Positions 1 through 37,555 of a stretch of DNA of 37,555 bases are shown piece by piece. The number at the start of each line of letters is the position of its first letter. Position 1 is the first letter of the stretch. The position numbers were made by a program, and so were the translations under genes. Origin of the DNA: Thermodesulfobacteriota bacterium. GTDB lineage: Bacteria; Desulfobacterota; BSN033; WVXP01; G020346125. Under the pieces are notes generated by a model. That model worked only from the letters and a program-made list of their open reading frames with translations, was not told the DNA's origin and did no database searches. Location: the NCBI GenBank assembly GCA_030145085.1, contig JAQYWG010000002.1, positions 1 to 37,555 of the forward strand, written 5' to 3'.

Positions 1-2
1 AA

Positions 3-101
3 CTCCACGAAAAACTGGAGGGCCGAGTCGAACAATTAGAAAGAGCTCATGAACCACAGAAACGAAAACCACAATTGAGACAATCCAAGGGGAAAAGGTG
101 A
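3..101 (+). CDS. C-terminal fragment of an unidentified protein (5' end outside window)
   Basis: One frame is open from the window edge to a TGA at 99-101 and gives about 32 residues rich in Lys, Arg, Gln and Glu, with a short heptad-like start (LHEKLEGRVEQLER). The TGA overlaps the ATG of the next gene (TGATG), an arrangement typical of translationally coupled genes, which supports this being a real gene end. The family cannot be recognised from so short a charged tail. It could also be a chance open frame. Confidence 0.4.
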   Translation, partial: LHEKLEGRVEQLERAHEPQKRKPQLRQSKGKR

Positions 102-526
102 TGGAGTACCCAGAATTTTTGATGGATCACTTCCAAAGTCCTCGAAATGTTGGAGAGATCGCTGATGCCGATGGTACGGGAATCGTGAAGAATGCTACCT
201 GCGGCGACATCATGCAAATGTCCATAAAAGTGAAAGAGGATGTGATCGTGGATGCGAAATTCAAGACCTTCGGATGCGGCGCCGCCATTGCAACCAGCTC
301 CATCATCACCGAAAAGGTGAAGGGAAAGGGCATTAAGGAAGCTTTAAGGATTTCGGATGAAACGGCCAAGGACATCTTGAGCCAACTGTCCAGGGATAAG
401 TTTCCCTGCTTCACCTTGGCTGCCGATGCATTGAGGCTGGCCATAGAGGAATACTACTGCAACAAACAAAAAATCCACGACAAGGGGGGGATCAGGGAAG
501 AGGATTTGGAGAAAATCCTCCCTTGA
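101..526 (+). CDS. nifU: NifU/IscU-type iron-sulfur cluster assembly scaffold
   Basis: This 141-residue protein matches the IscU/NifU N-terminal scaffold family, on which a cysteine desulfurase builds [2Fe-2S] clusters before transfer to apoproteins. The N-terminus (YPEFLMDHFQSPRNVGE) is the family signature. The three ligand cysteines are at about residue 34 (ATCGD, including the Asp typical of the family), 59 (FGCGAA) and 103 (KFPCFTLAADAL). Length is normal for a stand-alone scaffold without the NifU C-terminal domain. A GTG three bases upstream is an alternative start, but the ATG at 101 is better spaced from the AAGGGG at 87-92. No cysteine desulfurase is visible in the window, so its partner presumably lies upstream or elsewhere. 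Confidence 0.9.
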   Translation: MEYPEFLMDHFQSPRNVGEIADADGTGIVKNATCGDIMQMSIKVKEDVIVDAKFKTFGCGAAIATSSIITEKVKGKGIKEALRISDETAKDILSQLSRDKFPCFTLAADALRLAIEEYYCNKQKIHDKGGIREEDLEKILP

Positions 527-652
527 GAAGATAGAAAACCCTAACCGAATTCCTCTGGTATCGAAAATTCCTCGGTTGAGACCGCAAATTCCCGTTAACG
601 CCTTCTTTACGGAATTCCCCTGTCTGATTTCCCTGGCAGGCCTTGACTTGTT

Positions 653-667
653 TGGCATGATTATTGG
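653..667 (+). promoter_or_regulatory. Weak sigma-54-like -24/-12 element
   Basis: TGGCATG, four bases, then TTGG resembles the sigma-54 consensus TGGCACG-N4-TTGC, with correct spacing but a mismatch at the normally strict GC of the -12 box. It lies 86 bases upstream of the candidate selenoprotein gene. No activator site was identified. This is a weak call and could be chance. Confidence 0.18.
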
Positions 668-752
668 AGAATAAAATGGGTGGACAACGAGGTGGTAGAA
701 CCTCGCGTTGAATGCCCAACGGACAGAATAAGGGTTCTCATAGAGGTGAGGT

Positions 753-1967
753 ATGGCAGGTCTTCGATATCATGGTTATGGTCAGCCAGCGTTAGGGGAG
801 ACATTTCAATGCTGGGACAAGAAGCCGAAAGATAGCTGGGGGGGCCTCATTACAAGGATGGCACCATTGATCGTTATATTTGGCCTCTTGATCTTTTGTC
901 AACGCGTTCAAGCAGTTGAATTGACGCTCCTCTATTCCAATGATACCCACGGGGTGATTGATCCCTGTCCCACCTGAGGAAATAGGCTTGTGGGAGGGTT
1001 GGCCCGGCGGGCCACCGTTATTAAGGATCTCAAGAAGGAAGGAAAAGAGCTCATCACCCTCGAAGCGGGCAACTCTCTCTTCAAGGGCAAGCGTTCTCCT
1101 TCTTCCGTCGAGAGGAAGAAGGCCAGATTAATTGCAACGGCTTACGGGCGGATGGGCTATCAGGCCCTCAACGTTGGATCGGATGACCTTTTGGCCGGAA
1201 TCGAATTCCTGAGGGAGTTGCAGGGGGAGATTCACTTACCCCTCCTGTCTGCCAACCTCCTGGGTAGAAAAGGAGGAAAACCGACCTTCAAATCCCACGT
1301 GGTGTTCGATCTCGACGGAATAAGGGTCGGCATTCTTGGCCTAACCTCCGATGCCCGCCACAATGAAGGCGTACCCCCTGAAGGCTATTTCGTATCCGAT
1401 CCAATAGCGGCGGCGAAGAGGGTTGCGGCCGAGCTTGCGAAGGACTGCGATATCATCGTGGCCCTCAGCAACCTGGGCTCTTTTAAGGAATATACCAAGC
1501 TGGTTCAACAGGTGAAGGAGATCCACTTCATCTTTGGAAGCGGAATGGGGAAATCCTACCACCAAACCATTCGGCCCGATGGAGGCTGGAAGGCCTTGCT
1601 TCTCCAGGTTTACTCAAAGGGACAGTACCTGGGGAGGATTGATCTGAAGGTTGTTAAGGGAGCCCGTGATTTCGTCGACCTCAGTCGCAAAGCTCAATTG
1701 GAAAAACAGATCAACAGTATCGAAAGGCAATTGGAATCTTACCAAAAGGGGACGGGAAGCGCCAAATCCATCCCCGAAGATAAGAGGAAAAAGTATATCA
1801 ACAGACTGGAGGAATTTAAGAAGAGGTCCGAGGCCCAGTTGAGCGAGTTGGAGAAGGATTCCCGGAGAAACAATACCTTCATCAATACTCCCATCCGTCT
1901 CGATGATAAGATAAAGGAGGATCCCGAGATAAAAGAATTGGTAGATCGGTTCAAGAAGGGGTTATGA
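753..1967 (+). CDS. Candidate selenoprotein: exported metallophosphatase-like protein with in-frame TGA (C-P-T-Sec)
   Basis: One frame runs for 405 codons, broken only by a TGA at 975-977 (codon 75). The upstream half has a strong ribosome site (GAGGTGAGGT before ATG 753), a hydrophobic export signal at about residues 37-54 and the 5'-nucleotidase-type start LTLLYSNDTHG. The TGA follows C72-P73-T74, so Sec would complete a CxxU motif. The same frame continues with GNRLVGGLARRATVI and a metallophosphatase-like core (LPLLSANLL, GIRVGILGLTSDA, CDIIVALSNLG), then a charged coiled coil at about residues 310-360 in place of the usual 5'-nucleotidase C-terminal domain. Several expected metal ligands look replaced (EAGNS for DAGD, LSNLG for LSHLG, FGSGM for GGH), so hydrolase activity is doubtful. 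A SECIS-like hairpin follows the TGA. An automatic caller would split it into a 74-residue fragment and a protein starting at GTG 990. The alternative is a simple nonsense mutation. An internal ATG at 858 would give a conventional-length signal peptide. Confidence 0.7.
975..1016 (+). promoter_or_regulatory. UGA codon with bacterial SECIS-like hairpin
   Basis: After the TGA (975-977) and a 19-base spacer, 997-1016 folds as GGT/ACC (997-999 with 1014-1016), a bulged T at 1000, then GGCCC/GGGCC (1001-1005 with 1009-1013) and a GGC loop at 1006-1008. The E. coli fdhF SECIS has the same GGU/ACC base, a bulged U at the same place and a loop beginning GG. Here the stem above the bulge is 5 bp rather than 3 and the spacer is longer than fdhF's 11 bases, but the loop still lies within the range described for bacterial SECIS elements. 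The hairpin encodes LARRA, so peptide constraint could explain part of the symmetry. Confidence 0.6.
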
Positions 1968-2034
1968 CCGGGGCGGGCATTGTACCCCCTATAGGCTTCA
2001 TAGATAAATCAGCGGTTAAAAGTACCCACGAAAT

Positions 2035-2613
2035 ATGGGAACATCCGAATCCACCCATGGTCGCCTATTTCACTTCTTTAGGTGGAATCACCTCTTCCCC
2101 AAACGACCAATGGCTGTAAAAGGAAAAACTCGCATCTTCCAACAAGTAATCATTATACTTCTCTTTTCCGTTGCAACAGCATTGATGACCAATGCGCTTC
2201 GATCAAATTCCCTTCCCTTAGTTGGAGACTGGTCTCAAGGGACTTTCTCTTTGAAAGCGGAATTGGATATCCCCACGGTTCCCTTGGAAGATGCCGTGGT
2301 AAAATTCTTATCCGACGAAGCCCTTTTTCTGGACGCTCGTTCCAGGGCTGATTACCAGTCGGGGCACATAAAAGGCGCCTTGAATTTACCCGTACGCGAA
2401 GGGAATTTCGGCCGGAGGCTTCAGGAGTTCTCGCTGAAGGTAGACCACGAAAAGGAGCTGATCATTTATTGCGACGGTATCGCCTGCACCTTAAGCCCCG
2501 AACTTGCCTCCATATTAAGGGGCCTGGGATACAGGGATGTTAAAATCCTGATCAACGGGTGGACCGAATGGACTATGACGGGAATGCCTTTCGAGGTAGA
2601 GGGGAACACATGA
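2035..2613 (+). CDS. Membrane-anchored rhodanese-domain protein
   Basis: The protein has one transmembrane segment at about residues 39-57 (VIIILLFSVATALMTNAL), then a conserved juxtamembrane stretch (SLPLVGDW) and a single rhodanese domain (residues 85-190). Rhodanese hallmarks are LFLDARSRADYQSGHIKGALNLP and the active-site loop IIYCDGIACTLS, with the sulfur-carrying Cys after IIY and a second Cys five residues on. The domain should face the periplasm. It likely carries persulfide sulfur or acts as a thiol redox partner. The start is uncertain: neither ATG 2035 nor ATG 2110 has a clear ribosome site. Its stop overlaps the start of the DoxX/MauE gene (ATGA), so the two are probably translated as a pair. 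Confidence 0.8.
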   Translation: MGTSESTHGRLFHFFRWNHLFPKRPMAVKGKTRIFQQVIIILLFSVATALMTNALRSNSLPLVGDWSQGTFSLKAELDIPTVPLEDAVVKFLSDEALFLDARSRADYQSGHIKGALNLPVREGNFGRRLQEFSLKVDHEKELIIYCDGIACTLSPELASILRGLGYRDVKILINGWTEWTMTGMPFEVEGNT

Positions 2614-3113
2614 AGGAGTTTATGCGGTCAATCTTCAGTCTTTATGCCAACCCCTATGTCTCCGTTATATTCCGCTGGGCAGTAGGTCTGATTTTCATCT
2701 ATGCCAGTGTGGATAAACTTCTCAATCCCTTGGCCTTTGGCGTTGCCGTGTACAATTACAAGATTCTTCCGGGAGGCTTCATTAATCTGGTGGCGATAAC
2801 GCTTCCCTGGTTGGAGTTGATCTGCGGAATCCTCCTCATCGCCGGATTGTTTCCGCGTGCAGCAGCCCTTATCGTGAGCGTTCTCCTCCTGATTTTCTTC
2901 TCCGCCCTCTCGACAAGCCTCTATCGGGGAATCGACATCAGTTGCGGTTGTTTCTCCGTGAACACCACTGCGGATACAATTGGCATCTCCTCAATGATAA
3001 GAGACCTGTTGATCCTGCCCATGAGCATCCAAATTCTCCTTTTCGACGAGGGACTGATAGGCATAGGTCGGGGACAAGATGGCAGAAGGTTCAAACCCCA
3101 CAATCTCGCCTGA
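2610..3113 (+). CDS. DoxX/MauE family membrane protein
   Basis: This 167-residue protein has about four membrane helices, starting at FRWAVGLIFIYASVDKLLNP, the recognisable beginning of DoxX/MauE proteins. A CGC motif (DISCGCF) in the last loop is the conserved Cys pair of MauE-like proteins, which support disulfide or electron traffic across the membrane. ATG 2610 is chosen because it overlaps the rhodanese stop (ATGA) and follows AGAGGGGAAC. An in-frame upstream start inside the rhodanese gene is unlikely. Context with the rhodanese and the candidate selenoprotein points to envelope thiol or sulfur chemistry; the substrate is not visible in the sequence. Confidence 0.8.
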   Translation: MKEFMRSIFSLYANPYVSVIFRWAVGLIFIYASVDKLLNPLAFGVAVYNYKILPGGFINLVAITLPWLELICGILLIAGLFPRAAALIVSVLLLIFFSALSTSLYRGIDISCGCFSVNTTADTIGISSMIRDLLILPMSIQILLFDEGLIGIGRGQDGRRFKPHNLA

Positions 3114-3490
3114 GGCTGAACTGCTGCAGTGGGTCCCATCTATACCTTCCGGACATTGGGTTAGTGGCCACCCCCGCCTCGAGGACCCGAGAAACCGGGA
3201 TTACCGTTGAGCTTGTCGGAATCTCCATGAGGTCTCCCCTTTACTCCATGCCAAACCTAGGAAGGGCTATCCTGAATTGAGCCCCAGCACAAATCTGCCA
3301 TGATGATCGCCGGCGAAAAAAAGGCGTTGGGACAAGGGACTTTCTGGACGAAAGGCCTGGCATATTGACCTCTTGATCCAAAGAAGTTATGTTGTTGAAC
3401 AAGAGTTCAGATTCCCACATGGAACCGGAGGGAAAGGATTTCGCCTGTAGAATCCCACGGCTCAAGAGCTTAGTTTGGAAGGGGACTGAG
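3114..3490 (+). other. Gap without a convincing gene
   Basis: There are 377 bases between the DoxX/MauE and XdhC-like genes. A frame starting at ATG 3079 stays open for 43 codons to a TGA and for about 30 more beyond it, but it overlaps the previous gene, has no recognisable motif and no convincing SECIS-like hairpin. No RNA gene, terminator or promoter was found. Confidence 0.4.
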
Positions 3491-4261
3491 ATGGAGGACA
3501 TATATCGAACATTGGTGGAAATTAAGGACCAGGGAAAGCGCTCAGCCTTGGCCGTCGTCGTACGTACGAAAGGGTCGACTCCGAGAAAGACTGGGGCCAA
3601 AATGATTGTCATGGAGGATGGGGGCATCCTTGGAACCCTGGGAGGTGGGGGTCTGGAAAAAAAGATCATCCAGGAATCCCTTGAAGCCCTCAAAGAAGGA
3701 AAAGCAAAACTGACATCCTTTACCCTCGAAGGGAGCTTGGACATGATGTGTGGCGGCGAGATTGACGTTTACATCGAACCCATTAACCAGCCGGAGAAAC
3801 TCATCATATTCGGTGCTGGCCATATTACGAACGCGTTGGCACCTCTGATGCGGTCGTTGGACTTTCGCGTTACCGTCGTGGACGATAACCCGGAAAAGCT
3901 CCAAGAAAATGGAATTACGGATATCGAGGACCTCTATTCGGAAGATATGGAGTCTTATGCGGAAAGGCTCTCCCCTGAAAGCAACGCATATATCATAATC
4001 CTTACCCGGGGTTTCTCAAAAGACAAGGCCGTCCTCGAACACCTCATCGCAAAGGACTTTCGCTATGTAGGGATGGTCGGAAGCGGGAGAAAGATCAGCA
4101 CCATCAGGGAAGATCTGATTTCGAAGGGAATGAAGAAGGAACATCTATCCAAACTCCACGCCCCCATAGGCCTGGATATCGGTGCGGAAACGCCAGAGGA
4201 GATTGCCGTCAGCATTGCAGCGGAAATCATCTCGGTGAAAAGGGGGAAAAGGGGCAATTAA
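3491..4261 (+). CDS. XdhC/CoxI family molybdenum-hydroxylase maturation protein
   Basis: XdhC/CoxI proteins bind molybdenum cofactor and help sulfurate and insert it into xanthine-dehydrogenase-type hydroxylases. The N-terminal domain shows KGSTPRKTGAKMIV, GTLGGGGLEK and MMCGGEIDVYIEP. The C-terminal part is a Rossmann domain (LIIFGAGHITNALAP, then VVDDNPEKL) ending with PIGLDIGAETPEEIAVSIAAEII, the typical XdhC end. ATG 3491 follows AAGGGG with good spacing and gives 256 residues; the longer frame from 3389 adds unrelated sequence. No hydroxylase structural gene is in the window, so the client is elsewhere. Five bases separate it from lgt. Confidence 0.85.
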   Translation: MEDIYRTLVEIKDQGKRSALAVVVRTKGSTPRKTGAKMIVMEDGGILGTLGGGGLEKKIIQESLEALKEGKAKLTSFTLEGSLDMMCGGEIDVYIEPINQPEKLIIFGAGHITNALAPLMRSLDFRVTVVDDNPEKLQENGITDIEDLYSEDMESYAERLSPESNAYIIILTRGFSKDKAVLEHLIAKDFRYVGMVGSGRKISTIREDLISKGMKKEHLSKLHAPIGLDIGAETPEEIAVSIAAEIISVKRGKRGN

Positions 4262-4266
4262 ACCAT

Positions 4267-5028
4267 ATGAGCCCGATAATCTTTAAAATCGGCCCAGTGA
4301 GCATACGATGGTATGGAGTGCTTATCATGGGCGGGGTGATCCTCGGACTTGTCCTAGCAGGGCGAGAAGCCAAACGGCAGTCGGTAAGCATCGCGTTCAT
4401 CTACGATCTCTTCTTCTATATGTTGATAAGCGCCATCCTAGGAGCACGCCTTTACTACGTCATCTTCTCCTGGGACCTGTACAGGAATAATCTGGGGGAG
4501 ATCGCCGCCTTCTGGCACGGCGGACTCGCAATTCACGGGGCACTTATCGGAGGAACTGTTTCGGCGCTGGTTTATACCCGCTTGAAGGGATTTTCCTTCT
4601 GGCAGGTTGCCGATATCTTTGCCCCGAGCCTCATCCTCGGCCAAGCCATTGGTCGCTGGGGTAACTTCTTTAACCAGGAGGCCTTCGGAAGACCGACAAA
4701 TCTACCCTGGGGAATCTTCATTGAAAAGATCAATCGCCCTCTGAGCTATATTCATCAAACCTACTTCCACCCTACCTTCCTCTATGAATCTCTCTGGGAT
4801 TTTTGCGTCTTCCTCTTCTTACTGTGGGTCAGACGGAGAAAGGGTATAATCAGGGGTGATGTATTTCTCGCCTATCTCGCGCTGTATTCCCTCGGAAGAT
4901 TCTGGATTGAAGGCCTCAGGACGGATAGCTTGATGTTTGCGGGGTTTAGAGTTGCCCAGATCATAAGCCTTTCCCTTATTCTCTTGGCCTCAGTAACTCT
5001 CATTCAACGCCACTGGGGAAGGCAATGA
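4267..5028 (+). CDS. lgt: Prolipoprotein diacylglyceryl transferase
   Basis: Lgt transfers diacylglycerol from phosphatidylglycerol to the lipobox Cys of prolipoproteins, the first step of lipoprotein maturation in the inner membrane. The 253-residue length is normal. Signatures include the N-terminal IRWYGVLIMGGVILG, the conserved HGGLAIHGALIGG loop and the family signature GQAIGRWGNFFNQEAFG carrying catalytic Arg, Asn and Glu. A late stretch, YSLGRFWIEGLRTD, is also conserved. Seven membrane helices fit the hydrophobic pattern. It lies immediately after the XdhC-like gene and is the last + strand gene before a convergent junction. Confidence 0.95.
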   Translation: MSPIIFKIGPVSIRWYGVLIMGGVILGLVLAGREAKRQSVSIAFIYDLFFYMLISAILGARLYYVIFSWDLYRNNLGEIAAFWHGGLAIHGALIGGTVSALVYTRLKGFSFWQVADIFAPSLILGQAIGRWGNFFNQEAFGRPTNLPWGIFIEKINRPLSYIHQTYFHPTFLYESLWDFCVFLFLLWVRRRKGIIRGDVFLAYLALYSLGRFWIEGLRTDSLMFAGFRVAQIISLSLILLASVTLIQRHWGRQ

Positions 5029-5048
5029 CATTGTAATCACCAGCTACA

Positions 5049-5112
5049 GGTTCCGCGGTGTGCCGAGATGTAAAGATAGCACATGGTCAGCTCGGCTCAC
5101 CTCCTGGGAACC
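5049..5112. repeat. Interrupted inverted repeat between convergent genes
   Basis: Three nested arm pairs face each other: GGTTCC (5049-5054) with GGAACC (5107-5112), GGTG (5057-5060) with CACC (5098-5101), and GCCGAG (5062-5067) with CTCGGC (5091-5096), around a 23-base loop. It lies in the 129 bases between the ends of lgt and the lolA-like gene. There is no T-run, so it may be a bidirectional RNA structure rather than a classical intrinsic terminator. Confidence 0.5.
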
Positions 5113-5157
5113 CGCACCGATTAGGAAAGGGATACTATTCCATGATGGGGGTATTCC

Positions 5158-5823
5158 TCATCGAGGGGAGTGAAGGATCTCCACATCGCCCGGCAGATCG
5201 ACCTTGAAACGGGAGTCAGGAATTCCCCTGTTGACCTGAATATTTTCGTAAGAAAGGATGGTCAAATCCCCGCTTTTTTCGTAAAGGGCCAGCTTTTTTA
5301 TCAGCCAGTTTTGGGTGGATAGCCAAAGGGTGATTTTTGAGAAGATTCCCTCGGCCTCCCCTGGGATAACATCGAGGACTACAAAATTCCCCTCTTTTCT
5401 TATCGAAGTGAGCTTCCCCCAATCGCCTTCGAGGGGGTTGTCAAGGATCATGAGATATTTCTTGAGCATAGGGTTATTTCCAACGTGGTACCTTTGGGCA
5501 ACCCTCTCCCGTTTAAAGTAAAGCCATAGGGAATTTCCGTCCACAACCATCAGGCTTGGATCAGGGTCGAAGAGCTCGATGAGGACCTTATTGGGGCGCT
5601 TGAATTCGATCACTCCATGGGAGATAATTTTTTCCCTCAAAAAGGAGATTCGTTTCTCCTGAGTGAGATCCGCGGTAAAATCCTGCATCTCCCCCTGGAC
5701 TCGGGCAAGCTGACGGAGGATGAAATCCTTATCGAGCCGCCCTTGGGCTACGACCTGAATCGGCAATGCCACGAGCACCGAAAATATCATCAGAAATCCG
5801 AGCCATCTCTTGATAAATCCCAT
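5158..5823 (-). CDS. LolA-like outer-membrane lipoprotein carrier / sorting protein
   Basis: This 221-residue protein has a signal peptide (MGFIKRWLGFLMIFSVLVAL, cleavage near VVAQG) and a LolA-type fold. The order of LARVQGEMQDFTADLTQEK, GVIEFKRPNKVLIELFDPDPS, VVDGNSLWLYFKRERVAQ and TLWLSTQNWLIKKLALYEKSGDLTIL in separate stretches is typical of LolA domain proteins, which bind lipid or lipoprotein acyl chains in the periplasm. ATG 5823 gives a clean signal peptide and follows AAAGG; a GTG at 5874 overlapping the upstream methyltransferase stop (GTGA) is the alternative. It is co-directional with the upstream kinase and methyltransferase genes. Similarity is at family level, so orthology to E. 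coli LolA is not certain. Confidence 0.75.
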   Translation of the reverse strand: MGFIKRWLGFLMIFSVLVALPIQVVAQGRLDKDFILRQLARVQGEMQDFTADLTQEKRISFLREKIISHGVIEFKRPNKVLIELFDPDPSLMVVDGNSLWLYFKRERVAQRYHVGNNPMLKKYLMILDNPLEGDWGKLTSIRKEGNFVVLDVIPGEAEGIFSKITLWLSTQNWLIKKLALYEKSGDLTILSYENIQVNRGIPDSRFKVDLPGDVEILHSPR

Positions 5824-5870
5824 TATACTGACCTTTCGATCGGATCCTTGGGGGACAACCCGGGGTTCGC

Positions 5871-6743
5871 TCACTTCCTTCCCGTAGCCGTCTTGCTAAC
5901 CCCCGGAAGCAGAAATCGATTGTCCGATAGGAAAAAGAGCCCCTGGGCAACACTCCCAAACAAACGGGAGACAACCCTTGAGGGAAAATGGGCGGGGAGG
6001 GTATGCCCCCCTATAAAGGATTGACATCCGGCAAACCCCGCTTTTTCCAGGAATTTCTTGATGGTTTTAGGGGAAAAGTCGCTCAAGTGATAGGGAATGT
6101 CGTAAAGGGTATTTGGGATGCCAAGGAACGCCAAAAAGTCCTTAATGGATGTAGTATGGGGGTATCTAATGAGAATGAGCCCCCCGGGTTTGAGAATTCG
6201 ATAACACTCCCTCAAGAAAGCCATCGGATCATCGAGGTGCTCGATGACATAAAAGGTAGTGATAGCATGGAAATAGTTATCTGGCAGTTGACCTTCTTCG
6301 AGTGTTTTGGCGAGGACATTTAGCCCCAACTGTTTTCTGGCAAACTCCACCCCCTTACGTGAAATCTCCACCCCCAGGGTTTCCCAGCCCCTCTTTTTCA
6401 TTTCCAAGAGAAAGTGGCCATATCCTGTCCCCGCATCTAATATTCTCCCCTTGAACTGATTCTCCTCGATGAAATCGGCGGCACGGGAAAAAACCGGCAT
6501 CATCATTTTCCGCCACCCCTCGATACCCAACTCATCCTCCGGCAGATAACTCTGGTAATAAAAGTGCAAGGAAGCAGGGTTGGGCCTGGGATTGAGGTAG
6601 ATGAAATCACAAAAAGGGCATTTACACATTTTATACTGCCCCTCTTGATGGATCACTTTTCCCCCGGAACGGCCACAGAAATTACAGGGAACGGATATCA
6701 ATTTGACGCGGCCATTCTCGTAATGAAGCCCATTCTTTCTCAA
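5871..6743 (-). CDS. Class I SAM-dependent methyltransferase with N-terminal zinc-ribbon-like cysteines
   Basis: The N-terminus has five cysteines (C20, C23, C40, C42, C45) forming a probable zinc ribbon (CNFCG ... CKCPFC), common in the Methyltransf_23 type of sugar or lipid methyltransferase. The SAM domain follows: GRILDAGTGYGHFLLEM is motif I, TTFYVIEHLDDP is motif IV, and FLRECYRILKPGGLILIRYPH is the post-motif strand. The start is a TTG at 6743 overlapping the stop of the kinase gene (TTGA); a GAGG lies 11-14 bases upstream. Its substrate cannot be told from the sequence. The overlaps on both sides suggest one operon with the kinase and LolA-like genes. Confidence 0.8.
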   Translation of the reverse strand: MRKNGLHYENGRVKLISVPCNFCGRSGGKVIHQEGQYKMCKCPFCDFIYLNPRPNPASLHFYYQSYLPEDELGIEGWRKMMMPVFSRAADFIEENQFKGRILDAGTGYGHFLLEMKKRGWETLGVEISRKGVEFARKQLGLNVLAKTLEEGQLPDNYFHAITTFYVIEHLDDPMAFLRECYRILKPGGLILIRYPHTTSIKDFLAFLGIPNTLYDIPYHLSDFSPKTIKKFLEKAGFAGCQSFIGGHTLPAHFPSRVVSRLFGSVAQGLFFLSDNRFLLPGVSKTATGRK

Positions 6744-8518
6744 GGCATTCTTTTCCTCAATTTAACCTTTACCGCATCGATATATCCAGATATATTTTGA
6801 TTTTTTGGGTTCAATTGAAGCGCCTTTTTCAGAGCCACAAGGGCCTCTCCAAAGTTGCCCGCATTGTATCGGGCAATTCCCAGGTTGACATAGACATCGC
6901 TCAGATAGGGTGGTTTGAGTTTAATGACCTCCTCGAATTCCCGGGCAGCACTGGCATATTCCTTCCTATGCAAGAAGATGTACCCGAGGTTAAAATGGGC
7001 ATCCGGGTTTTTGGGCATTATGGCAATGGATTCCTCATATTGATTCAATGCTTCGTCGAAGTTCCCATATTTCGTCAACGCTCGTCCCAGCTGAAAATAT
7101 GCCTCATGATTTCCCGAATCGAGCTTCCGAGCTGCCTCGAAATCCCTTATGGCCATTTCCAACTTCTGAGGAAGGTTCGCTTTCCCCCTTCCTATGTAGA
7201 CCCTCGCCAACTGCTTTCGATATCTATTAGCATAAGATGGCTCCATCTTGAAGGCCTTTTCGAACTCCTCGACGGCCCGATTAAATCTGGATTGTCCAAA
7301 ACAGAGTAGGGCATAACGAACGTGGTCATCCGCTGTTGGGATCTTCTTGATCGTCCGGGAGGGAATAGGCATAAAGGAGAGGAATAAAACGAACCCCAGA
7401 ACCAGGGCCCCTGTCACGATGGCCATATGTTTCAGCCTCGGAAATAAACTGAGGCCACGAGAGAGAAGGGAGTGCTCACTTGAAGCCGCGGAAGTTGAAG
7501 GGGCAGTATAGGGGTGAATCTTCTCTTGATTGATCTCAAAGGATCGGACCCGATCGAACTCCTCCCGGACTTCACTCTCCTCCCTCTCGATATCCTTTCT
7601 AAAGACAATCCGGAGAAAGTTTCGAAAACCATTGGTGCTGGGAAAGTCATCCCGGGAGGCGAGAAAGGCTTCACATTGGGTGAACAACTCTTCTGCGGAT
7701 TGATATCGATCTTGCGGCCTGCGGGCCAAGGCCTTCAGAACGATTCGATCCAATTCCATCGGGACATCCCGGTTAAGGCGGGATGGAGGCTCTATATAGG
7801 GATCTTTCAGTCCCTCCAGGATCTGGAGTTCGGACTCCCCCTCGAAGAGCTTTCGATAGGTCAGCAGCTCATAAAAAATGACCCCCAATGAGAATATATC
7901 CGATCTCCTGTCCAATCCCTCCCCGCGGGCCTGCTCCGGAGACATGTAGGAAACCTTACCCTTCAAAATCCCCGTTTTGGTCACGGAGGTCGTTAAAGCC
8001 GCCTTAGCAATGCCGAAATCGGTCAATTTTACCTCTCCCTCATAGGAAACTAAGATGTTTTGCGGGCTGACATCCCTGTGGATAATATTGAGGGGACTAT
8101 TCTGCATATTCCGTTTCCGGTGGGCATACCCGAGTCCGATGGCCGCCTTCGTAATAATGGTGACGCAATCATTGATAGACAGCTGCGTATCCAATTGCCT
8201 CGTTTTCTCTATAATTCCGCGAAGGTTGCTCCCCAAAACGAATTCCATGGCAATGAAATAGGTCTCGTTCAACCTGCCGAAGTCGAAAATTTGGACGATG
8301 TTTTGGTGGGTTAATTGGGCGGCGATCCTGGCCTCATCGGCGAACATGGCCACGAAATCCCGATTGTTGCTGAGGTGTGGAAGGATTCTTTTTATGGCCA
8401 AGATCTTCTCAAAACCCTCCAGGCCTACTTTCCTTCTAGCTCGGAAGAGCTCCGCCATCCCCCCTGTGGCGATTTTCTTAGTCAGATAGTAGAATCCGTA
8501 AGGCTCTATGCGATCCAT
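6740..8518 (-). CDS. Hanks-type Ser/Thr protein kinase with transmembrane segment and TPR domain
   Basis: The 592-residue protein begins with a complete eukaryotic-like kinase domain (about 8-285): a glycine-rich loop (IATGGMAELF), catalytic K43 (LAIKRI), the catalytic loop HRDVSPQN (H147-R148-D149), DFG at 167-169 and the SPEQARGE substrate-binding element. All key residues are present, so it should be active. A linker and one membrane helix (about 364-383) follow, then TPR-like repeats (about 398-590; FNRAVEEFEKAFKMEPSYA, NFDEALNQYEESIAIMPKNP) that would lie in the periplasm. The layout fits an envelope-sensing kinase that reads protein contacts through its TPRs. It lies 36 bases downstream of an exported Lys-rich protein gene and overlaps the methyltransferase gene. 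Confidence 0.9.
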   Translation of the reverse strand: MDRIEPYGFYYLTKKIATGGMAELFRARRKVGLEGFEKILAIKRILPHLSNNRDFVAMFADEARIAAQLTHQNIVQIFDFGRLNETYFIAMEFVLGSNLRGIIEKTRQLDTQLSINDCVTIITKAAIGLGYAHRKRNMQNSPLNIIHRDVSPQNILVSYEGEVKLTDFGIAKAALTTSVTKTGILKGKVSYMSPEQARGEGLDRRSDIFSLGVIFYELLTYRKLFEGESELQILEGLKDPYIEPPSRLNRDVPMELDRIVLKALARRPQDRYQSAEELFTQCEAFLASRDDFPSTNGFRNFLRIVFRKDIEREESEVREEFDRVRSFEINQEKIHPYTAPSTSAASSEHSLLSRGLSLFPRLKHMAIVTGALVLGFVLFLSFMPIPSRTIKKIPTADDHVRYALLCFGQSRFNRAVEEFEKAFKMEPSYANRYRKQLARVYIGRGKANLPQKLEMAIRDFEAARKLDSGNHEAYFQLGRALTKYGNFDEALNQYEESIAIMPKNPDAHFNLGYIFLHRKEYASAAREFEEVIKLKPPYLSDVYVNLGIARYNAGNFGEALVALKKALQLNPKNQNISGYIDAVKVKLRKRMP

Positions 8519-8554
8519 GAAACCTCTACCCCTGAGACGAGAATCCCCTCACCC

Positions 8555-9409
8555 CTATTTGGGTCCTATGGGCTCCAAGACGATCTGACCCGGATCTTTT
8601 TGAGGAATCGCTGGCTTCTTGGGTTTCTTGACAGTTTGCTCCTTCCTTGGAGGCCGTTTCTTGATCGCCCGTTGCTTCTTTGGAGGTCGTTTTTTAATCG
8701 GGGTTGGACCCTTTCTTACCTCGACGGGTTCGGCCTCCAAGTTTTCCAGGCGGTGCTTAATATCCTTCATCAGGCTAACGGTTACCCTTTTAAAAGCCTT
8801 CCCCACCTCAATGGCAGCATGACCCTCTTTGTTCCGGAACTGAGTGATTTCCTCCTCGGTATTCCCTCGGTAATTCCTGATCAACAGGATCTTGCGCTTC
8901 CTTCTCGAGATCAATGAGGCATTCAGGTCGACGGCACCGTAAATGGTAAAAATGGGCTTCAAGCCCGATCGGCCAGCTCTCCATGCGGCGGAAAAGAAAT
9001 TGAGATCGATCTCCAGGAGCAGGGAGGAGCGCTCATCATGTCGGCTCACCGAATCGAACAGGTTGGAGAGGAGAAACTCCCTCTCCAGGACCTTTTCCAC
9101 CATTATTGCTATGGGTTCTGACCAAGAGGATGCGTCCACGTGGTTAGCGAGATCGGATTTACTGATCCCTTCGTAATCGAGGCGGTTATCCTCGATGACT
9201 TTTACCTGGAGCGAGTGACGAAAGTGAGTCTTAAAGGAGTAGGCGGGATAAGGGTATATTTCCGAGTTGAGGATCAAATCGAAGGGCTCTTTGGATGAAA
9301 CGGGGGAACCGATGAGCAGGAGGAAAAGCGAAAGGATGAACGGAATCCTTTTCCCCCCTGGGGCGATTTTTTGTCCTTTGCCCTGGGAAAATTTTTCATA
9401 GCATTTCAT
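8555..9409 (-). CDS. Exported protein of unknown function with Lys/Pro-rich C-terminal tail
   Basis: This 284-residue protein is not recognised. A signal sequence is clear (RIPFILSLFLLLIGSPVSS after a basic start). The central part has alternating hydrophobic and polar residues compatible with a beta-rich periplasmic domain. From about residue 225 the tail is strongly basic, with a repeated KKRPPKK / KKRPPRK unit followed by KKPKKP. Such tails can bind nucleic acid, peptidoglycan or acidic membrane lipid, but the role here is unknown. ATG 9409 is preferred to a GTG at 9421; neither has a strong ribosome site. It is the first gene of the run leading to the kinase. Confidence 0.65.
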   Translation of the reverse strand: MKCYEKFSQGKGQKIAPGGKRIPFILSLFLLLIGSPVSSKEPFDLILNSEIYPYPAYSFKTHFRHSLQVKVIEDNRLDYEGISKSDLANHVDASSWSEPIAIMVEKVLEREFLLSNLFDSVSRHDERSSLLLEIDLNFFSAAWRAGRSGLKPIFTIYGAVDLNASLISRRKRKILLIRNYRGNTEEEITQFRNKEGHAAIEVGKAFKRVTVSLMKDIKHRLENLEAEPVEVRKGPTPIKKRPPKKQRAIKKRPPRKEQTVKKPKKPAIPQKDPGQIVLEPIGPK

Positions 9410-9421
9410 ATGATCAACCAC

Positions 9422-9754
9422 GAAGGGGCACCACGAGCCCCTCCCTATCTGGGCAATCGCATTTTCTTATGAGCTCACTTTCGAAAGAGCAAAAACAGTG
9501 CCACGAGAAAACAATGGGTGAAAACCCAGGTTTCCACCCCCTACAGCTTTATATCGAGGATTCCTCAATACCTCAATACGGCACCACCATTCCTCCAGGC
9601 ATGGCCGTTACCACGTCGGGAACCGAGGATCAGGTGATCTCCTACAGGTCTTTCCAACCTCCCAGGTCGTGACAGTTCCATGGATATAGTGTTTTTTCAA
9701 CGGGATATCATCCATGGAAAGATTCAAACGTGGGATTGACCCTTGAATATCTTT
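9422..9754. other. Intergenic region without a supported gene
   Basis: A 333-base spacer between two - strand genes. The only structure found is a 10-bp perfect inverted repeat near its low-confidence end (listed separately). Short open frames here lack motifs and ribosome sites. Confidence 0.4.
9676..9719. repeat. 10-bp perfect inverted repeat
   Basis: TTCCATGGAT (9676-9685) and ATCCATGGAA (9710-9719) are perfect reverse complements around a 24-base T-rich spacer. The element is 35 bases downstream of the end of the methyltransferase gene on the - strand. It may be a transcription-end hairpin or an operator; there is no adjacent T-run on the - strand. Confidence 0.35.
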
Positions 9755-10420
9755 TCAGGCGGATTCGATCCACATTTCAAGGGATCGTGTGTAGAGGACC
9801 CACCTCTTCATGGCGGATTGCTCCAGGAAAGCCCTGAATTCCGAGACGCTATATGAGGATCGAACCGATTCCATAAAACTCTCACTCCCCAATCCGTTCC
9901 GGGTGATAACCCATTTCCAGAGAAGGTTAAAGAACCAGACGGCTATCCTTGAGGTATCCCTATGAAAATCGACGATAACAAAGTGACCCTTTTCCTTCAA
10001 GACTCTGTCCACCTCGTTGAGGAATGCAATGGGATCTTGGAGATGGTGCAGGGTATTGATACAGGTGACCATATCCATTGATTTGTCCGAACAGGGGAGC
10101 TGATATGCCGATCCGACTTGGAAATCGATGAGACCGCCCAATCCGAACTCATTGGCATTTCCCCTTGCCACTGCGACCATCGCCGGGGAAATATCAATAC
10201 AGGTAAATCGGAGCCGAGGGTACGCCTTCACGATGGAAATGGGAAATATCCCCGGACCCGTCCCAACATCGAGGGCCCAACCTTCATCGATCCCCTTAGC
10301 CTTAATCTTGTAAAGGACTCGTCTACAGGGGATCTTCATATATTTTTTGGCCAGTCGACTGTAGTATTCCGCTAAATCCCTATCAACTATTGCTTCGGTT
10401 TCGGGAATCCTCTCCCCCAA
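9755..10420 (-). CDS. Class I SAM-dependent methyltransferase (Methyltransf_11 type)
   Basis: The SAM-binding fold is clear: ALDVGTGPGIFPISIVKAYP is motif I, FTCIDISPAMVAVARGNA the acidic loop, CINTLHHLQDP motif IV and VLKEKGHFVIVDFHRD the following strand. It ends in a C-terminal region with SSYSVSEFRAFLEQS, as in small-molecule methyltransferases related to UbiE. The TTG at 10420 is proposed as start because it follows AGGAG at the right distance, giving 221 residues; the frame is open further upstream but that extension looks non-homologous. The substrate is unknown. It is transcribed away from dksA. Confidence 0.75.
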   Translation of the reverse strand: MGERIPETEAIVDRDLAEYYSRLAKKYMKIPCRRVLYKIKAKGIDEGWALDVGTGPGIFPISIVKAYPRLRFTCIDISPAMVAVARGNANEFGLGGLIDFQVGSAYQLPCSDKSMDMVTCINTLHHLQDPIAFLNEVDRVLKEKGHFVIVDFHRDTSRIAVWFFNLLWKWVITRNGLGSESFMESVRSSYSVSEFRAFLEQSAMKRWVLYTRSLEMWIESA

Positions 10421-10450
10421 TGTACTCCTCCATGTATCCTTGTGTTCATA

Positions 10451-10479
10451 TATGTAACATAGATGACAAAAATGATCAA
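10451..10479 (-). promoter_or_regulatory. Candidate sigma-70 promoter for the methyltransferase gene
   Basis: On the - strand TTGATC (10474-10479) and TACATA (10451-10456) are separated by 17 bases, 30 bases upstream of the proposed TTG start. The -10 box is a moderate match. Confidence 0.35.
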
Positions 10480-10797
10480 AAGATTGAGATAGAAATGGAA
10501 TCCCATGGCACCTTAAAACCACATCGGGAGATGGCTAGATTTCCGGACAGGTTCTGGGGTTTTGCTGCGTTTTAATGCAAATATCTTTATAAGTATTTAA
10601 TTTTATTGGAAAAAAATTTCAGCACGTGACCCCGCTGTTTCTTCACTTCAATGCCTCGTGAGGTAACCCTTTCGGGACCCCGGGGAATACTTACCCCTTG
10701 CGGCCCAGTTTGCGTGTTGCGGTTTGAAGGATGAATGTGCGCTCAGAAACAACGGAGTCCCTCTGAAAAAAATCCGGAAACTCCAGCACCGGCTCTA

Positions 10798-10827
10798 TTG
10801 ACTTTTCAAAAGCACTTATATTATATT
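10798..10827 (+). promoter_or_regulatory. Candidate sigma-70 promoter for dksA
   Basis: TTGACT (10798-10803) and TATATT (10822-10827) are 18 bases apart in an AT-rich stretch, 66 bases upstream of the dksA-like start. Confidence 0.5.
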
Positions 10828-10893
10828 TTAACATTTAAAATTTGCTTTTCACTTCCATGGATTTGACGAGGGCCTGACAATCAGGGGGCTTGA

Positions 10894-11259
10894 ATGGATG
10901 AGGAAAAGCGCCTCTATTTTAAAACGCTTTTAGCAGAGAGACTGAACGCCTTATTGCAGGGAGCAGAAAAAACCGTCAGCGGCATGTCCGATGATTACAA
11001 GGAGGAGCTTCTCGATCCAACTGATAGGGCATCCCTTGAATCGAATCGTAATTTCACCCTCAGAATACGGGACCGAGAGAGAAGGCTCATTGTAAAGTTA
11101 AACGAAGCCCTGGAAAGGATCGAAGACGGTACCTTCGGCATCTGTGAGATGTGTGGCAAGCAGATCTCGGAGAAGAGGCTTATGGCAAGGCCCGTAACTA
11201 CCCTTTGTATCGAGTGTAAAACGGAACAGGAAAGAAAGGAAAAGATCCGAGGCGAATAA
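10894..11259 (+). CDS. dksA: DksA/TraR family zinc-finger transcription factor
   Basis: DksA-family proteins enter the RNA polymerase secondary channel and, with ppGpp, tune initiation at rRNA and stress promoters. The 121-residue protein has the coiled-coil half with the acidic tip signature DPTDRAS (about 41-47) and a complete C4 zinc finger: C84 and C87 (CEMCGK) with C105 and C108 (CIEC). The RLMARP segment between them is typical. The start has GGGGG upstream. It is shorter than E. coli DksA (151) but normal for this group. It is followed after 30 bases by the broken galT. Confidence 0.85.
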   Translation: MDEEKRLYFKTLLAERLNALLQGAEKTVSGMSDDYKEELLDPTDRASLESNRNFTLRIRDRERRLIVKLNEALERIEDGTFGICEMCGKQISEKRLMARPVTTLCIECKTEQERKEKIRGE

Positions 11260-11289
11260 AATCTCTCCCATATTGGACCACAAAAAGAG

Positions 11290-11995
11290 ATGCCTGAATT
11301 AAGGAAAGACCCGGTCATCGGGCGATGGGCCATCATCTCAACCGAAAGGGAGAGAAGGCCCTCGGAATTTCTTCCCGAGGAAATCAAGGCTATGAGGTGG
11401 ATTTTGTCCGCTGTGTGAGGGCAATGAGGACAAAACTCCACCCGAGGTATTCGCGATCCGGAAAAACGGCTCTCCACCTAACTCCACTGGCTGGACATTG
11501 AGGGCCGTTCCCAATAAATTCCCCGCCCTTAGAGTAGAAGGCGACCTGGACCGGCAAGGGGAAGGGCTCTACGACAAGATGAATGGGGTAGGGGCCCATG
11601 AGATCGTCATCGAAACGTCCAAGCATGATGAAACCCTATCCACGCTTCCCAACGAAAGGGTCATAAAGGTGCTCACTATCTACCGAGAGAGGATTTTGGA
11701 CCTCAGTCGAGACCAGCGGATAAAGTACATCCCCGTCTTCAAGAATCATGGTGCGGATGCCGGAGCTTCTCTCGAACACTCCCATTCCCAGATTATCGCC
11801 TTACCTATTGTGCCCAAAAGGGTAAACGAGGAGATCGATGGTGCCAAGGCCTATTATGAATATATCGAGATTATCCCGAAATTAACCAAGGTGGCTGGAT
11901 TCGAGTGGGGAACGGGATTCTACATCAACCCAACCCCTCCGGAAGAAGCGGCGAAGTACCTCCGGGAAGCACGGCTCCAAGGGAACCGGGGTTGA
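11290..11995 (+). pseudogene. galT: Degraded galactose-1-phosphate uridylyltransferase
   Basis: GalT exchanges UMP between UDP-glucose and galactose-1-phosphate in the Leloir pathway. The frame begins normally ([17 protein letters not shown], then ERRPSEF) but after codon 36, at about 11395-11400, the homology moves to another frame: the original frame stops at 11416-11418 while [19 protein letters not shown] continues in the shifted frame from 11399. The active-site stretch (GASLEHSHSQIIALP) is intact. Then YYEY is joined directly to IEIIPKLTKVAGFE and GTGFYINPTPPEEAAKYL, skipping roughly 95 residues that normally form much of the second half. One frameshift plus one in-frame deletion argues for a dead gene. 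Assembly error could explain either lesion alone. Confidence 0.8.
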
Positions 11996-12000
11996 GGTAG

Positions 12001-14478
12001 ATGAACTCCTTTACAGATAGGGAATGCGAAATCCTCGGAAAGATCATTCGAATTTCCAATTCCACCCTCGAAATCGATGACCGACTAACGCGAATCGTTG
12101 AGATTCTCGCCGAGGCTTTTTCAACGGATTTCTGTGCCCTCTATGCCTTTCATGAAGACAAGAACTCATTCACCTTAAAGTCTTCAAGTAGCCGCGATGA
12201 TAGAGAGGCGGATTCCCAAGGCAATTTCCAATGGGAAAGATTGATGGGAAAGGTCGTCCAGTCTCGCCAACCCTCATTTCTTGAGGGAGATGATCGAACG
12301 GGTAGCAACGTGAAGGGGATGATGTCGGAGGTAACCAATCCCTCTAGCCTGGCCCTCATACCCATCGCCGATGACGGCTTTTCTTATGGAGTCCTTCTCC
12401 TCTACTACGTTCAGTCGAGGAGATTTGGAGATGACGAAAGGGAATGTCTCCTGACCGTCGGCAGGGGAATATCCGGGACGTTCCGAAATGCCCAGCTCTT
12501 CTCCGAGGCCAAGAAGAAAATCTCCAAATTGACCAGCCTCTATGAATCCAGCAGGATCGTCACATCGACCATCGAGTGGAAAGATCTTCTTGAGCTGGCT
12601 GTAAGGACGAGCACCAGGATTTTGAGGGCCAGTGGAGGGACATTGAGGCTGAAAGAGGGGAAAACCCAGAAACTTCGAATTCAGTCCCAATTGGGAACAT
12701 ACCCTCAATCCCTCCTTTCCTTGGACGATGAAATCGCCAAGGGCGTTCTTTCCACGGGACAACCCACCCTCATTGGAGATATTAATCAGAAAAGAGAAGG
12801 ACCGCCCCTTCTTTCCTTACTGTGTGTTCCCCTCATATCTCGTGGAAAGACCTTTGGAACGATTACGGTATACGGTAAGAAGGAAGGATCATTACCGCAA
12901 AATAATGCCTTTGGTCGGGAAGACGAGCAGTTGCTTTCCATCATAGCCAACCAAATGGGCAACGCCATAGAGAATGCCTCTGCACGCCTCGATGCCACGA
13001 GGCTCGCGGAGGATAAGGATCGCCAAGCCAACCAACTCTCCCTTTTGTATGAAATCAACAATGCTCTCCTGTCTACCATGAAGTTCGAACAGATCCTTCA
13101 CATCATCCTCACTGCCATCACCATTGGGGATGGAATGGGGTTCAATAGGGCCATGCTCTTTCTGACCGAAGAACGAAAAAATTGCCTCACCGGAATGATG
13201 GGGATTGGACCGGACAATGCCGAGCAAGCGGGGAATATCTGGAACAACCCGGAGGGGAAACGGGACAAACTTGCCGAAAACCTCTCCTCCCTCAGCAATA
13301 GTTACTCTCCTCAAGGGACACACCTGGATGAGAGAGTAAGAAGGGTAAATGTTCCCCTGGATAAGGAAGAATGTATCCTTGTCCGGACCGTAAGGGAACA
13401 GCGGCCGTTCAATATCGATTATGAGCGACATGGCATAACATGCCATGAGGATTGCGAATTAAACAAGGAGGTTAATTGTGTTTTAGGGCCGAAATCGGAA
13501 GGGGATATCAAGCCCTATCGTTTCGCCACCGTTCCTCTCTGGGGTAGGGAAAGCACTATCGGGGTTATCGTCGTGGATAACCTCTATAACGGGCGTCCCA
13601 TTACGGATGACGACATACAACTGTTGACTATGTTTACGAGGCAGGCGGGCCTTGCCATCGAGAATTGTATCCTTTACAAATATCTTGAGGATGCCCATTT
13701 GGAATTGAAAAAGGCCCAAGAAACCCTTCTTCAGAGGGAGAAATTGGCAGCCTTGGGCGAAATGGCCGCCAACGTGGCCCATGAGATTAGGAACCCCCTG
13801 GTCTCCATTGGCGCGTTCACCAGAAGATTATATCAGAAATTCGACAATGGCCTTTATGAAAAGACGTATGGGGAGGCTATAATCAAACAGGTGGATCGCC
13901 TGGAGGGTATTCTCAACGATGTCCTCAGTTTTTCCAAGGCCTCTAAAGTGGTCTTCGAAAAATTCGACCTGAATCGAATCATAGCGGAGACCTTGGCGGG
14001 AATGGAGGACGAACTGAAGTCCCGGGGGATCGAGGTTGAAAAATCCCTCGACGGGGATCTACCGGAGATCCTTTGTGACTACCAGGAGATCAAGCAGGTA
14101 TTCATCAATCTTATTACCAACGCGAAGGATGCCATGGGAGGTGGAGGGCGGTTGACGGTAAAGACCTTCTCCTTTTCTCAAGAGGACCGTGATTACATCG
14201 GTATTGAGATAGGGGATACGGGAGGGGGAATTCCCTCCGAGATACTCCACAATATTTTCAACCCCTTCTTTACCACCAAGGGGTGGGGAACAGGCTTGGG
14301 ATTGGCCATTTGCCACCGGATTGTAGACGGACACGGCGGTGTAATCGAGGTTAATAACGACCCGAGCCGAGGTGTAACCTTCACCGTCAAATTGCCCGTT
14401 GAAGGAGGGACGCAATGGCTAACCCCGAGCAAGGCATCGAATCGTACTTCATCTCTTGCTAAATCGCAACCGGAATGA
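12001..14478 (+). CDS. Cytoplasmic histidine kinase with three GAF-type domains
   Basis: The 825-residue protein has no membrane helix. GAF-like domains lie at roughly 15-165, 185-325 and 345-560. They are followed by a coiled-coil linker, a HisKA domain with phosphorylated H594 (NVAHEIRNPL), and a HATPase domain with N box (NLITNAKDAM), G1 (IGDTGGGIP), F box (NPFFTTK) and G2 (GWGTGLGLAIC). The third GAF carries C481, C485 and C493 in a CX3CX7C pattern (ITCHEDCELNKEVNC), a possible metal or redox site. Its stop overlaps the first possible start of the receiver gene (ATGA), so kinase and receiver are a cognate pair. GAF ligands are unknown. Confidence 0.9.
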   Translation: MNSFTDRECEILGKIIRISNSTLEIDDRLTRIVEILAEAFSTDFCALYAFHEDKNSFTLKSSSSRDDREADSQGNFQWERLMGKVVQSRQPSFLEGDDRTGSNVKGMMSEVTNPSSLALIPIADDGFSYGVLLLYYVQSRRFGDDERECLLTVGRGISGTFRNAQLFSEAKKKISKLTSLYESSRIVTSTIEWKDLLELAVRTSTRILRASGGTLRLKEGKTQKLRIQSQLGTYPQSLLSLDDEIAKGVLSTGQPTLIGDINQKREGPPLLSLLCVPLISRGKTFGTITVYGKKEGSLPQNNAFGREDEQLLSIIANQMGNAIENASARLDATRLAEDKDRQANQLSLLYEINNALLSTMKFEQILHIILTAITIGDGMGFNRAMLFLTEERKNCLTGMMGIGPDNAEQAGNIWNNPEGKRDKLAENLSSLSNSYSPQGTHLDERVRRVNVPLDKEECILVRTVREQRPFNIDYERHGITCHEDCELNKEVNCVLGPKSEGDIKPYRFATVPLWGRESTIGVIVVDNLYNGRPITDDDIQLLTMFTRQAGLAIENCILYKYLEDAHLELKKAQETLLQREKLAALGEMAANVAHEIRNPLVSIGAFTRRLYQKFDNGLYEKTYGEAIIKQVDRLEGILNDVLSFSKASKVVFEKFDLNRIIAETLAGMEDELKSRGIEVEKSLDGDLPEILCDYQEIKQVFINLITNAKDAMGGGGRLTVKTFSFSQEDRDYIGIEIGDTGGGIPSEILHNIFNPFFTTKGWGTGLGLAICHRIVDGHGGVIEVNNDPSRGVTFTVKLPVEGGTQWLTPSKASNRTSSLAKSQPE

Positions 14479-14486
14479 GGGGAGCG

Positions 14487-14846
14487 ATGATGAAGAAGAT
14501 ACTGGTGGTCGATGATGAGGAAAACATCCGACTCTTGTATCAAGAGGAATTAGAGGAGGAGGGATATACCGTTGAGGTGGCCGCCCATGGCCAAGAGGCC
14601 TTGGAAAAAATGAACGCCTTTCAGCCCGATCTCGTCACCCTGGATATTCGGATGCCTGGAATGGACGGAGTCGAAACATTGCGGAAGATCAGGGAGGTCC
14701 AACGGGATCTACCCGTCATATTGTGCTCCGCATATGGGGAATATAAGCAGGATTTGACGACCTGGGCATCCGATGCCTACGTGATCAAGACATCGGACCT
14801 GACGGAACTAAAGGGTACCATAAGAACATTATTGTCAACGGATTGA
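14487..14846 (+). CDS. Single-domain response regulator (CheY-like receiver)
   Basis: A stand-alone receiver of about 119 residues: the acidic pair DDEE near the start, phosphoacceptor D53 (LVTLDIRMPG), the conserved Ser (LCSA) and Lys (VIKTS). There is no output domain, so it passes phosphate on or acts by protein contact. ATG 14487 follows GGGGAG; the ATG at 14475 that overlaps the kinase stop is an alternative. It is the partner of the GAF kinase immediately upstream. Confidence 0.9.
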   Translation: MMKKILVVDDEENIRLLYQEELEEEGYTVEVAAHGQEALEKMNAFQPDLVTLDIRMPGMDGVETLRKIREVQRDLPVILCSAYGEYKQDLTTWASDAYVIKTSDLTELKGTIRTLLSTD

Positions 14847-14913
14847 TCTCCAGGTTCCAAAATGTGGGGGTGGAATCCGTAACGTATCGGGAAACATGAA
14901 GCTGTAAAGGAGT

Positions 14914-14988
14914 GGGGATGTAGCTCAGCGGGAGAGCATCGCGTTCGCAACGCGGGGGTCGGGGGTTCGAATCCCCTCATCTCCACCA
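14914..14988 (+). tRNA. tRNA-Ala (anticodon CGC)
   Basis: The full cloverleaf is visible: acceptor GGGGATG with CATCTCC, D stem GCTC/GAGC, anticodon stem TCGCG/CGCGG with loop TTCGCAA (anticodon CGC at 14946-14948), a 5-base variable loop, T arm GGGGG-TTCGAAT-CCCCT, and an encoded CCA. The CGC anticodon reads GCG alanine codons. The D loop is short (7 bases). Confidence 0.96.
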
Positions 14989-15018
14989 TGAAACCTTAAA
15001 TGAAGGGAAATAGAGGCC

Positions 15019-15858
15019 ATGTTGAAAGACAAGAAGATCGGCATTATCGGGACGGGAAATATGGGGGAATCTCTCATAAGCGGGCTCATTTATGCCCGAT
15101 CGTCCGTTCCCAAAAACATCATCTGCTCAGACGTTCGGAAGGACAAGCTCAAATCGGTACAGGATGCCTACGGCGTTGTCACGACGACGAGTAATATCGA
15201 TGTGGTCAAGGCATCGGAAATCGTGATCTATGCAATCAAACCCCAGATCATGGCATCGATACTCAGGGAAACGGCTGTCCATCTGGATATGTCTAAAGTT
15301 ATCATCTCCATTGCCGCCGGTGTACCCCTTGCCGCCATCGAATCGTGCCTCAATAAAGACCTTCACCTCATTCGGGTCATGCCCAATATCGCTGCATCCG
15401 TCAAGGAGGGCGCTGCAGCCATTGCACCCGGAAAGCACGCCTCCAAGGGAGACCTTAAGCTCGCCAAGGCCATCTTCGACTCCGTGGGCAAAAGCATCAT
15501 CATCGAGGAGGAGTTCATGGATGCTATCACGGGGTTGAGCGGTAACGGTCCCGCTTACATCTTTTTGATCGTGGATGCCCTGGCCGACGCGGGGGTAAAG
15601 ATGGGCCTTTCACGGGAGGATGCCCTCTTGCTTTCGGCCCAATCGGTTTTGGGTGCCGCAAAATTACTATTGGAGACGGGTGAACACCCGGGGAGATTAA
15701 AGGATAAGGTTACCTCCCCCGGCGGAACGGCCATTGCCGCCCTGCACACGATAGAAGAGGGTGGACTCCGAACGACCCTTATCAACGCGGTTGAGGTCGG
15801 CACAAATCGATCCAAGGAATTGGGAGAAATGATGATCAAGAACTTCTCGAATCATTAG
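15019..15858 (+). CDS. proC: Pyrroline-5-carboxylate reductase
   Basis: ProC reduces pyrroline-5-carboxylate to proline with NAD(P)H, the last step of proline synthesis. The N-terminal Rossmann motif IGIIGTGNMGESLISGLI binds the cofactor. The C-terminal signature DAITGLSGNGPAYIFLIVDA and the TSPGGTAIAALHTIEEGG stretch are characteristic. The 279-residue length is normal. ATG 15019 follows AGAGG. It lies 30 bases after the tRNA and has no recognised terminator. Confidence 0.95.
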   Translation: MLKDKKIGIIGTGNMGESLISGLIYARSSVPKNIICSDVRKDKLKSVQDAYGVVTTTSNIDVVKASEIVIYAIKPQIMASILRETAVHLDMSKVIISIAAGVPLAAIESCLNKDLHLIRVMPNIAASVKEGAAAIAPGKHASKGDLKLAKAIFDSVGKSIIIEEEFMDAITGLSGNGPAYIFLIVDALADAGVKMGLSREDALLLSAQSVLGAAKLLLETGEHPGRLKDKVTSPGGTAIAALHTIEEGGLRTTLINAVEVGTNRSKELGEMMIKNFSNH

Positions 15859-16021
15859 CCGAATCTCCTCATTACCTCCCCAGCGATTTCCTTGCGAATT
15901 ATTCCTATTACCCAAGAACTTGCAAGAGGTTGTGGCTCAGTGTGGCTACGAAGACGAGAAACTTCGAGGCCTTTCAAGGGCTTGAATCGCTGACATTCAA
16001 TAACTGCACACCGCCAATACT

Positions 16022-16447
16022 TCAGGCCCGTATTGTTTGGACCTCTTCGTCCAATGACAAAAGGAGATTATTCCAAATCGAACGATCATCCCTGTTCACT
16101 CCCATGAAATGAATTCCAATCCTGAGATGGTCCTCCCCTTCCGTCTTAAACCACATAATCTCTCCGATTGTCGAGAAGTTCATCCCACCCACTATGAGTT
16201 CAACGCCGACATCTACCCCGATTTTGTTCATCGCGGATTCGACAAGGGAAATGATATCGATGTAATCCGACAACCCCAACTCGGCACACATCCCCTCCAA
16301 TGAAATATTTACCGTTTCGCCATTGACGAAGGTGGTTATAATCCCGGTTCTACCTCGCACATAGAGCTTGAGCATAACGGGAAAAGTAGCTTCGAATCGA
16401 ATGGATTGTCTCTTTTCTGGACCCTTATACGTCTCTGTTTCTCCCAT
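16022..16447 (-). CDS. PilZ-domain protein (probable c-di-GMP receptor)
   Basis: The 141-residue protein has the two PilZ binding motifs: RQSIR (R13-R17, the RxxxR type) near the start and NISLEG (the D/NxSxxG type) after the second strand. GEIMWF and RIGIHFMGV match the rest of the domain. It is small and cytoplasmic with no output domain, so it likely signals by protein contact. AAGGTG precedes the start. A c-di-GMP synthase of the same window (20996-21916) could supply the ligand. Confidence 0.8.
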   Translation of the reverse strand: MGETETYKGPEKRQSIRFEATFPVMLKLYVRGRTGIITTFVNGETVNISLEGMCAELGLSDYIDIISLVESAMNKIGVDVGVELIVGGMNFSTIGEIMWFKTEGEDHLRIGIHFMGVNRDDRSIWNNLLLSLDEEVQTIRA

Positions 16448-16819
16448 CTCACACCTTTTTTTTCAGGTCTAAACAACAATAGAGCAATTTCGGTGCCAAT
16501 GAATTCGTATCTATGGAGTTATCCCTGGTATAACTAAGTCCTTCGGTTCATAAGTTCGGTTACAAACATAATTAGACTTCGGCCTGAGCGACTCGACATG
16601 TCTCATGGCCGAGGGCGGGCCGAATGGAATGAGCATTTGCTCAGATCCTACTCCAGAAAATACGTCCTTAGTATTTGCGAATAGAAACACTAACCCAAAC
16701 CCACAATATATAGCCCTATTTGCGAGTGGGGATACTACTGAGGAAAATAAATTGGGGGGAATAATAGGAATCGCAGTGCTGGGAAGGATGGGCTCAGGTT
16801 GAGAGGAAATTCCCCCCTC
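16448..16819. other. Intergenic region, no supported gene
   Basis: A 372-base spacer. A + strand frame of 65 codons (16605-16802) has no ribosome site and no recognisable motif. GGCCTGAG (from about 16579) can pair with CTCA-T-GGCC around a 13-base loop with one bulge. Its base composition is more AT-rich than the flanks. No known riboswitch pattern was recognised. Confidence 0.4.
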
Positions 16820-17203
16820 TCAATTAACCCTTTTGAGCGACTCCCTCTTACAGGACTCCAACTCCGAAATAACTTGGTCCGTTAAGCCGAGCAAGGAGGA
16901 TTTGGGCAGGAGATCTCCCGCGATGCAGTAGGCCTGAATCGCCCGCATGAATCTCATAAATGACCCCTCCTGTCCCTTGATGCAAATGGCCTCCAAGGGA
17001 CATATGCCACAATTATCCTGATATTCCAGACAGAGTGGGACCTTGAGTGCAGCTGCCTCAAGGACTTCATCGAAGTGTGACGTGCTAAAGGCAGTCTTTA
17101 TGGATTCTCGAATTTTCACCCATTTCTCCATGGTGAGGTCGAAGGCATTCTCACCCCCTTCGTAACGAGTTATCATCTCTTTAAAGGTCAGCAAGTTTCC
17201 CAT
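16820..17203 (-). CDS. Small cysteine-cluster protein of unknown function
   Basis: The gene has a strong ribosome site (GGGGGAG before ATG 17203) and encodes 127 mostly helical residues. A cluster of C58, C65, C68 and C74 (CX6CX2CX5C, around DNCGICPLEAIC) resembles a metal or Fe-S binding knuckle, with another Cys at 93. No family was recognised. It is co-directional with hisH, 121 bases downstream of it. Confidence 0.65.
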   Translation of the reverse strand: MGNLLTFKEMITRYEGGENAFDLTMEKWVKIRESIKTAFSTSHFDEVLEAAALKVPLCLEYQDNCGICPLEAICIKGQEGSFMRFMRAIQAYCIAGDLLPKSSLLGLTDQVISELESCKRESLKRVN

Positions 17204-17324
17204 GCCAGATCTCCCCCTGATCTTTCATCTATAAGGATACCTTGATTTCCGATTCCACCTCAAGGGGCAAGGAAGAGAAGAGGGATGAAGCGGAGGAGAA
17301 ATAGGGGTGAGGGTTCAATAGCGT

Positions 17325-17948
17325 TCAGGGCTCCCTATTGCTCATCCGGACGAAGTTGGCCAAAAGGGAGAGGCCAACCCGATCGCTCTTTTCCGGGTGA
17401 AACTGGACGCCCATTATATTGCCCCGCCGGACCATCGAGGCGAAATGAACCCCATATGCCGTTTCTCCCACCACAACCCGGGGATCATCGGGTTCCCCAT
17501 AATAGGAGTGAGCGAAATAGAAAGAGGAACGGTTGCCAATATTTCGCAGAAATGGGTCCTCCTCGCCCCCCCGGCGGAGAATCACCTGATTCCATCCCAT
17601 GTGGGGAACCTTCACCATATCTGGGAACCGTTTGACGCGCCCCTGGATGAGATCAAGGCCCCGATGTAATCCCCCCTCTTCGCCTTCCGTAAACAGGAGA
17701 TGCATCCCCAAACAGATGCCCAGCAGGGGTTGACTCGTCTTCCCCCATTCGGATAGAAAGGGGAGAAAACCCCGTCTTTCGAGATTTTGGATTCCCTGGG
17801 CGAATGCGCCCACACCGGGTAAAACAATTCCTTCTGCCTCCTTGGCAACTCCGGGGTTTGGGGTAACAATTACATCCCCACCCACCCTGATAAGGGCTTT
17901 GCTTACGCTCTTGAGATTTCCCATGGAATAGTCGATCACGGCGATCAT
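17325..17948 (-). CDS. hisH: Imidazole glycerol phosphate synthase glutamine amidotransferase subunit
   Basis: HisH hydrolyses glutamine and channels ammonia to HisF in histidine synthesis. The N-terminus (IAVIDYSMGNLKSV) and GIVLPGVGAFAQGI are family signatures. The catalytic triad is C79 (GICLGMHLLF) with His and Glu in MGVQFHPEKS. YFAHSYYGEP is also typical. ATG 17948 gives the standard length of about 207 residues; the frame is open 22 codons further upstream without homology. No hisF or other his gene is adjacent, so it stands outside a his operon here. Confidence 0.9.
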   Translation of the reverse strand: MIAVIDYSMGNLKSVSKALIRVGGDVIVTPNPGVAKEAEGIVLPGVGAFAQGIQNLERRGFLPFLSEWGKTSQPLLGICLGMHLLFTEGEEGGLHRGLDLIQGRVKRFPDMVKVPHMGWNQVILRRGGEEDPFLRNIGNRSSFYFAHSYYGEPDDPRVVVGETAYGVHFASMVRRGNIMGVQFHPEKSDRVGLSLLANFVRMSNREP

Positions 17949-18083
17949 ATGATAACCAATATAGACTTTCCTGTTCTCCAACAGATTACAACCAGGGACA
18001 ACGGTCTTCTCCATAAACTCAGGAAACTGGTTTATTTAATAGGGTTGGAGGACCTTCGAGCATCGAAAGTTTAGATAGTCCTC

Positions 18084-18108
18084 GGTTTCCCTTACTATGG
18101 AGGAAACC
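18084..18108. repeat. 7-bp hairpin between hisH and polA
   Basis: GGTTTCC (18084-18090) pairs with GGAAACC (18102-18108) around an 11-base loop in the 296-base spacer between the hisH start and the polA end. No T-run follows on the - strand, so it is not a standard terminator for polA. Nothing else was recognised in this spacer; a + strand frame of 79 codons from 18097 runs into polA antisense and is not supported. Confidence 0.3.
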
Positions 18109-18244
18109 ATAGAAATTTTCTTGGATCATTTGAAATCCAATCCGAGTTTTAGGATTTTCTACTATAGGCGAAAATGGCTGGAAAAACAAACGCGGAGAGG
18201 TATGGAAGGTAACCCGGGTACTTCAAAGCTCAATAGGTTGATCT

Positions 18245-20914
18245 TCAATGGGCCTCGTTCCAATTTCTCCCGTGAGCGATGGAGACTTTCAGGGGGACTG
18301 AACATTCCATCACGCCTTCCATACCTTCTTGGATGATGCCACTCGCCCGCTCCAGCTCCCCCTCCGGGCATTCGAAGACCAATTCATCGTGGACTTGCAT
18401 GATCATCTTGGTGGATAGGTTAAGGTCTTTGAGCCGTTTGTGGATGTGGATCATGGCGACCTTTATCAAATCGGCCGCTGTCCCTTGAATCGGGGTGTTA
18501 ATAGCCGTTCGCTCGGCGGCGTTTCTCGCCATCTGATTCGAACTATTGATCTCGGGAAGATAGCGCCTCCGCCCAAAAAGGGTGGTCACATACCCTGTTT
18601 CCCTCGCCGCCCCGAGGGAGAAGTCGATGTATTCTTTCACCCCTTGATATCGTTGAAAGTAACCCTCGATATATGCTGAGGCTACCTTGGGTTCGACATC
18701 CAGCTCCTTTCCCAGGCCGAAGGCGCTCATACCATAGATGATCCCGAAGTTGATAACCTTAGCCTGTCTTCTCATCTCCGGGGTAACGTCCTCAAGGGGG
18801 ATTCCAAAGATATTCGATGCCGTATGTGTATGGATGTCCTCATCCCTATGAAATGCTTCACAAAGCGTGTTATCCCTTGTGAGATGGGCCAAAATCCTCA
18901 GCTCGATTTGTGAATAATCCGCCGAGATCATCAACCAGCTCTCTTCCGGGATAAAGGCTTGGCGGATCCTCCTCCCCTCCTCGGATCGAATAGGGATGTT
19001 CTGCAGATTCGGATCGCTTGAACTCAGCCTTCCCGTAGCAGTAACCGCCTGATTATAGGAGGTATGTACCCTTCCGGTCCGGGGATTGATCAACTTGGGG
19101 AGGGCGTCGATGTATGTGGATTTCAGTTTGGAAAGACTTCGGTAGGCCAGCACCTCCAGGGGGAGATCGTGCTGTTGAGCCAACTTAGTCAGGACCTCTG
19201 TATCCGTTGACGTTCCTGTCTTGGTCCGCTTAACCTTGGGGAGCTTCAATTTTTCGAAGAGAATCTTGCTCAACTGCTGGGAGGAGTTGATGTTGAACTG
19301 CTCCTCGGCCAAAAGGTAAATCCGATCCACTATGGAGGCCAGCTGACCCTCGAACTCCCTGGACATCCCATCCAGCAGCGATCGGTCGATTTTAACCCCG
19401 TTCATCTCCATGGAGGCCAAAACCTCGATTAGGGGAATCTCCACCTCGTTAAAAAGGTCATTCAGCCCCTCATCGGCCAACTTGGGAAGGAGGATGTGGC
19501 TCACCAGGAAGGTGACGTCAGAATCCTCGCACGAATAATTCTTGGCCGTGTTCAGATCAACTTGATCGAAGGTCAATGCCCCTTTGCCCGATCCCACCAC
19601 GTCCTTATAGCTGATCATCCGATGATCTAGATATTCCCGGGCTATTTCCTCCAGGCTGTGATTATGCTTTGTAGGATTCAGGAGATAGGACGCCACCATG
19701 GTGTCGCCCTCTATCCCCCTCAACTCGATGCCGCTTCGTTTGAGTAGCACATATTCGTATTTAATATTTTGACCGTGTTTCTTGACCTTCTCATCCTGAA
19801 AGAGGGGCTTCAACTCGCTGAGGACGGACTCCTTATCCAATTGCTTCGGAACCCCACGGTATCGATGTCCCAGAGGGATATAATACGCCTCATGGGGATT
19901 AAAGGAGAAGGAGAGGCCCACGAGCTCAGCCAGCATGGGGTCTCTGGAGGTGGTCTCGAAATCAAAGGCAAACCCTTGGCACCCTTTTAATCCCCCGATC
20001 AGATTCGATAATTGATCTTGGTCGGTGACTATACGGTAGCCCTCTATGGATAGTGTTTTGCTCGTCATCTCCTTTAGAAATTTGCTGAATTCCAGCTCTC
20101 GGAAGATCTCCTTGAGCACCTCCACATCGGGCTCGGATAAGGTAAAATCCTCTAAGTTATACTCAAGGGGAACATCCGTAGCGATGGTAGCCAGGCGCTT
20201 ACTCAGCGTGGCCTGTTCCTCATACCGGGTAAGGGCTTCAATCAGCTTCTTTCTGGGTAATTTCTCCCGATTGGCGAGGAGATTTTCGAGGGTATCATAC
20301 TGCTTGATCAAGGCAACGGCCGTTTTCTCCCCTATCCCTGGCACCCCAGGGATGTTGTCTATCGAATCCCCTGCCAAGCCCATGACATCCGCCATCTGCT
20401 CCGGTTTGACACCATATCGTTCAATCACCTCCCTGGCGCCGAAGGAACGGTCCCTCATGGTGTCCAGGGTGTAAATATGTTCATCGACCAGCTGCAACAA
20501 GTCCTTGTCGCCCGTCACCATGACGACATCCACCCCCTTTTTGGCCACCTCCTTGGCGATGGTTCCCATGACGTCATCGGCCTCGTAGCCTTCCTTCTCG
20601 ATAACCGGGATATTATGGGCCTCGATGATCCGTTTAATATAGGGAATTTGAGGGCTTAAGCTCTCCGGCATGCCCGGGCGGTTGGCCTTATAATCGGGAT
20701 AGATCTCGTCCCTGAATGTCGGGCCCTTGGCATCGAGGATCACTGCGACATATTTGGGCTTCACCTCCCTGAGGACTTTAACCAGCATGGAGGTAAAACC
20801 GAAGATGGCGTTGGTAGGCAGGCCCTTGGATGTGGACATCTGGCTGATGGCATGGAAGGCCCTGAATATATAGGAACTCCCGTCAATGAGGAAAAGCCGT
20901 GGTATCTCGGGCAT
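18245..20914 (-). CDS. polA: DNA polymerase I
   Basis: Pol I fills gaps and removes RNA primers during replication and repair. All three domains are present in 889 residues. The 5'-3' nuclease (1-290) has FLIDGSSYIFRAFHAI, EGYEADDVMG and VTGDKDLLQLV. The 3'-5' exonuclease (about 310-500) keeps its acidic residues (FAFDFETTS, YSCEDSDVT), so proofreading is probably active. The polymerase part has TATGRLSSSDPNLQNIP, MISADYSQIELRILAHL, RRQAKVINFGIIYGMSAFGLG in separate motifs A and B and MQVHDELVFECP as motif C. It starts at ATG 20914, 81 bases after the response regulator gene. Confidence 0.97.
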   Translation of the reverse strand: MPEIPRLFLIDGSSYIFRAFHAISQMSTSKGLPTNAIFGFTSMLVKVLREVKPKYVAVILDAKGPTFRDEIYPDYKANRPGMPESLSPQIPYIKRIIEAHNIPVIEKEGYEADDVMGTIAKEVAKKGVDVVMVTGDKDLLQLVDEHIYTLDTMRDRSFGAREVIERYGVKPEQMADVMGLAGDSIDNIPGVPGIGEKTAVALIKQYDTLENLLANREKLPRKKLIEALTRYEEQATLSKRLATIATDVPLEYNLEDFTLSEPDVEVLKEIFRELEFSKFLKEMTSKTLSIEGYRIVTDQDQLSNLIGGLKGCQGFAFDFETTSRDPMLAELVGLSFSFNPHEAYYIPLGHRYRGVPKQLDKESVLSELKPLFQDEKVKKHGQNIKYEYVLLKRSGIELRGIEGDTMVASYLLNPTKHNHSLEEIAREYLDHRMISYKDVVGSGKGALTFDQVDLNTAKNYSCEDSDVTFLVSHILLPKLADEGLNDLFNEVEIPLIEVLASMEMNGVKIDRSLLDGMSREFEGQLASIVDRIYLLAEEQFNINSSQQLSKILFEKLKLPKVKRTKTGTSTDTEVLTKLAQQHDLPLEVLAYRSLSKLKSTYIDALPKLINPRTGRVHTSYNQAVTATGRLSSSDPNLQNIPIRSEEGRRIRQAFIPEESWLMISADYSQIELRILAHLTRDNTLCEAFHRDEDIHTHTASNIFGIPLEDVTPEMRRQAKVINFGIIYGMSAFGLGKELDVEPKVASAYIEGYFQRYQGVKEYIDFSLGAARETGYVTTLFGRRRYLPEINSSNQMARNAAERTAINTPIQGTAADLIKVAMIHIHKRLKDLNLSTKMIMQVHDELVFECPEGELERASGIIQEGMEGVMECSVPLKVSIAHGRNWNEAH

Positions 20915-20995
20915 ATCAGACCATTTCCGGGGATGCAGTGAAAAGCGGTGGCGGAGACGGCCCGGCGAAGAATTCCCTGGTCGGCGGCATCTCCA

Positions 20996-21916
20996 TTATT
21001 TCATTTCCGGAGGGGTCCATACATGAATTCGATTCCCCCCTTGGCCTTTTGCTATATACATGGCATCATCAGCTAATTTTACGAAATTCTCGAGGTCTTT
21101 ACCGGAGTTATATTCGGCCAAGCCAATGCTGACGCTAATATCTCCGAGCTTGGCCCTTTCGACCAAGCTCCTAATCCTTTCGGCTATCTCAGAGGCGCGA
21201 TCCGTCTTCACACCGATGAGGAGGACCGCGAATTCATCACCACCATACCGATAGCCCGAATCGACCTTCTGTCTGATACATTGGGCAACGATCTTCCCGA
21301 TCTTCTCCAATACCCTATCACCTTCGATATGGCCGCGGGTATCGTTATATTTCTTGAAATGATCTACATCGAACATCATGAGCGAAAGGGCCATCTTTTG
21401 GCGATTGGCCCGTGTCGTCTCCTCCTCCAATTTCTTGTAGAAATGTCTGTAATTGTAGAGTCCCGTCAAATCATCGGTAATGGAAAGCCTTACCACCTCT
21501 TCCTCAAGCCTCGATTTTTCCCTCAATATTTGACATTTTTCGTAACAACGGTTGACGATATGAACCAAATGGTCCATCTCGAAGGGCTTCTTAATGAAAT
21601 CCGCGGCCCCTTCCTTGAGGGCTTGAACGGCATTGTCCACGGTTGCATATGCGGTCAGCATCACCACGGACTGATCCGGGTTTTCCTTCTTAATCTTCCG
21701 GAGTGCCATGTTCCCATCGATACCGGGCAGGTTGATATCCAAGAGGATGACATCGGGTTTTATCTGGGTCGCCTTCCGAACACCTTCCTCTCCTGTGGAG
21801 GCCGTGATTACATCGTGTCCCTCAGATTTAAATAACTTCTGGATGATATCAACGGTATCCGGGACGTCGTCAACGATGAGGATCTTCGCTTTGTCGTCCT
21901 TTTTTGACTTTGCCAT
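20996..21916 (-). CDS. Response regulator with GGDEF diguanylate cyclase output
   Basis: The 306-residue protein has a receiver (1-120) with phosphoacceptor D60 (DVILLDINLPG) and KKP near 110, a short linker, and a GGDEF domain (145-305) with an intact active site GGDEF at 225-229. It should make c-di-GMP when phosphorylated. The inhibitory I site, normally RxxD five residues before GGDEF, reads QKVD, so product inhibition may be weak. GAGGAG precedes the start. The gene begins 7 bases after the end of the membrane histidine kinase gene, its likely partner. Confidence 0.93.
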   Translation of the reverse strand: MAKSKKDDKAKILIVDDVPDTVDIIQKLFKSEGHDVITASTGEEGVRKATQIKPDVILLDINLPGIDGNMALRKIKKENPDQSVVMLTAYATVDNAVQALKEGAADFIKKPFEMDHLVHIVNRCYEKCQILREKSRLEEEVVRLSITDDLTGLYNYRHFYKKLEEETTRANRQKMALSLMMFDVDHFKKYNDTRGHIEGDRVLEKIGKIVAQCIRQKVDSGYRYGGDEFAVLLIGVKTDRASEIAERIRSLVERAKLGDISVSIGLAEYNSGKDLENFVKLADDAMYIAKGQGGNRIHVWTPPEMK

Positions 21917-21923
21917 TTCTCCT

Positions 21924-23591
21924 CTACTTTGCTAATGGGACCGTGAAATAGAAGGTACTTCCCTTTCCGACCTCGGAATCCACCCAAATCTTCCCCCCAT
22001 GTTCCTCTATGATTCCCTTTACGATGGTCAACCCCAATCCGGTCCCGCCATATCGTCTCCGGTCGACTTGGTAGAATTCATCAAACACCCTCTCGCATTG
22101 ATCCTCTGGAATTCCAACCCCCGTGTCGGAAACTTCGGCCAAAACCACATCGTTGTCTCGCCGGGCAGCAACCCTCACCTCCCCGTCTTTGGGGGTGAAC
22201 TTCAAGGCGTTGGACAGGAGGTTGATATAGATATCGTGGAGCCGATCCTTATCCGCTTGAACGCAAATGCCCCTGGGAATTTTAATCTTTATATCGACGC
22301 GCTTTTCAACGGGCTTGATCTCCTTTACATATCCCTTGACGGCCCTCAGGAGATTCACCTTCTCCACGAGGAGGCTAATCTTCCCGGCTTTGATTCTTGC
22401 CATATCCAGCATTTTTTCCATGATCTCTTGGATTCGATTGGTATTTCGCTGAATGGTCGATAGGTATTGCCGCAAATTCCTCGGTATCGGTCCTTCCCTT
22501 CCGCTGAGGATAAAATCGACGTTGGCCTTGATGGCGGTCAAGGGGGTTTTAAGCTCATGGGATGCGGTACCCAAAAACTTAGATTTCATCTCATCCATTG
22601 CCATCAATTCCCTGTTGGCCTTCTCCAACTCCTTCTTGGCCTCATTGATATCCTCCAAGATATTGAGCGTGGCTTTTCGGGCTTTGGACAATTGCCTTAC
22701 ATTCCGTCTCAGTTTCGCAGTCCTTTCCTCAACCTTCTTCTCCAAAGTCCTACTGTAATCCTCCAACTCCACCCTCGAATCCTCCAGCTGTTTCACCATT
22801 TGGTTGAAGGACTTGGCCAAATCCCCTATTTCGTCATTTGTGTTGATGGCCACGGGATGGCTCAAATCCCCCCGTGCGATCCTCTGCGTCGCCGATACCA
22901 GCTGACCAATGGGCTTGACGATGATATCCACGAGCAATATGGTAACGACAATTCCAATTCCCACTACCACAAGAATCAGAATCCCAACAGTTTCCTTGAC
23001 CTCGGCCAATGCTGCATCCATCCGGTGGAGGGAGAGGCCCAAGTGAACAACTCCAATCACATTTTGGGCAACAGGCTTCATTATAAGCCCCTGCCAAAGC
23101 TCAGATAGCTGGTCTGATTCTACCCGTAAATCCTGGGAGGAGACGGGTGGGTTGGTTTGTGGAACCTGTTCCCCTCGCCCCGGTTTGGTTTGAATGGGAA
23201 TGGAGAAGGTCAACAGGTGAACTTTCTTTTTCTTTCCCACATAGGCCGCTGAAGAGGATTTGGCCAAGACAGTTCCTTGGGCATCCTGGAGTAAGCAAAA
23301 CACCACGTCCTCTTCACTTATCGGTCCTCTGGCCAGGGTTTTAAGCATCCCTTGGTTGTTGGTTAGAACGGCATAGAGGCTGTTATAGGCCAGGTTGCGG
23401 ACAAGGGTGCCGCCCTTGAGTTTCAGATGGGCCTGAATCAAGTCGACCTCACGTTTGATGAAAAACCAGCTCATGATGATGGAGGTCAGTATGATCAGTA
23501 GGACGATTGTCAATATGAACTTTACATGAATGCCGAATCGGACCCCTCTTCTTCCCAATAAACTCCCTACTCTTATTGACATCCGGTTCAC
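21924..23591 (-). CDS. Membrane sensor histidine kinase
   Basis: A 555-residue kinase: membrane helix 1 (FILTIVLLIILTSIIMSWFF), a periplasmic sensor of about 160 residues, helix 2 (VGILILVVVGIGIVVTILLV), a HAMP domain, a long coiled coil, HisKA with H345 (GTASHELKTPL) and a HATPase domain with N box (NLLSNALKF), G1 (VSDTGVGIP) and G2 (YGGTGLGLTIV). The GTG at 23591 is taken as start because AGAGGAGA lies just upstream; an ATG at 23582 is also possible, and the longer frame from 23669 is unlikely. It pairs with the GGDEF regulator downstream and follows the haem genes. Confidence 0.92.
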   Translation of the reverse strand: MNRMSIRVGSLLGRRGVRFGIHVKFILTIVLLIILTSIIMSWFFIKREVDLIQAHLKLKGGTLVRNLAYNSLYAVLTNNQGMLKTLARGPISEEDVVFCLLQDAQGTVLAKSSSAAYVGKKKKVHLLTFSIPIQTKPGRGEQVPQTNPPVSSQDLRVESDQLSELWQGLIMKPVAQNVIGVVHLGLSLHRMDAALAEVKETVGILILVVVGIGIVVTILLVDIIVKPIGQLVSATQRIARGDLSHPVAINTNDEIGDLAKSFNQMVKQLEDSRVELEDYSRTLEKKVEERTAKLRRNVRQLSKARKATLNILEDINEAKKELEKANRELMAMDEMKSKFLGTASHELKTPLTAIKANVDFILSGREGPIPRNLRQYLSTIQRNTNRIQEIMEKMLDMARIKAGKISLLVEKVNLLRAVKGYVKEIKPVEKRVDIKIKIPRGICVQADKDRLHDIYINLLSNALKFTPKDGEVRVAARRDNDVVLAEVSDTGVGIPEDQCERVFDEFYQVDRRRYGGTGLGLTIVKGIIEEHGGKIWVDSEVGKGSTFYFTVPLAK

Positions 23592-23680
23592 CGGATCTCC
23601 TCTAAACCAGAATCTTCTTGTCATCCATCCCATAGTAAGAGGGAAAGAACTGTCTCCCTTAACCGACACATCCCAACTAT

Positions 23681-24760
23681 TTAACAGCCCCTGTGCTTCG
23701 GCTCATAGATGCAATACGGTTCCTCTGCCAGATAATCCCCCGTCATCTCAAATGCCCTTGCTCGGCATCCCCCACATACTTTTCGATATTCGCAATAACC
23801 GCATTTCCCCTTATAGTTGTCCTCATCCCGAAGGTCTTTGAAGATCGTGCACTGCGCCCATAGAAATTCAAGGGAATGATCCCTTATATTTCCACAGTCT
23901 AGTTCGAGGTAACCGCAGGGCTGAACCGCCCCCGTACTGGAGATAAAACAGAAGGAGATTCCACCCATGCACCCTCGCGTGACGGCATCGAGGCCGTAAT
24001 GTTTCTCCGTGATGGGCTTTCCCTCCCGCCGAGCCCGCTGTCTTAAAACCCGATAGAAATGTGGGGCACAGGTTACCTTCAAGTGGAGGGAGACGTGGTC
24101 CCTCTGCTCATAGAACCATTGTAACACTTCCTCGTAGTCATGGGGAGAAATGGCCTGGCCTGCCAACTCCCTGCCCCTTCCCGTTGGAACCAACAAAAAG
24201 AGATGGTGGGCAACTGCCCCCAAATCTACTGCTAAATCCAGGATTTGAGGGAGTTGAGGGAGGTTGTGCTGGGTAACCGTGGTGTTAATTTGAAACTCCA
24301 GTCCCACCTTTTTCGCATACCGAATCCCCCTCAGCCCACCTTCGAAAGAGCCGCTTACGCCTCGAAACTGATCGTGGCTTTCCGCGTCAGCACCATCCAA
24401 GCTGATGCTAATCCTCCGTATGCCCGCCGATAGTAACCTTCTGGCCATGTCTTCGGTGAGGAGGGTCCCGTTGGTGGCCAATACCATCCGCAATCCCTTA
24501 CCTGTCCCGTATTCGGCTATCTGGTACACATCCGGCCTCAGCATCGGCTCCCCACCCGTTAAGATTACTACAGGGGCGCTGAAGGAGGCGATATCGTCTA
24601 CGAGCCGGAGGCATTCCTCCGTGGTGAACTCCCCGGGGTAGGGACCCTCACCCGACAAAGCCCTGCAATGTAAACAAGAGAGATTGCACCCACGGGTCAA
24701 CTCCCAGGCCACCATTCTCAATGGCGGCGCGAAAGTTTGTTCCCGGTCGAGCCTTTTCAT
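23681..24760 (-). CDS. ahbD: AhbD-type radical SAM haem synthase
   Basis: AhbD converts iron-coproporphyrin III to haem by two radical decarboxylations, the last step of the sirohaem-dependent haem pathway. The radical SAM cluster cysteines are C25, C29 and C32 ([11 protein letters not shown]). [15 protein letters not shown] and [14 protein letters not shown] are characteristic of AhbD/NirJ relatives. The C-terminal domain has the extra Fe-S cysteines ([20 protein letters not shown], then PYCIYEP). ATG 24760 overlaps the hemB stop (ATGA). The position at the end of a haem operon supports AhbD over other SPASM-type members. Confidence 0.85.
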
Positions 24761-25725
24761 ATCCGTTTAGCAGCTTCTTTGGCGAAATAGGTCACAATGA
24801 TATCGGCCCCAGCCCTTTTGATGCTCAAAAGGGATTCCATCATCGCCCTCTCTCCATCTATCCATCCCAATTGGGCAGCTGCCTTGATCATGGCATACTC
24901 CCCACTCACATTATATGCTGCCACCGGGATATCGAATTCCTCTTTCACTCGGTAAATGATATCCAGATAAGGAAGGGCAGGTTTAACCATGACGATATCA
25001 GCTCCCTCGTGTATGTCCAGGCGGACTTCCCTGAGGGCTTCCTTGGCGTTGGCGAAGTCCATCTGATAGGATTTTCGATCCCCGAATTGAGGTGCGGACT
25101 CCGCCGCTTCCCTGAAGGGGCCGTAATAGCTGGAGGAAAACTTAGCGGAATATGCCATAATGGGGATTTCGCTATACCCCTTTTCATCCAGTCCTTTTCG
25201 GATGACCCCAACCCTCCCGTCCATCATATCGGAAGGAGCTACCATATCCGCACCCGCCCTCGCATGAGACAGTGCCTGTTTTGCCAACAATTCCAGAGTC
25301 GGATCGTTCAGGATTTGATCGCCATCTACGACTCCGCAATGGCCATGACTGGTATATTCACAAAGGCAGACATCGGTAATCACCAAAAAGTCGGGAAACT
25401 CCTCTTTGATTGCCCTGACCGCCCTTTGGATAATACCATTGTCCGAATATGCTTCTAAACCCATCTCATCCTTTCTCTCCGGAATCCCGAACAGAATAAC
25501 TCCCGGTATACCCAAGCCTCCCGCCTCCTCAACCTCCTCTAAAATATGATCGACGGAAAGCTGAAATTGTCCGGCCATGGACGAAATGGGGATTTTCACG
25601 CCCTTTCCTGGGCAGACGAAGAGGGGATAGATGAAATCATCCACACGTAAGCTCGTCTCCCTTACGAGTCTCCTGATGCTTTCGTTCCTTCTCAACCTCC
25701 TGAGACGGAGCTGGGGAAAATACAT
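24757..25725 (-). CDS. hemB: Delta-aminolaevulinic acid dehydratase (porphobilinogen synthase)
   Basis: HemB condenses two 5-aminolaevulinate molecules to porphobilinogen. The zinc-type Cys cluster is present ([14 protein letters not shown]), so this is the Zn-dependent form. The two active-site lysines sit in [10 protein letters not shown] and [19 protein letters not shown] precedes ATG 25725 and a good promoter lies just upstream. The 322-residue length is normal. Confidence 0.97.
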
Positions 25726-25767
25726 CTTTTCCTCCCTATCGATGTGATTTCGACACTCAATCTTTTA

Positions 25768-25796
25768 TTTATAGCCCATTTTGCCCGTATTGTCCA
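25768..25796 (-). promoter_or_regulatory. Sigma-70 promoter for hemB-ahbD
   Basis: On the - strand TGGACA (25791-25796) and TATAAA (25768-25773) are exactly 17 bases apart, 42 bases upstream of hemB. It lies in the 245-base spacer after hemD, which otherwise shows no gene, so hemB-ahbD can be transcribed apart from the upstream haem genes. Confidence 0.6.
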
Positions 25797-25970
25797 GTGA
25801 AATTAATGAGATAGCCTCCCCTTTATTTTGCCTGGCTCCCTGGGACCAAGGATAAATTTACCGGAGAATCGAAACCGATGAGAATAATACCGTGAGGATT
25901 ATGAGATGAAAATATGCGGAAAAAGAGATCTTCGAAATCCTCACAATGGAGACGAAGAGCGAAAAGGATA

Positions 25971-26771
25971 TCAGGTTCTGCCCGCAAATCCCTCTCTGAA
26001 ATAGTCAACGATGGCCTCGGTAAGATCCCGGATAGTGTACGATTGGGGGATGATATGGAGGGTCACGCCGTGTCTTCGGAGGGTATTTGCAGTAATGGGG
26101 CCGATGGCTGCTACGGTCACTCCAGCCAACGGATTTCTCAGGCCACCCTTCTCCTCACACATCTGGATAAAGTGGTTCACCGTTGAGGAGCTGGTAAAGG
26201 TGATGAGATCAATTCTATCCCCCTGAAATACTCTCCCTATTTCCCTTTTGCAGATATTGGGCATTATCGTTTGATAGACCTCGACCACGTCTACCGCTGC
26301 ACCCAATTTGCGCAATTCCTTTGGAACGAGGTCTCGGGCCTTCTTCGCCCTGGCCAGCAGTATCCGCCTTCCCTCCAGTTCCTCAATCCCCAATCTTTGA
26401 ACCAAGGCTTCGGCACAATACTGATCCGGAACCACATTCACCTTCGCCCCTGTCTTTTCGATCTCCTGCGCCGTCCTGGGCCCAATGGCACAGAACCGAA
26501 GATGATTGAATTCCGTTAATAGCCTCCTTCTCAGTTTTAACCGCTTGAGGAAAAATTTAACCCCGTTTGTGCTCGTAAAAATAATCCAGTGGTAGGCTTC
26601 AAGGTCCCCTATCGCCCTGTCTACGGGGTCCCAGCTATCGGGGGGGACGATCTTAATGGTCGGGAATTCAATCACGTGGGCCCCATATCCCGCGAGCAAC
26701 TGGGAGAGTTCGCCCGCCTGCTCTTGAGCCCTTGTGACGACTATTCTCTTTCCCAATAGGGGTTTTTCCAT
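25971..26771 (-). CDS. hemD: Uroporphyrinogen III synthase
   Basis: HemD closes hydroxymethylbilane into uroporphyrinogen III while inverting ring D. This 266-residue protein starts LGKRIVVTRAQEQAGELSQLL and has the WIIFTSTNGVKFFL, FCAIGPRTAQEIEKTG and DLITFTSSSTVNHFI stretches of the family. GGGAGA precedes ATG 26771, 13 bases after hemC. In many related bacteria the hemD domain is fused after a uroporphyrinogen methyltransferase; here it stands alone. Confidence 0.9.
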   Translation of the reverse strand: MEKPLLGKRIVVTRAQEQAGELSQLLAGYGAHVIEFPTIKIVPPDSWDPVDRAIGDLEAYHWIIFTSTNGVKFFLKRLKLRRRLLTEFNHLRFCAIGPRTAQEIEKTGAKVNVVPDQYCAEALVQRLGIEELEGRRILLARAKKARDLVPKELRKLGAAVDVVEVYQTIMPNICKREIGRVFQGDRIDLITFTSSSTVNHFIQMCEEKGGLRNPLAGVTVAAIGPITANTLRRHGVTLHIIPQSYTIRDLTEAIVDYFREGFAGRT

Positions 26772-26784
26772 TCTCCCTTTCCAT

Positions 26785-27729
26785 CTACGATGGACGGGCG
26801 ATTTCCTTTCCGTAAAGCTCCTTGAGTATCTTATCTGCGCCCTGGGAGAGAAGGTTTTCGGCTAAGGCCGTCCCCAATTCTTCGGCTTTTCCCATCTCCC
26901 CTTCAATCCCGCCCTTGATCAACTTCCTTCCATCGAGGTCCCCCACGAATCCCTTCAGCGTCAACCTGCCCTGATCCGATATGCTTCCACAAGCGCCGAT
27001 GGGAACTTGGCAACCTCCCTCAAGCTTCCTCAAAAAGGCCCTTTCAGCCATAATCGACGTATGAGTAGGCTCGTGATCGATGATACTCAGGTACTGATTG
27101 ATCTCATCATCAGCGATTCGGGTTTCAATCCCCAAGGCCCCCTGTCCAATGGCGGGAATGCACACTTCGGGCGAAATGAACTGGGAAATCCTCCCCCCGA
27201 TTTTCATCCTTTTTACCCCGGCGGCGGCCAAAACGATGGCATCCAAACCCATGATATCCATTTTCCTCACCCGGGTATCCACATTCCCCCGCAGGGGAAT
27301 GATGTGCAAATCTGAGCGATAGGCTAAGAGCTGGGCCCTTCTCCTAAGGCTGCTCGTACCGATCTTGGCCCCTGAGGGGAGTTCCTCCAGCGTGAGGCGA
27401 TCCCTGGAGATGAGGACATCTCTGGGATCCTCCCTCCGAGTAATGAATCGAATGTCGAGCCCCTCGGGCATTTGGACGGGGACATCCTTCATGCTGTGTA
27501 CGGCCAGATCGATCCGTCCTTCCAGCAGCCCTTCTTCGATCTCTTTGACGAAAAGGCCTTTTCCTCCGACCGTGGCTAAGTTTACATCAATGAGCTTATC
27601 GCCCTTGGTTTTTATTTTGATGAGGGAAACCCTCAGGTGAGCATAGCCCTGGAATAAACGCTCCCTCACCCAATTGGCCTGCCACAGGGCCAGTGGAGAT
27701 CCCCTTGTACCGATCCTAAACTCCCTCAT
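26785..27729 (-). CDS. hemC: Hydroxymethylbilane synthase (porphobilinogen deaminase)
   Basis: HemC links four porphobilinogen units into hydroxymethylbilane on a dipyrromethane cofactor. The start (REFRIGTRGSPLALWQANWV), KTKGDKLIDV, LFVKEIEEGLL and HSMKDVP are characteristic. The cofactor-binding Cys is in LEGGCQVPIGACG. ATG 27729 follows GGGGAGAG and gives 314 residues; it overlaps the last 14 bases of hemA, implying coupled translation. Confidence 0.97.
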   Translation of the reverse strand: MREFRIGTRGSPLALWQANWVRERLFQGYAHLRVSLIKIKTKGDKLIDVNLATVGGKGLFVKEIEEGLLEGRIDLAVHSMKDVPVQMPEGLDIRFITRREDPRDVLISRDRLTLEELPSGAKIGTSSLRRRAQLLAYRSDLHIIPLRGNVDTRVRKMDIMGLDAIVLAAAGVKRMKIGGRISQFISPEVCIPAIGQGALGIETRIADDEINQYLSIIDHEPTHTSIMAERAFLRKLEGGCQVPIGACGSISDQGRLTLKGFVGDLDGRKLIKGGIEGEMGKAEELGTALAENLLSQGADKILKELYGKEIARPS

Positions 27730-29026
27730 CTCTCCCCTGTTTCTTTGCTTGCCCTCCACCCTCGGCATCGAGCCTGAAGAGCTTTCGCACCGCATTCACG
27801 TATTCGGCCGTATCCGTGTTGAGGTCGGGACTTTTCATAAAGGTAATGGGATCGTGGAGGATCTTTTTTACGATGGCTGAGGTGAGGGCCTCGAGGGATT
27901 TCCTCTCTTTTTCCGTGATTCGGACAAAGGACGCAACGTATTTGCTCATCTCCCTTCTCCTAATCTTCTCAAATTTCTCCTTGAGGGAGACGATGGTCGG
28001 CACTAGGTCCAGAGATGTATACCAATGATAAAACTTGAGTACCTCTTCTTCGACAATCTCCTCCGCCCTCCTTGCCTCTCGCTCCCGACGATCCCTGTTG
28101 GCATCAACCACTTCCTGGAGATCATCGATGTCGTAAACGTAGACGTTCTCGATCTCATTGACTCCGGGATCAATGTCCCTGGGAACGGCGATGTCGATGA
28201 AGAACATCGGCTTGTTTTTTCTGGCTTTGATCACCCCAACGACATCTTCGGGGCCAAGTATATAATGGGGAGCCCCTGTGGAACTGATGACGATGTCCAT
28301 CTCTTTCAATGACTCGCGAAACCCATCGAACTCGATGGCCTCACCATCGAACGTCATGGCCAGATCCACCGCCCTCCGGTAAGTACGACTCACCACAATC
28401 ACCCTCTGTGCTCCAACCGCAACCAGGTGTTTCGCGGCCAATTCAGCCATTTCCCCCGCACCCAGGAGCATGACGGCCTTGCCCTCCAGGGTTCCAAAGA
28501 TCTTTTTGGCTAATTCAACCGCAGCATAGCTTATTGAGACCGCGCTATTGCCGATTTTCGTCTGCGTCCTTACCTTCTTGGCCACGTGAAATGCCCTGTG
28601 CAGCAACCTATGTAAGACGATCCCCAAGGTGTTGTGGGATACCGCGAGGCTATGGGCCTCTTTAATTTGGCCCAAGATTTGAGGTTCACCCACCACCATG
28701 GAATCCAAACTGGACGCCACTCGAAAGATATGCCTGACAGCACCACTCCCCGAATGGATATAGAGGCTCTGCTCGAACTCTTCAAGGGAAACCCCGTGGT
28801 ATTCGGCCAGAAAGTTCTTCAATGCGACAATACCCATTTCGGGATCCCGGGTAGTGGCGTAGATCTCAACCCGGTTACAAGTAGAGAGGATCATGTCTTC
28901 CGTGAATTCGGGGTGCTCAAGCACCTTTCTCAAGGATCTTCCCAGTTCTTCCCCTGAAAAGGACACTCTTTCCCTTATCTCCACGGGGGCTGTTTTGTGA
29001 TTTATGCCAATAACGAGGAGGTCCAT
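27716..29026 (-). CDS. hemA: Glutamyl-tRNA reductase
   Basis: HemA reduces glutamyl-tRNA(Glu) to glutamate-1-semialdehyde, the committed step of C5-route tetrapyrrole synthesis. The start MDLLVIGINHKTAPVEIRERV and the catalytic Cys in LSTCNRVEIYA are clear. The NADPH domain has VMLLGAGEMAELAAKHL, and a C-terminal dimerisation helix follows. ATG 29026 gives 436 residues; a 12-codon upstream extension is not supported. No hemL is in the window. Confidence 0.96.
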   Translation of the reverse strand: MDLLVIGINHKTAPVEIRERVSFSGEELGRSLRKVLEHPEFTEDMILSTCNRVEIYATTRDPEMGIVALKNFLAEYHGVSLEEFEQSLYIHSGSGAVRHIFRVASSLDSMVVGEPQILGQIKEAHSLAVSHNTLGIVLHRLLHRAFHVAKKVRTQTKIGNSAVSISYAAVELAKKIFGTLEGKAVMLLGAGEMAELAAKHLVAVGAQRVIVVSRTYRRAVDLAMTFDGEAIEFDGFRESLKEMDIVISSTGAPHYILGPEDVVGVIKARKNKPMFFIDIAVPRDIDPGVNEIENVYVYDIDDLQEVVDANRDRREREARRAEEIVEEEVLKFYHWYTSLDLVPTIVSLKEKFEKIRRREMSKYVASFVRITEKERKSLEALTSAIVKKILHDPITFMKSPDLNTDTAEYVNAVRKLFRLDAEGGGQAKKQGRDEGV

Positions 29027-29088
29027 CTCATGAAATACCAGCAATAAGAGATCATTCCGCAATAGTCATAATGAAAACCATGGGGCAA

Positions 29089-29913
29089 TCACCAATTCGA
29101 ATAGGCATGAAGCCCTGTCAAGAGGAGGTTCACGCCCAAAAAGGTAAAGAGGATGGCGAAAAAGCCGACTATGGCCATGATGGCCGCCTTTTTACCCCGC
29201 CAGCCGACGGTCAACCTCTGGTGCAGGAGGGCCGCATAGAGGCACCAGGTAATCAGAGACCAAGTCTCCTTGGGATCCCAGCTCCAGTAAGATCCCCATG
29301 CATATTGAGCCCAGATTGAGCCCGTAATGATCCCAACGGTGAGAAGGGGAAATCCAAAGGTCAGTGCTTTGTAGTTAATTTCGTCCAGCACTCCTAATGA
29401 GGGAAGCCGCCGGGATATGGCCCCAATGTGTTTGGATTTAACTTGATGCTCCTGGATGACATACATAATCCCGGTGCAGAAGGCCAAAGCGAAGACGGCA
29501 TTGCCCAGAAAAGCGAATACGACGTGGATGGGAAGCCAGTAACTCCGCAATACGGGAGCGAGGGGAAGGATCTCTTTGGGCAATGCCATTGCCGGGATCA
29601 TCAGAATCAGTGCAAGGGTAGCAACAACAGGACCCAGAACCTTAATCCTATACCTCCAGTAGAATGCCAAATAAACACCAAGGATGGCCCATGCAAAAAA
29701 AGAGAGGGATTCATGGAGATTGGTAACGGGGATATGCCCAGCTTCGAAATACCGAAGTATGAAGGTAATGCTGTGAAGGACAAAACCTGCAGACAGGGAA
29801 ATAAACGCAATTTTGGCCAGCAATTCCCTCAAGAGGATAATGAAGAGAAGGTACTTAAAGGTCCCCAAGAGATAGAGGGCCACGGTAAGTTTAAAAAACC
29901 AAATGTTCACCAA
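29089..29913 (-). CDS. CcsB/CcsA (ResC-like) cytochrome c assembly membrane protein
   Basis: System II cytochrome c synthesis carries haem through the membrane and attaches it to apocytochromes. The protein has about eight membrane helices and the WWD haem-handling motif (YAWGSYWSWDPKETWSLITW), with conserved His residues on flanking helices (IHVVFAFLG, LHAYSNW). It starts with TTG 29913 or GTG 29910; neither has a clear ribosome site. It heads the haem gene run, as in other members of this group. Related HemX proteins share the fold and cannot be fully excluded. Confidence 0.85.
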   Translation of the reverse strand: MVNIWFFKLTVALYLLGTFKYLLFIILLRELLAKIAFISLSAGFVLHSITFILRYFEAGHIPVTNLHESLSFFAWAILGVYLAFYWRYRIKVLGPVVATLALILMIPAMALPKEILPLAPVLRSYWLPIHVVFAFLGNAVFALAFCTGIMYVIQEHQVKSKHIGAISRRLPSLGVLDEINYKALTFGFPLLTVGIITGSIWAQYAWGSYWSWDPKETWSLITWCLYAALLHQRLTVGWRGKKAAIMAIVGFFAILFTFLGVNLLLTGLHAYSNW

Positions 29914-29963
29914 ATCGTTCCGCTTCGCTTTGCAACGGTAATATGGTATTCAATAATATCAAG

Positions 29964-29992
29964 TTTCTATCAGAATTTCGAGTGGGTGTCAA
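29964..29992 (-). promoter_or_regulatory. Candidate promoter for the ccsB-hem run
   Basis: On the - strand TTGACA (29987-29992) and TAGAAA (29964-29969) are 17 bases apart, about 50 bases before the ccsB start. The -35 box is perfect and the -10 box is moderate. Confidence 0.45.
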
Positions 29993-30029
29993 CGAATGCA
30001 AGGATGGACGCGTGCTGGGCTCTCTTATG

Positions 30030-30056
30030 AAAAAAATCATATAGGGGAAAATCCCC
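30030..30056 (-). terminator. Candidate intrinsic terminator after the radical SAM gene
   Basis: On the - strand GGGGA-TTT-TCCCC (30044-30056) is followed closely by a run of seven T (30030-30036). The stem is short (5 bp). It lies 47 bases past the radical SAM stop and just before the ccsB promoter. Confidence 0.5.
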
Positions 30057-30103
30057 AAGGGCAGGAGGTTAATATATGAATCGAGGTAAGCAAAGATCCT
30101 GGA

Positions 30104-31450
30104 TCACCAATTTCGCGTTAACCGGTAAAACTGCAAATTCATGATGAGGTAGAAAAGGGGATGAATCCGGGGCCTCTTGATGATCCGCCTGTAGATGGAG
30201 GGAAGGGAGAAGACTGCTTTCCACGTTCTTCGCAACCCCCTTTCTAACTCCTCTGGGGAAAACAACAAGGGCTGATAGACGGCGTTCAGGGAATCATATT
30301 TCTCCCAGTCCCTTGTCAGAATTCGGCCCTCCTTCTTCAATCGAAGGAAGGAATCCGTTCCCGGACAAGGGGTCATGATGAAGGTAAGAGCCCAATCGAG
30401 CTTGTTGTGAATGACGAAATCGGTGATCTGATCGAAGACCGTTCCGTCATCGTCATCCAGGCCCACGATAAATGTCCCCATGATCCCAATCCCGTGGTCG
30501 TGAATTCGCTCTACTGCTTCATCGTATCTCTTGGGCTTATTGAAATCCTTTTTCATCGCCATTAGATTTTTTGGGGAAAGGGATTCGAAACCGAGGTTCA
30601 AGGCGATACATCCGCTTTCGGAGAACAATTTTAGCAGATCTTCATCATATCCGACGGAAACGGGGGCGTGCCCCCACCACAAAAGGTCATACTCCTTGAG
30701 CAGGGTGAAGAGGTCCTTCGCAAATCGTCGACTTGGGGCGACGTTGCTGTCGATGATATAGAGAAGTCTTCGTTTCAGGAAATATGGTAAATCTTTGTTG
30801 ACCAGGGAGAGAAACCGCTTACCTATGGGATTCATTGCGGGACCCTTGGAGAACAAGACTCGAAGTTCCCTGTCAATCTCCTCCATAGGGCGACTTCGAT
30901 ACCGGTTGCCAAAGAACTTTGAAACGCCGCAGAAATCGCACTTATGGGGGCACCCTCTGCTTGTCTCCAGGAGCTTCAGGGGAAAATAGTGGGTTCCATT
31001 GAGGAGATCCCTTCTAGGAATGGGAAGTTCGCTAATGTTTACCTTAGTCGTGGTTCGATAGAAGGACTTTAACTCCCCCCTTTTGAAATCCTGTATCACT
31101 TGAGGCCAAGAGATCTCCCCCTCGCCGACGACGACGCTGTCCACATATTGGATGGCCTCTTCGGGAAGCATGGACGCATGTACTCCACCCATAACCACGG
31201 GAACTCCCCTCCTTCTGAACTCGGAGGCAATCTGGTAGGCCCTGGGAGCAACAGGGGTTTGAGCAGTAAGCCCCACTAGGTCCACCTTCTCATCATAATC
31301 GATAGCTTCATAGGCCTCGTCTACGATTTTAACCTCAACATCTCTCGGGGTAAGGGCGGCGATATAAGGAAGGTTGAGAAACCCTAATTTGAAGAGAAAG
31401 GCCTCGTTTCCTTTTCGTTTTCTTTCCGGGGATATGAGGAGTATTTTCAT
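30104..31450 (-). CDS. B12-binding-domain radical SAM protein
   Basis: The 448-residue protein has an N-terminal cobalamin-binding-like domain (MKILLISPERKRKG, VDLVGLTAQTPVAPRAYQIA, VVMGGVHASMLPEEA) and a radical SAM core with CX3CX2C (SRGCPHKCDFCG). The usual DxHxxG cobalamin ligand motif is not evident, so B12 may not bind through His. The C-terminal part (GTFIVGLDDDD, FIMTPCPGTDS) matches the family of hopanoid, bacteriochlorophyll and lipid tailoring enzymes, but the substrate is unknown. ATG 31450 is the natural domain start; the frame is open 20 codons further upstream. Confidence 0.85.
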   Translation of the reverse strand: MKILLISPERKRKGNEAFLFKLGFLNLPYIAALTPRDVEVKIVDEAYEAIDYDEKVDLVGLTAQTPVAPRAYQIASEFRRRGVPVVMGGVHASMLPEEAIQYVDSVVVGEGEISWPQVIQDFKRGELKSFYRTTTKVNISELPIPRRDLLNGTHYFPLKLLETSRGCPHKCDFCGVSKFFGNRYRSRPMEEIDRELRVLFSKGPAMNPIGKRFLSLVNKDLPYFLKRRLLYIIDSNVAPSRRFAKDLFTLLKEYDLLWWGHAPVSVGYDEDLLKLFSESGCIALNLGFESLSPKNLMAMKKDFNKPKRYDEAVERIHDHGIGIMGTFIVGLDDDDGTVFDQITDFVIHNKLDWALTFIMTPCPGTDSFLRLKKEGRILTRDWEKYDSLNAVYQPLLFSPEELERGLRRTWKAVFSLPSIYRRIIKRPRIHPLFYLIMNLQFYRLTRNW

Positions 31451-31490
31451 AAAAATAAGGATCTTATCCCAATTAGTTGGAAGAAAGGGG

Positions 31491-31522
31491 TCAAGGATTC
31501 GAGGATTCAAGGGTTCAAGGGT
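31491..31522. repeat. 8-bp tandem array, left arm (TCAAGGRT)
   Basis: Four consecutive units of period 8 (TCAAGGAT, TCGAGGAT, TCAAGGGT, TCAAGGGT). It flanks a broken four-helix-bundle gene and is mirrored by an inverted array at 31880-31919. The gene's final stop codon lies inside it. Confidence 0.75.
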
Positions 31523-31878
31523 TTGGTTTCTAAAGATTTAATGAGTGCCTTGAGCATCCTCTCAATATCTCCCATATCTCTCTGAACTTCAAATATTCTA
31601 TCGTTCTTAATGTAACCAAAATCACCGGCTCGTACCGTCTGCCTCTCTCATTCACAAGGTGAGCCATAAGCACTCAATAAAGACCTGATGTATTCTGGAG
31701 TTGTTTTCCTTCCATATCCTTCTGCTGGAGTACAAGGGATAGACAGTGCTGCTGTTCTCATCTGTGATGTCAGACCATATAATTCTTCTTTTGGAAATCC
31801 TTTTGTAACTCTGTAGACTTCTAAGCATAATCGATAAGACTTCTGCCAAACCTTCAACTCTTTGTAATTTTTAATCAT
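31507..31878 (-). pseudogene. Four-helix-bundle protein (23S rRNA IVS/Avd-like), broken by an in-frame TGA
   Basis: The frame starts with IKNYKELKVWQKSYRLCLEV and YGLTSQMRTAALSIP, then AEGYGRKTTPEYIRSLLSAYGS, the hallmark of the small four-helix-bundle family found in rRNA intervening sequences and related to DGR accessory proteins. A TGA at 31648-31650 interrupts it after SPCE where homologs have Leu. The same frame goes on with ERQTVRAGDFGYIK and a helical end to a stop at 31507-31509, giving the usual total of about 123 codons. Sec is unlikely at this hydrophobic position, so this is a nonsense allele or sequencing error. Inverted 8-bp repeat arrays flank it. Confidence 0.75.
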
Positions 31879-31879
31879 T

Positions 31880-31919
31880 TCACTTGAATCCTTGAACCCT
31901 TGACCCCTTGAATCCTTCT
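31880..31919. repeat. 8-bp tandem array, right arm (inverted, AYCCTTGA)
   Basis: Five period-8 units (TCACTTGA, ATCCTTGA, ACCCTTGA, CCCCTTGA, ATCCTTCT). They are the reverse complement of the units at 31491-31522, so the two arrays form terminal inverted repeats around the four-helix-bundle gene. Confidence 0.75.
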
Positions 31920-31951
31920 ATGACCACCAACTTTTTTGGAGATGAGCCTTT

Positions 31952-32092
31952 GTTATTCGTTATTGGTTATTGGCCCTTGGTCTTCGGTCATTAGTCATTT
32001 GCTCCCGTGTCTGTGTCCGTTGCCCGTGTTCGTGAAACGTGATTGGTTACTCGGTGTTCGTTATCAGTTATGTGTCATCTGTCATTTGGATT
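31952..32092. repeat. Degenerate 7-bp tandem array (GTTATTG/GTCATTN)
   Basis: From 31952 the sequence steps in sevens: GTTATTC, GTTATTG, GTTATTG, GCCCTTG, GTCTTCG, GTCATTA, GTCATTT, GCTCCCG and so on, with further units (GTTATCA, GTTATGT, GTCATCT, GTCATTT) towards 32090. The phase slips in places. It is non-coding and lies between the four-helix-bundle gene and the NUDIX gene. Confidence 0.65.
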
Positions 32093-32095
32093 TTC

Positions 32096-32554
32096 TTAAC
32101 TTTGGCATTTGGCATTCTTCATTCCCCTTCGCCTCATTTCAAAGGCCTTTTGAATGATCCTTTTGGTCCTCTCGGGAAGACGATACCGGGATATATTCGA
32201 TAGATGAACCCATTTCACCTCTAGGGCGTCGCTCGACGGCTTCGCTTTCCCTGAAAGGTGTTCGCAGAGGAAATCCACGAGGACGTAGTGGTACTGCACC
32301 CTTCCCTCGGGATCGGGGAAGATTCGCTCCAGAACTTCAACCACTTCCCCCACCCGTATCACCAGGTTCACCTCCTCACAAACCTCCCTGATAACTGCCT
32401 CCTCCAGTTTCTCTCCCAGCTCTACTGCCCCGCCTGGGATGCTCCACTCCCCGTAGCCCGGCCCCTTTCCCCTTCTGGCCAGGAGGACCTCTTCCCCTGT
32501 TATGATGATAGCCCCGACCCCGATGATGGGATGATCGGGGTATTCTCGCTTCAC
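32096..32554 (-). CDS. NUDIX hydrolase
   Basis: NUDIX enzymes cleave nucleoside diphosphates linked to another group. The 152-residue protein has the NUDIX box GGAVELGEKLEEAVIREVCEEV, with the catalytic REVCEE intact and Asn in place of the usual final Gly. The N-terminal stretch IIGVGAIIITGEEVLLARRG and WSIPGGAVE resemble ADP-ribose or MutT-type members. The start is GTG 32554 with no clear ribosome site. The substrate cannot be predicted safely. The low-complexity 7-bp array begins at its 3' end. Confidence 0.88.
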   Translation of the reverse strand: MKREYPDHPIIGVGAIIITGEEVLLARRGKGPGYGEWSIPGGAVELGEKLEEAVIREVCEEVNLVIRVGEVVEVLERIFPDPEGRVQYHYVLVDFLCEHLSGKAKPSSDALEVKWVHLSNISRYRLPERTKRIIQKAFEMRRRGMKNAKCQS

Positions 32555-32636
32555 GCCATTTCACCAGAAGGATTTATCCAGTCAAATTATTCCCCATGGA
32601 GGTCTCCAACGGACCCATTTCCACCCACCAATAGGA

Positions 32637-33632
32637 TCAGCTCTGCTCTTCCCACAGCCGAAACATCTTGTTGATGATCTCGTCTTTTTTCCTCAGCATC
32701 TCCGCTTTGGAGATGCAATAGAACGTTCCACCAGCCGCCCCCCTGTGGCCATCGCCGATATTGAGGGACCTCATAATCTCCCCAATGTCTTTCTTATGCT
32801 TCCTCTGATTGAGGTTAAGGGAAAGAGACAGGGAGAAGCTCAGGTGGTTGGTCTTTACCCCCCTATCATGGAGATTATGGACTTCCAGTACCGATAGGGC
32901 ATCGGGAAAAATGAGAAAGGTCAGGTTCTTGACGATATCAGGTCTCCGCTTGTACCCAGTCAAATCGAGGATAACCATCTTCCCCTCGCTGTCCGACGGC
33001 AAAAAGCTGGCGGATTGCTGGATGATCTTGGTCATCCCCAGCTCTTTCTCCTCATACCCGGCTAATCGCTTCCTGACTGCTGGAAGGCGGGCGACTTCTT
33101 TCAAGGGACGATCTCGGATTTGAAAGACCAGATTTTTCATATAGGCATTTCGCTCCCCCAGTGAAGGGTCGCTGATCTTTAAAGTCTTGTCAATGATTCT
33201 TCCCGGCGTCTCCCTCCTCCATTCCTCCATGGAGGAATAATTGAAACTATCGATGATATCGGCCTCCCTCACAGTTTCCTCGTACCAGGGCGGAAAGGTA
33301 ACCTCCTGGCCGAAAAAATCGAAGACCACCCGGGCACAGCTCGGCTTCAGATCAAACTGTCCCGGCAAAAGGGAGGGATCGATATTGCGATACTGCAAGG
33401 CCTGAAAATTCCCCTCGTGGTGGTCAAACCAGAGACCGCATTCCAATGGATAGGGGAGATCGCAGACCACATCGGCCTCAGTAATATTGACCAGGGATCG
33501 CTCGATGCTCGAAGGCCCTGTAAAGAAAACTTTCTCCACATGTAACGAAAAGGAGCATAAGGAAGCGCTTACGATTCCATCGAAATCGTTATGGGTGATA
33601 ATCCCCTCATACTGTCGGTACAGCTGCTTCAA
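32637..33632 (-). CDS. DHH/DHHA1-type phosphoesterase-like protein
   Basis: Motifs of the DHH superfamily are present: ITHNDFDGIVSASL (motif I), VVCDLPYP (motif II position), WFDHHEGNF (the DHH motif) and a C-terminal GDGHRGAAGGTF (DHHA1 glycine motif). Such proteins hydrolyse short RNA, cyclic dinucleotides or polyphosphate with Mn. The TTG at 33632 is proposed as start: it overlaps the ecfT stop (TTGA) and follows GGGAGGA, giving 331 residues. The open frame continues upstream inside ecfT but that part has no homology. Confidence 0.8.
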   Translation of the reverse strand: MKQLYRQYEGIITHNDFDGIVSASLCSFSLHVEKVFFTGPSSIERSLVNITEADVVCDLPYPLECGLWFDHHEGNFQALQYRNIDPSLLPGQFDLKPSCARVVFDFFGQEVTFPPWYEETVREADIIDSFNYSSMEEWRRETPGRIIDKTLKISDPSLGERNAYMKNLVFQIRDRPLKEVARLPAVRKRLAGYEEKELGMTKIIQQSASFLPSDSEGKMVILDLTGYKRRPDIVKNLTFLIFPDALSVLEVHNLHDRGVKTNHLSFSLSLSLNLNQRKHKKDIGEIMRSLNIGDGHRGAAGGTFYCISKAEMLRKKDEIINKMFRLWEEQS

Positions 33633-34450
33633 AAAGATCCTCCCAAAAACCCGAAAAACACGACCAGACCGATTACTCCCCCCGTTGCCACGAGGGAAAT
33701 ACACCCTTCCCGTCCCAATCTTTCTCCACCCTTCGTAGGCCACCCGGCACCTTCACCGTAACCCCTTGCTGCCAGCGCATCCCCAATATCATGAGCTTTT
33801 CTCAAACTGTTGGCCAAAAGGGGAGCCAATAGAGGCAAAACCATTTTCCCCCGTTGTAAAAGGCCTCCTTCATCGAAACAAACCCCCCTCGCCCTCTGGG
33901 CTTTGGTGACCCGTTCGACCTCTTTGAGAAACAGGGGTACGTACCTCATGGAGATCATTACCATGATAGCGATATCATCAACGGGAACACGGAGAAACCT
34001 CAAGGGGGAAAGCAGTCGAAAAACCCCCTTTGCCAACTCCATGGGAGAGGTTGTCAGGGTGAGAACCGACGAAAAGATGATGCATAAGGCCACTTGAAAA
34101 GAAATCAGGGCCCCCTCTTCCAGCCCCGAATACGTCATTCTTATGAAACCCATACGCAAGGGGAAGATCGGACTGCCCGGCACAACGAGAAAATGAATAA
34201 AAAAGATAAAAAGGAATAGCCAGAGAAAAGGCCTAATCCCCCGCAGGACATACATAAGGGGAAGTTTCGATTGTTTCACGACCCAAATCGAGAAAAGGAA
34301 CGTCGTGGCGAGGGTAGTGGTTTCGCGAACCAAGAGGATTGTGATGATTAAGGCCATCAACTCAATAATCTTTGCCCTTGCCTCAATCCTATGGACCACT
34401 GACCCCGTGGGCATATAATGCCCCAGGGTGATGTCCCGATAAAATCTCAT
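33629..34450 (-). CDS. ecfT: EcfT/CbiQ-type energy-coupling factor membrane subunit
   Basis: EcfT is the membrane scaffold of ECF vitamin and metal transporters, linking ATPases to a substrate-binding S component. The 273-residue protein has several membrane helices and the two coupling-helix ARG motifs (AQRARGVCFD and ALAARGYGEG). The start DITLGHYMPTGSVVHRIEARAK is typical. No EcfA ATPase or S component is in the window, so this subunit is separate from its partners here. Its stop overlaps the start of the DHH gene. Confidence 0.88.
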   Translation of the reverse strand: MRFYRDITLGHYMPTGSVVHRIEARAKIIELMALIITILLVRETTTLATTFLFSIWVVKQSKLPLMYVLRGIRPFLWLFLFIFFIHFLVVPGSPIFPLRMGFIRMTYSGLEEGALISFQVALCIIFSSVLTLTTSPMELAKGVFRLLSPLRFLRVPVDDIAIMVMISMRYVPLFLKEVERVTKAQRARGVCFDEGGLLQRGKMVLPLLAPLLANSLRKAHDIGDALAARGYGEGAGWPTKGGERLGREGCISLVATGGVIGLVVFFGFLGGSF

Positions 34451-34463
34451 TCTGCCCTCGTGT

Positions 34464-34500
34464 AAAAAAGGGCTATGACTTCACCTCTTTCATAGCCCCT
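34464..34500 (-). terminator. Intrinsic terminator of rpsA
   Basis: On the - strand a perfect 9-bp stem (GGGCTATGA / TCATAGCCC, at 34490-34498 and 34470-34478) with an 11-base loop is followed by six T (34464-34469). It lies 35 bases past the rpsA stop and 13 bases before ecfT. Confidence 0.85.
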
Positions 34501-34535
34501 TCAATACACCGACAGTCCAATGGGGATGATAAGCC

Positions 34536-36485
34536 TTACGCTTCCTCCTGGGTCTCTTGATCGGAAGGTGTCTCCGCAGCATCAACGGCGGACTCTTCTT
34601 CCTCCCTCCCCTTATCTGGCCCCTCTTTCTTGGCCTTCTTTTCCATCTCCTCTTGGGTCTCCTGATCGGAAGGTGTCTCCGCAGCATCAACGGCAGACTC
34701 TTCTTCCTCCCTCCCCTTATCTTCCCCCTCTCTCTCGGCCTTCTTCTCTATCTCCTCCTGGATCAACCTTCCAAGGCTTGGGGTTCCCGATTTCTGGCCG
34801 GCCATGTATCTCTCGATTTCATCCTTTTGATCCTTTTGCTTGAGGCTTTTCATGCTCAGACCGATCTTTCGTTCCTGGGGATCTATGTTGATGACCATGG
34901 CCGAAACCGTCTCCTCCACCTTCACCACATCTGAGGGATTTTCCACTTTCTCCTCGCTGAGCTCGGAGACATGGATCAAGCCCTCGATGCCATCTTCCAA
35001 CTGCATAAATACCCCGAAATCGGTGATACTGGTAACCTTACCCTCTACTCGGTCACCAATACGGTACCGTTTCGGAATCTCCTCCCAGGGGTCTGCTGTA
35101 AGCTGCTTGATTCCCAGGGAAAACCTCTCGTTCTTCTTATCGATATTGAGAACAACCGCCTCAATCTCCTGGCCTTTCTTATAGATCTCCGCGGGATCCT
35201 TAATTTTCTTCGTCCAGGACATCTCCGAGATATGGATCAGGCCATCAATGCCCTCATCGAACCCGACAAATACCCCGAAGTCGGTAACCGTCTTAACCTT
35301 TCCCTTCACCCTGGCTCCCAAAGGGTATTTCTCCTCAATCACCGACCAGGGATTGGGTTCAACCTGTCTCATTCCCAGGGAAATCCTCTTCTTCGGCACA
35401 TCCACATCCAAAACGACGGCGTCGATGATATCCCCCACACCGACTACCTGAGAGGGATGTTTTACCTTTTTGGTCCAGGACATCTCCGAGATATGGACGA
35501 GCCCTTCGACCCCCTCTCCTAGTTCAACGAACGCGCCATAATCAGTTATGCTAACAACTCGCCCCTTCACATGGGACCCAACGGGGTGCTTTTCATTGAC
35601 CTCATCCCACGGATCCGGGGAAATCTGCTTCAATCCCAGAGAAACCCTTTCCCTATCCCTATCAAAATTCAATACCTTGACTTTGATCCTCTCGCCTACC
35701 GAAACCTTTTCGCTGGGATGATTGATCCTACTCCACGCAATGTCGGTGATATGGAGGAGTCCATCAATCCCCCCCAAATCTACGAAGGCACCGTAATCGG
35801 TTATGTTCTTGACTACACCATCCAGGATCTCCCCTTCTCTTAAGTGCTTAAGGGTCTCCTCCCTCAGCACTTTCCTCTCTTCTTCCAAGAGAACCCGACG
35901 AGACAATACGATGTTGCTCCGTTTTTTGTTAAACTTGATAACCTTAAATTTAAACCGTTTCCCAAGGAACTTATCCAAATTCCGGACCGGGCGGATATCG
36001 ATTTGGGAACCGGGTAGAAATGCATTGATGCCGATATCCACGGTCAATCCGCCTTTAATCCTGGAGTTAATCGTGCCGTCGACAATCTCCCCTTCTCGGA
36101 AGGCTTTGCTGACACTTCTCCACGCCTTGAGCTTATCGGCCTTTTCCTTGGAAAGGGTAATCAGACTATCATCGCCCTCTTTCCTCTCCAAGAGCACGTC
36201 TATCTTATCCCCTACCTTCACTCCCAGATTTCCGTCCTTATCCCTAAATTCGGGGGTTGATATTTGGCCCTCCGATTTATAACCGATATCGACAGTGACA
36301 TATTCCGAGTCAACGGCTACCACAATCCCATTGAGAATATCGCCCTCTTCAATGGTCTTAAAGGATGCCTCATAAAGCTCCTTGAAGTCTTCGGCCTCGC
36401 CCCCTGCCTCCTTTTCCCCAAGTCTATCATCCCCGGCAGTGTCCTCGCTAATTCCCTTCATGTCTTGCGTTTTATTTTCCTCCAT
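34536..36485 (-). CDS. rpsA: 30S ribosomal protein S1
   Basis: S1 brings mRNA to the 30S subunit. The 649-residue protein has six S1 domains, recognised by repeats such as GAFVDLGGIDGLLHITD, GAFVELGEGVEGLVHISEMSW, GVFVGFDEGIDGLIHISEMSW and GVFMQLEDGIEGLIHVSEL. A long acidic C-terminal tail beyond the sixth domain contains two near-identical 35-residue repeats (GREEEESAVDAAETPSDQ within each). ATG 36485 follows AAGG. It has its own promoter and terminator and lies downstream of ispH, a gene order also seen in other bacteria. Confidence 0.96.
   Translation of the reverse strand: MEENKTQDMKGISEDTAGDDRLGEKEAGGEAEDFKELYEASFKTIEEGDILNGIVVAVDSEYVTVDIGYKSEGQISTPEFRDKDGNLGVKVGDKIDVLLERKEGDDSLITLSKEKADKLKAWRSVSKAFREGEIVDGTINSRIKGGLTVDIGINAFLPGSQIDIRPVRNLDKFLGKRFKFKVIKFNKKRSNIVLSRRVLLEEERKVLREETLKHLREGEILDGVVKNITDYGAFVDLGGIDGLLHITDIAWSRINHPSEKVSVGERIKVKVLNFDRDRERVSLGLKQISPDPWDEVNEKHPVGSHVKGRVVSITDYGAFVELGEGVEGLVHISEMSWTKKVKHPSQVVGVGDIIDAVVLDVDVPKKRISLGMRQVEPNPWSVIEEKYPLGARVKGKVKTVTDFGVFVGFDEGIDGLIHISEMSWTKKIKDPAEIYKKGQEIEAVVLNIDKKNERFSLGIKQLTADPWEEIPKRYRIGDRVEGKVTSITDFGVFMQLEDGIEGLIHVSELSEEKVENPSDVVKVEETVSAMVINIDPQERKIGLSMKSLKQKDQKDEIERYMAGQKSGTPSLGRLIQEEIEKKAEREGEDKGREEEESAVDAAETPSDQETQEEMEKKAKKEGPDKGREEEESAVDAAETPSDQETQEEA
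34547..34756. repeat. 105-bp in-frame tandem duplication in rpsA 3' end
   Basis: Two copies of a 105-bp unit (34547-34651 and 34652-34756), for example the word GATCGGAAGG recurs at 34559 and 34664. They differ at only some bases and encode two acidic 35-residue repeats. Period divisible by three keeps the frame, so copy number can vary without breaking S1. Confidence 0.85.
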
Positions 36486-36528
36486 GAAACCTTAAACCCC
36501 CTCGAAGAACGTTTTTGAAATTTGCAAC

Positions 36529-36557
36529 ACTATAACATACTATCCCAAAAAAGACAA
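36529..36557 (-). promoter_or_regulatory. Sigma-70 promoter for rpsA
   Basis: On the - strand TTGTCT (36552-36557) and TATAGT (36529-36534) are 17 bases apart, 43 bases upstream of the rpsA start, in the 92-base spacer after ispH. Confidence 0.6.
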
Positions 36558-36577
36558 ACCTTTTAAGCCTCTGACGC

Positions 36578-37426
36578 TCATGAACCTTGCGACACCATGC
36601 GACGCAGGCCTTTCACAACCTCCTCAATAACCCAGCCAGGTGTCGAAGCCCCACCAACAACACCGATCCTCCCCTTCCCGCTAAACCATGATGAATTCAG
36701 CTCCTCAACCCTTTCGACATGGTACGTATCACCCAGGATCCGTCGGCAGATTTCAGCCAACCTTTTTGTATTGGCACTCTTATGTCCCCCTATGACGATA
36801 ATGCAGTCGACCTTGTGAGCCAAATCGAGGGCCTCCCTTTGGCGTAAGGCCGTGGCATCACAGATGGTATTATAGACCCTGACTTCCCTTGCCTTTTCCA
36901 AACAAATAGCTACAATCTCACGAAATTTCTCCAAGGACTGAGTTGTTTGAGCTACCACACCAACTTTCCTCCTTCCCGCCCAATCCGCCAATTCTCCCGG
37001 GGAGCTTACCACCATGGCCTCACCTTCGACATAGCTTTTAAGGCTCTTCACTTCCGGATGCGATTGGTCACCCACCACGATAACCAAATACCCCTTTCGG
37101 CTCAAGAATCGAGCAAATCCATGCGCCCTCTTCACGAATGGGCACGTGGCGTCGACGATTTGGAGCCCTTTTTCCCTAGCCTTCTCAGCCAAATGGCGGG
37201 GAACACCATGAGATCGGAAGATGACTGTGCCCTCAGCAATATCCTCTATTCCCTCCTTAACAATGACTCCGGCTTCCCTCAATTGCTTGACCACCTGAGG
37301 ATTGTGAATAAGGGGACCTATGGTATACACGTGATTCCGGTAATTTCTGGCAGCTGTGAAGGCCAAATCAATAGCCCTCTTAACGCCAAAACAAACACCG
37401 GCGTGCTTTGCAATGATCACGTCCAA
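36578..37426 (-). CDS. ispH: 4-hydroxy-3-methylbut-2-enyl diphosphate reductase
   Basis: IspH makes IPP and DMAPP from HMBPP in the last MEP-pathway step, using a [4Fe-4S] cluster. The three cluster cysteines are C12 (AGVCFGVKRA), C95 (VDATCPFV) and C189 (CDATALRQ). Substrate-binding His residues sit in PLIHNPQVV, FRSHGV and DQSHPEV, the last also carrying the catalytic Glu. VVAQTTQS is also conserved. The 282-residue length is normal. The start is TTG 37426 (GGGGA upstream) or GTG 37420. Confidence 0.95.
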   Translation of the reverse strand: MDVIIAKHAGVCFGVKRAIDLAFTAARNYRNHVYTIGPLIHNPQVVKQLREAGVIVKEGIEDIAEGTVIFRSHGVPRHLAEKAREKGLQIVDATCPFVKRAHGFARFLSRKGYLVIVVGDQSHPEVKSLKSYVEGEAMVVSSPGELADWAGRRKVGVVAQTTQSLEKFREIVAICLEKAREVRVYNTICDATALRQREALDLAHKVDCIIVIGGHKSANTKRLAEICRRILGDTYHVERVEELNSSWFSGKGRIGVVGGASTPGWVIEEVVKGLRRMVSQGS

Positions 37427-37491
37427 GAGGAATCCCCAATTAGTACAAAACGATGAGTTCCACCTTTAACGGCTTCGTAAAAAGTCCATCT

Positions 37492-37555
37492 GCCGTTCGA
37501 CAGGCCGTTCGACAAGCTCACGGTCCTGAGCAAGGTCGAAGGACTCACGGTCCTG
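37492..37555. repeat. Dispersed-repeat cluster at the window end
   Basis: GCCGTTCGAC occurs twice (37492-37501, 37504-37513) and CTCACGGTCCTG twice (37517-37528, 37544-37555), with GACAAGCTCA between. It resembles the TTCGACAAGCTCAGGA-type intergenic repeats common in environmental bacterial genomes. The element is cut by the window edge. Confidence 0.6.

Follow-up and report, generated by a model that had tools for sequence, protein, structure and literature searches.

A UshA-like exported protein with a probable C-P-T-Sec motif encoded by a Thermodesulfobacteriota bacterium

The 37,555-nucleotide stretch of DNA analysed here (the window) carries a UshA-like gene in which the in-frame UGA at position 975 is very likely read as selenocysteine (Sec) in an exported protein, and it is reasonably probable overall that this selenoprotein has a redox or sulfur-handling role. 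The frame from 753 to 1967 translates into 404 residues and is open save for one TGA at codon 75 (975-977), which lies three codons after Cys72 and so forms the CxxU motif C-P-T-U, as an earlier, sequence-only reading of this DNA had described. That reading also expected a standard gene caller to miss the gene or report a truncated protein from GTG 990, and the standard ORF list indeed holds only the fragment 990-1967 for this gene. Among the TGA-joined frames elsewhere in the window, none looked selenoprotein-like by eye. The selenoprotein call itself is borne out by a conserved TGA column, purifying selection on both flanks, a hairpin shared by the family, and selA, selB and selD in the genome. 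The features are listed in Table 1.

Table 1 Features of the UshA-like locus in the window
Feature	Positions	Strand	Evidence and remarks
NifU/IscU-like scaffold protein gene, upstream neighbour	98..526	+	Pfam NifU_N, 130 bits
UshA-like (seleno)protein gene	858..1967	+	369 residues, Sec = residue 40; translation, aligned starts, NF041198 232 bits, NF049981 123 bits
Probable signal peptide MAPLIVIFGLLIFCQRVQA	858..914	+	Hydrophobic N-terminus common to homologs; predicted from sequence
C-P-T-Sec motif	966..977	+	Cys72 codon 966-968, TGA (very likely Sec) codon 975-977 (numbering from 753)
Candidate bacterial SECIS hairpin	985..1013	+	Loop GGUUGG 997-1002, 19 nt after UGA, -15.7 kcal/mol
Rhodanese-domain protein gene, downstream neighbour	2035..2613	+	Pfam Rhodanese, 60 bits
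MauE/DoxX-like membrane protein gene	2559..3113	+	Pfam MauE, 85 bits
XdhC-family maturation factor gene	3389..4261	+	Pfam XdhC_C, 136 bits

The start at 753 proposed by the sequence-only reading is probably wrong. An ATG aligns with position 858 or just before it in two of the three same-genus relatives, and upstream of this position conservation of the frame is absent among them, so that ATG 858 is the more likely start. The protein beginning there probably carries a signal peptide, and the earlier description of the product as exported and metallophosphatase-like, here more precisely UshA-like, is supported.

A search of related genomes returned matches in 45 of 59, most of them bearing one internal TGA. 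The three same-genus orthologs (90, 76 and 67 % identity) all have the TGA at the identical codon, and it stands at the same column in 22 loci of distant homologs and in the genome's own paralog, a degree of sharing that is more than chance. A Cys or UGA column among homologs had been named beforehand as support for Sec, and at this column 26 relatives and paralogs have TGA, three have Cys and read PC-x-T-C (CxxC), and one has Arg; two loci, L045 and L016, apparently represent one contig (15,441 bases, identical protein) and were counted once. Purifying selection acts on both sides of the TGA in the genus, with dN/dS below 1: the mature part preceding the TGA gives 0.13-0.63 and the part following it 0.28-0.38, the highest values being those of the closest pair, which has few changes; over the first 60 codons after the TGA, this pair gives a dN/dS of 1.0 on eight changes. 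If the TGA were a true nonsense codon, in a pseudogene or through a sequencing error, only the GTG-990 fragment or nothing would be made, which would fit the ORF list and a selC gene missing from the assembly, but four species of the genus and the 22 distant loci share this TGA, selection has preserved both flanks, and the fragment would lose both the signal peptide and the domain's first strand. This reading is therefore extremely improbable.

The genome contains selA (635 bits), selB (368 bits, 637 residues) and selD (396 bits; L053 353-1276, G000:C470). The selD frame has a single internal TGA close to the N-terminus, the region of the Sec/Cys site in SelD proteins. Rfam, pattern and DNA searches found no selC in this metagenome-assembled genome (MAG) of 480 contigs, the Rfam search having scored 150 of 363 candidates, so that one could have been missed. 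The matches returned within the genome were tRNA-Ser, other ordinary tRNAs or chance matches only, and an exact 15-base anticodon-stem match on contig C221 is not a tRNA. In the same-genus genome G001 (L062, about 1560), a run of N directly adjoins the 3' part of a selC that closely resembles the one in G008, and in the same-genus genome G002 (C264:1) a contig starts about 75 bases downstream of the equivalent point; complete tRNA-Sec genes were identified by ARAGORN in two more distant genomes, G004 and G008. Since the genome has selA, selB and selD, and a run of N cuts selC in a same-genus genome, we infer that the absence of selC from the MAG reflects an assembly gap. The sequence-only reading had looked to the sel genes for confirmation and had held a lack of selB or selC to speak against Sec; selA, selB and selD were there, and selC was not found, which looks like the same gap.

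Recoding without Sec, in which a suppressor tRNA or leaky termination would lead to Trp, Cys or some other residue at the UGA, is very improbable. The undetected selC and a window hairpin that departs from the family consensus would suit such recoding, but selA, selB and a selD that is itself TGA-bearing are present, selC exists in the genus, and the homologs without TGA mostly have Cys and are without the hairpin codons. The UshA-like gene also ends in TGA (1965-1967), so TGA is not always sense in its code.

Published constraints on bacterial SECIS elements are a loop of 3-9 nt starting 16-37 nt after the UGA, a G in the first two loop positions, a stem of at least 4 pairs and an energy of -7.5 kcal/mol or lower (PMC13188914), and the window hairpin satisfies them. 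Nearly all family members have a hairpin with the loop starting 18-24 nt after the UGA, a G among the first two loop positions and an energy of -8 kcal/mol or lower; in L020 and L037, the best-scoring hairpin of the scan is another one. The typical hairpin of the family is GGC-GGUCUG-GCC, coding for Gly-Gly-Leu-Ala, and the first Gly codon is GGC in 23 of 23 UGA genes outside the window's genus and in none of four homologs without UGA, counts that are not independent since the sequences are related. The fit of the hairpin to the model and the absence of GGC from the four homologs without TGA argue for the selenoprotein reading, as do the conserved TGA column with Cys in three homologs and purifying selection on both flanks; selA, selB and a TGA-bearing selD in the genome together with proximity to selA in nine loci; and the NCBIfam name "(seleno)protein" given to the relatives.

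Several observations count against this explanation, among them the failure to find selC in the MAG. In the window's genus the first Gly codon is GGA or GGT, and the closing pair is GGA...GCC versus GGC...GCC in the family. Shuffled sequences of the same composition are about as stable as the window hairpin (z -0.62), so that by itself the hairpin is weak evidence. Synonymous sites after the TGA gave a mixed test, with 0 of 15 changed relative to L017 (p 0.02) and 4 of 10 relative to L018, and they are not quiet relative to L016 or L018. The candidate SECIS of the window gene therefore draws its support from the family-wide comparison. No relevant match came from scanning the genome with Rfam SECIS_1 or the locus with all Rfam families, but SECIS_1 also matched none of the control genomes, so this absence carries no weight. 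A further point on the opposing side is that, in the closest relative, G003, one presumed partner gene is fragmentary and the other gave no match (see below).

Although the sequence-only reading had offered a candidate new selenoprotein, the family is not new: it is already catalogued, if uncharacterised, under the NCBIfam models NF041198 ("UshA-like (seleno)protein") and NF049981 ("UshA-like (seleno)protein family 2"). The CxU type was described in 2008 from Global Ocean Sampling data (PMC2398784), and both UshA-like types, family 2 with CxxU, appear in a 2026 review (PMC13188914); the literature searched contained list entries for this family and no experimental study of it. The window protein does not reach the cut-off of NF041198 (275 bits) or of NF049981 (140 bits), the other scanned CxxU homologs also lie under both, and a CxU relative (L038) scores 523 bits on NF041198. 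Since it matches both models and scores under both cut-offs, the window protein is an unlisted member or subfamily of the UshA-like selenoproteins. With NF041198 (CxU, PCGU; COG0737-type), aligned over window residues 49-402, it shares an exported UshA-like domain, the same position of Sec behind the first motif and a post-UGA hairpin, but it has CxxU (CPTU) instead of CxU and is without the C-terminal haem region. With NF049981 it shares the CxxU motif, which lies in the best match, the N-terminal 86 mature residues, but this strongest stretch reaches no further than the model's first third. A tree of the CxxU, CxU and CxxC types resolved no single origin of CxxU and contained several long branches, the window's genus forming a separate long-stemmed clade. 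Another UshA-like protein of this genome (L106 4570-3521, G000:C119) is of the CxU type, with PCG-U, and its gene has the usual GGC GGT codons in the hairpin.

The dimetal ligands of UshA are DxH, GD, GNH and a later His. By sequence the window protein has the same domain as UshA 5'-nucleotidases and SoxB thiosulfohydrolases (2z1a, 1ush; TIGR04486), but several of the dimetal ligand positions are replaced and a CxxU is added. Compared with solved nucleotidases, DxH is kept, GD has become GN, GNH has become GSD and the later His has become Asn, in an alignment that does not include the last His pair; matches to the window protein also end before the C-terminal domain of the nucleotidases. The selenoprotein might still act as a phosphoesterase that depends on metal, or as a sulfohydrolase like SoxB, with Sec serving as an auxiliary residue or binding the metal, a reading in keeping with its similarity to 5'-nucleotidases (5e-12) and to SoxB (86-96 bits in three relatives), with the retention of the first-motif D and H in the window protein and L016, and with a rhodanese neighbour that fits sulfur chemistry. 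It is unlikely, given that the other ligand positions of the window protein are changed, that the first His is Arg in L017 and Gly in L018, and that the first Asp and His are lost in most relatives. Several CxU relatives have C-terminal CxxCH haem motifs, pointing to electron transfer. The replaced ligands and these haem motifs lead us to favour a periplasmic redox function of the CxxU pair over phosphatase activity. If the UGA is indeed read as Sec, a selenol/thiol redox or sulfur-handling role in the periplasm is somewhat favoured, on the basis of the motif and the neighbouring genes only. An AlphaFold model built from two sequences (pLDDT 42) was too poor for use.

The gene order in the window is NifU-like, selenoprotein, rhodanese, MauE, XdhC and Lgt. 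The rhodanese gene has no in-frame TGA, and its product weakly matched two NCBIfam models of rhodanese selenoproteins, TsoB and LYCAU. At the locus of the closest relative, G003 (L093 6303-6789), the rhodanese is found only in pieces and no match to MauE was obtained, so the two partners are not obligatory. In nine homolog loci, of the same order and class, the UshA-like gene lies 1.8-2.2 kb from selA, the intervening gene being a radical-SAM gene in both of the two loci scanned with Pfam, with a B12-binding domain in one; in G008 (L095 4105-10835) selC, selA and the UshA-like selenoprotein gene fall within 7 kb, with selC about 2.4 kb from selA. In the present genome selA lies elsewhere, beside a TIGR04190 radical-SAM gene followed by an FdhE-like gene with no selenoprotein between, and the window gene is therefore either relocated or a distinct copy.

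In the proposed mechanism, SelA, SelB, SelD and tRNA-Sec would decode UGA 975 as Sec, directed by the hairpin just downstream of it. The mature protein would have a UshA/SoxB-type domain without most dimetal ligands, in which the CxxU pair, placed right after the first metal-ligand loop, could cycle through a selenenylsulfide, perhaps together with the rhodanese and the MauE-type membrane protein encoded nearby.

A set of CxxU relatives falls outside the two curated UshA-like models, and annotation pipelines would truncate their genes. Only tentatively, such relatives may form a further, unnamed CxxU subfamily of UshA-like selenoproteins in which a hydrolase fold lost its metal site and gained a Sec redox centre, in many genomes beside selA and so perhaps in selenium handling. 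The lost metal ligands, the CxxU motif and the repeated placement near selA offer an entry point into what this uncharacterised group does.
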